From contig NZ_OY762229.1 in NCBI RefSeq assembly GCF_963665355.1, positions 2,108,001-2,172,000 on the forward strand: DNA of 64,000 nt, read 5' to 3'. The notes under the pieces are model-generated. The model was not told where the DNA came from and did no database searches. It saw only the letters and a program-made list of their open reading frames with translations. The DNA is from an uncultured Desulfobacter sp. (GTDB taxonomy: Bacteria > Desulfobacterota > Desulfobacteria > Desulfobacterales > Desulfobacteraceae). Both the position numbers and the translations under genes were made by a program. Positions 1 to 64,000 of this stretch are shown in pieces (positions within the stretch are counted from its first letter, which is position 1; every line of letters begins with the position of its first letter).

Positions 1-413
1 TAAAACAGGGCCGAACCCAGATTCTGGCCACCGGCACCCACGGCCCAAAGATAGGGGACACTGGTCGCGAACATGACCCCCCAGGCGGTTAGCAGGCCCA
101 ATACCTTTCCGGCCAGCAAGGCGTCGGGGGCAATGGGCGCGCACAACAGGGGCACCAGGGTGCCGCGCTCCTTTTCCCCGGCATAGGCATCGCTTCCCAA
201 AATCGCAGCCAGCAGTGCACCAACGGCCATGACCGTTCCGGCCATCATATAGACCACCTGGGCGTTGTCGAGCAGACTCAATTCGGTGTTGCTCACCAGA
301 AGCAGGCTGAAGGCCGACAGCAGGCCGCTGAAGGTCAGCAGCCACACCATCCCCCTTTGGCTTCTCAGCATCTGTGCGCTTTCTTTCCGGGCAATAATCC
401 AGGTTGTGTTCAT
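1..413 (-). CDS. ABC transporter permease, N-terminal part (cut by window edge)
   Basis: Membrane subunit of an ABC-2 type exporter; only about the first 137 residues lie in the window. The start ATG (413-411) overlaps the TAA of the upstream ATPase gene as TAATG, so the two are translationally coupled. The protein opens with MNTTWIIARKESAQML, as in ABC-2 permeases whose first cytoplasmic stretch precedes TM1. A hydrophobic segment and a polar loop with GEKERGTL follow; this loop (GE+ERGT) is characteristic of NatB/YhaP-like and Nos-type permeases. The substrate cannot be told from sequence. Family assignment is good; the C-terminal part is not visible. Confidence 0.75.
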   Translation of the reverse strand, partial: MNTTWIIARKESAQMLRSQRGMVWLLTFSGLLSAFSLLLVSNTELSLLDNAQVVYMMAGTVMAVGALLAAILGSDAYAGEKERGTLVPLLCAPIAPDALLAGKVLGLLTAWGVMFATSVPYLWAVGAGGQNLGSALF

Positions 414-1345
414 TATGCCACCTCCTGTGTATCATGTCTCTTATGGTTTGTGTACTGCATGTAAATTTCTTCCAGACGGGAGGCCTCGGAACGGATTTCC
501 ATAATCTTCCAGCCACGTCGCCACAACTCACCCCAAAGCGGGGAGAGTTCCTGGGACGGCTTGACCTGGACCTGAATGCGCCACCAGCTGCCTTGGTTGC
601 CCAACACGGTTATCCCGGCCGGAAGTTTGTCTGTGTCCGGTTCTGACTCCAGGCGCAGGCGGTACCGTTGACCGCCTCCCTGTTCGGACAGCAGATCTAC
701 GAGCGAACCTTCGAGCCGGGTCCGGCCGTTGTCGATGATTCCGATCCGGCTGCACAGGCGGTCCACATCGTCCAGCACATGGGTACACAGCAACACGCCT
801 CTTTTTCTGTCGGACGCGAATTCCACCAGCAGATCATGAAGCTCGTGCCTGCCCTTGGGGTCCAATCCGTTGGTGGGTTCATCCAGAATCAACAGCTTGG
901 GACGGGACACTAAGGCCCGGGCGACTGCCAGACGCTGCTTCATGCCCCGGGAATATGTCCCGATGGGACGGTGCGCCTCTTTGCCGAGTCCGACCTTTTC
1001 CAGCATCGTCTCTTGATCCCGGCCGGTCGATTCGTAACCATAAAAGCTGCCGTACCATTCAAGATAGTCCGATGCCGCCATCCAATCGTAAAATCCGGAT
1101 TTTTCCGGCATGACACCTATGGAACGGCGAATGGCAACGGCGTTGTCGGCCGGGTCGCTTCCCAGCACACGGATACGGCCGCTTTGCCGGGAACGCAGCC
1201 CCAGAAGGGAGAAAATGGTGGTAGATTTGCCGGCTCCGTTCGGTCCCAGCAGCCCATAAATTTCTCCGGGCGCAAGGTGCATATCAATGCCTTTAAGAAT
1301 TTCTCTGCCTTCGACAGTTAATCGAAGATTCTCTATACTGATCAT
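413..1345 (-). CDS. ABC transporter ATP-binding protein (CcmA/NatA type)
   Basis: Nucleotide-binding subunit (310 aa) that powers the adjacent ABC-2 permease at the inner membrane. The ABC core fills the first 220 residues: Walker A GPNGAGKST, signature YSRGMKQR, Walker B LLILDEPT followed by the D-loop, and the switch histidine in CTHVLDD. The last 80 residues form the extra domain seen in DrrA/NatA-like ATPases. The ATG overlaps the TGA of the cysteine-cluster gene upstream and has an AGGAG about 10 bases ahead. Together with the overlapping permease this is a two-gene exporter at the end of a three-gene operon. The exported substrate is unknown. Confidence 0.88.
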   Translation of the reverse strand: MISIENLRLTVEGREILKGIDMHLAPGEIYGLLGPNGAGKSTTIFSLLGLRSRQSGRIRVLGSDPADNAVAIRRSIGVMPEKSGFYDWMAASDYLEWYGSFYGYESTGRDQETMLEKVGLGKEAHRPIGTYSRGMKQRLAVARALVSRPKLLILDEPTNGLDPKGRHELHDLLVEFASDRKRGVLLCTHVLDDVDRLCSRIGIIDNGRTRLEGSLVDLLSEQGGGQRYRLRLESEPDTDKLPAGITVLGNQGSWWRIQVQVKPSQELSPLWGELWRRGWKIMEIRSEASRLEEIYMQYTNHKRHDTQEVA

Positions 1346-1752
1346 GGCATAATACTCCTAATTTTATTCTCAAACCGGTAGCCGCAATGGCCGCCGCACA
1401 GGCGAATTTCCTCAATATCCCGTTGGTCAATAGGGAAGACCTTGCAGGCACCGGGACGACACACCCCATAGACAAGACATTTTCCCTGCTTTGTCAGTGC
1501 AGGACAGGTAAAAAGCAAATTGCAGCAGGTTCCGCATTGCCTGCAGTTGCCACGGCGGATAGAAAGCTGGGTTTGAACGTATCGTTTTTTGAAATGAACC
1601 AGCCGGAAGCGCCGGATCTTCCCGGTGCCGTGAAGAACAATGCGGCTGTCGGTGAAAACCCGGGCGACAGCGCCGGCCAACCGGTCAAATGAGGCGGTCA
1701 AAACGGAAGTCCGGCCGGCCCATCTATCTATATTTAAACCAAGTGATTTCAT
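1342..1752 (-). CDS. YkgJ family cysteine-cluster protein
   Basis: Small protein of 136 residues whose C-terminal half carries the zinc/iron-chelating cysteine pattern of the YkgJ (CxxCxxCC) family: CRQCGTCC, then C-P, GKC-x5-C-x4-C and a final CGGHCGYRF. The N-terminal 60 residues are basic and not recognisable. Proteins of this family are thought to bind a metal or Fe-S cluster, but their reaction is generally unknown. The stop overlaps the start of the ABC ATPase gene, so it is probably cotranscribed with the exporter. Whether it works with the exporter cannot be told. Confidence 0.75.
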   Translation of the reverse strand: MKSLGLNIDRWAGRTSVLTASFDRLAGAVARVFTDSRIVLHGTGKIRRFRLVHFKKRYVQTQLSIRRGNCRQCGTCCNLLFTCPALTKQGKCLVYGVCRPGACKVFPIDQRDIEEIRLCGGHCGYRFENKIRSIMP

Positions 1753-1803
1753 ATTTGTTCCTGTTGTAATAACTGCTGATCGTTTCAGATCCCGGATACC
1801 GAC

Positions 1804-1893
1804 TATGAAAGTACCAATAAGTTGTTAAATTACTTTCATGTTTTGTTCTGGGGTTAAGCCTAAGTGTTGATAGACCAGGTCGGCCCATGGTCG
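1804..1893 (+). repeat. Dispersed hairpin repeat, copy A
   Basis: Head with TATGAAAGTACC and its inverted partner TTACTTTCAT, then TTTTGTT, then a degenerate core in which the 5' arm is GGGTTAAGCC and the 3' arm is CAGGTCGGCCCATGG. It matches copies B, C and D in order and spacing. It touches the stop codon of uppP (1896-1894). Seen from that minus-strand gene, the core comes first and the head second. Confidence 0.65.
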
Positions 1894-2886
1894 TTATTGA
1901 ATCCATATCTTCTCCGCCGTCAGCAGGAATACCGTCGTGACCACGGCAATGGCCACCCGGTAATAACCGAAAACTTCCAGGCCGTGCCGGGACAGGTAAC
2001 GCACCATCCACTTCACGGAAACCAGAGCGGCCAAGAAGGCAACCGTCACGCCGACAATCAGCGAATAATGGTCAAAGATCTGCAGCATCATCCGGCCATG
2101 TTTCAAAACATCATATGCCGTGGCGGCCCCAAGCGTTACGACACCCAGCAAAAAGCTGTATTCAACCGCCGCCTCCATGGTCAGGCCCACCAGCAAACCG
2201 CCCATAATGGTGACCAGGCTGCGGCTGACACCAGGCCACATGGCGATGCATTGGGCAAAACCGATGACCAAGGCCATTTTCCAGGTCATGTCATCTACAG
2301 GGATGCAGAATCGTTTTTCCTGGGGCGTTCTTGGATTCCGTCGGCTCACAACCAAAATGGCAATGCCGCCGACCAGCCAGGCAGCCACCACCGGCCAGGG
2401 CCCGAACAGGTATGTTTTGATCGCATGATTGAACAACAAACCCATAACAGCCGCCGGCAGAAACCCTGCCGCCACGCTGATCAGCAAACGGCGCCCGCCG
2501 GCATCATTACCCGATATTCCCCGCACCATTTGTTTGAGCCGGCCAAAGTAGAGCCAGAGTACGGCTAAAATCGCCCCAACTTGAATGCAGATGGTATACG
2601 CATCCAAAGCGTCCTTGACTTGCAGCTTCTGGGCCGCAGACAAATAAGGATTCCGGCTGATGCCCAAAATTTTTTCCGCCAGCAACAGATGACCTGTGGA
2701 ACTGACCGGCAGGTATTCGGTCACGCCTTCGACAACCCCCAAAACGATGGCCTGGGGGGTTGTCATGATCTTTTGCTCAACCGCCGCAGCATTGTTTCCG
2801 GATAATACTTGGGCATCTGCAATGGAAAAAAAGAGCGCCGAAAGCGCCATCACCGAAAGGGCAATGGCGCAGATTCGTCTATCCAT
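1894..2886 (-). CDS. uppP: Undecaprenyl-diphosphatase UppP (BacA)
   Basis: Integral membrane phosphatase that regenerates undecaprenyl phosphate, the lipid carrier used for peptidoglycan, O-antigen and also for the aminoarabinose made by the nearby arn genes. The family signatures are intact: EGVTEYLPVSSTGH near residue 53 and PGVSRS in the second half of the protein; the rest is strongly hydrophobic. At 330 residues it is about 60 longer than usual. The surplus is an N-terminal hydrophobic, signal-like segment (ICAIALSVMALSALFF) ahead of the normal start region (MTTPQAIVLGVVEG). The ATG overlaps the last 8 bases of the COG4705 gene, so the two are coupled. Function is secure from motifs. Confidence 0.92.
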   Translation of the reverse strand: MDRRICAIALSVMALSALFFSIADAQVLSGNNAAAVEQKIMTTPQAIVLGVVEGVTEYLPVSSTGHLLLAEKILGISRNPYLSAAQKLQVKDALDAYTICIQVGAILAVLWLYFGRLKQMVRGISGNDAGGRRLLISVAAGFLPAAVMGLLFNHAIKTYLFGPWPVVAAWLVGGIAILVVSRRNPRTPQEKRFCIPVDDMTWKMALVIGFAQCIAMWPGVSRSLVTIMGGLLVGLTMEAAVEYSFLLGVVTLGAATAYDVLKHGRMMLQIFDHYSLIVGVTVAFLAALVSVKWMVRYLSRHGLEVFGYYRVAIAVVTTVFLLTAEKIWIQ

Positions 2887-4150
2887 GGGTATGACCGTCC
2901 TTTATCTGTGACGGTGTAGGATTCAATGTATCAATGACCGTAAGCAATGAATGAAGAGATTCCTGACAGGCGACGCTGTCCTGATGAAATGCCCGAAGCT
3001 GCCTTAGAACGGTATCAATTGAATCATCAACTTTTGTCCATTGTTCTTTGTTCATGTGCTTGAGTGCGCCGGCCGCATTGTCCCAGGCGGTTTCCAGATC
3101 TCTTACCCTTGTTTTTGCTTCGGACATATTTCCTGAATCAACGAGTTCAAGGGTGGCCACGGTTATGGTTTTGAAAGACGATAAGTCTCCCAGGGGACGA
3201 AGATCTGATGCTTGAGTTTGTCCTATAGCTGGTGTGGCTTCAGCCGTGGTGGACATTGGGAGCCCGGCACGAAGCCAGTGGTATCCGCCCCAACACATAA
3301 AAACCAGCGAGCTCAGAACCACCACAACTTGGGCGAATACAGTTCTTGGGGAGGAATTGACTTTCTTGTCGCCGGCATCACTTTTGGCAATCATATCCCG
3401 TTTGGTAATTGTCAGAAAAATAACGGTAAACAGTATGGCAGAAAGAAAGATCGCGCTTGTCAGTGTCGGACCTAAATCAAGCCCGCCGTTGGCAGTCGAT
3501 TGAGACATGTAATCGCCAAGACATGCGCCCAGCGGTCTGGTCATAATGTAAATGATCCAGAAAGAAAGGATTGAATCAAGCCCTGATTTCCAGGCGACTG
3601 AAATGACGAAAACCAGGCAGCAGACGAGGATACCGGTAACCAGGTATCCCAATCCGAGCCCTTCTGCCATAAGATCGCCTGTGGCGGTTCCCAGGGCAAA
3701 CGTAAAAAGGATGGCAATCCAGTAGAATGACTCTCTTCGTGCCGTGAAAATAGAATGAATGGAAAGGGTCTTCTCGAACCCATACCAGACCGCAAAGGTC
3801 ACAGCCAGAGCCGCACTGAAAAAAAGCGTGCTTGTTTCGAGCGGAACCTGGAGTGCGTCGGTAAGAAGGTCGGTAACCAGGGTCCCGAAAATACTGATGA
3901 GAACAACCGTCAGCCAGTATATGCCGGGGACGTATTTAGGTGCCCGGTATTGCAAAACAAGAACGATCGCGAGCAATACACCCATGACGGCGGAGGTTCC
4001 GCCAAGACCAAACCCGAGCCCCATGTTAAGAAAATCCGCAGCGGTTTCTCCAACCGTCGTACAAAGTACTTTGATAATCCAGAAGTAAACGGTTACTTCT
4101 GGAACTTTACTCAGCAATTGTCCCAATTGCTTTTTTTCAAGGGAATTCAT
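2879..4150 (-). CDS. COG4705-type membrane protein with C-terminal helical domain
   Basis: Predicted inner-membrane protein of 423 residues. The first 265 residues are the COG4705 domain: two similar halves of several membrane helices, each with the pattern TTVGETAADFLN or TATGDLMAEGLGLG, so it looks internally duplicated. An extra membrane helix near residue 280 leads to about 125 polar residues, helical in appearance and probably periplasmic, ending HTHG. The start is placed at 4150, where AAAGGAG lies 6 bases ahead. The molecular role of this family is not known to me. Its overlap with uppP and its place beside a two-component system and arn genes suggest an envelope-stress role; this is inference. 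Confidence 0.75.
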   Translation of the reverse strand: MNSLEKKQLGQLLSKVPEVTVYFWIIKVLCTTVGETAADFLNMGLGFGLGGTSAVMGVLLAIVLVLQYRAPKYVPGIYWLTVVLISIFGTLVTDLLTDALQVPLETSTLFFSAALAVTFAVWYGFEKTLSIHSIFTARRESFYWIAILFTFALGTATGDLMAEGLGLGYLVTGILVCCLVFVISVAWKSGLDSILSFWIIYIMTRPLGACLGDYMSQSTANGGLDLGPTLTSAIFLSAILFTVIFLTITKRDMIAKSDAGDKKVNSSPRTVFAQVVVVLSSLVFMCWGGYHWLRAGLPMSTTAEATPAIGQTQASDLRPLGDLSSFKTITVATLELVDSGNMSEAKTRVRDLETAWDNAAGALKHMNKEQWTKVDDSIDTVLRQLRAFHQDSVACQESLHSLLTVIDTLNPTPSQIKDGHTHG

Positions 4151-4226
4151 GCCTTCTCCTTTCAATATTATTTGTTAAATATTTTTTTGTCTTTTCTGCT
4201 GCCGGCGGGCTATGGACGGCTGCGTA

Positions 4227-4490
4227 CTAAAATTTTTCTTCAAGGGCACTGACCCGAACCGTCAGGACTTCAAATTCTTCTTTTCGAACAAGTGCCATTC
4301 GTGCAATCTCCTGTTCTATGATCTCGCAAATGTTGGCGGAAAAGCCGTCCTTATCTTCAAAACCGTCCATCCCCTGACGGGAGGCTTCACCCCGTTTCTG
4401 TATTTCTGTAAAAAAAGGGCCGAGCTTTTCTTTTGCAAACGCCCAGGATCCGATAAAAAAACTTGTGCAATTACGACAAAACCGTTTCAT
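4227..4490 (-). CDS. Small coiled-coil, phasin-like protein
   Basis: 87-residue protein starting at an ATG preceded by AAGGAG 7 bases upstream. After an N-terminal stretch with two cysteines (MKRFCRNC) comes a segment resembling the phasin / PhaF-like family (EKLGPFFTEIQKRGE). The last 35 residues are a heptad-like coiled coil ending FEVLTVRVSALEEKF. Such proteins coat polyhydroxyalkanoate granules or act as small structural factors, but no PHA synthase gene is in view. The gene sits between the sensor kinase and the COG4705 gene, on the same strand as both. Family assignment is tentative. Confidence 0.55.
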   Translation of the reverse strand: MKRFCRNCTSFFIGSWAFAKEKLGPFFTEIQKRGEASRQGMDGFEDKDGFSANICEIIEQEIARMALVRKEEFEVLTVRVSALEEKF

Positions 4491-4600
4491 GTCATTTCTC
4501 CTTGAATTGATCTTTCTTGTATGTGCAACAATGTGCCGACGGGGAACAATTCCCACTTGCAGTGAATATTACTGTACGGAAGTTTACTGGAACATTCGCT

Positions 4601-4622
4601 AAAGTTTACCTTTTGGTAAACT
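4601..4622. repeat. Perfect 9-bp inverted repeat with TTTT loop
   Basis: AAGTTTACC and GGTAAACTT flank TTTT immediately after the stop codon of the sensor kinase gene (4625-4623). It forms a short hairpin on either strand but has no T-run after it on the kinase strand, so it is not a standard Rho-independent terminator. It could be a processing or attenuating hairpin, or an operator. A third GTAAACTT lies about 20 bases further along toward the phasin-like gene. Confidence 0.5.
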
Positions 4623-6188
4623 TCAGGAAGAGTGCCGCGAATATGGGGCGGCCGGCAGAAGAAAGCTGAAGGTTGCGCCTTGGTCTGAACTCGTTACCGT
4701 AATATCACCGCCATGGGCATGAATGATGGCCAGGGCCAGGCTGAGCCCCAACCCGTTTCCGGACGTCGACCGGCTTTTGTCGCCGCGGAAGAAACGCTCG
4801 AAAATATGCGGGAGGTCGCTTTTGCTGATGCCGATGCCTGTGTCGGAAATTAAGACCTTCACATCCCGGGCGTCACTTTTGATTGTCACGGTTATGATGC
4901 CGCCCTGGGGCGTATATTTGACGGCATTGTCCAGGATGTTCGATACCACACGTTGAAGCCTGCGCCGGTCACCGGTGACCGGCGCCGCCATACCTGGTTT
5001 ATTCAGGCGGATATCAATGCGCTTATCCTCGGCCACGGGCATAAAGAGGTCAACCGCGTCTTCCACAAGTTCAATAAGGTCCAAAGAAACCGGATCAAAG
5101 TCGAAATTGCCTGAGTCTGTCTTTGCAATTTCGAGCATGGTGCCGATAATCTCAATGAGATCGTCGCATCCGTCAATAACCGAAGCCATTGTTTCCTTAT
5201 ACTCAATGAGATTATCATCTGCCTTGAGTGTTGTTTCAGCCATTCCCCGGATTCGGGTGATGGGGGTACGCAATTCGTGGGCAACATTGTCGGTGACCTG
5301 GCGAACCTCGCTAAAAAGAATTTCGATCCGTTCGAGCATGGCATTGAACGCCCGGGCCAGGGCGGTTATCTCTTCCCCCTCATCACCCAGCGGCACCCTT
5401 CCGGCCAGATCGCTTCTTCCGATCCCCGTTGCCGTATCCGTGATCCTTTGCACGCCTGTCATGGCCTTCCGGGCCAGCAAAAAACTAAGAAGGCCGCCGA
5501 GACCACCCATGACCATGAGCGCAACGCCAAAGGTTTCTCGATATTTTTCCAGAATGAGTTCCTCGCTGTAAAGGGTCTTGCCTATTTGAAGCACTTCTCC
5601 GTCACCGATGGGCAGGGAGATCATTCTGATCTGAAAATCCCGTTCATCCTCTTCACCCTTTCGGCCATGCTCCTTTTCCGGCTTTTGCAGGTGCAGGTGA
5701 AACGTATAGTATGCCGACCGGGTTCCCCGGGGCGCAGGTTCGTTGGGTATTGATAAACCGCTCTCCCGCAATTTACTCAAATCAGAGGATGCCAGGGATG
5801 TTTCATCGGACGAAAGCAATCGGAAAAATACGCGGCCCGAGCCTTGGGACTCCGCTTCGCGCTCGAATTCATACTGGAGTGCCGCAATGCCCTGTTGTCG
5901 ATAAATTGCAGCAGATTCTTCTGCAGTAGTCAAAAGAACCTTGTCCATCTGGTTTTGGAGGCGCAGGGCCAGGGATGCATAGACAACGAGAAACACCGCA
6001 ACGGAAAGGATGGTGAATACCGCAAGATTCAAGAAGGTCAATCGAAAAGTTGTTGTTTGAAAAAAACGGATGCGAACCAGGGCCGCCTGCCAAGATTGCA
6101 TAAATTTATACGCATCGGCCGCTATGCGTTGAATGCTCAGCCAACACCTCTTTGCCGTGTGGCGGCGTCCTGAAAGAAAATCACTCAT
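4623..6188 (-). CDS. Membrane sensor histidine kinase (EnvZ/PmrB class)
   Basis: 521-residue kinase paired with the OmpR-type regulator just upstream. Layout: cytoplasmic N-terminus of about 45 residues, TM1 at about 48-75, periplasmic sensor domain to about 218, TM2 at about 220-240, HAMP (ITDTATGIGRSDLAG), dimerisation domain with phospho-acceptor His304 in VAHELRTP, then ATPase motifs NILDNAVKYTPQGG, DTGIGIS and GNGLGLS. The start is set at 6188 because ATG overlaps the regulator stop as ATGAGTGA; longer readings run into the regulator. The periplasmic domain is acidic around residues 176-184, a feature of cation- or peptide-sensing kinases, but the ligand is unknown. It probably phosphorylates the neighbouring regulator. 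Confidence 0.9.
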   Translation of the reverse strand: MSDFLSGRRHTAKRCWLSIQRIAADAYKFMQSWQAALVRIRFFQTTTFRLTFLNLAVFTILSVAVFLVVYASLALRLQNQMDKVLLTTAEESAAIYRQQGIAALQYEFEREAESQGSGRVFFRLLSSDETSLASSDLSKLRESGLSIPNEPAPRGTRSAYYTFHLHLQKPEKEHGRKGEEDERDFQIRMISLPIGDGEVLQIGKTLYSEELILEKYRETFGVALMVMGGLGGLLSFLLARKAMTGVQRITDTATGIGRSDLAGRVPLGDEGEEITALARAFNAMLERIEILFSEVRQVTDNVAHELRTPITRIRGMAETTLKADDNLIEYKETMASVIDGCDDLIEIIGTMLEIAKTDSGNFDFDPVSLDLIELVEDAVDLFMPVAEDKRIDIRLNKPGMAAPVTGDRRRLQRVVSNILDNAVKYTPQGGIITVTIKSDARDVKVLISDTGIGISKSDLPHIFERFFRGDKSRSTSGNGLGLSLALAIIHAHGGDITVTSSDQGATFSFLLPAAPYSRHSS

Positions 6189-6861
6189 CCCTTTCTTCCA
6201 GACTATATCCGACGCCCCGGACCGTATGAATGAGTTTTTTTGCGAATGGGCGGTCAACCTTGTCCCGCAGCCGGCATACCCGCGCTTCCACGACGGAAGT
6301 CCGGGGGTCGAAGTTGTAATCCCAAACGTGCTCCATAATCATCGTTTTCGACACCACTTTCCCCTGGTTCCTCATCAAATACTCAAGCAATGCAAACTCC
6401 TTGGGCTGCAAATCTATGAATATGCCTTTCCGAAAGACCTTCCGTTTCGCCAGGTCCATTTCGAGGTTGCCGACGGTGAGAGATGTCGGGCCGTCCTCCC
6501 GGGTGGCCCTTCTGATGAGGGCCTGGATGCGCACGACCAGTTCCGAAAAGGCGAATGGCTTTACCAGATAGTCGTCACCACCTGCCTGCAAGCCTCTGAT
6601 ACGGTCGTCCACCGATCCCCTGGCGCTTAAAACGATAACAGGGGTATGGACTCTGTTACGGCGCGCCTCATCAATCAACGCCAGTCCATCCAGTTTGGGG
6701 AGCATAATATCAATCACTGCAGCATCATAGGGCTCGGTCAGTAAAAAATGAAGTCCGTCTTCGCCATTGGATGCAAGATCTACGGCAAAGCCTTCCTGTC
6801 TTAGACCTTTTGAGATAAAGTGAGCCGTCTGTCCGTCATCTTCGACGATTAATACCCTCAA
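6181..6861 (-). CDS. OmpR/PhoB-family response regulator
   Basis: 226-residue two-component regulator. Receiver: acidic pocket EDD at residues 7-9, phospho-acceptor Asp51 in IDIMLPKLDG, conserved Lys101 in LVKPF. C-terminal winged helix with PKEFALLEYLM and HTVRGVGYSLE. A TTG start at 6861 is chosen because GGAGG lies 7 bases ahead and the receiver starts at once (LRVLIVEDD); longer in-frame readings would extend into dedA. It lies between dedA (28-base gap) and the kinase (overlap). The paired 11-bp direct repeats upstream of both dedA and arnB fit binding by an OmpR-type dimer, so this is the likely regulator of both operons and of itself. Confidence 0.9.
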   Translation of the reverse strand: MRVLIVEDDGQTAHFISKGLRQEGFAVDLASNGEDGLHFLLTEPYDAAVIDIMLPKLDGLALIDEARRNRVHTPVIVLSARGSVDDRIRGLQAGGDDYLVKPFAFSELVVRIQALIRRATREDGPTSLTVGNLEMDLAKRKVFRKGIFIDLQPKEFALLEYLMRNQGKVVSKTMIMEHVWDYNFDPRTSVVEARVCRLRDKVDRPFAKKLIHTVRGVGYSLEERDE

Positions 6862-6889
6862 TAAACCACCTCCCTGAAAGAGTCCTGAT

Positions 6890-7582
6890 TCATTTTTGTT
6901 CGGTTTTGAACTCCGATATACAAGACGCCGGCAAATCACTATATTCCGGTCGGCTTTCATCATTGCCCGGGACTATTGTCCGCAGCGAACGGCTGCGCCA
7001 TTTGCGCCAATAAAAGAACACGATGCCAGCGCAGGTGGCAACCAAAAACAGGGTGACCCAGCTCAGGTTTTGCAGCACAAGCTGCTCGTTGCGGCCGAAC
7101 CAGTATCCCAAACCCGCCAGCACCGCCACCCATAGCCCCGCCCCCAGAGCCGTGGCCGCGCAAAAGGAGAAAATATTCATTCGAGATAAGCCGGCCGGCA
7201 AAGAAATATATTGGCGAATTCCCGGCAGCAGACGCCCGATGAACATGCTGATATTGCCGTGATGCTCGAAAAAACGATCGGCTTTTTCCAGGGATCCAGA
7301 GCTGACCAGTAGGTATCGCCCGTACTTTTCAAAAAACGGCCGTCCGAACTTCAGAGAAATCCAATAGTTGAACAAAGCACCCAACAGACTTCCCAGTATT
7401 CCGCAGAGAAGAACCATGCCGATGTTCATTTTTCCCGTGGCCGCAAGATATGCGGCCGGCGGGATGACCACCTCACTGGGAAAGGGGAAAAAAGAGGATT
7501 CCAAAACCATAAGCATCACGATACCGGGATATCCCCACTGTCCAACGGTATTTGCAAGCCAGGCGACAAATTGGTGAAACAT
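6890..7582 (-). CDS. DedA family membrane protein
   Basis: 230-residue inner-membrane protein of the DedA/SNARE-associated family. Seen: the acidic entry motif [17 protein letters not shown] (residues 28-44) and the hallmark [18 protein letters not shown] in the middle, with about five hydrophobic segments. DedA proteins take part in recycling of lipid carriers, including undecaprenyl phosphate, and several are needed for resistance to cationic peptides and for Ara4N modification of lipid A. This is the first gene of the dedA-regulator-kinase operon, preceded by the direct-repeat promoter at 7691-7723. Family certain; the link to aminoarabinose is inferred from neighbours. Confidence 0.9.
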
Positions 7583-7690
7583 CTTAAACTCCTTTGATAC
7601 TTTTTTTCATGATGATCTCTCCTGTTTTGATATTATAGCGGCAGCAGTATCTCCAGACCTCACATCCGCCTGGTGGCTGCCGTTTCTTTT

Positions 7691-7723
7691 AATATACGCC
7701 TCCAAGTATGAAGAAAGTGTGAA
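7691..7723 (-). promoter_or_regulatory. Direct-repeat operator and promoter of the dedA operon
   Basis: Read on the minus strand: TTCACA (7723-7718), 5 bases, TTCATA (7712-7707), 10 bases, TATATT (7696-7691) as a -10 hexamer. The half-sites are 11 bp apart, the one-turn spacing used by OmpR/PmrA-type regulators, and the proximal one replaces a -35 box. The same arrangement, including the 10-bp gap, lies upstream of arnB. Confidence 0.65.
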
Positions 7724-7749
7724 CAAAAGAGTTTTGAATCTGGATGTTG

Positions 7750-7775
7750 TGGGTTTTTATATGAAAGTCCGGGTA
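7750..7775 (+). repeat. Fragment of the dispersed repeat (head only), copy E
   Basis: GGGTTTTTATATGAAAGTC followed by CGGGTAA resembles the head of copy D (GGGTTTTTATTTGAAAGTC). The hairpin core is absent. It lies downstream of the lptG stop in the same relative orientation as the complete copies. Low information content, so it may be chance. Confidence 0.35.
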
Positions 7776-7800
7776 AGTCAGTCCGAATTTTGACGCACTG

Positions 7801-8880
7801 CTATTCTATGTAAATTAAAAAAATACCTCCAAGGCAGAAAAAAACCAGATTGCTGACCCAGGCAGCCGCCAGCGGCGGCAGGATTTTGGCGTATCCTAAA
7901 GAGATGCACAGTCCGAACGCAAACCAATATAAAAAACTGATGACTATGCCCACCCCCACCGCTCCGGGCAGGTTATTTCGGGATAGGGAACTCATACCCG
8001 TGGCCGCCCCGGCCAGCGCCAGGATCACACTGATAAAGGGAAACGCAAGCTTTCCATTCATGTCCACCTTATAGGTCGCGGCGTCATATCCTTCTGCCGT
8101 AATTTGCCGGATATAGGCCCGAAGCTGAGACCAGCTCATCTCTTCAGACTGAAGGACTACAGCCCCTAAGTCTTCGGGTTTAATGTCCAACTGCAGCTCC
8201 ATGGTTGGCAGATTCCGGACTATGTACTCTTTTTTTTCAGGATTGAGTACCTGCTCGGCCACTTCTGTCAAACGCCATTTTCCATCATGGTATTCACCTG
8301 TTTTGGCATCAACTCTTCGAAGTATCTTAAACCCCTTTCCCAGGGTGGTTGCTGTGATCCCGGCGATTCGTTCGTGGGCCGGGTCGAAAAAGTCAATATG
8401 CAGCATACCCTGATTCGATTTAATCCAGATATCCGACCGTCTATGGGAAACGTTTTTGTTTCCCGACCTCTCTTGATTCCAGATATGATTGGAAAGGACC
8501 ATGGCCGACGGAACAATGGTTTCCCCCAGGAAAAAGGCAGCCAGCGCAAGGACCGAGCCGGCAAGAAGAGCGGGCTTGATCAGGAAATATACAGAGATAC
8601 CTGATGCCTTCAGCGCCATCAGTTCTCTGTTCCGGTTCATGACGCCAAAGGCGTAGATTACTGCCAAAAGCAGGCAGGCCGGTGCGAACTGGACAAACAT
8701 GAAGGGCAGCTTCAGCAGGACACACCACAGCCCACGGGCCATGGTGACATCGGAATTTAAAAAGTTATCGATCCTGGACAGGTAATCGATAAAAATAAAA
8801 ATAGTCAGCAGAATGATCTGAATGATGCAAAAATATCTTAAAAATTCCTTGAGCCAGTATCTGTGCAGGCAGGCTTTCAT
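7801..8880 (-). CDS. lptG: LptF/LptG family LPS export permease, probably LptG
   Basis: 359-residue inner-membrane subunit of the ABC machine that lifts lipopolysaccharide from the membrane to the periplasmic bridge. Layout: TM1 at about 15-33, cluster of helices to about 120 with the family motif MNRNRELMALKASGIS, a periplasmic jellyroll-type domain at about 130-265, then three C-terminal helices. LptG is preferred over LptF from the N-terminal helix and length. A partner LptF and the ATPase LptB are not in the window. It is the last gene after arnE and a kinase (53-base gap), an unusual location that ties LPS export to lipid A modification. Confidence 0.82.
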   Translation of the reverse strand: MKACLHRYWLKEFLRYFCIIQIILLTIFIFIDYLSRIDNFLNSDVTMARGLWCVLLKLPFMFVQFAPACLLLAVIYAFGVMNRNRELMALKASGISVYFLIKPALLAGSVLALAAFFLGETIVPSAMVLSNHIWNQERSGNKNVSHRRSDIWIKSNQGMLHIDFFDPAHERIAGITATTLGKGFKILRRVDAKTGEYHDGKWRLTEVAEQVLNPEKKEYIVRNLPTMELQLDIKPEDLGAVVLQSEEMSWSQLRAYIRQITAEGYDAATYKVDMNGKLAFPFISVILALAGAATGMSSLSRNNLPGAVGVGIVISFLYWFAFGLCISLGYAKILPPLAAAWVSNLVFFCLGGIFLIYIE

Positions 8881-8933
8881 AACGGCAGATCCTTTACGCC
8901 GTTATCACGGCTTTTCTGGTTTGGTATTGGTTT

Positions 8934-10340
8934 TCATGTCAGACCTTTTTGCCGGGAATACGGCAGATGGACGATGACTTTTGTCATTTCACCCATACAG
9001 CTTTCAAGGGTCACTTGTCCGCGGTGAAGTTCGATGATTTTTTTGACCATGGCCAATCCCAGCCCCGAGCCGCCATGCTGGGTGGATCGGGATTGTTCAA
9101 TGCGGTAGAATTGTTCGAATACCCTGGGGATCTGGTGGGGGGCGATTCCCGGCCCGGTGTTGGCAAATGTGATGACAATTTCTGAAGCCAGTTTTTCTGC
9201 AGTCACGTCAATGCGTCCCCCGTCCTCACTATACTTTACTGCATTGTCCAGAATATTTGAGAAAGCCCGGCCCAGCATTGCTGAATCTGCCTGAATTTCC
9301 ATGTCTTCGGGAAAACAAAGAGACATCGTGATTCCCCGTGTCTCAGCAAGGAAGCGGTACTCCTCGGCCAGTGATGATAACAGGCGGCTCACATGGACTA
9401 TGGCCCAATCCAGACTTGAAAGGGTTTCCAGGCGGGATAGGTTCAACAGGTCCTTGACCAGCCGGTCCATGCGCAGGACCTGGATTCTGAGGCTCTGAAG
9501 AGCCTCTTCCCCGGAGGAGTTTTCCCCGGTCAGATCTGACACAATGAGCTCATCCACCACCAGCCGCATGGTGGCCAGTGGTGTTTTCAGTTCATGGGAG
9601 GTATTGAATAAAAACTCTCTCTGCCGTTCAAAAGAGTTCTGCAATCTGTCCAGCATTTTGTTAATGGTTCGGGCAAGGTCGTTGAATTCATCCGGATCAT
9701 CGCCGGCCGGTATGCGCTGATCCAGGTTCTCTTCACAAATCATTTGGGTCAGATCCTTCATCCGGGTGACGGGCTGAAGAATTTTTCCCGCCAGCAGGCG
9801 GCTGACGGCAGTCAGGCCCAGGATGGAAAAAATAAGGCCGGCAAAAAAACCTAAAATCATTTCCATGATTTCTTCTTCCAGTTTTTCCATGGGCCGTGCG
9901 ATTTGGGCTGCAAAGGTGTGTCCGTTGAGTGCAATGGTAAAAGACCGGACTCTGAGAGTCATCTCCCGGCTGTCGTCTGTTTCCGTGTTCAGCTTTGGTA
10001 AAACGGCTTTTTCAATGGCGCTGTGGCCGGGTTCCAGGGGCGGAAGAGACATATGTGTGGCCAGTTCTGATTTGAAAATCAGCCTCTGGTTCTCCATGTC
10101 CCGAATCTGAACCCAATACCGTTCCAGTTCCCGATGGAGCAGGAGATCATCTGCGGAACCTTTCTCAAACCGTTCCGAGGCGACGAGCCTGACGGTGCGG
10201 TAGGCTTCTTCCTGAAGGATGTTATCTAACAGCTCAAAGGGCTGCTCCACCAGTTCATAAAATAAGGCGATGGAAAACAGCAGGCTGCCTATGACGCCGG
10301 CTCCCACAATCAACACAGAAATCCTGGTTTTAACAGTCAT
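8934..10340 (-). CDS. Sensor histidine kinase inside the arn operon
   Basis: 468-residue membrane kinase: TM1 at about 7-29, periplasmic sensor region to about 158, TM2 at about 161-184, HAMP, phospho-acceptor His249 in FNTSHELKTPL, N-box NILDNAVKYSEDGG, ANTGPGI and the G-box GGSGLGLAMVKK. It follows arnE by 24 bases and precedes lptG, with no response regulator gene beside it. The nearest regulator is the OmpR-type one at 6181-6861, which already has its own kinase. It may be a second input to that regulator; this is inference. The role as a kinase is certain from the motifs. Confidence 0.9.
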   Translation of the reverse strand: MTVKTRISVLIVGAGVIGSLLFSIALFYELVEQPFELLDNILQEEAYRTVRLVASERFEKGSADDLLLHRELERYWVQIRDMENQRLIFKSELATHMSLPPLEPGHSAIEKAVLPKLNTETDDSREMTLRVRSFTIALNGHTFAAQIARPMEKLEEEIMEMILGFFAGLIFSILGLTAVSRLLAGKILQPVTRMKDLTQMICEENLDQRIPAGDDPDEFNDLARTINKMLDRLQNSFERQREFLFNTSHELKTPLATMRLVVDELIVSDLTGENSSGEEALQSLRIQVLRMDRLVKDLLNLSRLETLSSLDWAIVHVSRLLSSLAEEYRFLAETRGITMSLCFPEDMEIQADSAMLGRAFSNILDNAVKYSEDGGRIDVTAEKLASEIVITFANTGPGIAPHQIPRVFEQFYRIEQSRSTQHGGSGLGLAMVKKIIELHRGQVTLESCMGEMTKVIVHLPYSRQKGLT

Positions 10341-10364
10341 GGTTTACTCCTTTTTCCCAGGTGC

Positions 10365-10736
10365 TCATGCTGAGCGGGTGACCAGCCAGACCCCGATACA
10401 GATAACGGCAATTCCGGTCCAGCGCGTCGGGCTGAGGCTTTCCTGAAACAAGAACCATCCCGCAAAAGCCGTGACAATGTATCCGATGGAGAGCAGAGGA
10501 TAGGCATAGCTGACCTCGACCCTGGAGAGTACCAGCAGCCAGACCACCACACTGATGACGTAACAGGTCAATCCGGCAATAATATAGGGGCTTGAGGCAA
10601 CAGCAAAAAAAAGGTGACTGCTGTTCTGCAGGGAAAACTCAAAGTAACCGATTTGCCGCATGCCCTGCTTGAGGGCCAGTTGGGCGGCCGCGTTCAGCAG
10701 GACGCCAAAAATAATCAGAGGAAGGTAGCCGGTCAT
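10365..10736 (-). CDS. arnE: ArnE-like Ara4N-phosphoundecaprenol flippase subunit
   Basis: 123-residue, four-helix membrane protein of the small multidrug resistance fold. In enterobacteria ArnE and ArnF together flip undecaprenyl-phosphate-Ara4N across the inner membrane. Seen: NAAAQLALKQGMRQIG near the N-terminus and the last helices with LSPTRWTGIAVICIGVWLV. The start at 10736 has AAAGGA ahead and follows arnT by 11 bases. No second small gene (arnF) follows; the next gene is a kinase. It may act as a homodimer or with a partner encoded elsewhere. Confidence 0.8.
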   Translation of the reverse strand: MTGYLPLIIFGVLLNAAAQLALKQGMRQIGYFEFSLQNSSHLFFAVASSPYIIAGLTCYVISVVVWLLVLSRVEVSYAYPLLSIGYIVTAFAGWFLFQESLSPTRWTGIAVICIGVWLVTRSA

Positions 10737-10747
10737 GTTTTTTCCTT

Positions 10748-12430
10748 TTAATACCGCCAGAACACATATCCTGTGGGACCGTTCTGGTCTTGAAAAACAG
10801 GGGTGGGAAATTGACTCTGCCATTTCGCCGCATTTCTGACTCTGGCGACCAGGATCGTCTTCCCGGGGTTTTTTCGGATCAGGTCGGCTGCGGCTTTGAC
10901 ATCAAGCTGCCTTCCATGGGCATCCGGGTATGTCAATCCGTAATTCATTTCACCGGACCCGCCGAGTATATAGACGTCGCTTCGTTTCAAATACCAGCAG
11001 ACCGCCCTGAGCGAATTCTCATCGGAAATGATGATGTTGTCACGGGTAACGCTTTGTCTGTACTTTTCCAGAATAGGTCCGGGGGATTTGACTTCACGGG
11101 TCAGATCCGGGAGGGTGAAGTGAACAATGAAAAAGAAAAACAGGGGGGCGGTACCGAAGAGAAGGAGCTTGACCCGCAGATGACGACTTTTTAAAGACCA
11201 GACGCAGAGCAGCACAAAAAAGGCCAGGCCGTTGATGACCATCATTACCTTCCAGGACTCTCTGAAAGGCCGGAATCCGTTGAAGCCGAAAAATTGGACC
11301 AGGGGGAAGGCAAGGAGAATGACTGCGAACAGAATGGCGGTCACGGCCGTTCCGCCCTGAAAAAGCCGGTTCGGCCCCGACGTCTTAAACCGGTGCCGGA
11401 GCCCGGACGCCATGAGAATGGCAAAGGGCGGAAAACAGGGCAGAATATAGGTGAGAAGCTTTCCCCTGGACAAAGAGAAGAACAAAAAAGGCAGGGCCAG
11501 CCAGCAGAGGCTGACACGCAGCAGCCGGTTTTTTGAATCGCCCCCGGGGAACTGGGCCGCGATCCCCCGGACAGCGGCCGGGGCAACAAATGTCCAGGAA
11601 ATGAACATCGCCGGAGCCGTCAAAAAGAAAAACCAGAAGGATTCCCGGTGCTGGGCGTTATCTGCCAGGAATCTGCGGATATGTTCATTCCAGAAGAAAA
11701 AATGCCAGAAATCCGGTTCTTTCAAATGAATCATGATGCCCCAGGGCGCTGAGACAATCACAGCCGTCAGGATCGGCAGCCAGCTCATCCGGAACAGGTC
11801 CTTGTATCTTCGTTCCAGGATCAGATAGGGGGCAAGGGTCAGCACCGGTACGGCCAAAGCCAGAAACCCCTTGGTCAGGAAGGCAAAACCGCAAAAAACA
11901 CCGGACGCCAGCAGCCGTATTTTTTCCCGCCTTGAACCCGGCACAGCTTCAGACGCAAGAAAAAACCAGGCTATGGTGGCTGTCAGAAAAAATGAAAACA
12001 GATTGTCCAGTACAGCGGTATTGCCCACGCCAAAGACCTCAAAACAAGACAGAAAGATCAAAGGGGCCACCAGGGTGTAGAATCCATCCTCTTCATCCTC
12101 CCGGCGGCCTGCATTGCGCATCAACAAAAAGATCAGAACCGCGGACAGGCCCACGGAAAGCGCCGACGGAAAGCGCACGGCAAAGTTGTTCTCCCCGAAA
12201 GCTTTAAGGGATGCGGCATGAACCCAGTAGCCCATGACCGGTTTTTCAAAGTAGCGCAGCCCGTTGATATGGGGGGTAGTCCAGTCGCCGCCGGCAATCA
12301 TCTCCCTGGGCACTTCGGCATATCTGGTTTCATCGGGTACCACAAGATCTCTGACCCCCAAAGGCAGGATATAGGCCAGCAGAAAAAAAGAGATCAGCAG
12401 CAGGACGGTAGATTTGTTTATGTTGCTCAT
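10748..12430 (-). CDS. arnT: ArnT-like lipid A aminoarabinose transferase
   Basis: 560-residue GT83/PMT-fold integral membrane glycosyltransferase. ArnT moves 4-amino-4-deoxy-L-arabinose from undecaprenyl phosphate onto the phosphates of lipid A at the periplasmic face, lowering negative charge and giving polymyxin resistance. Seen: TM1, then the first periplasmic loop with VPDETRYAEVPREM, the conserved Asp-Glu of this family; about a dozen hydrophobic segments; a soluble C-terminal domain. Length fits (about 550). The ATG at 12430 overlaps the arnD stop as ATGA; a longer reading would run into arnD. Placement between arnD and arnE makes the assignment firm. Confidence 0.9.
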   Translation of the reverse strand: MSNINKSTVLLLISFFLLAYILPLGVRDLVVPDETRYAEVPREMIAGGDWTTPHINGLRYFEKPVMGYWVHAASLKAFGENNFAVRFPSALSVGLSAVLIFLLMRNAGRREDEEDGFYTLVAPLIFLSCFEVFGVGNTAVLDNLFSFFLTATIAWFFLASEAVPGSRREKIRLLASGVFCGFAFLTKGFLALAVPVLTLAPYLILERRYKDLFRMSWLPILTAVIVSAPWGIMIHLKEPDFWHFFFWNEHIRRFLADNAQHRESFWFFFLTAPAMFISWTFVAPAAVRGIAAQFPGGDSKNRLLRVSLCWLALPFLFFSLSRGKLLTYILPCFPPFAILMASGLRHRFKTSGPNRLFQGGTAVTAILFAVILLAFPLVQFFGFNGFRPFRESWKVMMVINGLAFFVLLCVWSLKSRHLRVKLLLFGTAPLFFFFIVHFTLPDLTREVKSPGPILEKYRQSVTRDNIIISDENSLRAVCWYLKRSDVYILGGSGEMNYGLTYPDAHGRQLDVKAAADLIRKNPGKTILVARVRNAAKWQSQFPTPVFQDQNGPTGYVFWRY

Positions 12431-13353
12431 CGGGACAACTCCTCCAGGTTGGCGCAGGGTTCGGACACAACGTCCTGGCAGGAGATCCATCCCTCCCTGC
12501 CGGGCACAGTCGCTTGGGTCATGTATGATGTTTCAATTTTAGGGATGCCGGCATATACCTCACCTATAGGGGACAAGCCGATTCCCCGCTGACCGGCGCG
12601 GTTCAAAAAATCATCGAACAGGTCCAGGCATAGGATGCCCTCGGCCTCGGCATGAATGGTCAGCACGTTAAACCGGCCGGGTTGGATCAGGCTCAACAGA
12701 TAATCATTATAGTTGTCCTGTGTGCATTGCCGGCCCACCAGTTCATCATAGGCCGGCAGGGTGGTCGGGACTTGGGGATGATGGTAGCGTTGCCCGTCTA
12801 TGACCGGATAAAAGGGTGCGGTTCCCCGGCAGTCGGACTCAAACCGGAAGGGGAACTGCTCCAGGGCGGCCAGGGCCTGTGGGGTGACCTTCCAGGCCGG
12901 AGCCGCAAAACAGTCCGGTGTCCGACCGATGATTTTTTCCAGCAGTTCATACCCCTTGCGGATCTCCTTTGCAACGGCGTCTGTGTCCAGTTTTTCAATG
13001 CTGTTCTGCCAGCGGTGGTGGTCCCAGGCATGGAGCCCCACCTCATGGCCCTCCTTTGCCGCACGGCGCATGGGTTCGGGGCTTTTTTCGCCGATGACGG
13101 GTCCGGGCCACAGGGTCCCCTTAAGCAAAATGTCCCATCCGTAGAGGCCCACGGCCTTTGTCCTGAACATTTTCACCAGAAAAGCCGGCCGTACCAGCCG
13201 CCGGAGATGGCGGCCCATATTGTCCGGCCCCACAGAGAAAAAAAAGGTGCCCCGGACCTTATGGCGCGCCATCAGGTCCAGCAGCGCCGGAACCCCTTTG
13301 CGGGTGCCGCGCAGGGTATCCACATCTATCCTCAATCCGACCCGGGTCTTCAT
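12427..13353 (-). CDS. arnD: ArnD-like deformylase (polysaccharide deacetylase family)
   Basis: 308-residue NodB-fold enzyme that removes the formyl group from undecaprenyl-phosphate-4-deoxy-4-formamido-L-arabinose. Seen: metal-binding Asp pair in [11 protein letters not shown] (residues 7-17), His residues in HAWDHHRW, and [12 protein letters not shown], all as in ArnD; length fits (about 300). The start ATG overlaps the arnA stop (ATGA) and the end overlaps the arnT start. Acts on the cytoplasmic side of the inner membrane before flipping. Confidence 0.92.
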
Positions 13354-15338
13354 TCTTCAGTGTCCATGCTGTCCACAGAGTTGAGGAAGTAATCCAAAGT
13401 CTCTGCCACGGATTGTTCAAAGGGGACCGTCGGGGTCCACCCCAGTATTTTCTGGGCCGGGCGGATGGATGGACGCCGGTGCTGGACATCCTGGTAGCCG
13501 TCCCCGTAATAGGTCCGGGCCTCGATGCATTCCGTGCCGCTGTCCGGCGGAAACTGGGACCTTCGCGGGTGTGCGGCGAATTTTTTTCTGAGAATGTCGG
13601 CAAGGTCGGCCATGCTGTATTCGTTATCCGGGTTGCCGATATTGAAAATTCGCCCGTTGCATTGGCCGTCTTTGTCTTCAATGATTTTGAACAGGCATTC
13701 CACTCCGTCCCTGTAATCGGTGAAGCAGCGTTTCTGTTGTCCGCCGTCCACCAGGCGGATGGGAGAGCCTTCCACCAGATTTAAGATAAACTGGGTGATG
13801 ACCCGGGAACTGCCGATTCGGGCGGATTTGAGGGAGTCCAGTTTGGGGCCGACCCAGTTGAAGGGCCGGAAAATGGTGAAGGGCAGCCCCCGGGTCTTTC
13901 CATAGGCCCAGATGACCCGGTCCAGCATCTGCTTGCTACAGGAGTAGATCCAGCGCTGCTTATGGATGGGACCCAGGACAAAGTTGGAGTGATCCTCGTC
14001 AAATTCATCATCTGCGCACATGCCGTACACCTCCGAGGTGGAGGGAAAAAGCAGCCGCTTTTTGTATTTGACGCAGTACCGGACAATGCGCAGATTTTCC
14101 TCAAAATCCAGCTCAAAGACCCGTAGGGGGTTCCTGACATACTCGATGGGGGTGGCGATTGCCACCAGGGGCAGGACGATATCACACTTTCGGACGTGGT
14201 ATTCAATCCACTCCCGCATGATGGAGATATCCCCCTCCTTGTAGTGAAAATCCGGATGTGTCATCAGATCCCGGATGCAGGCCGACCTCAGATCCATGCC
14301 GTGGACCTCATAGCGTCCGCTGTCCAGAAGCCGTTTGCTGAGATGGTTGCCGATAAAGCCGTTGACGCCGAGAATCAGGACGCGCTGCTTGCGGCCTGCC
14401 TCTGCCACAGGCGCTGTCTTGCCGTCAAAAAGCATGCCCGGCGCAAGCTTCATCTCCTGTGCAAGCTGTGTTCCGCTCATGTAAAGGCCGTCTTTCCCCT
14501 GGCCGAACCGCACCGTCACTGCATTTGTGCCGCAGGCGATGCAAAAAGGATCTACGGAGAGGACAGTGCCCGGAAGCGCATCCGGCACCGAGGATGTCTC
14601 TGCCACATCCCAGAAAAGGCATTTCCGGTTGCCCAGGAAGGAAAAGGCCCCGGGATAAGGACGGGTCACGGCACGCACCAGGTTCCTGACATCCTGGGCG
14701 CTTCGGGTCCAGTCGATCTGTCCATCCTTGGGTTTTCGGCCTCCGAAATAGCAGGCCTGGGATTTGTCCTGGGGGATGCGCGGTGCGCGGCCGGCCAGGA
14801 TTTCGGGCAAAAGCTCCGCCAGAAGGTCTCCGGCAGCCGTACCGATCTTATGGTGCAGGGTCAGGGCCGTGTCCGTTTCATGGATAGTCACCTGTTTTTG
14901 TCCCACAATGTCCCCGTCATCGGGGCGGGGGGTCATGTGGTGAAGGGTGACACCGGTCTGGGTCTCCCCGTTGACCAGGACCCAGTTCACAGGACACCGG
15001 CCCCGGTAGCGGGGCAAAAGGGAGCCGTGGAGATTCATGCATCCCCGGGGAGGGACGGCCAGGATTTCGGGGCCGACCATGTGGCGATAGTAAAAGGAAA
15101 AAATATGATCCGGGGCCAGACTTCTGATCCGCTCAACCCAGAGGGGGTGGTTGATATCTTCGGGAGCATAGACCGGGATACCGTTGGCGGCAGCCAGTTC
15201 GGCCACAGACTGGAACCAGACGGCTTCGTAGGGATCATCTTCATGGGTAAAAACCGCCTGAATTTCGTATCCGTGGGCCAAAAGTGTTTTGATGCCGATG
15301 CATCCGATATTGTGATAGGCCAGTACAATGGTTTTCAT
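13350..15338 (-). CDS. arnA: Bifunctional UDP-glucuronate decarboxylase / UDP-Ara4N formyltransferase ArnA
   Basis: 662 residues, matching the usual 660. The N-terminal formyltransferase half has Asn102 and His104 in [12 protein letters not shown] and the catalytic Asp near 140 in [11 protein letters not shown]; it formylates UDP-Ara4N using 10-formyl-tetrahydrofolate. The C-terminal half (from about 313) is an NAD-dependent short-chain dehydrogenase: [16 protein letters not shown] and YSCSKQ (Tyr-x3-Lys); it oxidises and decarboxylates UDP-glucuronate. The ATG has GGAG ahead, inside the end of arnC. The 10-formyl-THF needed can come from the Fhs/FolD pair at 43-46 kb. Confidence 0.96.
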
Positions 15339-15341
15339 AAA

Positions 15342-16313
15342 TTACTCCTTGGTGTCAAGGTCAGTCGGAGATCCACAGTTGGCACCTGTGATTTCCTGGA
15401 TAAAAAAGCGGGGCCGTTCCCGTACATCGTGATAGATCCGCCCCAGATACTCCCCGAGAAGTCCCATGCCGACAAACTGGGCTCCGATAAAGAAAAAGAG
15501 TATTGCAAACAGGGTGAATATGCCTTCGGCAGCCCACTGGGACCCCCACGCGAACCGCAGCACGATCAGCAGCAAACCGAAGCCTATGCCGCCGGCTGCA
15601 ATCACCGATCCGATCAGAGACAAAAGTCGCAGGGGGTAGGTGGACATGGAGGTGAGCAGATCAAACTGAAGGGAAATCAGCTTGAAAAAGCTGTACTTGG
15701 ATTCTCCGTTTTCCCGGGAGGCGTGATCGACAGGAATTTCCACGGTGCTGCCGGCAAAACTGTTTGCCAGAATGGGAATGAAGGTGGAGCGTTCACGGCA
15801 CTGGAGCATGGCCTGGACAATAGGCCGCCGGTAGGCCCTGAGCATGCAGCCGTAATCTGTCATCATTACGCCGGTGGCCTGCCGGACAAGCCGGTTGATC
15901 ACGGTGGACGCGCTGCGGCGGAACAGGGAGTCCTGCCGATGCTGACGCACAGTGCCGACCACGTCCACGCCGCGGTCCATCTCCGCCACCAGCCTGGGGA
16001 TCTCTTCAGGCGGGTTTTGGAGGTCCGCATCCAGGGTCACCACGATGTGGCCCCGGCTCTGTTCCAGTCCGGCAAAGACCGCCGGGTGCTGGCCGTAATT
16101 GCGATTTAACAAAATCCCCACGATTTCCGGGTGCCGGTCGGCGGCTTGTCGAATAAGCTCCCGGGAACCGTCCCGGCTGCCGTCATCCACCAGGATGACT
16201 TCAAAGGGCCGTTTCATGGGTTTCAAGGCGGAAAGGCATCGGTCCACAAGTTCCTGTATGTTTTCTTTTTCGTTATATACCGGGATGACAACAGAAATAT
16301 CCGGTTCCTTCAC
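15342..16313 (-). CDS. arnC: Undecaprenyl-phosphate Ara4FN transferase ArnC
   Basis: 323-residue family 2 glycosyltransferase that attaches 4-formamido-arabinose to undecaprenyl phosphate. N-terminal GT-A domain: [13 protein letters not shown], the metal-binding [12 protein letters not shown], then two hydrophobic helices at about 235-290 anchoring it to the inner membrane. The start is GTG, overlapping the arnB stop as GTGA. Length and position match ArnC of enterobacteria. Confidence 0.93.
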
Positions 16314-17458
16314 GCCAGCACCTCCTTAATGGCGTCCACAACACCGTCCACGTCCTCCGGCGTCATGTCGGGAAACAGGGGCAAAGAGCAGATCCGGTCT
16401 GAATTCCACTGGGTGTGGGGCAGGTTTTCAGCAGCAGAAGGCATTGTTTCCCGATAGTATTTCTGGGTGTGGGTGGCCTTAAAGTGGATGCCGGTACCGA
16501 TGTTTCTGCGTTTCAGTTCGTCCATGAAGGTTGTCCGGTCCATACGCGCCCCTTTGGTATCCAGACGAACCACAAACAGGTGCCAGGCATGGCGCATGGG
16601 ATAGGACGGCAGGGACAGGGGCAAAATTTCATCCACCTGGGCCAGACGTTCCAGGTAGCGACCGGCCAGCAGGGTCCTTTTTTCGATAAACCCCTCCAGC
16701 CTGTTCAGCTGGCCCATGCCCAGGACCGCAGCAATGTCGGTGAGGTTATACTTAAATCCGGGCGCCAGCACTTCGGCCTGGGGGGAGCGGCCCAGCCTAG
16801 TCCTGTCATAGGCGTCCACCCCGAGCCCGTGGAATTTCAGCTGGCGGACCGCCGCCAAGAGCTCGGGATCATCCGAGCAGACCATGCCGCCTTCGCCGGA
16901 TGTCATGTTTTTAATGGGGTGAAAGGAAAAAATGGTCGTTCCTTGGCAGCCGATCCGCTCTCCCCTGTATTCAGTGCCTGCCGCATGGGCCGCATCTTCA
17001 ACCAGAGGAATTTTTCGTTCCCGGGCCAGGCGGCGTAAGGGTTCCATGTCTGCGGCGGCGCCTGCAAAATGCACCGGAATGATCAATTTTGTCCGTTCCG
17101 TGATGAGGGGTTCGACGGTTTGGGCAGAGATCATGAGCGTGTCACGGTCTGTATCTGCAAAGACGGGGACGGCACCGGCCAGCTTGATGAGGTTGACGGT
17201 GGAGACCCAGGTCATGGACGGGGTGATCACCTCGTCTCCGGGGCCGATACCCAGGACTGTCAGCACAAGATGCATGCCGCCCGTGGCCGAGCACAATGCA
17301 ACCGCGCCCTGTGCATGGCAGTAGGCAGAAAACGCGTCTTCAAATTCAGCCGCCTTGGGCCCGGTCGTAATCCAACCGGATCGCAGGACATTTGCGACGG
17401 CTTCAATTTCAGGCTCGCTGATGGATGGTCTGGAAAACGGCAGAAATTCAGATCTCAT
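16310..17458 (-). CDS. arnB: UDP-Ara4O aminotransferase ArnB
   Basis: 382-residue PLP enzyme (DegT/DnrJ/EryC1 family) that transaminates UDP-4-keto-arabinose, with glutamate as donor, to UDP-Ara4N. Seen: [14 protein letters not shown] at the N-terminus, cofactor site with EDAAHAAG, and the Schiff-base lysine in [13 protein letters not shown]. The start ATG at 17458 has GGGAAC ahead; an upstream in-frame reading adds 13 unlikely residues. First gene of the arn operon, with the direct-repeat promoter about 85-115 bases upstream. Confidence 0.95.
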
Positions 17459-17541
17459 ATGTTCCCTTTTTTGACGTATTTTTTTTAAACAAAACATCTT
17501 TCCGATAGACGGCCTGATATGAATAGGCGACTACGTCATGA

Positions 17542-17574
17542 ACTATGGCATACAGATTATGAAGATGTTATGAA
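17542..17574 (-). promoter_or_regulatory. Direct-repeat operator and promoter of the arn operon
   Basis: Read on the minus strand: TTCATA (17574-17569), 5 bases, TTCATA (17563-17558), 10 bases, CATAGT (17547-17542). The repeat is CTTCATAA twice with an 11-bp period, like the PmrA box CTTAAK-N5-CTTAAK. Architecture and spacing are identical to the dedA promoter at 7691-7723. The -10 matches TATAAT at four of six positions. It implies a leader of about 75 bases. Confidence 0.65.
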
Positions 17575-17678
17575 GAAATTGAACATGATCCGGCTCTGAG
17601 TACATAACACCCAGTCGCCGCAGGGAATTTTAGAAGTCACAAATTTGATTTTAATAACAATATGAAGAAGATAATGAA

Positions 17679-18500
17679 TTAGTGTCCGGCAGAAAAGACT
17701 CTACTTTTTTTGAAATTTCTGATCAACTGTCCGGACAGGGTGTAGCTGTCCGGAATCAAGGGCAGGCGGTCCGCTTTGAACCATCCCGCCTCCAGAATCT
17801 CCCGGGGATCAATGTCTATCTCTCCACTTTCGTACTCCGCTGTGAACCCGATCATCAGGCTGTCCGGAAAGGGCCAGGGCTGGCTTTTCACATACCGGAC
17901 ATTTTTTACCCGGATCCGGGTCTCCTCATAAACTTCCCGGACCACGCACTCCTTCAGGGTCTCCCCGGGGGCGATAAATCCTGCCAGAACGGAAAATACC
18001 TGTTTGTTGGGAGACCGGATTCCCCGGGCCAGAAGGATTTCATCTCCCCGGGTTATGCCCATGATCACGGCAGGGGAGATCCTGGGATAGGCATGCAGGC
18101 CACAGGCCGGGCAGATCCTGCCGTGGGTCTTTTCCTTAATTCGGGTCAGGGTGCCGCACCGGCCGCAGAACCGGGTATTGGTGTGCAGATCCGCGATGAA
18201 ACGGCCGAAGGTCACGGCCTGGCGTAAGGCCTCGCCGGCACTGTGGTAGAATTGTCTGAGGTTGATCATGGAAAGCCCTGATTCCGGCACAGGTTCCATC
18301 AGGATCCCGCAGCAGCAGGGGATGCCGTCCATGGTCCCGAACGTATGGAGACCATTGCGGGCCAGGACTCCGGCCCGGTTCGGCTCCCGGAGGGGTATCT
18401 GCCCTGTTTCAGGGTCAACGGCCAACGCGGTATGGTCAAAGAGAAAAATCCATGCCCCCGTGTCTTGGCAGGGTGCGGGTGAAGGTGAGGGAATAAACAT
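17679..18500 (-). CDS. nudC: NAD(+) diphosphatase NudC
   Basis: 273-residue Nudix hydrolase that splits NADH to NMNH and AMP and can remove NAD caps from RNA. Seen: zinc ribbon CGRCGTL ... CPACG in the middle, then the Nudix box GETLKECVVREVYEE in which all of G-x5-E-x7-RE-x2-EE is present, then the downstream SQPWPFP motif typical of NudC. Length fits the family (about 260-300). Single gene on the minus strand, separated from arnB by 220 bases that carry the arn promoter. Confidence 0.92.
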   Translation of the reverse strand: MFIPSPSPAPCQDTGAWIFLFDHTALAVDPETGQIPLREPNRAGVLARNGLHTFGTMDGIPCCCGILMEPVPESGLSMINLRQFYHSAGEALRQAVTFGRFIADLHTNTRFCGRCGTLTRIKEKTHGRICPACGLHAYPRISPAVIMGITRGDEILLARGIRSPNKQVFSVLAGFIAPGETLKECVVREVYEETRIRVKNVRYVKSQPWPFPDSLMIGFTAEYESGEIDIDPREILEAGWFKADRLPLIPDSYTLSGQLIRNFKKSRVFSAGH

Positions 18501-18725
18501 TACAGGTCCTGGGAAAAGTCGTTTCTTTTTTCAAAGCAATTTTAATGGGAGGTTAACCTGATCCCAGCTTAATTTCAAAGGAAATTAATTTAAATATGGT
18601 ATAAAATGCCTTTCAAATTTAGAGTTGGCTTTGGCATGGGATGGTTGATATCCATTGCTATGGTGTCCATGGCCTTTTTATCAAAGCCCGCTTTGTTGTT
18701 TAATTATTTTTACAGGGTAAGACCA

Positions 18726-19718
18726 ATGCTTCTTGCAGGGGATATCGGCGGTACAAAAACAGTGCTTGCAACCTATGCCGGCGTAACACAGGTCCCGGCC
18801 AATCCGGTTCACGAAATCCGTTTTAACAGCGCAGATTACCACTCTTTGGAAGCCATTGTTAAACAATTCTTGGACCGGACCGGCGCGAAACCCCGGGTCG
18901 CCTGCTTCGGGGTGGCCGGCCCGGTGACAGACCGCCATTCCCGGATCACCAATCTGCCTTGGGAAATCAGCGCCCATGAAATCGAACAGGCCTGCGGCAT
19001 TCCTGAAGTTCTTTTGATTAATGATCTCAAAGCCATTGCCGTTTCAGTACCTCATCTGGATCAGGATGGCCTTTTCACCCTGAATCCGGGGGAACCTGAG
19101 CCAAGAGGAACCCGGGCGGTTATTGCACCGGGCACAGGGCTTGGCATCTCCTTTCTGGTCTGGACAGGGACCCGGTATAGCGCTTTTGCCAGTGAAGGGG
19201 GGCATGCTGCCTTTTCTCCCCGCAATCCCCGGGAGGTTAATCTTCTGGAATTTTTAACCCGGCGCTATGGCCACGTCAGTTTTGAACGGGTGTGCTCGGG
19301 CAGTCAGCTGCCCAATATTTATGACTATTTTCTGGAAAATAAAATTTTCCCGGAACCTGCCTGGCTCAAGGAGAAACTTACGGCAACTGCGGATAAAACA
19401 CCGGTGATTGTTCAAACAGCCCTTGAAGGCCGGGCGGATATCTGCCAAGCCGTTCTGGATATGTTTGTCTGCGCCCTTGGCACGGTGATCAGCAATGTGG
19501 CGGTGACACTTTTGCCCACCGGCGGCATCTACCTTGGCGGCGGCATAGTGCCGCGTATCCTGAAAAGACTGGACCGGCCCGACTTTTTGAGCAATATTGC
19601 CGATAAGGGACGTTTTTCTTCATTGTGCGCTGATATGCCGGTCCATGTCATTCTTGACCCCAGGACCGCTTTGCATGGTGCGGCATGGCATGGATTTGAG
19701 AATCTTGCACATGGGTAA
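18726..19718 (+). CDS. glk: Glucokinase
   Basis: 330-residue ROK-unrelated bacterial glucokinase (Glk, COG0837): phosphorylates glucose with ATP. Seen: phosphate-1 motif LLAGDIGGTKT at the N-terminus, LINDLKAIA with the catalytic Asp region, APGTGLG, and SEGGHAAFSPRN for sugar binding. The start at 18726 is chosen because the ATP-binding strand begins immediately; an upstream in-frame ATG at 18606 would add 40 hydrophobic residues not expected in this enzyme. Stands alone with promoter-length spacers on both sides. Confidence 0.9.
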   Translation: MLLAGDIGGTKTVLATYAGVTQVPANPVHEIRFNSADYHSLEAIVKQFLDRTGAKPRVACFGVAGPVTDRHSRITNLPWEISAHEIEQACGIPEVLLINDLKAIAVSVPHLDQDGLFTLNPGEPEPRGTRAVIAPGTGLGISFLVWTGTRYSAFASEGGHAAFSPRNPREVNLLEFLTRRYGHVSFERVCSGSQLPNIYDYFLENKIFPEPAWLKEKLTATADKTPVIVQTALEGRADICQAVLDMFVCALGTVISNVAVTLLPTGGIYLGGGIVPRILKRLDRPDFLSNIADKGRFSSLCADMPVHVILDPRTALHGAAWHGFENLAHG

Positions 19719-19940
19719 ACAGGACATTTGAGTATAATTTCGATTTTCATATTCCAAACATACGATCTTTTGGTTTAAAAATCCAAATAGTTATGTCAGC
19801 ATACTTTTTAAATCATCACCACCTAAGGCTCTTATTGGAGGTGCCCACATATGAATGTTCTGAACTATGCATTGCTTTTTAGCCGGAATTTATATATTGG
19901 TCGTTTTTTATATATGATGATATATAAAGGACTTGAGTAA

Positions 19941-20738
19941 ATGATTTATATAGTGTTCTATCTGCTTGTGGGAAGTGTAGCCGGTGTGCTTGCCGGGCTT
20001 CTGGGTATCGGCGGTGGCCTTATTATTGTTCCCCTGCTCACCACGATTTTTACTCACCAGAACGTGGCCCATGAAGTCATTGTTCACATGGCCCTGGGCA
20101 CTTCGCTGGCAAGCATTCTGTTTACTTCGATTTCAAGCATGCGTTCCCATCACAAACGCAACGCTGTGGTCTGGCCCGTGGTCTTCAGAATCACACCGGG
20201 TATTCTGGTGGGGACGTTTACAGGTACCTGGATCGCCTCCATGCTCTCCACCAATTTTCTTAAATGTTTTTTCGGCATCTTTCTGTACTATGTGGCCACC
20301 CAGATGCTCATGGGAATAAAACCCAAACCCACCCGGGACATCCCGGGCACCGCAGGCATTTTCGTGGCCGGCAGCATCATCGGTGTGTTTTCAAGTCTTG
20401 TGGGTATTGGCGGCGGGACTTTGTCCGTGCCGTTTCTCACCTGGTGCAATACCAAAATCCACAAAGCCATCGGCACCTCGTCGGCCATCGGGCTTCCCAT
20501 TGCCGTTGCCGGGTTTATAGGCTATGTGATCAACGGCCTTGGAAATCCGAACTTGCCGCCCCTGTCCCTGGGGTTTGTCAATCTGGTTGCCCTGGCTGGT
20601 ATCGTGGCCGCCTCGGTGCTCACGGCACCCATTGGGGTGAAGCTTGCCCACAATCTGCCCGTAGACAAGCTCAAACGTGTTTTTGCCGTTCTGCTTTATG
20701 TGGTGGGCACAAGGATGCTGGTCTCTGTGTTCTGGTGA
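19941..20738 (+). CDS. TauE/SafE family anion exporter
   Basis: 265-residue membrane protein with eight hydrophobic segments in two similar halves, each holding the glycine-rich family motif: GLLGIGGGLIIVPLL near residue 20 and SLVGIGGGTLSVPFL near 155. TauE/SafE proteins export sulfite, sulfoacetate or related organosulfur anions; in a sulfate reducer sulfite or thiosulfate export is plausible, but the substrate is not fixed by the sequence. AAAGGA lies 13 bases before the ATG. Not in an obvious operon. Confidence 0.85.
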   Translation: MIYIVFYLLVGSVAGVLAGLLGIGGGLIIVPLLTTIFTHQNVAHEVIVHMALGTSLASILFTSISSMRSHHKRNAVVWPVVFRITPGILVGTFTGTWIASMLSTNFLKCFFGIFLYYVATQMLMGIKPKPTRDIPGTAGIFVAGSIIGVFSSLVGIGGGTLSVPFLTWCNTKIHKAIGTSSAIGLPIAVAGFIGYVINGLGNPNLPPLSLGFVNLVALAGIVAASVLTAPIGVKLAHNLPVDKLKRVFAVLLYVVGTRMLVSVFW

Positions 20739-20952
20739 TTTTTTTAAATTTTTCTGTTAATTTCTGATTTGGATCTTCCAACAATTTAAAATTCGCAATA
20801 TACTGACAAAAATTATGCGGTGTATCAGTCTGGTATTGTTTAAGTATCTGATACGATAAATTCTAAAAAACAGAGTAAAAATCAAAGAGTGATGTCCATC
20901 CCGAACGGACATCCATACTCTGTTCACTGCCAGTAATAAATGGAATAATGAC

Positions 20953-22293
20953 ATGAAAACGTTAAAAATTTCCCGGGGTTTTGACCTGTATGTGGCTGAA
21001 CAGCCCGATTTGCGTTGTATTGACCTGGATCTGCCGGCCACTCTGGGGTGCTGTGCCGGGGACATACCGCACATCCGTCCAAAATTGCTGGTGAAAGAGG
21101 GGCAGCAGGTGAAAACCGGAGAGGTTGTGTTCACCGATAAGCGGGATACAACCATACAGTATGTATCTCCGGGAACCGGGCTGGTGGCGAAAATTGTGTA
21201 CGGGCCCCGCCGGTACCTGATGGCGGTGGTGATCTCAGCCCAGTGCGAAGATGAATATGTTGAACATGATCCTCTTTCTTTGGACAGCATCGCGGGCATG
21301 TCCCGGCAAGAGCTTGTAATGCACCTGAAAAAGGGCGGCATGTGGCAGGGGTTGCGCCAGTTTCCGGCCCTGGATTTCGCCGATCCCGACTATAAGCCCC
21401 CCATGATTATTGTGGCAATGGACGGCAATGACCTTTTTTCGCCGCGCCCTGATATCATCCTTAAAGACAACATTGATGCCTTTGAGGCGGGGATGGCGGT
21501 TTTACGTAAATTGTCCCATGGGGTTGTGGTGGTCTGCCGGGAAAGCAGCCTGGAAGGTTTACGGGAGCTGGACAGCCTGGTGGCGAACCAGGTCACCCAT
21601 ACAGCCCCGGATATTTATCCGGCCTGGCATCCCGGTGCCGTTCTCTATCAGATCAAAGAGCGCCAGGAGGAGAACAGCGCCTGGTGCATCCGGCTGGACC
21701 ATCTGGTCTTGATCGGCCGTTTCGTTCTTTCCGGCCGGTATCCGGTGGAAAAAATTGTCACCGTTACAAGCTCCGGAGAGCGGCTGCCCCACATGCGGGT
21801 CCGCCAGGGCATGCCCCTTTCTGCCCTGGCCGGAATAATACCCGGGAATAGTATTGTCACCACAGGCCGGTTCAACGGGCGGATTCTGGAAAATGATGCC
21901 CATATCGGTTTTTTTGAAAACACGGTCAACATTATTGATGCCGGATCAGAAGAGCAGATGTTCGGTTTTGTCCGGCCGGGTTTTGACAAACCTTCGGTCT
22001 CAGCCACATTTCTGTCTTCCCTGTTCAGGCGTTCTGCAAAAATGGACTGCACGCTTCACGGGGAAGAGCGGGCCTGCATTAACTGCTCTTATTGCGAACG
22101 GATCTGTCCCAATGGCCTTATGCCCTCCTTTATCATGAAAGCCCTTCATGCGGGTGAACTTGAAGACGCATTGGCCCTTGGGCTCATGGACTGCTGCCGG
22201 TGCGGTCTGTGTTCATTTGCCTGCCCTTCCAAAATTGAACTGACATCCACCCTTTCGGACGCCATGGACGCCTATTACAAGGACAAACAATGA
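20953..22293 (+). CDS. nqrA: Na+-translocating NADH:quinone reductase subunit A with two 4Fe-4S motifs
   Basis: 446-residue peripheral subunit of Na+-NQR. The N-terminal part (ISRGFDLYVAEQPD, KRDTTIQYVSPGTGLV) and the rest of the order fit NqrA rather than RnfC. The C-terminus is unusual: C375-x2-C378-x2-C381-x3-C385-P and C414-x2-C417-x2-C420-x3-C424-P are complete ferredoxin-type motifs, as in RnfC, whereas the well-studied Vibrio NqrA carries no cluster. First gene of the nqr operon; the stop overlaps the nqrB start. Confidence 0.88.
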   Translation: MKTLKISRGFDLYVAEQPDLRCIDLDLPATLGCCAGDIPHIRPKLLVKEGQQVKTGEVVFTDKRDTTIQYVSPGTGLVAKIVYGPRRYLMAVVISAQCEDEYVEHDPLSLDSIAGMSRQELVMHLKKGGMWQGLRQFPALDFADPDYKPPMIIVAMDGNDLFSPRPDIILKDNIDAFEAGMAVLRKLSHGVVVVCRESSLEGLRELDSLVANQVTHTAPDIYPAWHPGAVLYQIKERQEENSAWCIRLDHLVLIGRFVLSGRYPVEKIVTVTSSGERLPHMRVRQGMPLSALAGIIPGNSIVTTGRFNGRILENDAHIGFFENTVNIIDAGSEEQMFGFVRPGFDKPSVSATFLSSLFRRSAKMDCTLHGEERACINCSYCERICPNGLMPSFIMKALHAGELEDALALGLMDCCRCGLCSFACPSKIELTSTLSDAMDAYYKDKQ

Positions 22294-23453
22294 AGAATCC
22301 CCTGAGGAAATTTTTTGAAGAGACCAGGCCCTTGTTCACCGGGGACGGAAAGTATAAAAAGTATGAACCTGTCTGGGATGCCACCAAAACATTTTTCTTT
22401 CTGCCTTCGGCCAGAACCCGGGTTATGCCTTTTGTCCGGGATCACCTGGATCTGAAACGCTACATGAGCATTGTGATCCTGGCTCTGATGCCTGTGACCT
22501 TTTTCGGGATATACAACACCGGATACCAGGCCGGCATGGGGGCAGGAGAATCCTGGTCCGTGACCCGATGCTTTCTTTGGGGGGCGTGGTATGTGGTGCC
22601 CATGATCGTTGTCTCCTATGCGGTGGGGTTTGCCTGGGAGTTCCTTTTTGCCGTGGTGCGCAGGCATAAGATCTCCGAAGGCCTGCTGGTCACAGGGCTG
22701 CTTTTCCCTCTGACCCTGCCTGCCACCATCCCTTTGTGGCAGGTGGCTCTGGGTATCTCCTTCGGGGTGGTCATCGGCAAGGAGGTGTTTGGCGGAACGG
22801 GCCGCAATATCCTTAATCCGGCATTGACCGGGCGCGCCTTTCTGTTCTTCTCCTATCCGGTCTCCATGTCCGGGGATGTCTGGGTGGCGGGAAAACACCT
22901 GGTGGACGGCGTGACAGGTGCCACCGCCCTTTCCGTGACAGGTGCCGGGGGGCAGTCCATCACCGCAGCCCTTGGCGATGCGGGGTTTTCCCTGGGCCGT
23001 CTTTTTACGGGATTTGTGCCGGGCAGTGTGGGGGAGACGTCTGCGCTGTGCTGCCTGGTGGGCGCCGCCATTCTCATGGTGACCCGCATTGCCAATTACA
23101 GGATCATTATCGGCGGCATTGTTGGGCTTGCCGTCACCAGCCTGATTATCTATCTGATTCCCGGGGGCCAGAACACCTGGTCCAATGCCGGCCCCCTTTA
23201 CCATTTGTGTGCCGGCGGATTTTTGTTCGGCATCTGCTTTATGGCCACGGACCCGGTTTCAGCGCCGGGCACCAACCCGGGCCGTTGGATTTTCGGAGCT
23301 GTCATCGGTTTTTTAACCGTGATCATCCGGGTGGGCAACCCGGCATTCATGGAGGGGGTGATGCTGGCCATCCTGTTTATGAACGTGTTTGCACCGCTGC
23401 TGGACCACCTGGTACTCAAATATAAATCGTCAAAAAGGATTCCCAATGTTTGA
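22290..23453 (+). CDS. nqrB: Na+-NQR subunit B
   Basis: 387-residue membrane subunit that carries covalently bound FMN and riboflavin and forms the main Na+ path. Seen: about ten hydrophobic segments and the flavinylation motif DGVTGATALS with the FMN-accepting Thr near residue 212. GGTGRNILNPALTGRAFLF is a family signature. Somewhat shorter than Vibrio NqrB (about 415). The ATG overlaps the nqrA stop (ATGA). Confidence 0.95.
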   Translation: MKNPLRKFFEETRPLFTGDGKYKKYEPVWDATKTFFFLPSARTRVMPFVRDHLDLKRYMSIVILALMPVTFFGIYNTGYQAGMGAGESWSVTRCFLWGAWYVVPMIVVSYAVGFAWEFLFAVVRRHKISEGLLVTGLLFPLTLPATIPLWQVALGISFGVVIGKEVFGGTGRNILNPALTGRAFLFFSYPVSMSGDVWVAGKHLVDGVTGATALSVTGAGGQSITAALGDAGFSLGRLFTGFVPGSVGETSALCCLVGAAILMVTRIANYRIIIGGIVGLAVTSLIIYLIPGGQNTWSNAGPLYHLCAGGFLFGICFMATDPVSAPGTNPGRWIFGAVIGFLTVIIRVGNPAFMEGVMLAILFMNVFAPLLDHLVLKYKSSKRIPNV

Positions 23454-24201
23454 GAAAAATTCAAAAGCCCATGTGATCGTTTTTGCCCTTGTCCTGTCCG
23501 TGGTGTGCAGCCTTTTGATCACGGCGGCGGCAACGGGTTTAAAGGACAGGCAGCAGGAGAACATGGACCTGGACAAGAAAATAAATTTGCTGCGGGCCGC
23601 AGGCCTTTTGGATACGGGGCAAAAATCCGGGAAAGAGGCCATCAATACCCTTTACGACGAACGTATTGAAGAGGTTGTCGTGGATCGCCAGGGCAGAATT
23701 ATGGAGACAGACAAGCCTGACGGCATGCATCTGTATTTCGTCCATGCCCGGGGCTTGAAAAACGACCATAATATCAATGATATTTCCGGCTATATCGTAC
23801 CCATCAACACCCGGGGATTGTGGGGAAAAATCCAGGGGTATCTGGCCTTTGAAAATGACGGGCAGACCGTATCGGGTTTTTCCGTATTCAGCCACTCGGA
23901 AACCCCCGGCCTTGGCGGAGAGATCGAAAGTGCCTGGTTCCAGAAGAACTTCAAGGGCAAAAAGATCCTTAATTCCCAGGATAAATTTGTATCCATAGGC
24001 ATTGCCAAAGGCAAAGCCGGTGATCTGCCCAAAGAGAAACAGGAAAATTTTGTGGACGGGATCTCCGGGGCCACCCTGACAGGCAGGTATCTGTCCGAAG
24101 GCATTAAAAACACCCTGATGAAATACGAGGGATTGTCGGTTGCCTTCAGGCAGAAACAGTTAAAGGTCGAAGACGCTAAATCCGCGAAAGGTGAACCATG
24201 A
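23446..24201 (+). CDS. nqrC: Na+-NQR subunit C
   Basis: 251-residue subunit with one N-terminal membrane helix (about residues 8-27) and a periplasmic domain bearing covalent FMN on the Thr of DGISGAT (residues 204-210). Also seen: [14 protein letters not shown], shared with RnfG. The start at 23446 overlaps the last 8 bases of nqrB and has AAAAAGG ahead. An ApbE-type flavin transferase must act on it, but no apbE gene is in this operon. Confidence 0.94.
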
Positions 24202-24833
24202 AGCTTAAATCGAAAGGTGAATATTACGAGATCCTGACCAACGGGTTGTGGACCCAGAACCCGGTGGCCTACCAGGTGCTCGGGATCTGTTCGGCCCTGG
24301 CCGTCACCGTAAAGATGTCCACGGCCGTTGTCATGGCCCTGGCCCTGACCGTGGTAACGGCCTGTTCGTCCATGATCATTTCGTCCATGAGAAAGATGAT
24401 TCCCTCCAACATACGCATCATAGCGGAACTGGCCATCATCTCCACTCTGGTGATCGTTACCGACCAGGTGTTGAAAGCCTTTTTTTATGACATATCCAAA
24501 CAGCTCTCCATTTTTGTGGGGCTGATCATTACCAACTGCATCGTTCTAGGCCGTGCCGAGGCCTTTGCCCTGGCCAATGACCCCATTGACGCTGCCGTGG
24601 ACGGCATCGCCAACGGCCTGGGGTACGGCCTGATTCTTGTGGTGGTGGCTTTTATCCGGGAGCTTCTGGGTTCCGGAAAGTTTTTAGGGTTCCAGGTGAT
24701 CCCGGGGTTTGTGTATGACCTTGGTTTCCAGAATATGGGGCTGATGGTGCTGGCTCCGGGGGCCTTTTTTGTCATCGGCCTTCTGGTGTGGCTGAAAAAC
24801 TCTTTGCCCGGCATATCAAGCCAGAAAAAATAA
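24198..24833 (+). CDS. nqrD: Na+-NQR subunit D
   Basis: 211-residue membrane subunit, six hydrophobic segments. NqrD and NqrE form an inverted pair that holds an intramembrane iron-sulfur centre; the cysteine in the half-helix VTACSS (near residue 55) and the one in [14 protein letters not shown] fit this. The ATG overlaps the nqrC stop (ATGA). Homologous to RnfE. Confidence 0.94.
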
Positions 24834-24842
24834 GGAGCACTC

Positions 24843-25451
24843 ATGGGCGATCTGTTCAGTCTGTTTATCAACTCGGTTTTTATCGGCAACATCCTTCTGG
24901 CCTATTTCCTGGGGATGTGTTCCTTTATTGCCGTGTCCAAAAATGTGGATACGGCCGCAGGTCTGGGGTTTGCCGTTATTTTTGTGCTTTCCGTCACAAG
25001 TCCTGTGAACTGGATGATCTATCACGGGCTTCTGGCCCCGGGTGCTTTGTCCTGGCTGGGATATCCCGATCTTGATTTAAGCTTTCTAAAGTTCATCACC
25101 TTTATTGCCGTGATTGCAGCCATCACCCAGGCCGTGGAGATGGTCATAGACCGGTATTCACCTGGTCTTTACGCCACTTTGGGCGTGTTTTTGCCCCTTA
25201 TTGCCGTTAACTGCGCTATTTTGGGAACCAGTCTTTTCATGGTGGAGCGCAATTACACCTTCATGGAGTCCATTGTGTTTGGGGCGGGGTCCGGCACCGG
25301 ATGGATGCTGGCCATTGTCACCATGGCCGCCATCCGTAAAAAAACCCGGTATTCGGATGTGCCTGACGGGTTGCAAGGCTTCGGGTTTACCATGATCATT
25401 GCCGGGCTTATGGCCATGACCTTCATGATGTTCTCAGGCATAACCCTATAA
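24843..25451 (+). CDS. nqrE: Na+-NQR subunit E
   Basis: 202-residue membrane subunit, partner of NqrD. Seen: [21 protein letters not shown] with the conserved Cys, and the second site [12 protein letters not shown], expected to bind the intramembrane Fe-S centre. AAGGAG lies 7 bases before the ATG. Homologous to RnfA. Confidence 0.95.
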
Positions 25452-25463
25452 GGAGACTTTGGC

Positions 25464-26675
25464 TTGATTTATTTAATCAGCATTTTGGTTTTCACTGTTG
25501 TCATTGGTATTCTGGTTGTCGTGCTTTTGTTTGTGGAAGCAAAAGTGACCACCAAAGGAGAGCATCTGGTAACCATCAACGGCAAGGCAGATGGGGCGTT
25601 AAAAATTTCAGGAACACCCACGCTTTTGTCGGCCCTGGGGAACAAAGATATTTTTCTGCCATCGGCATGCGGAGGGTCCGGATCCTGCGGGATGTGCCGG
25701 TGCAAGGTCCTTAAGGGCGGCGGCAGCGTACTGCCCACGGAGCTGTCTCACTTAAGCCGGAAGGAGAAAGCTGAAGGTGTGCGTCTCTCCTGCCAGCTCA
25801 AGGTCAAAGAGGATCTTTCCATTGAGGTGCCTGAATCCATTTTCGGCATTAAAAAAGTGGAGGCAGAAGTGGTATCTAATCAGAATGTGGCCACATATAT
25901 CAAGGAGCTGGTGCTGCGGCCAAGCATCCCCTTTGATTTTGAAGCCGGGGCGTATATTCAGATTGACGTGCCTGAGTATGAATTGAATTTCAAGGATTTC
26001 CATATCGCCAGCAAGTATGTCAGTGAGTGGAAAAAGTATAACCTTCTGGAGTTAACCGCCAAAGGGGTAAAGCCGGGATTCAGGGCCTATTCCCTGGCCA
26101 ATCCCCCCTATGACAACCATATTCTGATGCTCAACGTGCGTATTGCAACGCCGCCGCCGGGAACCGAGGGCATTCCGCCGGGATTTGGTTCCTCCTATGT
26201 GTTCGGACTTGAACCCGGCGACCGGGTGATGGTGTCAGGTCCTTACGGGGAATTTATGGCAAGGGATACGGGCCGGGAGATGTGCTTTATCGGCGGCGGT
26301 GCCGGCATGGCGCCTTTGCGTTCCCATATCCTGCACCAGCTGGACGGTATCAATTCCGGCCGCAGAATCTCTTTCTGGTACGGGGCCAGGTCCAAAAAGG
26401 AGATGTTTTACGACGAGGATTTTAAAGAACTGGTGGAAAAATATCCTAATTTCTCTTACCATGTGTCCCTGTCTCACCCCGAGGCGGAAGACAAGTGGAG
26501 CGGACAGACCGGGTTTATCAATACGTATCTGGTGGATACATATTTAAACACCCACGAAGATCCGGCTGAGATTGAATATTATCTGTGCGGACCGCCGCCC
26601 ATGATTGATTCGGTCATCAGGAGTCTTCACGACATGGGCGTAGAGGATGATATGATATTTTATGACAAGTTTTAA
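25464..26675 (+). CDS. nqrF: Na+-NQR subunit F (NADH-oxidising)
   Basis: 403-residue electron-input subunit: one N-terminal membrane helix, a 2Fe-2S ferredoxin domain (SACGGSGSCGMCRCKV plus a later SCQLK), then an FNR-type module with FAD motif RAYSLANPP, the NADH-site motifs CFIGGGAGMAPLRSH and YLCGPPPM, and the C-terminal aromatic FYDKF. It takes electrons from NADH and passes them to NqrB/C flavins. AAGGAG precedes the start, 12 bases after nqrE. Confidence 0.95.
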   Translation: MIYLISILVFTVVIGILVVVLLFVEAKVTTKGEHLVTINGKADGALKISGTPTLLSALGNKDIFLPSACGGSGSCGMCRCKVLKGGGSVLPTELSHLSRKEKAEGVRLSCQLKVKEDLSIEVPESIFGIKKVEAEVVSNQNVATYIKELVLRPSIPFDFEAGAYIQIDVPEYELNFKDFHIASKYVSEWKKYNLLELTAKGVKPGFRAYSLANPPYDNHILMLNVRIATPPPGTEGIPPGFGSSYVFGLEPGDRVMVSGPYGEFMARDTGREMCFIGGGAGMAPLRSHILHQLDGINSGRRISFWYGARSKKEMFYDEDFKELVEKYPNFSYHVSLSHPEAEDKWSGQTGFINTYLVDTYLNTHEDPAEIEYYLCGPPPMIDSVIRSLHDMGVEDDMIFYDKF

Positions 26676-26684
26676 AGGATATTG

Positions 26685-27593
26685 ATGCAAACCACCTTTT
26701 TAGGCAAAACCCTTCACACGCCCCTGGTGCTGGCCTCCGGCGTGCTCGGCAACAATAAAGCCATTTTAGAACGGGTTTGGGAAAACGGGTGCGGACTTCC
26801 CACCATGAAATCCATCGGGCCTGCCCCCCGGGAAGGCCATAAAAATCCAACGGTCATTGATCTGGGCAACGGTTTGATCAATGCCGTGGGGCTGCCCTCT
26901 CCAGGTTACCTGAATATGGACGAGGAGTGGCAGGAGCTGTCGTGCAGGAATTTTCCCGTAAACGCCAGCATCTACGGGGGATCTGTGGAGGAATTTGTCC
27001 GGGTGGCGGAGTTTGTCTCTGCCAAAGGGCCTGACTTTATTGAACTGAATATCTCCTGTCCCAATTCAGATCAGCACGGCATGATTTTCGGGGTCAATGC
27101 CCGGTCTTCCCATGATGTTGTGGCTGCCGTTAAAAAAGTTATCAATGTGCCCCTGATTGCCAAACTTACGCCGGCGGCCCCGGATATCGCGGGCATTGCC
27201 AAGGCGTGTGAGGATGCCGGGGCCGATGCCATCTGCGCCATTAATACGGCAGGGCCGGGCATGGTCATTGACATCGAGGCCCGGTCTCCCGTGCTTGCCT
27301 TTAAAAAGGGCGGACTTTCCGGTCCCATGATAAAACCCATTGCCGTGCGCTGCGTGTACGATATTTATCGGTCTGTTTCCATTCCCATCATCGGTCTGGG
27401 CGGCATCAGCACGGGAGAAGACGCCATCGAGATCATCATGGCAGGGGCCACGCTTGTGGGAATCGGTACGGCTGTGCGGTACCGGGGTATCACCGTGTTT
27501 GATCGGGTCAATAAAGAGATCAATGCGTGGCTTGCGGCCCACGGCACCACCATGGAAGAGATCCGGGGTGCAGCCCACCGGGAGGCTCTATGA
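26685..27593 (+). CDS. pyrD: Dihydroorotate dehydrogenase B, catalytic subunit
   Basis: 302-residue class 1B dihydroorotate dehydrogenase (FMN), oxidising dihydroorotate in pyrimidine synthesis. Seen: LVLASGVLGNN, NAVGLPSPG, the active-site loop ELNISCPN with the class 1 cysteine base, and the FMN phosphate site GLGGISTGEDAIE. ATG at 26685 follows nqrF by 9 bases with AAAGGA ahead; TTG three bases earlier is an alternative. Coupled to pyrK, so it is the NAD-linked type, suited to an anaerobe. Confidence 0.93.
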   Translation: MQTTFLGKTLHTPLVLASGVLGNNKAILERVWENGCGLPTMKSIGPAPREGHKNPTVIDLGNGLINAVGLPSPGYLNMDEEWQELSCRNFPVNASIYGGSVEEFVRVAEFVSAKGPDFIELNISCPNSDQHGMIFGVNARSSHDVVAAVKKVINVPLIAKLTPAAPDIAGIAKACEDAGADAICAINTAGPGMVIDIEARSPVLAFKKGGLSGPMIKPIAVRCVYDIYRSVSIPIIGLGGISTGEDAIEIIMAGATLVGIGTAVRYRGITVFDRVNKEINAWLAAHGTTMEEIRGAAHREAL

Positions 27594-28426
27594 TTACCCA
27601 GCTTTTACCCGCCATGGTCAGGATTGCGGACAGGCAGATCCACAGCCCGGAGTTTGTCACCCTTTATATCAACGAATCCATTAGGTTTAAACCGGGGCAG
27701 TTTGTTATGGTATGGATTCCCGGCGTAGATGAAAAACCTTATACCATTTCCCATCACAGCCTTGGGCGCTTTGGTATTACCGTGGAGGCAAAGGGTGTCT
27801 TTTCTAAAAAAGCCGTTTCCCTCGGGCCTGGCGATAAAATCGGCATCCGGGGGCCTTTTGGCAACGGATTTAATATGGGAACGGGACATAAGCGGATTGC
27901 CGTTGTAGCCGGAGGCTGCGGTATGGCGCCCCTTGCGCCTCTTGTGGAGGCCTTTGAGACCCGCAACGGTCTGGAAATTCTGCTGATTCAGGGCGCCCGG
28001 TCCCAATCTTTTCTTCTGTACCCGGACCGGTTTGCGGGAATGGCTGAAATCTGTACGGATGACGGATCTAAGGGGTATAAAGGCTTTGTGACCGATATCC
28101 TGGAGCAGAACATCAAGGCGTTGTCGGACGGTTCCGCCCCGGTTTTTGATATGGTCTATGCCTGCGGCCCGGAAATCATGATGGCCAAGGTGTTTGACAT
28201 CTGTGAAGCCCACGGCATTCTGTGTCAGGTTTCCCTGGAGCGGTACATGAGATGCGGGTTCGGAATATGCGGCGCCTGTGTCTGCAGCCACGCCGTGGTG
28301 TGTAAGGACGGACCGGTATTTGGCTCAGCCTCTTTGAGAACCATGGCCGATTTTAATACCCGGGCATTGTTGAAATCCGGAAAACCTGTCCCGTTAAATG
28401 AATATGCAACCTGGCGCTGCCAATGA
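27590..28426 (+). CDS. pyrK: Dihydroorotate dehydrogenase electron-transfer subunit PyrK
   Basis: 278-residue FAD and 2Fe-2S protein that carries electrons from PyrD to NAD+. Seen: FAD site KPYTISHHS, VVAGGCGMAPLAPLVE for the nucleotide, and the C-terminal cluster motif RCGFGICGACVCSHAV with a further Cys at VCKDG. The ATG overlaps the pyrD stop (ATGA). Length is at the upper end of the family (about 250-280). Confidence 0.92.
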   Translation: MITQLLPAMVRIADRQIHSPEFVTLYINESIRFKPGQFVMVWIPGVDEKPYTISHHSLGRFGITVEAKGVFSKKAVSLGPGDKIGIRGPFGNGFNMGTGHKRIAVVAGGCGMAPLAPLVEAFETRNGLEILLIQGARSQSFLLYPDRFAGMAEICTDDGSKGYKGFVTDILEQNIKALSDGSAPVFDMVYACGPEIMMAKVFDICEAHGILCQVSLERYMRCGFGICGACVCSHAVVCKDGPVFGSASLRTMADFNTRALLKSGKPVPLNEYATWRCQ

Positions 28427-29112
28427 AAGAAAGTAAAGATATGAATTATAAAGAGGAGTTTATCGAGTTTCTGGTGCAGTGCAATGCCCTGAAGTTTGGT
28501 GAATTTAAACTGAAAAGCGGAAGACTTGCCCCCTATTTTATTAATACCGGCATGTTTGACACCGGCTCAAAAATTAAAAAGCTGGGAACCTACTATGCCA
28601 GAACCATTGACGCCCATTTTAAAAAGGATTTTCACGGGATTTACGGACCGGCCTATAAAGGCATCCCTTTGTGCGTCACCGCAGCCTGTGCCCTGGCCGA
28701 TATGGGCATGGACATAGGATATGTCTTCAACCGCAAGGAAGCCAAAACCTATGGCGACAAAAGTGCTGTGGTGGGCATGCCTTTGTCCCCGGATACCCGG
28801 CTGATCCTGGTGGATGATGTCATCACCTCGGGCAAGGCCATCCGGGAATCCCTGGAAGTCCTGAAGGGGTGCAGCAATCCAAAGGTGTGCGGCATTATCA
28901 TCAGCGTCAACCGCCAGGAAAAGGGGAAAACAGATAAAAATGCCCTGAAAGAGGTGGCAGACACCCTTGGCATTCCCATTTTTGCCATTGTTACCATACG
29001 CGAAATCATTGATTATCTTCATAATCGGGAAATAGAGGGGAAAATCGTTCTGGATGATCAGATGAAAGCAAAGATAGAAGAGTATCTGGAAATCTATGGC
29101 GCAGATTGTTGA
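28423..29112 (+). CDS. pyrE: Orotate phosphoribosyltransferase
   Basis: 229-residue enzyme joining orotate with PRPP to give OMP, the step after PyrDK. Seen: LKSGRLAPYFINTG at the N-terminus and the PRPP motif LILVDDVITSGKA near residue 128. The ATG at 28423 overlaps the pyrK stop (ATGA); an ATG at 28441 is also possible. Last gene of the nqr-pyr run; no clear terminator follows. Confidence 0.93.
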   Translation: MKESKDMNYKEEFIEFLVQCNALKFGEFKLKSGRLAPYFINTGMFDTGSKIKKLGTYYARTIDAHFKKDFHGIYGPAYKGIPLCVTAACALADMGMDIGYVFNRKEAKTYGDKSAVVGMPLSPDTRLILVDDVITSGKAIRESLEVLKGCSNPKVCGIIISVNRQEKGKTDKNALKEVADTLGIPIFAIVTIREIIDYLHNREIEGKIVLDDQMKAKIEEYLEIYGADC

Positions 29113-29320
29113 TATCCTTTCTCGTCGGCAGTGTCCATCCTTGGTCAGAATGTTTGGTTTTTTGAACCATACAGTGAAACCATCCGGTCGACATTAAATC
29201 CTGCATTGAAAAAATGACACGGGACTGTCTTGACAAACAGGACGTATATATTTTATTTGAAAGGGAAATTAAATAGTGCCCGGTCGAAAAACCCAGGATT
29301 TTGTCGATTACTTCGTCGGG

Positions 29321-29373
29321 CGGAAAATTTAATCCCACGGAAGAGCATATAGGACTGGGATTAAAATTTTCCG
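29321..29373. repeat. Long inverted repeat, 17/18-bp arms
   Basis: Left arm CGGAAAATTTAATCCCA (29321-29337) and right arm TGGGATTAAAATTTTCCG (29356-29373) are complementary except for one extra base. The loop is 18 bases. Weaker pairing continues outward through CTTCG (left) and CGCTTCG (right). No T-run follows. Possibly a remnant of a mobile or REP-like unit. Confidence 0.7.
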
Positions 29374-29420
29374 TTCGCTTCGTACTCCACAAAATTTCTA
29401 TATTTTCGTTCCGTCACTAA

Positions 29421-29516
29421 CAGCCATGGGCTGACCTGACATATCAGCTGCCAGGTTCAGCCCATAACAAAACATGAAGGTAACTCAGAAGCTTATTGGT
29501 ACTTTCATATAAAATA
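29421..29516 (-). repeat. Dispersed hairpin repeat, copy B
   Basis: Read on the minus strand: head TATGAAAGTACCAATAAG, TTCATGTTTTGTTAT, then the core GGGCTGAACCTG ... CAGGTCAGCCC. The core arms pair over 13 bp with one bulged base. This is the best-preserved core. It lies downstream of pyrE with the core nearer to pyrE. Confidence 0.7.
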
Positions 29517-29553
29517 AAGAAAAATATCCCCTGGAGAATGAAGGATCGTTCTA

Positions 29554-30453
29554 ATGCTGAGTCTGAAACAGATAACTGCCGCAAAGGCATCTCTTTGTGC
29601 TGTGATGATTTTTCTCCAGGCAACGGTGGTATGGGCCGATATGAACGCCATACGCCAACGGGGTGTTATCCGGCACATTGGCGTACCCTATGCCCGCTTT
29701 GTAATCGGGAACGGTGATGGTCTCAGCACTGAACTGATTAAGGGTTTTGCTCAATATACAGGGCTTGGCTATGAGTATGTGGCCGCGACATGGAAAACTG
29801 TTATTCCGTCTTTGACAGGAAAAACATATCGGTTCGCAGAGGGTCAGGCATGGGTGACCGGCCAATGTCCGGTAAAAGGCGACATCATTGCCACCGGACT
29901 GACCATCCTGCCCTGGCGTAAGGCGTTGATAGATTATTCCAGTCCTACCTTTCCAAGTGGCATATGGGTCATTTCCCGGGCAGATTCTCCTTTGGCGCCG
30001 ATTCGTCCCCACGGCGGTCTCCAGGCGGATATCGAAAAGGTGAAAGCACTGATTCATGGTGTCAGTGTTTTGTCAAAACCGGGTACATGCCTTGATCCTG
30101 CTCTGTATGGGTTTAAAAACTCCGGGGTTCACTGGGTGGAGCTGGATATGAACGTGTATGAATATGTCCCGGCCCTTATGAATCGTGAAGTGGAGTGCAC
30201 CCTGCTTGAAGTGGCCGATGCCACGATCTCCCTTGAGAAATGGCCGGGGAAGATTAAGGTCCTCGGGCCTGTATCCCCTCTTCAGGAGATGGGCTGCGGG
30301 TTCCGCAAATCAGACCCGGACCTGCGCGAGGCGTTCAATGAATATCTGGACATCCTTAAAAAAAGTGGTCGATATATGGAGTTGGTCCACATTTATTATC
30401 CCGGGATCTGCGCCTATTTCCCGGATTTTTTTTCAACGGTACAGGGCCAATAG
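29554..30453 (+). CDS. Secreted solute-binding (SBP family 3-like) protein
   Basis: 299 residues with a signal peptide (cleavage likely after VVWA, about residue 28). The mature part resembles periplasmic amino-acid-type binding proteins: it starts with MNAIRQRGVIRHIGVPYA, then ELIKGFAQYTGL and the middle hinge ATGLTILPWRKALIDYSSPTF. No ABC permease genes are nearby; instead a hybrid sensor kinase starts 19 bases downstream. A role as the sensing partner of that kinase is inferred. AAGGA lies 8 bases before the ATG. Confidence 0.7.
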   Translation: MLSLKQITAAKASLCAVMIFLQATVVWADMNAIRQRGVIRHIGVPYARFVIGNGDGLSTELIKGFAQYTGLGYEYVAATWKTVIPSLTGKTYRFAEGQAWVTGQCPVKGDIIATGLTILPWRKALIDYSSPTFPSGIWVISRADSPLAPIRPHGGLQADIEKVKALIHGVSVLSKPGTCLDPALYGFKNSGVHWVELDMNVYEYVPALMNREVECTLLEVADATISLEKWPGKIKVLGPVSPLQEMGCGFRKSDPDLREAFNEYLDILKKSGRYMELVHIYYPGICAYFPDFFSTVQGQ

Positions 30454-30472
30454 GCTTCAAGGATAAATCAAC

Positions 30473-32716
30473 ATGGGCCGCAGATCTGATCTGACGTTTC
30501 AAACAAAATGGATTGCCATTATAAGCATTTTAGGGCTTCTGTCCGGGTTTGTCGCTTTTCTACTTTATGCCAACTATCAGTCTTTGGAGAAATTACAGGC
30601 CAGGGCCCTGGAGCAATGCAGATATGAATTAACATCCCGGGGAATGAACCTTGCCCATTTTCTGGATTCCCAGCAAAAATCATTTAAATCCGATATCTCC
30701 GGCTCCAATTTATTGTCATTTTATTTTGAGAATAAGGCCCTGGGTATGTCCATGGAGTATGGATTAGGTGCCTCTTTGAAGGCAATGGAGCTAAAATTAA
30801 AATCTCAATCGGAGAAAATACGACTGGGAGACAAATGTATTTATAAAATGCTTGTGATTTATGATGCCAATGGTGATATCCTGGCCGAAAGTGGTCCTTC
30901 AGGGTCAAATCTTCCTGATGATCCGTCCTGGCGCATATCCGTGTTTCATCGGCCCGATGGATTTTACCTGTATCAGGTGCCGGGACCAAAAACGGATGGT
31001 ATCGAGTACGCACTATTCTTTATTTCTTCTTATTATTATAAAGGTGAGCATTGCGCCCAGTCCCTTGCTGAAATTTCAACAAGCCTGCTTTTGTCCCATT
31101 TTCTGCAATCGGGGCCTGCTTCTCTTTTTACAGGCCTCTTTGTTCCCGTGGATCGGTTAATCGGTTTTGATTTACGCAGCACCGGGCCATTTCCCCCGAA
31201 ACCCGGCACCATTGTTTTTCCTGACCCGGTTTTCCCGGACTGGCTTTCAACCCTTAAGGCGTCAGAGTCGGTTCTGAATTTTGAATGTGCTGTCGGCGAT
31301 ACACAACTGGTACTTCGGGATGTCTTGTCGGCGAAAAAAATGATTGCAGGGCTCTCCCCCGTGACCCTGTTGCTGGCCATGGTTCTCATTTCCTTCATTC
31401 TGATCTGTGTCGTAACCGTGATTATGCTGACCCTTACCAATAACCTGGTTCTTCAGGCCCGGTTTGAAGAGTCTGATAAACGGAAAAATGAGATCGATAT
31501 TAAAAATCAGCAGCTTAAAATTCAAATTGAACAGAGAAAACGTCTGGAAGCGGATCGGCTTCAGCTTGAAACACAGCTTGCAAGGGTCCGGAAAATGGAA
31601 GCCATCGGCATGCTTGCCGGTGGTGTGGCCCATGATTTGAATAATATTCTTACCGGTATTGTCAGTTATCCGGAGTTGCTGCTTCTCCAGCTTCCCGAGG
31701 ACAGCCCTTTGAGGGAACCCATTGAAACCATCAGAAAGTCTGGACAGAAGGCCGCGGATATAGTCCAGGATCTTTTGACCCTTGCAAGACGGGGGGTGCT
31801 GGTCAACAAGGTGATCAACCTGAATGATATTGTTCTAGATCATTTGCGAAGTCCGGAACATCTCAGGCTTCTGTCCCACCATGCCGGTGTTAAGGTGATC
31901 ACCAAACTTGAAAGCGGCGTCAAGAATATCATGGGATCTTCTTCCCACCTGTCAAAAACCATCATGAATTTGTTATCCAATGCGGCTGAGGCCATGCCGG
32001 ACGGGGGAGAGATCACTATTTCCACAGAAAGTGTTTATATTGACAAGCCCATCGGCAGTTATGAAAAAGTTAACCGGGGGGAATACATATGTCTGTCCGT
32101 TGCAGATACGGGCAGCGGCATATCCGAAGAAGACTGCGAGAAAATATTTGAACCCTTTTTCACCAAGAAAATCATGGGAAGAAGCGGAACAGGCCTTGGC
32201 ATGTCAGTGGTATGGGGCGCCGTAAAAGACCAAAACGGCTATATTGACATTACCACCACCCTTGGAGAGGGCACCCGGTTTGATTTGTATTTTCCTGTGA
32301 CAGAAAAAATTGATACACAGCCGGCGTCCCTTCCACTGGAAACCTACATCGGGCATGGCGAAACCCTTCTCATTGTGGATGATCTGAAGGACCAGCGGGA
32401 TATTGCAAAAAATATTTTCATAAAACTGGGATATAACGCAGTGACAGCCAAAAGCGGGGAAGATGCCCTGGAATATCTTCAAACCCATACCGTGGATCTG
32501 GTGGTACTGGATATGATCATGGATCCCGGCATTGACGGACTTGAAACCTATAAACGTATTGTGCAGCTGTACCCGGGCCAGAAAGCCATCATTGCCAGCG
32601 GCTTTTCAAGAACGGAACGTATTCAAAAGGCCATGGATCTTGGGGTGAGTCAGTTTATTCGAAAGCCTTATACCCTGGCCGATATTGCCCAGGCCGTTAA
32701 GACGGCCCTGGAATAA
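30473..32716 (+). CDS. Hybrid sensor histidine kinase / response regulator
   Basis: 747 residues: TM1 at about 12-32, periplasmic sensor domain to about 298, TM2 at about 299-324, a coiled coil, phospho-acceptor His in GGVAHDLNNILTG (near 387), N-box NLLSNAAEAMPDGG, DTGSGIS, and GTGLGMSVVWG, then a C-terminal receiver with IVDD, phospho-acceptor Asp in VVLDMIMD and Lys in IRKPY. The His-box type (HDLNN) is that of NtrB-like hybrid kinases. No DNA-binding output is present, so it must signal to another protein. Coupled with the binding protein upstream. Confidence 0.9.
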   Translation: MGRRSDLTFQTKWIAIISILGLLSGFVAFLLYANYQSLEKLQARALEQCRYELTSRGMNLAHFLDSQQKSFKSDISGSNLLSFYFENKALGMSMEYGLGASLKAMELKLKSQSEKIRLGDKCIYKMLVIYDANGDILAESGPSGSNLPDDPSWRISVFHRPDGFYLYQVPGPKTDGIEYALFFISSYYYKGEHCAQSLAEISTSLLLSHFLQSGPASLFTGLFVPVDRLIGFDLRSTGPFPPKPGTIVFPDPVFPDWLSTLKASESVLNFECAVGDTQLVLRDVLSAKKMIAGLSPVTLLLAMVLISFILICVVTVIMLTLTNNLVLQARFEESDKRKNEIDIKNQQLKIQIEQRKRLEADRLQLETQLARVRKMEAIGMLAGGVAHDLNNILTGIVSYPELLLLQLPEDSPLREPIETIRKSGQKAADIVQDLLTLARRGVLVNKVINLNDIVLDHLRSPEHLRLLSHHAGVKVITKLESGVKNIMGSSSHLSKTIMNLLSNAAEAMPDGGEITISTESVYIDKPIGSYEKVNRGEYICLSVADTGSGISEEDCEKIFEPFFTKKIMGRSGTGLGMSVVWGAVKDQNGYIDITTTLGEGTRFDLYFPVTEKIDTQPASLPLETYIGHGETLLIVDDLKDQRDIAKNIFIKLGYNAVTAKSGEDALEYLQTHTVDLVVLDMIMDPGIDGLETYKRIVQLYPGQKAIIASGFSRTERIQKAMDLGVSQFIRKPYTLADIAQAVKTALE

Positions 32717-32753
32717 GGGGGGCTTCCCAGGCTTGGGTTACCCCACACATGTG

Positions 32754-33521
32754 TTAAAGTGTTCGGCTGATGATTTTAAGACCATCAAGGGTCAGGGCCA
32801 GATCCACGGATTCAATGGCAGTGGATACTTCGGCAATAAGCGGGGCAAGTCCGCCCGTGGCAATGATCATGGGGGGTGTTTTCATTTCCCGTTTCATGCG
32901 GTCCACCATGCCGTCCACCATGGCTGCGTTGCCGTAAATAATACCGGACTTGATGCTTTCAATGGTGTCATCGCCGATGACATGTTCCGGGGCTTTAAAA
33001 ATTTCCACCCGGGGAAGGCGTGATGCTCTCTGGAACAAGGCTTCTGCCGATATCATCACGCCGGGGCAGATGGCACCGCCAAGGTATTCACCTTTTTCCG
33101 ATATGGCGTCAAAGGTGGTGGCCGTGCCGAAATCAATGACGATCAGTGCCTTGTTGTATTTTTCATAGGCTGCCACGGCATTGACAATGCGGTCGGCACC
33201 CACCTCGTTGGGGTTGGAATAGAGGATGGGCATCAGTTTCTTTACGGATGCGGCATTGACCCACAATGGTGAAATACCCAGGTAACGTTGGCAGAAGTCG
33301 TTTAATATCCTCACCGAGGACGGTACCACCGATGAGATAACGATTTTTGTAATGGCTGTGAGCTGTATGCCTTTGTCCGCAAACAAAGCCCGGGCCAGGA
33401 TATTGAATTCATCGGCCGTGGTCTCTCTGATGGTTCTGATACGCCAGTCCCTGTTGAGTGCTTCATTTTCGTAAACACCGATCACCGTATTGGTATTGCC
33501 CACATCAATTACTAACAGCAT
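32754..33521 (-). CDS. coaX: Type III pantothenate kinase
   Basis: 255-residue CoaX, first step of coenzyme A synthesis, ATP-dependent and not feedback-inhibited by CoA in known examples. Seen: phosphate motif DVGNTNTVIGVYE at the N-terminus, GADRIVNAVAAYEKY and IDFGTATTFD, all three CoaX signatures. GGAG lies ahead of the ATG. Last gene of the tilS-ftsH-folP-ybbR-coaX run and convergent with the hybrid kinase (37 bases between stops). Confidence 0.94.
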   Translation of the reverse strand: MLLVIDVGNTNTVIGVYENEALNRDWRIRTIRETTADEFNILARALFADKGIQLTAITKIVISSVVPSSVRILNDFCQRYLGISPLWVNAASVKKLMPILYSNPNEVGADRIVNAVAAYEKYNKALIVIDFGTATTFDAISEKGEYLGGAICPGVMISAEALFQRASRLPRVEIFKAPEHVIGDDTIESIKSGIIYGNAAMVDGMVDRMKREMKTPPMIIATGGLAPLIAEVSTAIESVDLALTLDGLKIISRTL

Positions 33522-33553
33522 ATTTTCTCCTTTTGGAACCCCTGGCGCGGGGT

Positions 33554-34516
33554 TTATTCAATTTTAACGGTAAATATCCGGGGCGAGGCATTGGTCATGG
33601 CCAGTTCCACGGGAATGTCGATACAGGCGTGTCTGGCATATACTCCGGGTTTAAGTCCCTCAAGGTCCATGAACGCATGAATTTTGTTAGTCAGGGACGT
33701 GTTGTTCAGATTGTCCTGGGTTCCTTTTAGATCAATGGAAATAGTCGAAGGTTCAATGCTGACTTTTCTTCCGGATTGATTTTGAAGTTCTATGGGTATC
33801 TGTGCAATGGTCCGGACTCCTGAAAGCGGCTGAACCTGAACAGACACAACAATTATGGACTGGGCCGCGGTGAGCAGTTCGGGCTGCTCAAGGTCCAGGG
33901 GCACCTCTTTTTTAAAATCTTCATTGGCATTGTTCAGGGCCACGGGTTTGGTGGCAAGCCTTTGAATTCGGTTGATCAGGGATTGTGCACCGGTCAGGGC
34001 CACGGTGGCTGGTTCACACGCAGGCGAAAGCGCCGTATAACCCTTGGCCGTTTCTCCGATAACCGGAACCGTTACCTTGAAGACCCGGGTCACTTTTTTT
34101 TCCAGGATGATGTTCAGATAAGAGGGCGTGATCTCAACAATGGCGGCCGATCGGCACAGAGGAATACGGTTTTTGTCCACAGGAAGCACATACCGGCCCG
34201 CTTCAATGGCATCCGTGCCCCCTGCCGGGTCAAAGGCCAGGTCCGTGTAAATGTCTGCGGGATAGAACAGGTTTTCCTTCAGAAGCTTTTCAATGCAGTT
34301 GGGTCGGCATTTGATCCTGACTTCGATTTTATGGGTATGAAAATTGGTCAGAATCATATCGTCGGGGACATTGGCATACTCCACAGGCAAAAGCAGATTG
34401 ATTTCCTGTGGATCCTGGGTGCAGGCGGTGAAAATGAAAATCACTGCGGTCACTGCCGGTACAGCCATAAGGGCAGCCAGGCGGAACCAGGAAGATATCT
34501 GACGCGGGTTACGCAT
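33554..34516 (-). CDS. YbbR-domain protein (CdaR-like)
   Basis: 320-residue envelope protein with an N-terminal membrane segment (about 10-30, ending IFTAC, which could also be a weak lipobox) and three YbbR-type beta repeats, e.g. LLPVEYANVPDDMIL, EITPSYLNIILEKK and VSIEPSTISIDLKG. In other bacteria YbbR/CdaR proteins regulate the diadenylate cyclase CdaA encoded just upstream. Here cdaA is absent and the gene overlaps folP by 8 bases. The start at 34516 is set by that overlap and by the hydrophobic segment. Confidence 0.82.
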   Translation of the reverse strand: MRNPRQISSWFRLAALMAVPAVTAVIFIFTACTQDPQEINLLLPVEYANVPDDMILTNFHTHKIEVRIKCRPNCIEKLLKENLFYPADIYTDLAFDPAGGTDAIEAGRYVLPVDKNRIPLCRSAAIVEITPSYLNIILEKKVTRVFKVTVPVIGETAKGYTALSPACEPATVALTGAQSLINRIQRLATKPVALNNANEDFKKEVPLDLEQPELLTAAQSIIVVSVQVQPLSGVRTIAQIPIELQNQSGRKVSIEPSTISIDLKGTQDNLNNTSLTNKIHAFMDLEGLKPGVYARHACIDIPVELAMTNASPRIFTVKIE

Positions 34517-35384
34517 TCCTGATCGCGTCAATGACGTGTGATAACGCGCAAACCGCTTCAACATCATGAACCCGGATAATATGTGCGCCGTTCATCAGGC
34601 ATGCGGCACAGGCGGCCAGGTTTCCGTGTCCGGTGGCTGCATCCGTGGGGCCGGTCTTTTTACCCGTGGCATTGCCCAGAACCTTCTGAACAAAGGATTT
34701 TCTGGATGGCCCCATGAGTACTGGATATCCAAGGGCTGTGAGCTGGTGAAGTTCCCTGATCAGCACAAGGTTGTGCGCAACGGTTTTACCAAACCCAATG
34801 CCCGGATCCAGGATAATTTTTTGGGCAGACATGCCCTTTTCTGTCGCAAAAGCAACCCGTTTCTGCAGATAGCTGATGATTTCACCCATCAGATCATTGT
34901 AGCTTGGATTTACCTGCATGGTTTCCGGTGTGCCTTTCATGTGCATGAGGATGGCAGGGGCTCCGGTTTCAACGGCCACATCCACCATGGCTGGATCGTT
35001 TTCAAAGGCGGAGATGTCATTGATGATGGCTCCGCCGGCGGCAAGGGCTTCCTTTGCCACCCGTGATTTCACCGTGTCAATGGAGATGGGAATACCAATC
35101 CGGCCGGCAATGGCTTCAATGACAGGAATGGTCCGGTCAAGCTCTTCCTGTTCGCTTACCGGCCGGGCAAAGGGTCTTGAGGATTCCCCACCGATGTCCA
35201 GGATATGGGCGCCGGCTTCCACCATTTCCAAGGCCCGGGTCAGGGCCTTGTCCAGGCTGGTATATTTCCCGCCGTCTGAAAAGGAGTCCGGCGTGGTGTT
35301 TAGAATACCCATGACACAGGCCCTGGTGGGGCCCAGATCCAGTTTGAAACGGCCACATTCAAGGGTAAAGTTCGTGGTGGTCAA
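34509..35384 (-). CDS. folP: Dihydropteroate synthase
   Basis: 291-residue TIM-barrel enzyme joining pterin pyrophosphate with p-aminobenzoate in folate synthesis, the sulfonamide target. Seen: VMGILNTTPDSFSDGG, HILDIGGESSRP, PISIDTVKS, INDISAFEND, ILDPGIGFGKT and MGPSRKSF, the full set. The start is TTG, overlapping the ftsH stop as TTGA. Folate supply links it to the one-carbon enzymes Fhs and FolD in this window. Confidence 0.95.
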   Translation of the reverse strand: MTTTNFTLECGRFKLDLGPTRACVMGILNTTPDSFSDGGKYTSLDKALTRALEMVEAGAHILDIGGESSRPFARPVSEQEELDRTIPVIEAIAGRIGIPISIDTVKSRVAKEALAAGGAIINDISAFENDPAMVDVAVETGAPAILMHMKGTPETMQVNPSYNDLMGEIISYLQKRVAFATEKGMSAQKIILDPGIGFGKTVAHNLVLIRELHQLTALGYPVLMGPSRKSFVQKVLGNATGKKTGPTDAATGHGNLAACAACLMNGAHIIRVHDVEAVCALSHVIDAIRNA

Positions 35385-37375
35385 CTTTTGTCCTTGGATT
35401 CATCAGAGTCATCAGATTTGTCCAGGTCTTCCGGAGCTTCCGGCTCAGGGCTTTTTGCCTCTGTGTCGCCGGAGGAATCGTCCTGCTTGATCTCTTCTTT
35501 TTTAATAGGTTCCGGGATCTCTTCGGCTTTAGGCGGTTCCGGTTCAGTCCTGATGTTCCGGCGTCCAAAGAAATCAAAATCCGGGCGCAGGCTTGCAATA
35601 AGGTCATCAAGTTCAGGCCCCATCACGGTTTCCTCTTCCAGGAGAAGGTCGGTGAGGGCATGAAGGATATCTATCTGCTCTTCCAGGATAGTTTTAGCCG
35701 TGCTGTAGGCGCGGTCGATCAGGCCTGCCACTTCGGCGTCAATTTTTTGGGCCGTGGCTTCGGAATAGCCTTTGGCCTGGGTCATTTCCCTGCCTATGAA
35801 GATATTGTCATCATGATCTTCATAGGAAACCGGTGCCAGGGCATTACTCATGCCGAAACTTCTGATCATGCGGTTGGCCAGTTTGGTGGCCTGTTTGATG
35901 TCATTGGAAGCTCCGGTGGAGATGCGTTTGAATATGATCTCTTCTGCCACACGGCCCCCAAAGGCGATGGCCAGCTCATTTTCTAGTTGGTCCTTGTATC
36001 TGAAATCTCCTTCTTCGGGCAGAAACCATGTCACGCCGGCAGCTCTGCCCCTGGGGATAATGGTGATTTTATTCACGGTGTCGGTGTTGGGCAGGAACCG
36101 GGCCACAAGGGCATGGCCGCCTTCGTGGTAGGCCGTGGTCTTTTTTTCTTCGTCCTTTTGTACCTTGGATTTTCTTTCAAGGCCCATGTAAACCTTATCC
36201 TTGGCATCTTCAAAATCGCGCATGGACAGTTTTTCGTGATTCCGTTTGGCTGCCAGAAGCGCGGCCTCATTGCACAGATTTTCCAGATCGGCACCGGAAA
36301 AACCAGGAGTTCCTCTGGCCAGAAGGACCGGATTGACGTCGTTTTCCAGGGGACTTTTCTTCATGTGCACCCGCAGAATACCTTCACGACCTTTGATATC
36401 GGGCATATCCACCACCACCTGCCGGTCGAACCGGCCCGGGCGCAGCAGGGCAGGGTCCAGAACATCAGCCCGGTTGGTGGCAGCCATGAGAATAACCCCT
36501 TCATTGGATTCAAAGCCGTCCATCTCCACAAGCAACTGGTTCAAGGTCTGTTCCCGTTCATCGTGCCCGCCACCAAGCCCTGCACCCCTCTGGCGGCCCA
36601 CGGCATCAATCTCGTCGATAAAAATAATACACGGGGCGTTTTTCTTGCCCTGGGCAAACAAATCCCGGACCCGGGATGCGCCGACGCCCACGAACATTTC
36701 AACAAAATCAGATCCGGAAATGGTGAAAAACGGGACACCTGCTTCACCGGCCACGGCCCGGGAAAGAAGTGTTTTGCCTGTACCTGGATTGCCCACCAGA
36801 AGCACACCCTTGGGGATACGGCCCCCCAGCCGTGTATATTTATTGGGATTTTTCAGAAAGTCCACCACTTCGGTAAGCTCCTCTTTGGCCTCATCAATGC
36901 CCTGGACATTGGCAAAGGTGACCTTTTCCCCCTTGTCATCCATGAGTCTGGCCCGGCTTTTTCCAAAAGAGAGCGCTTTTCCTCCGCCGCCTCCACCCTG
37001 CATCTGACGCATGAAAAAGATCCATACCCCGATGAGCACAATCATGGGCAGCCAGGAAACGATGATGGACATGAACCAGGACGATTCAGCCGGGGGTTTG
37101 GCCTTGATGGCCACACCGCTTTTGCGCAGGATGTCAATGAGATGGACGTCTTCAGGGGCATAGCTGTTCAGTTTTGCACCGCTGGTGTCTGTGATGATCA
37201 GATCCCTGCCCTGGATGACCACACTTTGAATGCGTCCGTCTTCCACAAGGGACAAAAATTCCGAATAGCCGATGTCAGACTGGCCGCCCTGCTGCTGGTT
37301 GAAAATATTGTAGAGCATGACCATCATAAGGACTATCACCAGCCAAAGGGAGATATTTTTATAGAATTGATTCAA
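35381..37375 (-). CDS. ftsH: ATP-dependent zinc metalloprotease FtsH
   Basis: 664 residues. TM1 near residues 8-25, a periplasmic domain, TM2 near 104-123, then AAA+ domain: Walker A GNPGTGKT, Walker [16 protein letters not shown] region [17 protein letters not shown]. Protease domain with zinc motif HEGGH (third Asp ligand further on) and an acidic, low-complexity tail rich in Glu, Asp, Pro and Ser from about 610. Degrades misfolded membrane proteins and, in E. coli, LpxC, so it also bears on LPS levels. Directly upstream of folP. Confidence 0.96.
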
Positions 37376-37393
37376 TGTCTTTCCTCTCTTATC

Positions 37394-37490
37394 TATTTTG
37401 TGAAAGGCTCAATAAATTGTTAAATTATTTCGATGTTCTGTTGCGGGCTGAGCCTGGAGACTGAGGGGTCAGGCCTGTCCATGGCTGTTT
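37394..37490 (+). repeat. Dispersed hairpin repeat, copy C
   Basis: Head TATTTTGTGAAAGG and AATTGTTAAATTATTTCGATG, then core GCGGGCTGAGCCTGG ... GGTCAGGCCTGTCCATGGC. The core pairs less well than in B and D. It lies between ftsH and tilS, in the same orientation as copy D about 160 bases away, so the two form a direct pair. Confidence 0.6.
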
Positions 37491-37554
37491 TCCGGCAAAA
37501 ACATCAATGAATATATATAAACATAAATTTACTTAATACAAGGGTTATATCCCC

Positions 37555-37655
37555 GGGTTTTTATTTGAAAGTCTGTGTAAAAAACTCAGATCTTTCAACC
37601 TTCGTTGTGGGCTGAGCCTGGCAACTGATATGTCAGGTCAGCCCATGGCTGTTCG
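37555..37655 (+). repeat. Dispersed hairpin repeat, copy D, overlapping the 3' end of tilS
   Basis: Head GGGTTTTTATTTGAAAGTC, spacer, core GTGGGCTGAGCCTGG ... CAGGTCAGCCCATGGC, near-identical to copy B over the core. The tilS stop codon is at 37597-37595, so the core is translated as the last 19 or so residues of TilS and the head is its trailer. Confidence 0.65.
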
Positions 37656-38734
37656 TCCGGTTGTCCATTTTGGTGCCGGCAGGTCTTGAGCCGCCTGCCA
37701 AGTGTCCGCAGGGCTGTTTTTTCTTTTTTTATATGCAGAACGTGCCTTTGTCTGTATACCCGAATCTGGTCGGGGAGGTCCAGACTCTTACCAGACTCTG
37801 TGTTTTTAACGGCAAAGGAAAGAATATCCCTGATATGGGTGTGGGAGATTCGTCTTAAATTGTGTTTTACCGTCAATAATGCTGCCCGGATGACCCGGGC
37901 ACCCAAGGCGCGGTCAAGTGTGGCAATCGCCGGAATGGACAATGTAATCTGGTCGTTTTGTCTTTCGGTTGTTGCGTTTTCCAGGGCTGTCCGGGCCATC
38001 TGGTCCAGAAAATCATCTTCCTGCCCCATGATGTGGGACAGCCGGTCCAGCCCGGTTCTAATGTCGGGATTAAATTGCGTTTCAAGAAACGGGATCAGGC
38101 AGTGACGGATGCGATTGCGAAGGTAGGATGTGTCCTCATTGGATACATCAACCACATAGCTTTGGTTGATCGCATCAAGAAATGCCAGGATCTTTGTTCT
38201 GGGCATCCGGATCAGGGGGCGGATAAACCTTTTCTGTCTCACCGGCGCAATCCCCCGAAGCCCCTGGGGGCCGGTTCCGCGGACAATATTCATCAGAACC
38301 TGCTCTGCATTGTCATCCCGGTTATGGCCCAGGGCAATCCGGTGAAACCCCTTTTCAAGGGCAATCCGGGAAAAAAAATCATACCTCGCATTTCTGCCCG
38401 CCTCTTCAACACAGAGTCGTTGTTTTTTCGCAAGCTCTGCTACATTTTGTGACTCAACCACCAGATCAAGGCTGTGTTTCCTGGCAAATTTCCGGACAAA
38501 ATTTTCATCGGCCAGGGCGTGGCTGCCCCGAAGCATATGGTTCAGGTGTGCCAGGCCGATGTGGATGTCAAGATCTTTTTGTAGATTCCTTAAAGCCTGT
38601 GCCAGGGCTATGGAATCAGGACCTCCGGACACACCGATCAATACGTTGTGGCCGGGGGCAACCATGTCGTACGCCTGAATGGTGTCAAGCACCAGGTCCG
38701 TAAACCTTTTGGCAACCGATAATTGGGATGTCAT
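37595..38734 (-). CDS. tilS: tRNA(Ile)-lysidine synthase
   Basis: 379-residue ATP-dependent enzyme that converts C34 of the CAU-anticodon tRNA-Ile to lysidine, essential for AUA decoding. Seen: the PP-loop GVSGGPDSIALA near residue 33, HLNHMLRGSHALADE, ALGHNRDDNAEQVLMNI and the lysidine-site RPLIRM. The last residues (DLTYQLPGSAHNEG) come from dispersed repeat D and are unlikely to be ancestral. First gene of the tilS-ftsH group, though 219 bases and two repeats separate it from ftsH. Confidence 0.93.
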   Translation of the reverse strand: MTSQLSVAKRFTDLVLDTIQAYDMVAPGHNVLIGVSGGPDSIALAQALRNLQKDLDIHIGLAHLNHMLRGSHALADENFVRKFARKHSLDLVVESQNVAELAKKQRLCVEEAGRNARYDFFSRIALEKGFHRIALGHNRDDNAEQVLMNIVRGTGPQGLRGIAPVRQKRFIRPLIRMPRTKILAFLDAINQSYVVDVSNEDTSYLRNRIRHCLIPFLETQFNPDIRTGLDRLSHIMGQEDDFLDQMARTALENATTERQNDQITLSIPAIATLDRALGARVIRAALLTVKHNLRRISHTHIRDILSFAVKNTESGKSLDLPDQIRVYRQRHVLHIKKEKTALRTLGRRLKTCRHQNGQPDEQPWADLTYQLPGSAHNEG

Positions 38735-38930
38735 GTGTTATGCATACTGCTTGTAGGAAATAGATGAATTGTTTTGTCCCATCTATGTCTAATAACAGAA
38801 AACTATCATAATATGCAATAATCTAAACTTTGGGTCTACACGTTCCCTTTGAAAAACGGCCGTTTTGGTTGAAGCTGTGATTGAAAATGTGTTAATCTTC
38901 CAATTGAATTATAATAACGAGGACGTATCT

Positions 38931-39905
38931 ATGAAAAAAATCCTATGGTTTGTTTCAACACTGTTAATGGCTGTGTGTCTGTTTTTTTCCGCGGCCGGCG
39001 CTGGGGACAGAATTTTTTTCGGCATTGCCACCGGCGGTACCGGCGGCACCTACTATCCCCTGGGCGGCGTGCTGGCCCAGATAATCTCCGACAAAGTCGT
39101 TGTTGATGGCAATAAATTGTTCGCCACGGCAGAGACCGGCAATGCCTCGGTTGCCAATGCCATGCTTTTAAGTCGCAACGGCATTGAATCTGCCTTTGTG
39201 GCGGCTGATATCCTGGATGCCGCCTACAAAGGCACTAAGCAGTTTGATGGAAAAAGTCTGAAAAACCTGCGCGCCCTGGGTGCCCTTTATCCGGAAACCG
39301 TTCAGGTGGTTGTAAGGGCAACTGCCGGAGTTAAAACTATTTTTGATCTAAAAGGCAAATCCATCTCCTCGGGTTCCCCTGGTTCCGGACAGTGGCAGTT
39401 GCTGGGTGATCTTTTAGGCGCTTACGGTATGGACCGCAAAACAGATATTAAAGAGGATTACTCCTCATTTGCCCAGTCTGTTGAAAAGATCAGAGACGGC
39501 GATCTGGACGCCTCCCTGATCACAGCCGGTACCCCCACGGCGTCTGTCCTTGAGCTGGCGAATCATCATAATATCATGATTCTGCCGTTGTCGGGTGCAC
39601 CCATCAAGGCGCTTCAGGCAGTTCAGCCCTACTATTCCAGTATCATTCTGCCTGCCCGGACTTATACAGGCCAGACCGAAGATGTGGAAACCATTGCTGT
39701 CAGAGCTATCTGGGCCACCCATGACAAACTGGACAACACCCTTGCATACAATGTTGTCAAAGCGCTGTATGAAAATACCGATGCACTGTCCAGGTGGCAT
39801 GTGAAAGGCAAAGAGATTTCCCTTGCAAAGGCCCTTGAGTCTGTTTCCATTCCACTTCATCCGGGAGCGGAAAAGTACTATCGTGAAAAGGGCCTGATAA
39901 AATAG
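38931..39905 (+). CDS. TAXI family TRAP transporter solute-binding protein
   Basis: 324 residues with a signal peptide (cleavage near AAGAG, about residue 24). Mature start FFGIATGGTGGTYYPLGGVLAQ is the hallmark of the TAXI group; also SGSPGSGQW and HPGAEKYYREKGLI at the end. TAXI proteins bind small organic acids such as glutamate for a fused TRAP permease. The start at 38931 is taken at the signal peptide, with GAGG 8 bases ahead. A DUF1850 gene follows directly but no TRAP membrane gene. Confidence 0.9.
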   Translation: MKKILWFVSTLLMAVCLFFSAAGAGDRIFFGIATGGTGGTYYPLGGVLAQIISDKVVVDGNKLFATAETGNASVANAMLLSRNGIESAFVAADILDAAYKGTKQFDGKSLKNLRALGALYPETVQVVVRATAGVKTIFDLKGKSISSGSPGSGQWQLLGDLLGAYGMDRKTDIKEDYSSFAQSVEKIRDGDLDASLITAGTPTASVLELANHHNIMILPLSGAPIKALQAVQPYYSSIILPARTYTGQTEDVETIAVRAIWATHDKLDNTLAYNVVKALYENTDALSRWHVKGKEISLAKALESVSIPLHPGAEKYYREKGLIK

Positions 39906-40373
39906 TTGAGACGCTTGCTTATAGGTGCTCGGGTATGGTTGTGGGGATTGCTGGCCGTCTGTTTTATCCCGGTGTCGGTTTTGGCTGCAGGCCAGATTGT
40001 AATTGTCTCTTTTCCTAAGAATAATATGCTTCTGAAGGTTTCTTTGGAAAATGAAATGCGGTTTTCTCTCTCCTTTGTTCATTCGGTGTCAAAAACCAGG
40101 GTGACTGACCTGTATGAAATCAGGGGAAATCAAATTGTACAGATCCGGGAGTATTTTTCAGCCCATGGCGCCGGGCTGCCCTCAAGCCCTGAGGAGCCGG
40201 ACGGGATCAGATGGGAGAAACAAAAATCCCAGTTTGTCCTGCACATGGAGCGTTTCATCCCCAAACTTGTGGTGAGGACAGACAAAAATTATGAAAACAG
40301 GCTCAAAATCCAGAGCCGGACAATTAACCTGAATCAATGGGAAGATCAGGCCCTGCAGTTATATATTGAGTAA
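39906..40373 (+). CDS. DUF1850 family protein
   Basis: 155 residues. N-terminal hydrophobic segment (LWGLLAVCFIPVSVLAA, likely signal or anchor), then a small beta-rich domain with MRFSLSFVHSVSKTRVTDLYEI and HGAGLPSSPEEPD, the two DUF1850 landmarks. The open frame begins at a TTG immediately after the stop of the TAXI gene; this start is uncertain. DUF1850 genes usually sit between a TAXI protein and its TRAP permease; function unknown. Confidence 0.75.
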   Translation: MRRLLIGARVWLWGLLAVCFIPVSVLAAGQIVIVSFPKNNMLLKVSLENEMRFSLSFVHSVSKTRVTDLYEIRGNQIVQIREYFSAHGAGLPSSPEEPDGIRWEKQKSQFVLHMERFIPKLVVRTDKNYENRLKIQSRTINLNQWEDQALQLYIE

Positions 40374-40449
40374 AAATTGCTTTTAGGCATTTAAAAAAGG
40401 AGCAAAAAAAACGGATTCAAATCAGCCACCCCGCAATAAAGCCTGCTTT

Positions 40450-41034
40450 TTATTCTACGGTGCATTTGTTGGCATGTTTCCCGCAGATACCGATATAATG
40501 GGAACGTATTTTTTTGATATCCACAGTTATATCTCCCGTGGGGTAGAACGTCGATAAAAAGCCTCCTGTTTTACGCTTATAGTCAAGAAAAGCCAGTGCT
40601 ATGGGTATGTTGGCGCCCATGGCAATGTGGTAGAAACCTGTTTTCCATGTGGCCACCCGGGATCGCGTACCTTCCGGCGGCACAGCTATGACCAGTCTGT
40701 CCGTTTTGTTGAATGCATCAATTGTCTGGGCCACCACATTGTTTGCGCACTTCCGGTTGATTGGAATACCGCCCATCCATTTCATGATGGGGCCCCGCCA
40801 GCTTTTAAACAGGGCGTCTTTGCCCATCCAGTGCATGTCAAATCCGAAGACAAAGGCCATGGTCAGGGATATGGGGAAATCCCAGTTGCTGGTGTGCGGG
40901 ACTGCAACCAAGACGTATTTTGCCTCCGACGGCATATTACCTTTCAGTCTCCAGCCTGTCAGTTTGAGAGAAATTGCGCACAATGATTTGAGAAGCGGAC
41001 GTATTCCCGGTGTGTTGTACATGGTTAACTTCAA
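40450..41034 (-). CDS. Lysophospholipid-type acyltransferase (PlsC-like)
   Basis: 194-residue acyltransferase. Seen: catalytic HTSNWD (H-x4-D) near residue 48, GGIPINR near 92, VPPEGTRS near 119, matching blocks I-III of the glycerolphosphate acyltransferase superfamily. It is shorter than PlsC and lacks clear membrane helices beyond the N-terminal region; this subgroup is often annotated as a 1-acyl-glycerol-3-phosphate acyltransferase, but the acceptor is unproved. Ends GKHANKCTVE. Single gene, minus strand, convergent with the DUF1850 gene. Confidence 0.82.
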   Translation of the reverse strand: MKLTMYNTPGIRPLLKSLCAISLKLTGWRLKGNMPSEAKYVLVAVPHTSNWDFPISLTMAFVFGFDMHWMGKDALFKSWRGPIMKWMGGIPINRKCANNVVAQTIDAFNKTDRLVIAVPPEGTRSRVATWKTGFYHIAMGANIPIALAFLDYKRKTGGFLSTFYPTGDITVDIKKIRSHYIGICGKHANKCTVE

Positions 41035-41352
41035 TGGCTCTCCCGACGTTAAGAAGTATAATATACTGGTTGGCGATCATTTTTGCTGGGCAAAATTAGT
41101 TCTTAGCCGGATAAATGGAGTGAATATAAGTTAGAAAAATAATATACGTCAAGCCTGGCAAGTGCAAAAAAATGAATAGGCATGGAGGATTGTACTTTTA
41201 ACCAAACCAGTTAAAAGCCGGGTAGGGGGAGGGCAGTTGTGCTTTATGATTTCTTCCCGCAGGCAACCAAAAGAAAAAACGCGCTGAAAATGTTTATTTT
41301 CCCGGTCTGTTGTAATATCGGTGACGAACAGCGTTATGTTTTTTGCCTGATG
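41035..41352. other. Intergenic stretch without recognised gene
   Basis: 318 bases between the acyltransferase start and the PilZ-like gene stop, both on the minus strand. AT-rich near the acyltransferase (TATAATATAC at about 41056-41065). I see no coding potential, RNA gene or strong terminator. It should hold the acyltransferase promoter. Confidence 0.5.
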
Positions 41353-41898
41353 TCATGCCTTTGCCTGATGCTCCAGTCTTGCCTGCTGGTCCACCAGGTG
41401 TAAAAAAGAGACAAAATCGTGATAATCACAAACATCATCCGAAAACGCGAGTCCCACAATTTTTTCATTCCCTTCTCTGCGGATATGTCTGGGTTTCATG
41501 CGGAATTGGATGGTTTGTCTGTCTTCGGGGTTTTCAAAGGAGACTGTTAAAGCCTTGCTGAAAAATGAAAGATCTTCCTGGGCGTATTGTTGATCGTCAA
41601 ACGCAAAAGAGAGTCCGTTTATGGATATATCTTTTAATTTTCCGGGAATTTTTTTCTTGGAAGCGCCTTCGGTGAATTGGAAGTGGAAATTATCATTCCA
41701 GTCGGTCTTTTGCCGTTTGTATTTTCTGCTTTGTATCGATTGATGCTGTGACGATTGTGCATTTGTTTTTTCATTTTCCCAAAATTGTGTGTAATCTATA
41801 ATTACGTTTTCAATTAAATCTTCAACGGGCATACTTTTTTCATATGCGATGTCTGAAATGCCCTGTAAGATGCTATCGTGGATATCCACCAGCCCCAT
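41353..41898 (-). CDS. PilZ-domain-like protein
   Basis: 181 residues. The N-terminal 55 residues are helical and acidic (DIHDSILQGISDIAYEKS). The remainder fits PilZ: RKYKR supplies R-x3-R and DISINGLSF supplies D-x-S-x2-G, both needed to bind cyclic di-GMP, followed by beta-strand pattern to IVGLAFS. Probably a soluble c-di-GMP receptor; target unknown. AAGGAGG precedes the ATG. It stands alone, divergent from epd. An HD-GYP protein at 54.9-55.8 kb shows c-di-GMP turnover in this organism. Confidence 0.72.
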   Translation of the reverse strand: MGLVDIHDSILQGISDIAYEKSMPVEDLIENVIIDYTQFWENEKTNAQSSQHQSIQSRKYKRQKTDWNDNFHFQFTEGASKKKIPGKLKDISINGLSFAFDDQQYAQEDLSFFSKALTVSFENPEDRQTIQFRMKPRHIRREGNEKIVGLAFSDDVCDYHDFVSFLHLVDQQARLEHQAKA

Positions 41899-42255
41899 AA
41901 GAACCTCCTTTAAGCGTTTGCATTAATGTATAGGCGCCACATGATATAGCACGCACGTCACGCATTTTAAGCCTTGGTAAGAGCTGATTTTCTTCGTAGA
42001 GAATCGCACTTGAAAAACTTAATCATAGAACGTTTTTAATGTCAAGAAAGGATGTCAATTGGCTTATTAACCTTGTGAAATAAAATTGGTATGTTATGAA
42101 AAAAATATTTTATGTTATTGATTAAAATGTGGGAACATTTGATACTCATATTCTCGATGTGATAAGTATTGCCTTTGCCTTGACACAGACCGTAATTTCC
42201 AGGTATTAAAAGAACTTTTTTTATTAACTCTAAACAGCTCAGGAAGTCGGGTATA
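41899..42255. other. Divergent intergenic region between the PilZ-like gene and epd
   Basis: 357 AT-rich bases. They hold the epd promoter candidate at 42180-42209 and, facing the other way, a TTGACA at about 42045-42040 that may serve the PilZ-like gene, though its -10 is weak. No ORF with family features and no repeat. Confidence 0.5.
42180..42209 (+). promoter_or_regulatory. Sigma-70-type promoter candidate for epd
   Basis: TTGACA (42180-42185), 18-base spacer, TATTAA (42204-42209). Lies 47 bases before the epd ATG. Confidence 0.45.
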
Positions 42256-43275
42256 ATGGCATATAAGATAGCCGTGAACGGATATGGAAGGATCGGACGT
42301 TGCGTGGTGCGTGCTCTTTACGAGTCCAGGGTATATGCGGAAAATTTGAGCCTTGTGGCCATTAATGAAGCCTGGCATCCGGATACGGTGCTTCACCTGA
42401 CCCGGTTTGATTCCACCCATGGACGGTTTCCCAAGGACGTAAGGAAGACTGCCCGGGGGATGGCCATTGAACACGATGAGATCAGTCTGCTCCAGGAGAA
42501 AACTATTGAGAATCTGCCCTGGAAGGACCTTGAAGTGGACGCGGTTCTGGATTGCACCGGTGTTTTTAATGACCGGCAGGCCGCAACACTGCATATCCGG
42601 TCCGGTGCTGCAAAGGTTATTTATTCTAATCCCGGCAAAGATGAAATGGACGCCACCATTATATACGGTGTGAATCACAGCAGCCTGAAAGCCGAACATG
42701 CGATTATTTCCAATGCCTCCTGCACCTCCAACTGCCTGATTCCCATTTTGAGTGTTATTGATGCTGTGCTTGGCATTGACTGCGGGTCTGTCACAACCAT
42801 TCATTCAGCCATGAACGACCAGCCCGTGATTGACGCATATAATACGGATCTGCGTAAAACCAGGTCTGCACTGCAATCCATTATTCCGGTGACCACATCC
42901 CTGGCCAAGGGGATCGGCAGGATTCTGCCCCATCTGGACAATAGATTTGAAACCCTGGCCATACGGGTTCCCACAACCAATGTCTCCATCATGGATATTA
43001 CTCTTGTGGTGGCATCGGACACGGATGCGGATCAGGTCAATACCCTGCTTGCCCGGGCAGCAGAAACAGATTTAGAAGGAATTTTAGGGGTGAATGATGA
43101 ACAACTGGTGTCCTGTGATTTTAACCACGATCCCAGATCTGCCATTGTCGATTTGTCCCAGACCCGGGTATCGGGGTCCCGGCTTGTAAAAATTCAGGCA
43201 TGGTTTGACAACGAATGGGGGTATTCCAACAGGATGATTGACACCACAATTGCGGCTCTGGATAAATTGGGGTAA
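42256..43275 (+). CDS. epd: Erythrose-4-phosphate dehydrogenase / GapA-like dehydrogenase
   Basis: 339-residue NAD-dependent phosphorylating aldehyde dehydrogenase. Seen: Rossmann start AVNGYGRIGR, catalytic Cys156 in NASCTSNC, His in TTIHSAMNDQPVIDAYN, and RVPTTNVSIMD. Several stretches (TTIHSAM-DQ-VIDAY, SIIPV-T-LA-GI-RI-P, VDFNHDP-type CDFNHDPRSAIVD) are closer to Epd than to glycolytic GAPDH. Epd makes 4-phosphoerythronate for pyridoxal phosphate synthesis. A glycolytic or gluconeogenic role cannot be excluded. Confidence 0.78.
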   Translation: MAYKIAVNGYGRIGRCVVRALYESRVYAENLSLVAINEAWHPDTVLHLTRFDSTHGRFPKDVRKTARGMAIEHDEISLLQEKTIENLPWKDLEVDAVLDCTGVFNDRQAATLHIRSGAAKVIYSNPGKDEMDATIIYGVNHSSLKAEHAIISNASCTSNCLIPILSVIDAVLGIDCGSVTTIHSAMNDQPVIDAYNTDLRKTRSALQSIIPVTTSLAKGIGRILPHLDNRFETLAIRVPTTNVSIMDITLVVASDTDADQVNTLLARAAETDLEGILGVNDEQLVSCDFNHDPRSAIVDLSQTRVSGSRLVKIQAWFDNEWGYSNRMIDTTIAALDKLG

Positions 43276-43332
43276 GATTATTTCATTCAATGGCCTGAAA
43301 CCAACGGCCCTAAACTGTATAGGATTTTTGTC

Positions 43333-45108
43333 ATGGCATTAGATCCAACCAAACATGCAGACTGGGAAATTGCAGAAGACGCAGAAAAAACTATGCTCAC
43401 CATCTATAAGATTGGTGAAAAACTGGGGTTAACCAAAGGGGAGCTTTTGCCCCAGGGGCATTACATTGGTAAAATTGATTTCATGAAAGTGCTTGACCGT
43501 CTTAAAGACAAGCCCAATGGAAAGTATATTGATGTCACCGCCATTACCCCCACCCCGCTTGGCGAGGGTAAATCCACATCCACCATTGGCCTTGTGCAGG
43601 GCCTTGGAAAAATTGGAAAAAGTGTTTGTGCTGCTATTCGCCAGCCTTCGGGAGGGCCGACCATGAACATCAAGGGGTCTGCCGGTGGGGGCGGTCTGGC
43701 CCAGTGCATTCCTTTGACGGCGTTCAGCCTGGGTTTTACCGGCGACATCAACGCCATTATGAATGCCCACAACCTGGCCATGGTGGCCCTGACCTCTCGT
43801 TTACAGCATGAAAGAAACTATAGTGATGAGCAGCTGGAGCGTCTATCGGGCATGAAGAGAATAGACATTGATCCCACCAGTATTGAAATGGGTTGGGTCA
43901 TTGATTTCTGCTGCCAGGCTCTGCGTAATATTGTCATTGGTATTGACGGGGTAAACGGTAAATTCGATGGTTTCATGATGAAATCCAAATTCGGCATTGC
44001 CGTGTCTTCGGAAGTTATGGCCATCCTCTCCCTGGCCAAAGACCTTAAAGATATGCGCGAGAGGATGGGAAAGATTGTTGTGGCATATACAAAAAAAGGC
44101 GCCCCTGTTACCACCGAGGACTTAAAGGTTGCCGGTGCCATGACCGCCTGGATGGTGGATGCCATGAAACCCTCTTTGATGCAGACCCTGGAGGGACAGC
44201 CTGTTATTGTTCATGCCGCTCCGTTTGCCAATATTGCCATTGGTCAAAGCTCCATTATTGCTGATAAAGTGGGGTTGAAGTTGGCTGACTACCATGTGAC
44301 CGAATCAGGCTTTGGTGCCGGCATTGGTTTTGAGAAATTCTGGAACCTGAAATGCCGCTACTCGGGTCTGACACCAGACTGTGCTGTTGTGGTCGCAACG
44401 ATCCGGGCCCTGAAATGCCATGGCGGTGCACCTGTGCCCGTTCCGGGTAAACCCATGCCCGAAGCCTATGGAACTGAAAACGTTGGATGGGTTGAAAAAG
44501 GATGCGCTAATCTGATCCATCACATCCGCAACGTGCGTAAAGCCGGCATATCCCCGGTTGTCTGCATCAATGCCTTTTATACGGATACGGACGCTGAGAT
44601 CGCCAAGGTTTGTGAGCTGGTTAAAGCTGAAGGTGCAAGGGTGGCCGTTTCCCGCCACTGGGAAAAGGGTGGTGATGGTGCCGTGGAATTTGCCCGGGCC
44701 GTTGTGGATGCATGCGAGGAAAAAACACAGTTCAAGTTCCTCTACATGCTGGATATGCCGCTTAAGCAAAGAATCGAACTCATTGCCAAGGAAGTTTACG
44801 GTGCCAAGGGTGTTGATTATTCTCCTGTTGCGGACAGGAAGCTGGCCCGGCTCCAGGCGGACCCGGAAACTTCTAAAATGGGTGTCTGTATGGTGAAGAC
44901 ACACCTGTCTTTGTCTGACAACCCTGGGATTAAGGGTGTGCCCACAGATTGGAGACTGGCCATTCGTGAAGTACTGACTTACCATGGTGCAGGTTTCATC
45001 GTTCCTGTTGCCGGCGATATCTCTCTGATGCCGGGAACCTGTTCCAACCCTGCCTTTAAACGTGTTGATGTTGATGTTGAAACGGGTAAGGTGCAGGGGT
45101 TATTTTAA
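43333..45108 (+). CDS. fhs: Formate-tetrahydrofolate ligase
   Basis: 591-residue enzyme making 10-formyl-THF from formate, THF and ATP; in sulfate reducers it works in the methyl branch of the Wood-Ljungdahl pathway and supplies purine and fMet synthesis. Seen: ATP loop [26 protein letters not shown] (family signature), and [11 protein letters not shown] little longer than the usual 555-560, mainly from a longer N-terminus and internal loops. AGGA lies ahead of the ATG; folD follows after 77 bases. Confidence 0.96.
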
Positions 45109-45185
45109 GATATAGATTGAATCACTCCGGCAATGAAACAGCGCAATCTGATTTTTTCTTTGCCGGATCATATCAGGAGAAAGGT

Positions 45186-46082
45186 ATGACCGCAGAAATT
45201 ATTAGCGGAACCCAGATAAGCAAAACTATTCTGGCCGAAATTAAAGACGAGGTTGAGAAGATGAAGGCGAAACACGGGAAGGTGCCAGGTCTGGCCACCA
45301 TCCTTGTGGGCAAAAATCCGGCGTCTGTCAGCTATGTCACTTTGAAGGTCAAAACAGCTTTATCTGTTGGATTTAATGAAATTCAGGATGATCAGCCCGA
45401 AGATATTCCCGAAGCGGATCTTTTGGCTTTAATCGATAAATACAACAAAGATCCCGACATTCATGGTATTCTGGTTCAGTTGCCGTTGCCCGGGCATATT
45501 GACGAAAAAAAGGTGATTAATGCCATCAGTCCGGACAAGGATGTGGATGCCTTTCATCCCGTTAACGTCGGGCGTCTGATGATCTGCTGTGATAAAGCCA
45601 GATTCCTGCCCTGTACCCCGGCCGGTATACAGGAGTTGATTGTCCGTTCCGGCATACAGACATGTGGCGCCGAGGTCGTTGTGGTGGGGCGGTCCAATAT
45701 TGTCGGAAAGCCCATTGCCATGATGATGGCCCAGAAAAGTATTTGTGCCAATGCCACGGTCACCGTTGTTCATACACGGACCAAAAATCTTGCAGAGCAT
45801 TGCAAACGCGCTGATATTCTTATTGTTGCTGCCGGTGTGCCCGGCCTTGTTAAGCCCGAATGGATCAAGCCGGGTGCCACTGTCATTGACGTGGGCGTTA
45901 ACCGTGTGGGCGTAAATGAAACCACCGGAAAAGCAATTCTTAAAGGCGACGTGGATTTTGATGCCGCAAGAAAAATCGCAGGTAAAATCACCCCTGTTCC
46001 TGGTGGCGTGGGGCCCATGACCATTGCCATGCTTATGAAGAATACGCTGAAATCCGCCCAGTATGTCCTGGGGGATTTATAA
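45186..46082 (+). CDS. folD: Bifunctional methylene-THF dehydrogenase / methenyl-THF cyclohydrolase
   Basis: 298-residue NADP-linked FolD, the step next to Fhs. Seen: catalytic region ATILVGKNPASVSYVTLKV with the Lys and Tyr of the active site, QLPLPGHID, KDVDAFHPVNVG, VVGRSNIVGKP for the dinucleotide and the C-terminal PVPGGVGPMTIAML. The start at 45186 has AGGAGAAAGG ahead; an earlier frame start would add 23 residues not in the family. Confidence 0.96.
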   Translation: MTAEIISGTQISKTILAEIKDEVEKMKAKHGKVPGLATILVGKNPASVSYVTLKVKTALSVGFNEIQDDQPEDIPEADLLALIDKYNKDPDIHGILVQLPLPGHIDEKKVINAISPDKDVDAFHPVNVGRLMICCDKARFLPCTPAGIQELIVRSGIQTCGAEVVVVGRSNIVGKPIAMMMAQKSICANATVTVVHTRTKNLAEHCKRADILIVAAGVPGLVKPEWIKPGATVIDVGVNRVGVNETTGKAILKGDVDFDAARKIAGKITPVPGGVGPMTIAMLMKNTLKSAQYVLGDL

Positions 46083-46101
46083 AAAACACAAAGGAGGAAA
46101 A

Positions 46102-46413
46102 ATGGCTCAAGGTGATGGATTCATAATGAACGAAGAGCAAACTGGCGGGCCGGCTTCGGGAAGCAAGTTGCCCAGGATCGATTTTTCAAGTTTTATTTTG
46201 TCGTTGTATTCGTCCGGCCTTGTGCAGTTGGGTAAAGTGGAGGATCCCTCCACCGGAAAAAAAACAAAAGACCTGGAGATGGCCAAGCATACCATTGATA
46301 TGATTGCCATGCTCCAGAAAAAAACATCGGGCAACCTTACCGGGGATGAGAGTAATTTGCTCAAAGCTTTGCTCAGTGAGCTGCGCATGGCATATGTGGA
46401 GGCCAAAGCCTGA
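46102..46413 (+). CDS. DUF1844 family protein
   Basis: 103 residues, start at 46102 with AAGGAGG ahead. The domain is visible as IDFSSFILSLYSSGLVQLG ... AKHTIDMIAMLQKKTSGNLT and ending LLSELRMAYVEA. DUF1844 proteins are short, helical and of unknown function, common in delta-proteobacteria, often next to folD or ispE. Its stop overlaps the ispE start as TGATG. Confidence 0.85.
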   Translation: MAQGDGFIMNEEQTGGPASGSKLPRIDFSSFILSLYSSGLVQLGKVEDPSTGKKTKDLEMAKHTIDMIAMLQKKTSGNLTGDESNLLKALLSELRMAYVEAKA

Positions 46414-47303
46414 TGCAGGTGCACCTTTCCCCTGCAAAAATAAATTTATTTCTTTACGTTACGGGCAGGCGGGCAGATGGTTACCATGAACTGTTTTCCC
46501 TCATGGCTCCTTTGACACTTGCCGACCGCATAGAAATTGTCCGGGAGGGCAAAGGGATCAAAGCTGTGTGCAGTCACCCGGATGTTCCTGAAGATGACGG
46601 TAATCTGGCATGCCGGGCGGCAGCACTTTTCAGGTCGGTTATGATTGACAGGAGGGCTGATTGTGTCTTTGAGCATCTGACGATTCATATTGAAAAAAAA
46701 ATCCCTGTATGCGGCGGGCTTGGCGGGGGCAGTTCCAATGCCGCCTGTGTGCTGCTGGCCTTGAATAATGCATGTGAAACGCCTTTGTCCACAGACGAGC
46801 TGATGCGTTTGGGTTTGACCCTGGGGGCTGATGTGCCTTTTTTTATTTTCAACAGGCCTGCCTTTGCTTCCGGCGTGGGGGAAAAGCTTGTGCCCTGCAG
46901 GCAGTTGCCGCCTTTGTGGGTGATTGTTGTAAATCCCGGAGTGCCGTCCTCAACCGTAAATGTTTTCAGAAAGTTAGAATTTGGATTGACATTTACTCCA
47001 TCCTATATTATAAAACCGAGTCCGAATGCGTTGCCATTCGGAGAAAAGCTTGATGGCAGGGAGATTTTGCATAATGATCTTGAAATACCAGCATGCAAAT
47101 TATACCCTGAGATCGGTTCGGCAAAAAGAGAGATGGCGTTGTTGTTGCAGAGAAATGTATACATGTCTGGAAGCGGCTCGTCGATTTTTGCCCTCTATTC
47201 GGACCAGGACACGGCCGAAAGGGATTATGAACAGTTGTCACAGGCCCGGTCAGAGAATATGAAATTTATTATTCTGTCCAGGATCAAGCTTTGGGATAGT
47301 TAA
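46413..47303 (+). CDS. ispE: 4-diphosphocytidyl-2-C-methyl-D-erythritol kinase
   Basis: 296-residue GHMP kinase of the MEP isoprenoid pathway, which also supplies undecaprenyl carriers. Seen: SPAKINLFLYVTGRRADGYHEL at the N-terminus in outline (AKINLFL, DGYHEL), the ATP loop VCGGLGGGSSNAACVL, and the C-terminal MSGSGSSIFALY. Followed after 16 bases by tRNA-Gln. Confidence 0.94.
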   Translation: MQVHLSPAKINLFLYVTGRRADGYHELFSLMAPLTLADRIEIVREGKGIKAVCSHPDVPEDDGNLACRAAALFRSVMIDRRADCVFEHLTIHIEKKIPVCGGLGGGSSNAACVLLALNNACETPLSTDELMRLGLTLGADVPFFIFNRPAFASGVGEKLVPCRQLPPLWVIVVNPGVPSSTVNVFRKLEFGLTFTPSYIIKPSPNALPFGEKLDGREILHNDLEIPACKLYPEIGSAKREMALLLQRNVYMSGSGSSIFALYSDQDTAERDYEQLSQARSENMKFIILSRIKLWDS

Positions 47304-47319
47304 TGAACAAAAAAAGTTT

Positions 47320-47394
47320 TGGGGCGTCGTCAAGCGGTAAGACACAGGGTTTTGATCCCTGCATCCAGAGGTTCGAATCCTCTCGCCCCAGCCA
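47320..47394 (+). tRNA. tRNA-Gln (anticodon TTG)
   Basis: Acceptor TGGGGCG pairs with CGCCCCA; anticodon arm CAGGG-TTTTGAT-CCCTG gives anticodon TTG; T arm AGAGG-TTCGAAT-CCTCT. Discriminator G and CCA are encoded (47391-47394). Sits between ispE and prs, a common order in delta-proteobacteria. Confidence 0.96.
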
Positions 47395-47440
47395 AAAATA
47401 TTAAAGGGCCAGAAATGGTTGGAAAACAAAGAGGTCTATT

Positions 47441-48379
47441 ATGAACGGCCTGTCAATTTTTGCCGGAAATTCGAATGTTCCCCTTGCGGAAAGAATATCG
47501 GAATATCTGGCCAAACCCCTCGGGCGATTAAAGGTCAATCGGTTCAGTGACGGGGAGACCCAGGTCGAGATTCATGAAAATGTACGTCGGCGGGAAGTCT
47601 ACGTCATTCAATCCACATGCAAACCTGTTAATGACAATCTGGTGGAGCTTCTCCTGCTTGTCGATGCCTTCAGGCGTTCTTCTGCTGCCCGGGTCACCGC
47701 CGTCATTCCCTATTTCGGATATTCCCGTCAGGATAAGAAAGTGGCTCCCCGGGTGCCCATCAGTGCCAAGGTGGTCGCAGAGCTTCTTGAAACAACCGGT
47801 GTTGACAGGGTTATCACCATGGATCTTCATGCTGGGCAGATTCAGGGTTTTTTCAACGTGCCCGTGGATAATCTTTATGCAGCCCCGATAATAATAGATG
47901 ATATAAAGACTCGTTTCAGCGGCGATATCGTTGTGGTTTCTCCGGATGCAGGCGGTGTGGAGCGGGCCAGGGCCTATGCCAAGCGTCTGGATGCCGGTCT
48001 TGCCATTGTGGATAAACGCCGCAGTGCGCCGAATCAGGCCAAAGCAATGGCGATTATTGGGGATGTAAGGGACAAAATCGCCCTGGTTATTGATGACATG
48101 GTGGATACTGCCGGGACCCTGACCGAGGCTGCCAGCGTCATCAGGGAAAAGGGCGCCAGGGAAGTGCATGCCTATTGTACTCACCCTGTATTGTCAGGTC
48201 CGGCCATTGACAGAATAACACAATCATCCTTGAGCTCCCTTGTTGCAACGGATACCGTCCCCTTGTCTGAAGCGGCTTGTTCCTGTGGCAAGATTAAGAC
48301 GCTTTCCGTTGCAAAACTTGTCGGAGAGGCCATTATGCGCAGCTACAGGGGAGATTCTGTAAATTCTTTATTTGTATAA
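47441..48379 (+). CDS. prs: Ribose-phosphate pyrophosphokinase
   Basis: 312-residue PRPP synthase, supplying PRPP to nucleotide (including PyrE), histidine and NAD synthesis. Seen: [14 protein letters not shown]-binding [11 protein letters not shown], metal site [11 protein letters not shown], and the PRPP motif [16 protein letters not shown] lies ahead of the ATG. Typical length. Confidence 0.97.
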
Positions 48380-48440
48380 AAGGGTATATTTGATCAATCT
48401 GCTTTTTTCGTGAAAAAAAGCGGGTATGAAAGGTTTAAAA

Positions 48441-49046
48441 ATGGAACTTATAGAATTAAATGCAGCAAAAAGAGAAGGCACCGGCAAGGGTGCTGCCAGA
48501 AAATTACGGGCAAAGAATGCCATTCCCGGCATTGTGTATGGCGCAAAAAGCGAGCCTGTAAAAGTTTCTGTTGATGTTCATACTTTTGATAAAGTGATCA
48601 GGGAAAACGGTACCACAGGTCTTTTTTTTGATCTGAAAGTCGAAGGCGATGCCGGCAAAATGGTTATGCTCAAAGAGATTCAGATGGATCCCTTTGGCCT
48701 GCGCTACCAGCATATTGATTTTCACCAAATTGATATGGATGCATTAGTGTCCGTCGTTGTCCCGGTTGAAACCGAAGGTGTCTGTGTCGGCGTAAAGGAT
48801 GGCGGAATGCTCCAGATTATCCGGCGTGAGCTTGAAGTGGTGTGTAAACCTAAAGATACCCCGGAAAGTGTTAAGCTTGATATTTCAGCACTGGAGATCG
48901 GAGACTCGATTCATGTGGCAGATATTGATCTGGGTGCCGAAATAGAAATACCGTTTGATTCCAATTTTACCGTAGTTACCATTGTTCCGCCTGAGTCCGG
49001 TTCAGGAGACGATGAAGGTGAAGATTCCGAAGTTGGTGCCGAATAA
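48441..49046 (+). CDS. rplY: 50S ribosomal protein L25 (Ctc form)
   Basis: 201-residue 5S-rRNA-binding protein of the long CTC type with a C-terminal beta domain. Seen: AAKREGTGKGAARKLRAKN, IPGIVYG and RYQHIDFHQID. An acidic tail (SGDDEGEDSEVGAE) ends the protein. The start at 48441 is chosen over 48426 because GAAAGG is then well placed. Confidence 0.94.
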   Translation: MELIELNAAKREGTGKGAARKLRAKNAIPGIVYGAKSEPVKVSVDVHTFDKVIRENGTTGLFFDLKVEGDAGKMVMLKEIQMDPFGLRYQHIDFHQIDMDALVSVVVPVETEGVCVGVKDGGMLQIIRRELEVVCKPKDTPESVKLDISALEIGDSIHVADIDLGAEIEIPFDSNFTVVTIVPPESGSGDDEGEDSEVGAE

Positions 49047-49086
49047 ACACAACAGCTCTATCACGTTGGTGTTTTATTCTTTTTTT
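49046..49086 (+). terminator. Possible terminator after rplY
   Basis: AACACAAC and GTTGGTGTT pair with one bulge around a 11-base loop, followed by TTATTCTTTTTTTG. The stem is AT-rich and modest, so it may be leaky into pth. Confidence 0.5.
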
Positions 49087-49126
49087 GTTTTAAGCAGTTC
49101 TTAGTTTCAGATTGTTGTAAGTGGTC

Positions 49127-49705
49127 ATGGCTGACGCAAAACGATTATTAGCGGGTCTGGGGAATCCTGGTGATCAGTACTCCCGGACCCGTCATAATAT
49201 TGGCTTTGATGTGGTTGATGCTTTGGCGGATCGGGCCGGATGCCGTGGGTACAAGGAAAAGTTCAATGCTGCCTACATCGGCGCACGTATGGGGCTCCAG
49301 GATATTCTTCTGGTCAAGCCCCTTTCTTATATGAATCTGAGCGGTATACCCATTCAAAAGCTGGCCGCCTATTTCAAAATCGGTATAGAAGATATCATTG
49401 TTGTCCATGATGATATGGATCTTGCCTTTGGACAAATAAAGATTGTTCAGGGCAGGGGGCATGGCGGCCATAACGGTATCCGCTCAATTATTGATGCGTT
49501 TGGTCAAAAGGCATGTGTCCGGGTTCGGGTGGGTATCGGCCGGCCTGAAAGCGACGGGTCCGTGACCGGACATGTTCTTGGTAAATATACCCCGGATGAG
49601 CAGGCTCGTCTGGATCAGATTATTCATGATGCCTGCCAAGCCTGTCTGGCTATTCTGGAAAAAGGGGTAGTCAAGGCCATGAATCTCGTTAATTCCTCCC
49701 GATAG
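49127..49705 (+). CDS. pth: Peptidyl-tRNA hydrolase
   Basis: 192-residue enzyme recycling peptidyl-tRNA. Seen: GLGNPGDQYSRTRHNIGFD with the catalytic His, KPLSYMNLSG, HDDMDLAFG and GHGGHNGIRSI. ATG at 49127 is preferred; a GTG two codons earlier is possible. Follows rplY as in many bacteria. Confidence 0.96.
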   Translation: MADAKRLLAGLGNPGDQYSRTRHNIGFDVVDALADRAGCRGYKEKFNAAYIGARMGLQDILLVKPLSYMNLSGIPIQKLAAYFKIGIEDIIVVHDDMDLAFGQIKIVQGRGHGGHNGIRSIIDAFGQKACVRVRVGIGRPESDGSVTGHVLGKYTPDEQARLDQIIHDACQACLAILEKGVVKAMNLVNSSR

Positions 49706-49945
49706 CAAGTTTTTCTCTTTTCTTCAGAAGCTTATTCTTTTTTTAAATTACTGGTTCAATTATTGTTTGACTCGTGCGTCAGCGGGTTTTTTTAGTTTAT
49801 TCGTATTGCTGCACAGTTTCAGATTGGACAAGATCTGTGTCCTGGAGTCCTTTCTGCAAATTAATTGAGTTGACAATATTGTTTAGATGTGGTTCTCTGC
49901 CTGAGAATGGATAACTTGTATCAAAATATAATAAGGTAGGCATAA

Positions 49946-50482
49946 ATGGCAAAACAATCTGGGGCAACCAAGGCTAAAGAAACTGGCAAGTCAACCAAAA
50001 AAGCATTTTCAAAGGGCGACATGGCGGTCTATCCTGCACACGGTGTCGGCTGTATTGAGTCCATCGAAAGTCAGGAGATCAATGGGTTTACCATGAATTT
50101 TTATATGATGAAAATTGTGGAAAACGGGATGACAATCATGATCCCTACATCCAATGTTGAATCCGTAGGTTTGCGGGAGGTGATTCCTGAGACTGAAGTG
50201 CCCCAGGTCTACGAAGTGATGCAGAAAAAAGCCCAGGCCAGTGACAATCAAACCTGGAACCGTCGTTACAGAGAGTATATGGATAAGATCAAAACCGGTT
50301 CCATTTATGATGTGGCCGAGGTGTTCAGGGATCTTTTCCAGCTTAAGCTTGAAAAGGACCTTAGTTTTGGTGAAAGAAAACTTCTTGATACAGCCCAGAA
50401 TCTTTTGGTTCAGGAACTTTCCATGGCCAAAGACGTTGATGAAGCGCTCATGATCAAAGAGATTGAGAATCTATTCAATTAA
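49946..50482 (+). CDS. CarD/CdnL family RNA polymerase-binding regulator
   Basis: 178 residues. After a basic, low-complexity start (ATKAKETGKSTKK) comes the RNA polymerase-interacting domain (FSKGDMAVYPAHGVGCIESI ... MMKIVENGMTIMIPTSNVESVGLR), then the helical DNA-binding half (NRRYREYMDKIKTG ... ERKLLDTAQNLLVQELS). CarD/CdnL proteins stabilise open promoter complexes at rRNA and growth genes. AAGGTAGG lies ahead of the ATG. Followed by a clear terminator. Confidence 0.92.
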   Translation: MAKQSGATKAKETGKSTKKAFSKGDMAVYPAHGVGCIESIESQEINGFTMNFYMMKIVENGMTIMIPTSNVESVGLREVIPETEVPQVYEVMQKKAQASDNQTWNRRYREYMDKIKTGSIYDVAEVFRDLFQLKLEKDLSFGERKLLDTAQNLLVQELSMAKDVDEALMIKEIENLFN

Positions 50483-50513
50483 ATACCCTAATTTCTATAT
50501 TACAAATATAAAT

Positions 50514-50546
50514 AAAACCGGCAGATGTCACTCTCTGCCGGTTTTA
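50514..50546 (+). terminator. Rho-independent terminator after the carD-type gene
   Basis: AAAACCGGCAGA pairs with TCTGCCGGTTTT around TGTCACTC; it is followed by ATGATTTTTT. The strong 12-bp stem lies between the carD-type gene and rluD. Its symmetry lets it work in both directions. Confidence 0.85.
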
Positions 50547-50555
50547 TGATTTTTT

Positions 50556-51515
50556 ATGCACATAAAAATAGAAATTTCTTCGGATCAGGCAGGGCTAAGG
50601 CTTGATCAGGTCGTCGCGGATTCAAAGCCCCAGATTTCCCGCTCCATAGCTGCGCGCCTGATTTCCACAGGAGCCATTCTGGTAAACCAAACGACCAAGC
50701 GTCCCGGGTATAAAGTTAAGCCCAAAGACCTGGTTGACGGGGAAGCGCCCTCACCGGATCATCAGGATATAAAACCTCTTGTGCCGGAATCCATCCCTTT
50801 GAATATCCTTTACGAGGATGACTATATCCTGATGATTGATAAGCCCCCAGGCCTTGTGGTGCATCCCGGGGCAGGAAACGATTCCGGCACCCTGGTGAAC
50901 GCTCTGGCTGCTCATCATTCCGGCTTCAGGGAACAAAGCTGGGGCATGGACAGGCCAGGCATTGTTCACCGGTTGGACAAAGATACCTCCGGATTGATGG
51001 TCATTGCCAAAACAGTGGGGTCCCTTGAATTTCTCCAAAAGGAGTTTAAGCAAAGGCGAGTGGAAAAGCATTACCTGGTCTTGGCCAGGGGAGAAAGTAT
51101 TCCGGATTCAGGGGTGATTGAGCGCCCCATTGGACGGCATCCTCACCATCGCAAACGAATGACCGTGATGGAAGAAAACGGCAGATACGCAAAAACCCGG
51201 TTCAGTGTCATAAAACGTTTTGATTCGGGGTGTCTTATGGATGTCCGGCTTTATACCGGCAGAACCCATCAGATTCGCGTCCATTTTTATGACCAGGGTA
51301 TGCCCCTTTTCGGTGACAGTATTTACCAGAATCGAACGTTTAGGAAAAAAGATCCCGGGGTGCCGCGTCAGATGCTTCACTCCTGGACCTTGTCTTTCCG
51401 TCATCCCTATTCGGGTGTGCGTCTTTTTTTTGAAGCCCCCATGCCCGAAGATTTCAAAACCACTTTGCTCTATCTGTCCCGGGGGGGCCCGGTAAAATCT
51501 GTGAATCAGGGCTGA
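50556..51515 (+). CDS. rluD: 23S rRNA pseudouridine synthase RluD-type
   Basis: 319 residues: S4 RNA-binding domain (RLDQVVADSKPQISRSIAARL) then the RluA-family catalytic domain with HRLDKDTSGLMV (catalytic Asp), VVHPGAGNDSGTLVNAL and LYTGRTHQIRVH. Probably RluD (helix 69 of 23S rRNA); RluC-type specificity is not excluded. Its 3' end overlaps the oppositely oriented methyltransferase gene by 10 bases. Confidence 0.92.
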   Translation: MHIKIEISSDQAGLRLDQVVADSKPQISRSIAARLISTGAILVNQTTKRPGYKVKPKDLVDGEAPSPDHQDIKPLVPESIPLNILYEDDYILMIDKPPGLVVHPGAGNDSGTLVNALAAHHSGFREQSWGMDRPGIVHRLDKDTSGLMVIAKTVGSLEFLQKEFKQRRVEKHYLVLARGESIPDSGVIERPIGRHPHHRKRMTVMEENGRYAKTRFSVIKRFDSGCLMDVRLYTGRTHQIRVHFYDQGMPLFGDSIYQNRTFRKKDPGVPRQMLHSWTLSFRHPYSGVRLFFEAPMPEDFKTTLLYLSRGGPVKSVNQG

Positions 51516-52264
51516 TTTGATCTGCGCTGGGATTCGGTCCAGTCAATGCGGCTTAAAAGCCCCCGGATAATTCTGACATCCCTTGATGACAAGCCCGCAT
51601 TGGAAAAAATCCTGCGATAGGTCCGCAGCAAATGATCCGGGTTCTGGGAGTCAAGATAATCAATATCTAACAGCGTTTTTTTCATATGCATAAACATGGA
51701 TTCAAGTTCTTCTCCCGGGGCAGGGTCTTTGACCCCGGGGTCATGGAAATTTTTTGCAGCCCCGGATTTAAGGGATGCTTCGTACAGCAGAACTGCCAGG
51801 GAGTGGCTCAGATTCATGGACGGGTAGGCGTCATGGGTGGGGATGGTGATAAAATATCGGCACAGATCCAGGTCCTTTGTTTCAAGACCGGTATCCTCGG
51901 GTCCCATCACCAGGGCACTGTGGTGTTCCTGCTTCTGGGCCTCTATCTGGGTCCCTGCCGTGGCAGGCGTTAAAAAACCTTTTCTGTATTTGCCGAACCT
52001 GCGGGTGGTGCCGTAGGCGGAATGGACGTCAGAAAGTGCCTGTTCCAGGGTTTCAAAAATGCGTGCCTGTTCAAGAATATGAAAGGCGGACAGGGCCATT
52101 TTTTTTGCATCAAGGGATTTGTAGTGGCTGCACGGGCTGACCAGGCGTAAACGGGTACAGCCGAAATTCATCATAACCCGGCATACGGCACCAATATTAA
52201 TGGGTCCCTGGGGGCGGACCAGGATAATACTGAGATGGTCCATGGTATTTTGATCTTTGAGCAT
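51506..52264 (-). CDS. TrmJ/SpoU family RNA 2'-O-methyltransferase
   Basis: 252-residue SPOUT methyltransferase. Seen: LVRPQGPINIGAVCRVMMNFG (motif 1, split here for its Asn-Ile-Gly core), LVMGPEDTGLE (motif 2) and PSMNLSHSLAVLLYE (motif 3, SAM-knot). A C-terminal helical extension fits TrmJ, which methylates position 32 of several tRNAs; the substrate is not proved. The start may be 52264 or the ATG at 52243; neither has a good ribosome site. Follows dtd by 7 bases. Confidence 0.85.
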   Translation of the reverse strand: MLKDQNTMDHLSIILVRPQGPINIGAVCRVMMNFGCTRLRLVSPCSHYKSLDAKKMALSAFHILEQARIFETLEQALSDVHSAYGTTRRFGKYRKGFLTPATAGTQIEAQKQEHHSALVMGPEDTGLETKDLDLCRYFITIPTHDAYPSMNLSHSLAVLLYEASLKSGAAKNFHDPGVKDPAPGEELESMFMHMKKTLLDIDYLDSQNPDHLLRTYRRIFSNAGLSSRDVRIIRGLLSRIDWTESQRRSNQP

Positions 52265-52271
52265 TGGATTT

Positions 52272-52718
52272 TCAGTTTCCCGGGGATTCCAGAATCAGGG
52301 TGACAGGCCCCTGATTGATTAATGATACATCCATATTGGCCTGGAACCTGCCTTTTTTTACGTCCACACCCAGTGAGGCAGCCCTTGCGGCAAAAAAACG
52401 GTAAAGCCGGCATGCGGGCTCAGGGGGGGCTGCATCCGTGAACGAGGGCCGGCGTCCCCTGCGGCAGTCTGCCATAATCGTAAACTGGGAGACCACCAGA
52501 AGCTCTCCTTTGACATCAAGCAGAGACCGGTTCATTTTATTGTTGTCATCTTCAAAAATTCTCAAGTTGATGATTTTGTCCACCAGATATTCAGCATCTT
52601 TTTCCTTGTCCCCATGGGCAACGCCCAAAAGCACCACAAGTCCTGTTCCAATGCTGGATATAATGGTGTTGTCTACTGTCACATGGGCTTGTTTTACCCT
52701 TTGAACAACGGCTTTCAT
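52272..52718 (-). CDS. dtd: D-aminoacyl-tRNA deacylase
   Basis: 148-residue Dtd, which removes D-amino acids (and glycine mischarged on tRNA-Ala) from tRNA. Seen: AVVQRVKQAHVTVDN at the N-terminus, the catalytic SQFT in VVSQFTIMADCRRGRRPSF, and the cross-subunit NQGPVT motif near the end. Typical length. In line with the TrmJ-type gene downstream and the PHP gene upstream. Confidence 0.95.
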   Translation of the reverse strand: MKAVVQRVKQAHVTVDNTIISSIGTGLVVLLGVAHGDKEKDAEYLVDKIINLRIFEDDNNKMNRSLLDVKGELLVVSQFTIMADCRRGRRPSFTDAAPPEPACRLYRFFAARAASLGVDVKKGRFQANMDVSLINQGPVTLILESPGN

Positions 52719-52763
52719 GGGTTTCCTTAAAAATTGTCTGGTTTAAATCTATTGGATAACAAT

Positions 52764-53618
52764 TCAGGCGGGCGTCATACATCGGGGGATGGGCCAGCTT
52801 GTGGAAAAGCCCAAGTCTCTTAATGACTTCACAGCGCTGTCTATGAACCTGCCGGCCTGTTCCTTGCTGTGTGAGTCATCCCCGGGGACCACGGGGATTT
52901 CCAAGGCCTTTGCCCTGGCCAGAATTGACGGGGCAAGGTAAGGTGCTTTTTCTCCCCGGACAAGGGGGCGCTGATTGTAATCCAGTATCAGCCCTAAGTT
53001 TTTTATCACAGCAAGATTACGTTCAATGCGCCTGGCGATTTCAGGTTTCCCCAGCCGTGTTTCAAAGTCAGGGTCATAAATGCGTATAAGATCAAAATGG
53101 CCCACAACAAAGGGGTGCAGGTCCAGTATCATTTCATACTGGGCGTCAAAATAGGCCATGTACATGTTGTCAAGACCATTGAGATGTTCTGCAATGGCCT
53201 CGTAATCCTGCCGGGAATAGTCAAAGCACCTGTCCCCTATATGATGAACCGAGCCCACAATATAGTCGGGACGAAATTCTTTGATCAAAGATCGCACCCG
53301 GGCAGGGCTTCCGGTGACGGTTTCGGTTTCAAATCCCTTGAAAATCCGGATATCTGATTTGTATTTCTGTTTAAGTCGTTCGAGCTCAAGGAAATATTTT
53401 GAAAATCTTTCCTCAAGGTCCTTGAGCGAAAGGCCTTGCATAAGCTCATCCGGGTAGAGAAACCGGTGAGCAGGCGGAGGCATGTGCTCGCTGATGCCCA
53501 CGGCTTTAAACCCTTTGCTGATATAGGCCTTTACAAGGTCTTCGAGGCTGTCCTGGGCATGGCAGCAGAACTGGCCGCAATGACCGCCATGGAGGGATAT
53601 GAGTTTTGAATCAATCAT
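52764..53618 (-). CDS. PHP-family histidinol-phosphatase-like hydrolase
   Basis: 284 residues with the PHP fold signatures: HGGHCGQFCCHAQDSLEDLV near the N-terminus, AVGISEHMPPP, GFETETV, IVGSVHHIGD, and near the end VPGDDSHSKEQAG. These are the metal-binding His, Glu and Asp of HisJ/HisK-type histidinol-phosphatases. HisJ (last-but-one step of histidine synthesis) is the likely role; no his genes are nearby. The ATG at 53618 is preferred over an upstream TTG. Confidence 0.8.
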   Translation of the reverse strand: MIDSKLISLHGGHCGQFCCHAQDSLEDLVKAYISKGFKAVGISEHMPPPAHRFLYPDELMQGLSLKDLEERFSKYFLELERLKQKYKSDIRIFKGFETETVTGSPARVRSLIKEFRPDYIVGSVHHIGDRCFDYSRQDYEAIAEHLNGLDNMYMAYFDAQYEMILDLHPFVVGHFDLIRIYDPDFETRLGKPEIARRIERNLAVIKNLGLILDYNQRPLVRGEKAPYLAPSILARAKALEIPVVPGDDSHSKEQAGRFIDSAVKSLRDLGFSTSWPIPRCMTPA

Positions 53619-53790
53619 TGTAGCGGACTTTACCACCAAGCCGGGTTTAAAATCAAGTTTACGGGTTTAAAGGGTTGATGACAAGAAACCGGAAACAGGA
53701 TACAAAAGAGACGTCGGCCGGCACCTGTTTTATGAATAACTCTTTGATGCAAAATGATTTTTTTTAAGTCATGGCTCCAGGTAGATTTTT

Positions 53791-54903
53791 TTGAAAATAT
53801 TATTCCTTGAACCTTTTTACGGTGGATCCCACAAGGCTGTGGCAGACGGTTTTGCTGCCAATTCCGGCCACCAGGTGGACATTTTATCCCTTGCCCCCAG
53901 ATTCTGGAAGTGGCGGATGCGCGGCAGTGCCCTGGCCTTTGTCCGGCAGGTTGCAAATTTTAGCGATTACGATCTTGTATTTGCCACGGATATGGTGGAT
54001 GTTACAGATTTCAAGGCCCTGGCAGGGCCGAAGTGTCCGCCCGTGGCTCTGTATTTCCATGAAAATCAGCTCAGCTATCCCCTGGGGCCCGGGGAAAAAA
54101 GGGACTTTCATCTGGGGTTTACCAATATTATATCTGCCCTGGCTGCGGATGGGGTGTTTTTTAATTCACTATTCCACAGGGATGATTTTTTCAGCGCTGC
54201 AAAATCTTTGATTCGTAAAATGCCGGACCTTCGCCCGGGGTGGGTCCTGGATAAAATCCGGAAAAAAACCGGTATATTGTATCCGGGCATTGATTTGGAT
54301 CCTGTTGCCCTGGTTTCTTCGCATCTTCGGAGTAGTGGCCTTGACAGGCCTCTGGTGATTTGGAACCACAGGTGGGAGTATGATAAAAATCCCGGGGTCT
54401 TTTTTCATGTTCTGGAACGGCTTAAACGCAGGGGGGTTCTGTTTTATCTGGCAGTCATGGGAGAACAGTACGGCACTGTCCCGGAATATTTTAACGGCAT
54501 TGAAGAGCGGTTTGGTACGGAACTGCTTGTTTGCGGCTACCAGGAGACAGTTGGGGATTACAGGAAATGGCTGGCCGCAGGCAGTGTTGTGGTCAGCACA
54601 GCCATCCAGGAGAATTTCGGAATTTCAGTGATGGAGGCCGTGGCCCATGGATGTCTGCCTTTGCTGCCGAATCGTCTGTCCTACCCCGAACTGATCCCCG
54701 AACATTTCAGACCTGATGTTATCTACCCTGACGATACTGGACTGGAAAAGCGGCTGGAACATGTTCTGACACACCCTGAAAACTATAAAAACAGCGCAGT
54801 GGCTCTTGCGGATCATGCCGCAACATTTGCCTGGAAACATATGGGCAAAAAATGGGATGAGGCATTATGCCGGGCTATCGGGTCAGGCAGGAGCAAAATT
54901 TGA
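53791..54903 (+). CDS. tRNA-queuosine alpha-mannosyltransferase-like glycosyltransferase
   Basis: 370 residues, with the N-terminal domain formerly called DUF3524 and a GT-B C-terminal glycosyltransferase domain. Seen: LFLEPFYGGSHKAVADGF, FATDMVDVTDFKAL, FHENQLSYPLGPGEKRDFH, then IWNHRWEYDKNPGVFF and the donor site TAIQENFGISVMEAVAHG. This is the GTDC1/QTMAN type, which in animals mannosylates queuosine in tRNA-Asp. The start is TTG at 53791, fixed by the conserved MKILFLEPF. Near RNA-modification genes. Specificity in bacteria is inferred. Confidence 0.85.
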   Translation: MKILFLEPFYGGSHKAVADGFAANSGHQVDILSLAPRFWKWRMRGSALAFVRQVANFSDYDLVFATDMVDVTDFKALAGPKCPPVALYFHENQLSYPLGPGEKRDFHLGFTNIISALAADGVFFNSLFHRDDFFSAAKSLIRKMPDLRPGWVLDKIRKKTGILYPGIDLDPVALVSSHLRSSGLDRPLVIWNHRWEYDKNPGVFFHVLERLKRRGVLFYLAVMGEQYGTVPEYFNGIEERFGTELLVCGYQETVGDYRKWLAAGSVVVSTAIQENFGISVMEAVAHGCLPLLPNRLSYPELIPEHFRPDVIYPDDTGLEKRLEHVLTHPENYKNSAVALADHAATFAWKHMGKKWDEALCRAIGSGRSKI

Positions 54904-55795
54904 CAAACATGTGTTTTGAGTATTTGCCTGCTATGACCTCGTTTTTCAGAAGCTGCAGGGCGTTGAAGGGTTTCTGTGGTTCCATATGACGGCTGGTGCC
55001 CCGGTAGGTTAACGGTTCATAGCTGACGATCAGTCCGATGAGCTGGGCTTCTTCGGATATGATGGTTTTGCCCTCGGGATAGCCCGAACCATCCAGTTTT
55101 TCATGATGCTCCAGGGCCACCATGGCAATTTCAGGATCAAAACAGGCGCTGTTTTTAATGGTTTGGTATCCTTTTAACGTATGGGTTTGATAGTCTTTGA
55201 ATTCGTCGTCTGATAAATGGGTCCTGGTGTCGGTCATCTCTGGGGGCAGCTGGGTACAGCCGATGTCGTGGAGAATGGCACTGAGCCCAAGCTTCTTTGT
55301 ATCTGCTCCTGAATGGTGATGGAATATGCAGAACTGCATGGTCAAGGACAGAATGTTTACGGTGTGCTCCACCACCTGGTCTGAATAGCTGGACAGTTTT
55401 GCCAAAGATCCCATAATGGTCGTCTTTTCGGTGTAGCCCTTAAACAGGAGCTCTATGGTTTCCTGGAGCATTTTGCCTGAAATACTCAAAGGTCCTTCCA
55501 GGGCCTCCTGTATAATGGTGCACAACGTCTGCCTTGTGGAGACAAGTTCCTGGGAGAAAATGGTCTGGGCCAAATGGGCATTCATTGTTTTGTAAAGGGC
55601 GATGGCTGCATTTTCCCTGTCAGACCTGCGTATAAAAAGGTTGGGAACTGGTTCATCCCTTATTCGGAAATTTTTAAGCTGTTCGCCTTCTTTCTTAAAC
55701 AGCAGCGGTTTATTCTCCTTTGAAAAACAAAAGAGAGGAAAGTCTGTGAACAAAGAGAGTTGCGACTTTTTAACAGGAATAAAGTCTTCGGTCAT
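54875..55795 (-). CDS. HD-GYP domain protein
   Basis: 306 residues. The first 120 are of unknown type, with FLIRRSD-like FIRRSDRENAAIALYK. The second half is an HD-GYP domain: LHDIGC (HD), HTLKGYQTI, and HHEKLDGSGYPEG with the GYP motif. Such domains degrade cyclic di-GMP to GMP. The key HD and GYP residues are present. No receiver or membrane segment. Its last 29 bases overlap the 3' end of the mannosyltransferase gene on the other strand. Confidence 0.88.
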   Translation of the reverse strand: MTEDFIPVKKSQLSLFTDFPLFCFSKENKPLLFKKEGEQLKNFRIRDEPVPNLFIRRSDRENAAIALYKTMNAHLAQTIFSQELVSTRQTLCTIIQEALEGPLSISGKMLQETIELLFKGYTEKTTIMGSLAKLSSYSDQVVEHTVNILSLTMQFCIFHHHSGADTKKLGLSAILHDIGCTQLPPEMTDTRTHLSDDEFKDYQTHTLKGYQTIKNSACFDPEIAMVALEHHEKLDGSGYPEGKTIISEEAQLIGLIVSYEPLTYRGTSRHMEPQKPFNALQLLKNEVIAGKYSKHMFVKFCSCLTR

Positions 55796-55936
55796 TTTAT
55801 TTAAATCGCAAGTTACTGGTTGTATTTTTATGAAGCATTAATATTTTTGATCATAAATATCACACTATGCGTCTGTTTTGAATTCATAAGTACCAGGGAA
55901 AAAGATTATTTCAAACAGATATTGACGCAGATGAAA

Positions 55937-55965
55937 TTGACATTACTTTTACGACATAATTAATA
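55937..55965 (+). promoter_or_regulatory. Promoter candidate for clpB
   Basis: TTGACA (55937-55942), 17-base spacer, TTAATA (55960-55965). It lies 33 bases before the clpB ATG. No sigma-32 type CTTGAA/CCCCAT pair was found here. Confidence 0.4.
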
Positions 55966-55997
55966 AAAAGTAATAACAATAGAATTGGAGATATATT

Positions 55998-58607
55998 ATG
56001 AATTTTGAAAAATTAACGGTAAAATCCCAGGAACTGTTCCAGCAGGCACATTCTCTTGCGGTTGAAAAGGGGCAGCAGGCCATTGAGCCTATTCATTTTT
56101 TAGGCGCCATGCTGTCCGATAATCAGGGTATTGCTGTATCAATATTGAATAAAATAGGCGTCAATCCCGGTTCTGCCGCACAGCTTGTGTCATCTGCCCT
56201 GGACAATATGGTCAAGGTGTCCGGTGGGCAGCCGTATCTGTCCGAGCCCGGACGCAAAATGCTGGATCTGGCCTTTAAAGAATCCGCAAAGATGAAGGAC
56301 CAGTATGTCAGCCTTGAGCATATCCTGATCAGTTTGACCCAGGGTAAGGACAAGGCCGGCGAAATTTTGTCCGGCCTGGGCGTGACAAGGGACGTGATTC
56401 TGTCCGTTCTCAAGGATATCCGGGGTAACCAGCGGGTGACCGACCAGAACCCCGAAGACAAATATCAATCCTTGGAAAAATTTGGAAAAGATCTCACGGA
56501 ACTGGCCCGCCAGGGAAAACTGGACCCGGTCATCGGCCGGGATGAGGAGATCCGCAGAATTGTCCAGGTTCTGTCCCGGCGCCGGAAAAACAACCCTGTG
56601 CTCATAGGTGAGCCCGGTGTCGGTAAAACCGCCATTGTAGAGGGCCTGGCCCAGCGGATTGTGGAGGGTGACGTGTCCGAAACCCTGAAAAATCGGCGGG
56701 TCATTGCCCTGGATATGGGCGCCATGCTGGCCGGGGCAAAATTCCGGGGCGAATTTGAGGACCGTCTTAAGGCTGTACTAAAAGAGGTTGAGGCGGCTGA
56801 AGGCGAAATCGTTCTTTTCATTGACGAGCTGCATACCGTCGTGGGGGCGGGCGCTGCCGAAGGGTCAGTGGATGCATCCAATATGCTCAAACCCGCCCTT
56901 GCCCGGGGCAGTTTGCGCTGTGTGGGGGCCACCACTCTTGACGAGTACAGAAAATATATTGAAAAGGATGCGGCTTTGGAGAGACGGTTCCAGCCGGTTA
57001 TGGCCAAGGAACCCACCGTGGAGGATACCATCTCCATCCTCAGGGGTTTGAAGGAAAAATACGAGGTGCACCACGGCATCCGGATCAAAGATTCAGCCCT
57101 GGTGGCTGCGGCCACCCTATCTCATCGGTACATTGCCGACCGGTTTCTGCCGGACAAGGCCATTGACCTGATTGATGAGTGTGCATCCAAGCTTCGTATC
57201 GAGATCGACTCCATGCCCCGGGCCATTGACGAGATCCAGCGTCGGCTGACCCAGGCGGCCATTGAGCGCCAGGCCCTGATCAAGGAGAAGGACAAGGCTT
57301 CCAGGGAGCGGCTCGAACAGCTTGAAAAAAACATTGCCGCCATGGAAGAGGAGATCAGACCCTTAAAACTGCACTGGGACAATGAGAAATCCATTATCCG
57401 GGAGATTTCAGGTCTTCGGGAGGACATTGACCGGTTCCAGACCGAGGCCCAGCTTGCCGAGCGTGCCGGCGACCTTGCCAAGGTGGCCCAGATCAGATAC
57501 GGCACCATTGCGGATCTGAACAAAAAGATTGAGGAGAAAAAGCAGCAGCTTGAAGTCTTGCAGAAGACCTGTAAAATGCTGAAAGAAGATGTGGAAGAAG
57601 CTGACGTGGCCGAGGTGGTATCCACCTGGACCGGCATCCCGGTATCCAAGATGCTCCAGGGTGAACAGGAAAAACTGATCTCCATGGAATCCTATATTGC
57701 CAAACGGGTGATCGGCCAGGAAAAGGCTATTGATGCCGTCTCCAATGCCGTAAGGCGAGCCAGATCAGGCCTGCAGCCCGAGGATCGGCCCATCGGTACC
57801 TTTATCTTTATGGGCCCCACAGGCGTGGGTAAAACCGAGCTTGCCAAGTCCCTGGCCGAGTTCATGTTTGACTCCAAGGACGCCATGGTGAGGCTGGATA
57901 TGTCCGAGTACATGGAAAAGCACAGTGTGGCCCGTCTTATCGGTGCCCCTCCCGGATATGTGGGATATGACCAGGGCGGATATCTCACCGAGGCGGTGCG
58001 GCGCAGACCTTACAGTGTGATCCTGTTCGACGAGATTGAAAAGGCCCACCCGGATGTGTTTAACATTCTGCTCCAGGCCCTGGACGACGGTCGTATGACC
58101 GATGGCCATGGCCGGACCGTGGATTTCAAAAACACCATTATCATCATGACATCCAATATCGGGTCCAGGATTCTGCTTGAGGCAGGGCAGGGCGCATCGT
58201 CCACCGAGGTGGAACAGGCCGTGCAACAGGCCCTTAAAGCCGCATTCCGGCCGGAGTTTTTAAACCGTATTGATGAAATTATCACCTTCCATGCCCTGGA
58301 GCGCAAGCACATCATGGATATTGCCTCCATCCAGATCGCTGCTTTGAACCGGCGGCTGGCCGGCAGAAACCTGGCTGTACATTTGGATGATGATGCCATG
58401 ACCTTTCTGGCGCAAAAGGGGTATGATCCCGGGTTTGGGGCTCGTCCGCTCAAACGTGTGATCCAGCAGGAAATTGAAAATCCGCTGTCAATGGCCCTGC
58501 TTAAAGGAGAGTACCTGGAAGGCGAAACAGTCGTCTTCCGATTTGACAAGGAAAAAGACCGGCTTGTTCCCGGGCATGGCATAGCAAGTATGAAGAGTGC
58601 GGGATAA
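55998..58607 (+). CDS. clpB: Chaperone ClpB (disaggregase)
   Basis: 869-residue AAA+ unfoldase that extracts proteins from aggregates with DnaK. Seen: N-domain [15 protein letters not shown], first ATPase [13 protein letters not shown] and [15 protein letters not shown], a long middle coiled coil (about 400-520, the DnaK-docking domain that marks ClpB), second ATPase [13 protein letters not shown] and [13 protein letters not shown]-terminal [16 protein letters not shown] lies ahead of the ATG. A hairpin terminator follows. Confidence 0.97.
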
Positions 58608-58943
58608 TCCGGCCTCATTGACAATGGGAAATAAACCCCTGTATCTGCATTTAAATTCAGCAGGTATGGGGGTTTTATTTTTTGATCGGTTCATCATCAG
58701 GAAAGTCCTGTGTCCATGAAGCAGATTTAGATGACATAGAGCTGTTTTTTTTTGTTTTCTCTGTATTTTTAATTGCTATGGCCAAATCAATATCATAGAT
58801 ATAAGATATTTTTGAATCTTGGGGCAACATATAGCAAACTGTAAAAACGTAAAAATTAACCCGGGGCTCACTGGCTGCTCTTTTCAGTTCAGGTTCTGGA
58901 GTAAATAATTTAACATATCAAAGAGAATTTATACGGAAAGTAT
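58608..58943. other. Intergenic region clpB-tolC
   Basis: 336 bases. Its first part holds the clpB terminator; the rest is AT-rich leader of the efflux operon (TATCATAGATATAAGATATTT at about 58790-58812 is a -10-rich patch, quoted here in outline). No coding potential or RNA gene seen. Confidence 0.55.
58633..58683 (+). terminator. Rho-independent terminator after clpB
   Basis: AAACCCCTGTATCTGC pairs, with two wobbles and one mismatch, with GCAGGTATGGGGGTTT around ATTTAAATTCA; it is followed by TATTTTTTG. Confidence 0.75.
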
Positions 58944-60320
58944 ATGATTGGGATTTTTAAGCTTCAAAAAAAAAGTTGGCAATGGTTTGGGATAGCTGTC
59001 GTACGCATGATTATCGCATTTTGTTTATACGGCACACTGCTCCATGTGCCTGGGGCTGCTGCTGAAGAGGCTGTGCCGGATGTGTGGACAGGGCCCGAAG
59101 CGGTCCGGTTTGCCCTGCAAAACAATCCCGACGCACAGATTGCGCTCAAGCGCATTGCCTTGTCCGAAGCGGCCATAAAAGAGGCAGACGCAGCATTTTA
59201 TCCGCACCTGGGGGGGCAGGCCGGATATTCGCGCACCAACAACCCCATGTATTCATTTGGGAACATCCTTAACCAGGGGGTTTTTACCAGCGATATCGAT
59301 TTTAACGATCCCGGTGAGACTGACGATCTTCAGTTCATGCTTGCCCTGACATATCGGATTTATAACGGCGGCCGAAGCCAGGCCGGCGTGGATGCCGCCA
59401 CTGCCCAGAAAAAAGCGGCCATGCTCCAGGAAGAAGCCGTTAAAAATAGCCTTGGATTTGCCGTGGTAAAATCCTTTTTTAATATTGTCCAGGCCAGGGG
59501 AAATGTAAGTGCAAGGCAAGCTGCTGTGCAGGCCATTGACGCGTCAATCCAGGCGGCAAGGGCCCGGTTTGAGGAAGGGGATCTGCTCAAACAGGAGCTG
59601 CTGAGCCTTCAGGTACAACAGTCCCTTGCCGGAGAGGATTTGATCCAGGCTCAACATGGGCTTGCCCTTTCAAAACAAGGTTTTTTGAACGTGCTGGGGG
59701 TAACCGGAACCCGGGTGGACATCAACCTTGACCAAACCCCGCCCCAGGCTGTACCGACCCAGCCCGATTTCAAAGACAGGTCGGAAATCAAAGCCATGCA
59801 TTTTCTCATTGAGGCCAGGCAAGCCGCTCTGCGCCAGGCCCGGGGGGGGTACTACCCCACCGCCGATGCCTTCGGGTCTTATCAGGTGGATAATGGCTTT
59901 GAGATGGGCAGTGGTTCCGGAGATTCATGGATGGCGGGAATCCGCATCAATATGACTCTGTTTGACGGCAAACAGACAAGTGCCAGGGTTCAAAAGGCCA
60001 GTATAGAATTGGACCAGGCAAAGGATGAACTTCGGAAAATGGAACTGGCCTATGAGCTGGAGATACACCAGGCTGTGTTAAACCTTGATCAGACGAAGAA
60101 ACGGTGCCGGGTAACCGAGAAAATGGTGGCATCTGCAAAGGAATCAGCCCGCCTTTTCCGGGAACGATTCAAAGCCGGCCTTGTGCTCTCTTCCGAACTG
60201 ATAGATACCGAAAACCGGCTGACCGAAGCCCAGGTCCGCCACGCACTGGCCAATGCGGAACACCGCATCGCCGTTGCCAATTTAAGGCGGGCCTGCGGAC
60301 TGCTGCAATATACTGATTGA
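58944..60320 (+). CDS. TolC family outer-membrane efflux protein
   Basis: 458 residues with a hydrophobic signal region ending near AAA (about residue 40). Two long helical repeats follow, typical of TolC: EAVRFALQNNPDAQIAL starts the first, ALTYRIYNGGRSQAGVDAA and RINMTLFDGKQTSARVQKA are the paired beta/helix transitions. Forms the outer-membrane channel for the RND pump encoded downstream. Adaptor follows after 30 bases. Substrate unknown. Confidence 0.9.
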   Translation: MIGIFKLQKKSWQWFGIAVVRMIIAFCLYGTLLHVPGAAAEEAVPDVWTGPEAVRFALQNNPDAQIALKRIALSEAAIKEADAAFYPHLGGQAGYSRTNNPMYSFGNILNQGVFTSDIDFNDPGETDDLQFMLALTYRIYNGGRSQAGVDAATAQKKAAMLQEEAVKNSLGFAVVKSFFNIVQARGNVSARQAAVQAIDASIQAARARFEEGDLLKQELLSLQVQQSLAGEDLIQAQHGLALSKQGFLNVLGVTGTRVDINLDQTPPQAVPTQPDFKDRSEIKAMHFLIEARQAALRQARGGYYPTADAFGSYQVDNGFEMGSGSGDSWMAGIRINMTLFDGKQTSARVQKASIELDQAKDELRKMELAYELEIHQAVLNLDQTKKRCRVTEKMVASAKESARLFRERFKAGLVLSSELIDTENRLTEAQVRHALANAEHRIAVANLRRACGLLQYTD

Positions 60321-60350
60321 CAATAACAATAATACACAATGGGTGTTACA

Positions 60351-61367
60351 ATGAAAATTCGTACACATTTTATCTTTGTTTCGGTGATACTCCTGGTGTG
60401 GGGCGTTGGCGTCCAGGCCCAGGAACCGTTTACTGCGCTGCCTGTTGCAGCGGTGAAGACTTCCACAGTAATTGAACAGACCGTCCCCACCCTTGTTGAA
60501 GCCGTGGGAACCCTTCAGGCTGTTGAACGTGCCGCTGTTGCCGCAAAAGTGACCGGGACCGTGGCTGAAGTACCGGTGGGCTTGGGTTCCCATGTAAACA
60601 AAGGAGATCTGCTGGTTAAAATAAGTGCCCGGGAGATCGAAGCCCGGCTCAATCAGGCCCAGGCCCGGCTCAATCAGGCCGAGCGTAATCTTTCACGCGA
60701 AGAAACGCTTCTTAAGAAAAATGCCACAACGGCTGAAACCGTTAAAACCATGCAGAATCAGTACTCGGTTGCAAAGGCAGCTGTGCAGGAAACCCGGACC
60801 ATGCTCGGCTATGCCACCATCACTGCGCCGTTCTCCGGGGTGATCACAGAAAAAAATGTACAGGCCGGGGATTTGGCTACGCCTGGGGTGGTGCTGCTGC
60901 GTATGGAAAATGATCAGAAATTGCAGGCGGTTTGTGCCATTCCCGAAAGTCTGGTGCTGCAGATTCAACCCGGCCAGACGCTTATAGTCACAGTCCCTAC
61001 GGCCGGATTGACCATCAATGGCAAGGTGGCGGAAGTGGCACCTTCGGCTGATCCTGTCTCCCGGACCGCACCTGTGACCATCGATCTTCCCTACAGCGAA
61101 AAGTTGCGCACCGGGCAGTTTTCCCGGGTCAAACTGCCCGGCCAGGCCAGAACCTCTTTGTTTGTGCCCGACGGTGCCGTGTTACCCAAAGGGCAGATGG
61201 AACGTGTCTTTGTGGCAAAAGACAACAAAGCTCAGCTTCGCCTGGTGAGAACCGGTATGCGCCAGGACGGACTGACAGAGATTGTCGCAGGCCTGAATCC
61301 CGGTGAAAGGGTTATTTACCAAAACAACGAACATCTCGTGGACGGACAGCCCATAAAAACAGAATAG
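60351..61367 (+). CDS. RND efflux periplasmic adaptor (MFP)
   Basis: 338 residues: signal peptide (cleavage near VQAQ), lipoyl-like half motifs (GTLQAVERAAVAAKVTGTV and YATITAPFSGVITEKNV), a helical hairpin between them with a local duplication (ARLNQAQARLNQAERNL), then a beta-barrel and membrane-proximal domain. It bridges the RND pump and TolC. ATG at 60351 is preferred; the ATG at 60339 is in frame. Confidence 0.9.
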   Translation: MKIRTHFIFVSVILLVWGVGVQAQEPFTALPVAAVKTSTVIEQTVPTLVEAVGTLQAVERAAVAAKVTGTVAEVPVGLGSHVNKGDLLVKISAREIEARLNQAQARLNQAERNLSREETLLKKNATTAETVKTMQNQYSVAKAAVQETRTMLGYATITAPFSGVITEKNVQAGDLATPGVVLLRMENDQKLQAVCAIPESLVLQIQPGQTLIVTVPTAGLTINGKVAEVAPSADPVSRTAPVTIDLPYSEKLRTGQFSRVKLPGQARTSLFVPDGAVLPKGQMERVFVAKDNKAQLRLVRTGMRQDGLTEIVAGLNPGERVIYQNNEHLVDGQPIKTE

Positions 61368-61376
61368 AGAGATCCC

Positions 61377-64000
61377 ATGAACGAACACCACTCTCCCGAA
61401 CACCAGGGTTTTGCCGGCCGGTTGGCCGCAACCTTTGTTGAATCCAAACTGACGCTGATCGGTATTGTTGCCTCGCTTCTGCTCGGGGTCATGGCCATCA
61501 CCATGCTGCCCAGGGAAGAGGAACCCCAGATTAAAGTGCCCATGATTGATGTCATGGTTGCCATGCCCGGGGCCGATGCCAAGGAGGTGGAGCAGCGTTT
61601 AAGCATTCCCATGGAAAAGCTGCTCTATGAACTGCCCGGCGTGGAGTATATATATTCGACCTCCATGCCTGGACAAAGCATGCTGGTGGTCCGTTTTTAT
61701 GTGGGCCAGGATCTGGAAACTTCCATTGTGAGGCTCAACCAGAAACTGCAAACCAATTTTGACCGGATTCCCCACGGTGTTTCCATGCCCCTGATCAAGC
61801 CGCACACAATTGATGACGTGCCCATTCTGGCGTTGACGTTTCATTCCAAAACCTATGACCATTTCATGCTGCGCCGACTGGCCGCCCAGGTGGACGATGA
61901 GGTGAAATCCATCTTTGAGGTTTCTGAAACAAAATTGATCGGCGGCACCCGCCGCCAGGTGCGTGTTCTGTTTGATCCCCTCCAGCTGGCGGCCCGGAGC
62001 CTGACGCCCTTTGATCTGATCAGTCATCTCACCCAGGCCAACCGGCAGTCATGTTCAGGAACCACCCAGGCCAATAATAAAGAAATACTCATCCAGACCG
62101 GTACGTTTTTGAAAACCGACGAAGATATCGGCAATATCGTCATCGGTGTTTTCAGCGGAAATCCTGTCTACCTGCACCAGGTGGCAGAAATTGTAGATGG
62201 CCCCGAAGAACCCCGGTCTTATGTATTGTTTGGAAACCGTGACCGTCATGATCCCGAAGCCGCTGTCACCCTTTCCCTGGCCAAACGGCCCGGAGCCAAT
62301 GCCGTTGATGTGGTCAAACAGGTTTTAACCAAGGTGGATCAGCTTAAAGGCTCTTTGATCCCCGGGGATGTGGAAATTACCGTGACCCGGGATTACGGGG
62401 AGACGGCGGCTGAAAAATCCAATGAGCTTCTTTTGCACATGGGCATTGCCGTGTTCGGGGTGGCTGTGCTGATTTTAATTTTTCTGGGATGGCGGGAGTC
62501 CATGATCGTCATGCTGGCCATCCCCTCCACTCTGGCTTTGACCCTGCTGCTTTTTTATTTACACGGTTATACCCTGAATCGGATCACGCTGTTTGCCCTG
62601 ATTTTTTCCATCGGTATTCTGGTGGACGACGCCATTGTGGTGGTGGAAAATATTGTCAGGCACATGCGGCTTCCCGAGAACCAGGCCCGTTCTTTTAAAG
62701 ACATTGCCATCATTGCGGTGAGCGAGGTGGGCAATCCTACGATTCTGGCCACATGGGCGGTCATCGCCGCAATTTTACCCATGGCTTTTGTGGGCGGGCT
62801 CATGGGACCCTACATGCGACCCATACCTGTGGGGGCGTCCGCCGCCATGGTCTTTTCCCTGGTCATCGCGTTTACCATCACCCCCTGGGCCGCCACCCAT
62901 ATTTTGAAACGCAAAAAGGCTTCGGTGTCCGGGGGCACAGGGGTGGTTGCCAACAGCCATGACCACGACCATGCCCCGGATGATCCGTTTACCCGGTTTT
63001 ATCATCATATCATGGATCCGCTGCTCTCCCACGGCGGCTGGCGCATTCTGTTTTTCTGCATCATCGTTGCGATGTTACTGGGGTCCTGTGCCATGGTTGT
63101 TTTGGGCCTGGTTAAAGTGAAGATGCTGCCCTTTGACAATAAGTCGGAATTTCAGGTGATTCTGGACATGCCCGAAGGCGGTACCCTGGAGCAGACCGCC
63201 CAGGTGGCCATGGAGATGGCCCAGGTGATCAAACATGAACCCGATGTTACCGATTATCAGATTTATGCAGGCACGGCATCTCCGTACAATTTCAATGGCC
63301 TGGTCCGGCATTATTTTATGCGTTCGGGGCCCAGCGTGGCAGATATTCAGGTGAACCTGGCATCCAAGCAGGATCGTGACCGGCAAAGCCATGACATTGC
63401 CAAAAATGTACGTCCGGCTTTGGCAGCCATTGCCAAAAAATACGGGGCCACCATTGCTGTGGCCGAAGTTCCCCCGGGACCGCCGGTGCTCCAGACCCTG
63501 GTTGCCGAAATTTACGGTCCCAACGACTCCTCGCGTCTGGCTTTGGCTGAAAAGGTTAAACAGATTTTTACCCAGACAGATGGTGTGGTGGATATTGACT
63601 GGTACCGGCAGGAGCCCCGCGAAAAGACCATTATCACTGTGGACAAGGAAAAAGCCGCGCTGAACGGCATCAGTGAAAGTGACATTACCCAGGCGGTGAC
63701 CATGGGACTTTCAGGACTGTCCGTGGATCTATTCCACCAGCCCCGGGACAAGGAAGAGATAGATATTGTATTTCAATTGCCCAAAGCTGAGCGCGCAAGG
63801 ATTGATTCAATTCTGAACATCGGGCTGCGCAATCCCCGGGATCCCGCATCGGCCCTGACACCCTTGCGTGAACTGGTTACCCTGAACCGGGCACCCGTGG
63901 ACCAGCCCATCTACCGCAAGAACCTGAAACCGGTGATTTACGTCACAGGCGATGTGGCTGGCGCTGCGGAAAGTCCGGTATACCCCATCCTTGGGATGAA
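61377..64000 (+). CDS. RND efflux permease, C-terminus beyond window
   Basis: 874 residues are visible. TM1 is near residues 27-47, then a porter domain starting [22 protein letters not shown]2-TM6 with [18 protein letters not shown] (the Asp pair of the proton relay), second porter domain from about 575. The loop after TM6 is long and rich in His and Asp ([11 protein letters not shown]). Resembles the hydrophobe/AcrB-like group with fewer metal-pump signs; the usual length is about 1050, so the last 170-200 residues are missing. Nine bases after the adaptor stop. Confidence 0.92.

Follow-up and report, generated by a model that had tools for sequence, protein, structure and literature searches.

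Matching direct-repeat promoters before arnB and dedA in a Desulfobacter genome suggest an envelope-remodelling regulon with a probably unlinked OmpR-type regulator

The promoters of arnB and dedA in an uncultured Desulfobacter sp. carry the same direct-repeat box at a fixed distance from a -10-like hexamer. Judged by sequence and its conservation, this match is real, and the two promoters are part of a conserved outer-membrane-remodelling gene set in sulfate-reducing bacteria. The two sites are probably activator boxes of a lipid A and envelope-remodelling regulon of Desulfobacteraceae, and their most likely reader is RRB, a response regulator of OmpR type encoded at a distance from both. What we observe directly are the boxes with their spacing and conservation, and the gene neighbourhoods; from these we infer binding and activation by RRB. 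The relevant features of the window, by which we mean the whole stretch of 64,000 nucleotides analysed, are as follows.

17558..17574, minus strand: arnB box, TTCATA-N5-TTCATA, kept in G003, G015 and G016 with 1-2 mismatches
17542..17547, minus strand: arnB -10-like hexamer CATAGT, 10 bases 3' of the box (sequence read)
16310..17458, minus strand: arnB from the 382-residue start (a longer frame runs to 17497); NCBIfam ArnB 583 bits, just below the cut-off of 631
15342..16313, minus strand: arnC; NCBIfam 489 bits, cut-off 529
13350..15338, minus strand: arnA; NCBIfam 1065 bits, above the cut-off of 777
12427..13353, minus strand: arnD; NCBIfam 368 bits, cut-off 382
10748..12490, minus strand: arnT; NCBIfam 475 bits, cut-off 567
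10365..10823, minus strand: arnF/arnE-like flippase subunit; NCBIfam ArnF 72 bits, cut-off 99
8934..10340, minus strand: HK2, histidine kinase in the arn operon with no adjoining regulator, of RRB-partner type by the kinase tree
7801..8880, minus strand: lptG; NCBIfam LptG 270 bits, above the cut-off of 240
7707..7723, minus strand: dedA box, TTCACA-N5-TTCATA, kept at dedA in G006 (two copies), G015 and G016
7691..7696, minus strand: dedA -10-like hexamer TATATT, 10 bases 3' of the box (sequence read)
6890..7582, minus strand: dedA (UptA-like); NCBIfam UptA 112 bits, cut-off 250
6181..6861, minus strand: RRA, OmpR-type regulator (CusR/CzcR/CopR kind) that is probably a passenger of the dedA promoter
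4623..6257, minus strand: HKA, kinase partner of RRA

On the minus strand the arnB site reads in full TTCATA-ACATC-TTCATA-ATCTGTATGC-CATAGT (17574-17542) and the dedA site TTCACA-CTTTC-TTCATA-CTTGGAGGCG-TATATT (7723-7691). A re-reading of coordinates and spacing agrees with the layout that the first-pass annotation had described for both sites, namely TTCAYA, five bases, TTCATA, ten bases and a -10-like hexamer. The check proposed there, a search for the repeat upstream of orthologous arnB and dedA genes in relatives, found it conserved with the same -10 spacing; the hexamer is CATAGT or CATAAT in three orthologous arnB promoters, and at dedA it is TATATT in G015, G016 and one G006 copy (G006a) and TATACA in the other (G006b). 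A shared box at a fixed distance from the -10 is what one would expect where an OmpR-type activator binds a direct repeat, and supports a putative assignment of both sites to this class of activator site.

That the two promoters are alike by chance is highly improbable. The motif is indeed not enriched in the window at two or fewer mismatches (13 matches against a shuffle mean of 8.9, with 13 reached in 15 of 100 shuffles), but orthologous promoters conserve site and spacing while their spacers vary, which already contradicts a chance origin. Exact copies of TTCAYA-N5-TTCATA occur in the window only at the arnB and dedA sites. When all positions on both strands of the window were scored with a weight matrix built solely from other promoter classes, the dedA site ranked first and the arnB site second, a ranking that is not fully independent because the promoters in the matrix were first found with the pattern of the first-pass annotation. 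The whole genome (5.64 Mb) holds six exact matches, against two for the reversed pattern; the chance expectation computed by hand from the genome count, a mean of about 0.07 per window and a probability of about 0.002 for at least two, is a guide only, because the motif was picked after the data had been seen. Three of the genome matches have YANNNT ten bases downstream (arnB, dedA and a sulfatase-family gene; control 0), and the remaining three lie within long reading frames.

Over 37 tabulated sites, YANNNT stands exactly ten bases on in 34, including 19 of the 22 (counted by hand) that were found without requiring a -10, and the half-sites carry 1.57 and 1.73 bits of information versus 0.57 for the 10-base spacer. 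The table omits G013, which runs into a contig end, and also a further site in G072, two in L162, one in G015 that precedes a gene for a metallophosphatase-like lipoprotein, and the sites of TTCATG type of G118, G129, G137 and G069 arnB.

The gene for RRB lies at G000:C2:2508604-2509278 of the same genome, some 380 kb away from the arnB and dedA sites. A third box with a -10 heads its operon, which consists of an LtaS-like sulfatase-fold membrane enzyme, RRB and the kinase HKB; the lead enzyme scores with LtaS models and not with EptA models. RRB is found at 69% identity or more in 22 genomes, and the box precedes its operon, with 0-2 mismatches, in all 19 readable promoters of relatives, those of G007, G013 and G052 being lost at contig ends. 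Both RRB and RRA exceed the cut-offs for Pfam PF00072 and PF00486 (receiver and Trans_reg_C winged helix), and for both the best NCBIfam model is the heavy-metal CusR/CzcR/CopR family TIGR01387 (RRA 261 bits, RRB 203, both below the cut-off of 279); the PmrA equivalog model gives RRB 197 bits, below its cut-off of 330. The recognition helix of RRB resembles that of BasR (SNYVDVHMKNLRKK, TNTLEVHIHNLRDK); that of RRA is unlike it (TSVVEARVCRLRDK) and is of the CusR kind. This comparison leaves out a G137 regulator row whose translation was out of frame.

The distribution of the box points the same way. All four same-genus arnB genomes have the arnB box and RRB, and of nine other arnB genomes one, G069, has the box together with an RRB relative of 62% identity; G129 arnB and G137 arnB have no box. 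Further copies stand upstream of an LmtA/ICMT-like methyltransferase gene in eight genomes and of a GtrA gene or operon in one (G020). PAP2 and dgkA-like genes lie within the boxed operon of several relatives, and neither is present in the RRB operon here; the PAP2 lipid A family has no match in this genome, a result that is uninformative since 14 controls had no match either. Just five of 80 named genome loci had any of the neighbour genes searched for, and a clear RRB-type identity was limited to L161-L163; at L163 an arn operon includes an RRB-like regulator (57%) and lacks a box. Box and -10 together, at two or fewer mismatches, were found in 12 of 12 chosen genomes with RRB versus none of six chosen same-genus genomes without it (Fisher 5e-5, a value overstated because the genomes are related). 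This link between RRB and the box comes in large part from the operon of RRB itself, which takes a box with it when it is lost. At three mismatches all 18 chosen genomes match, including the six without RRB (18 matches, control 8).

The first-pass annotation had instead assigned the boxes to the nearest regulator, proposing that RRA of the dedA operon controls itself and the aminoarabinose operon. The RRA gene does start only 28 bases past the dedA stop, under the dedA box, and in G006 an exact box is kept upstream of a 96% identical RRA though dedA there is internally deleted. It is nonetheless unlikely that RRA binds both boxes. In G015 and G016, which have no RRA ortholog (their best matches, at 60-61%, are a family-wide paralog), both dedA and arnB carry the box, and G029, with the nearest RRA outside the genus (77%), has arnB but no box at either gene (4-5 mismatches at best). 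A scan of 250 bases at each of 30 RRA-type loci gave no copy with fewer than two mismatches at 29; the exception, G030, was fetched for its match. In genus g13, 13 aligned promoters of a 60% RRA paralog include an exact TTCAYR-N5-TTCAYR in two and a one-mismatch copy in four, but the alignment does not keep the repeat, and the G030 match was rejected on that ground as a sign of an RRA-type box. The conserved parts of the g13 promoters are TTGATT and TATAAT, which the repeat overlaps, so that the -10 lies elsewhere. Because boxed dedA and arnB promoters occur without RRA, and a 77% RRA gene occurs without a box, RRA is unlikely to be the master of the dedA promoter and is probably its passenger; the box heads the RRB operon instead.

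A compromise also has a low probability, namely that RRB is the ancestral reader while RRA, once recruited to its place behind dedA, cross-regulates these promoters too in G000 and G006: both proteins are OmpR-type and RRA lies under the box in both genomes that have it, but the two share 37% identity, their recognition helices differ, and the RRA relatives scanned lack the box. It is still less probable that a third regulator reads the box and RRB is just one of its targets. The comparison of response regulators covered 20 scored candidates per genome, a boxed operon need not encode the reader of its box, and 16 of 33 matches to box plus -10 across genomes fall in 15 genomes without RRB (control 6 over 145), mostly unexplained. 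Against this, the genus members without RRB have no site at two or fewer mismatches, and in OmpR-type systems the encoded regulator usually controls its own expression.

With RRB as the reader, HKB, and perhaps HK2 too, would be activated by a signal from the envelope, possibly metal ions in excess or cationic peptides. In the kinase tree HK2 groups with kinases adjoining RRB-like regulators of G069 and G129 (support 97/95); the tree puts BasS, L218, the HKA paralog and L163 on long branches of uncertain position. Both the signal and the link between HK2 and RRB are what we infer. RRB-P would bind head to tail to TTCAYR-N5-TTCATA, which lies one turn before the -10 and would take the place of a -35 element there, and RRB-P would recruit RNA polymerase, turning on its own operon, arnBCADTF-HK2, dedA and the methyltransferase gene; the RRA/HKA pair behind dedA in G000 and G006 would be induced along with it, as a passenger. 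A more elaborate version can be offered only tentatively, in which RRB induces arn together with HK2 as a second RRB-type sensor, giving a positive two-sensor loop, and in G000 and G006 the dedA promoter captured RRA/HKA, an incoming two-component system of metal type, which would form a downstream layer, while the ancestral dedA in these genomes became dispensable and, in G006, decayed.

Most of what is known on the control of lipid A changes, including aminoarabinose addition, comes from enterobacteria, Pseudomonas and Xanthomonas. Here several genera of sulfate reducers share a box, its spacing and an unlinked candidate regulator, which offers a testable regulon in environmental bacteria and also illustrates a pitfall: the closest regulator gene to the promoters probably does not encode their reader.

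The half-site had been set apart from known boxes as possibly new. It does differ from the PmrA box, CTTAAG-N5-XTTAAT in the excerpt of PMC3973317, which is absent at the sites here (they read TTCAYR; the pbgP site scores 2.1 with our matrix, p 0.06). Calling it new is nevertheless too strong: by sequence the box is not unprecedented, being near the ColR consensus and sharing the TTCAT core of the TorR box, two boxes that the first-pass annotation had left out of account. The TorR box (CTGTTCATAT) has the TTCATA core in common with our sites (PMC9239176, in excerpt); TorR differs in its 10-base boxes and in serving genes of TMAO respiration.

Among the closest known systems is ColR-ColS of Pseudomonas (with RaxR-RaxH of Xanthomonas), where TTCAC-like half-sites likewise form a direct repeat with an 11-base period. 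Against the consensus (T/C)(T/C)NA(C/G)NN(T/C)TTTTT(C/G)AC, with sites such as TTCACACTTTTTTCACA (PMC2689224, in excerpt), which is that of the Pseudomonas system, the dedA site agrees at 14 of 16 positions and the arnB site at 12; our sites have C at the 11th position and usually T at the 16th, their second half-site is better kept, and their -10 spacing is fixed. With the matrix from our sites, four of seven published ColR sites score above dinucleotide shuffles at the published core (p <=0.013), whereas PP2561 (p 0.05) and PP0903 (p 0.20) are unconvincing and the best PP0900 match lies off its core. The ColR targets given in that excerpt, PP0035 GtrA, PP0900 PAP2 and PP1636 DgkA, recall the boxed genes of the relatives, and Xanthomonas raxRH adjoins arnT, lpxE and eptA (PMC8306577, in excerpt). 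As far as the excerpt of PMC4074579 goes, colR of Pseudomonas is not autoregulated, whereas RRB is predicted to be, through its box, and the periplasmic domain of ColS has 96 residues versus about 127 between hydrophobic segments in HKB (crude hydropathy); HKB thus does not match a ColS-type sensor with ExxE in a 96-residue domain, having one ExxE, at the end of its periplasmic part.

PmrA-PmrB (BasR-BasS) resembles the present system in arrangement. Regulator and kinase follow a gene for a sulfatase-fold membrane transferase (E. coli eptA-basR-basS), although the lead enzyme there is EptA and here one that scores as LtaS; an unlinked arn operon is a target there and a predicted one here, and the half-sites stand five bases apart in both. 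RRB is 41% identical to BasR versus 31% to TorR, and its recognition helix is BasR-like.

Re-reading the minus strand at 17574-17542, ahead of arnB, and at 7723-7691, ahead of dedA, bore out the architecture claimed in the first-pass annotation: TTCAYA half-sites 11 bases apart, followed by 10 bases and a -10-like hexamer. The arnB and dedA sites are the only exact copies of TTCAYA-N5-TTCATA in the window. In the whole genome (G000) there are six, versus two for the reversed control; three lie within long reading frames, and the remaining one, on contig C2, heads an operon for a sulfatase-fold membrane protein, a second OmpR-type regulator (RRB) and its kinase (HKB), in that order:

C2:2506480, third site, with TATCGT 10 bases downstream
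First gene, sulfatase-fold membrane protein, 653 residues (Pfam Sulfatase; top NCBIfam model LtaS, 86 bits, far below cut-off)
C2:2508604-2509278, RRB, second gene of the box-headed operon

RRB is 37% identical to RRA, the OmpR-type regulator encoded behind dedA in the window. Behind the RRB operon of G000 lies a convergent methyltransferase-like gene with a weaker box.

Among 37 tabulated sites, YANNNT stands at exactly 10 bases in 34, each alternative spacing between 5 and 17 having 0-6 sites. By hand count, a subset of 22 was located without a -10 requirement, and 19 of these have YANNNT. Information per position is 1.57 and 1.73 bits in the half-sites, 0.57 in the spacer, 1.06 in the hexamer and 0.25-0.47 in the flanks; the 11-base period was a search criterion and hence proves nothing by itself. 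A hexamer at -12 to -7 would place the box at -39 to -23, replacing a -35 element.

Across 145 genomes, the pattern of box, N10 and YANNNT occurs 33 times, spread over 26 genomes, against 6 times for the control. RRB matches at E 1e-70 are present in 26 of the 145; 11 of these account for 17 occurrences of the pattern, and the other 16 occurrences lie in 15 of the 119 genomes lacking such an RRB match. The stretch from G071 lies within a contig of Desulfobacula sp. isolate D100SM.bin.15, on which basis the family is taken to be Desulfobacteraceae. The box precedes arnB in G000, G003, G015 and G016, and dedA in G000, G006 (twice), G015 and G016; eight genomes have it ahead of a methyltransferase-like gene, and G020 ahead of a GtrA-glycosyltransferase-ArnT-like set. 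The top models for the methyltransferase-like protein, LmtA (44 bits against a cut-off of 325) and ICMT (43 bits against 160), both score below their cut-offs. In G006, an exact box and -10 stand ahead of a dedA with an internal deletion, followed by RRA (L008); ~7 kb away, a full-length second copy of dedA has a box of its own (L068). At L256:2095-3501 (G015), a box-like site, TTCACGGGTTTTTCATA, with -10 TATCTT precedes a predicted metallophosphatase-like lipoprotein gene (function by eye).

RRB loci were read in 22 genomes with RRB of at least 69% identity; after three were dropped at contig ends, the box preceded the operon in 19/19, with 0-2 mismatches. In several relatives this operon also includes PAP2 and dgkA-like genes; the interval from box to RRB at the G020 locus read showed no sulfatase gene.

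The first-pass annotation had proposed RRA as the regulator acting through the box. RRA at 75% identity or more occurs in 3 of 145 genomes: G000, G006 (96%) and G029 (77%). G029 has RRA and arnB and neither RRB nor box; in G015 and G016 both dedA and arnB carry the box, the nearest counterpart of RRA is a 60-61% paralog, and dedA is not trailed by RRA or its partner kinase (HKA). At RRA-type loci, 29 of 30 lacked a match better than 2 mismatches, the exception, G030, having been picked for its match. Within the genus, the exact box with -10 occurs in 9/12 genomes with RRB versus 0/7 without (Fisher 0.003), these association tests not being independent, as the genomes are kin and the box sits on RRB's own operon. 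Among chosen genomes, a site at 0-1 mismatches was present in 12/12 with RRB, and a site at up to 2 mismatches in 0/6 without; 3-mismatch matches occurred in all 18, totalling 87 with RRB (control 14) and 18 without (control 8). The unlinked arnB provides the cleaner test: the arnB box is present in 4/4 genomes with RRB of at least 80% identity and in 1/9 other arnB genomes, G069 (62% RRB relative). Some RRA-paralog promoters of genus g13 (L243-L255) contain TTCAC-AGGGG-TTCAT-like spacers inside a TTGATT...TATAAT promoter.

TTCATG- or TTCATC-type boxes also occur at more distant RRB-like loci, in G118, G137 and MAG GMC4 (each 0/60 shuffles) and G129 (1/60); G069's own regulator locus had no such box above shuffles (9/60). 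None was recognisable in MAG bin10093 (L163:1-8464), though its arn operon carries an RRB-like regulator; this cluster also holds two ArnT-like genes, arnF, an LptF/G-like gene, a kinase and a dgkA-like gene.

HK2, a histidine kinase gene inside the window's arn operon (8934-10340), adjoins no response regulator; it is present in G015 and absent from the arn operon of G016. It clusters with its G015 ortholog and the kinases adjoining the RRB-like regulators of G069 and G129 (97/95, 23-kinase tree), apart from HKA, a grouping by which HK2 may feed RRB. Near dedA and arn, a UppP/BacA-like gene (by eye; 1894-2886) marks a possible undecaprenyl-phosphate recycling cluster.

In the open-access papers searched, including a word search of the main text of PMC11887813, we found no description of such a regulon in sulfate reducers. 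The closest published box is that of ColR (PMC2689224), whose consensus the dedA site fits at 14/16 positions and the arnB site at 12/16, the PmrA and TorR boxes being less close. Scored with our own matrix, four of seven ColR sites were significant at their core (shuffle p <=0.013), PP0900 scored only off its core and two others were unconvincing. ColS has a smaller sensor part than HKB, and the ColR regulon overlaps that of the box in kind of genes.
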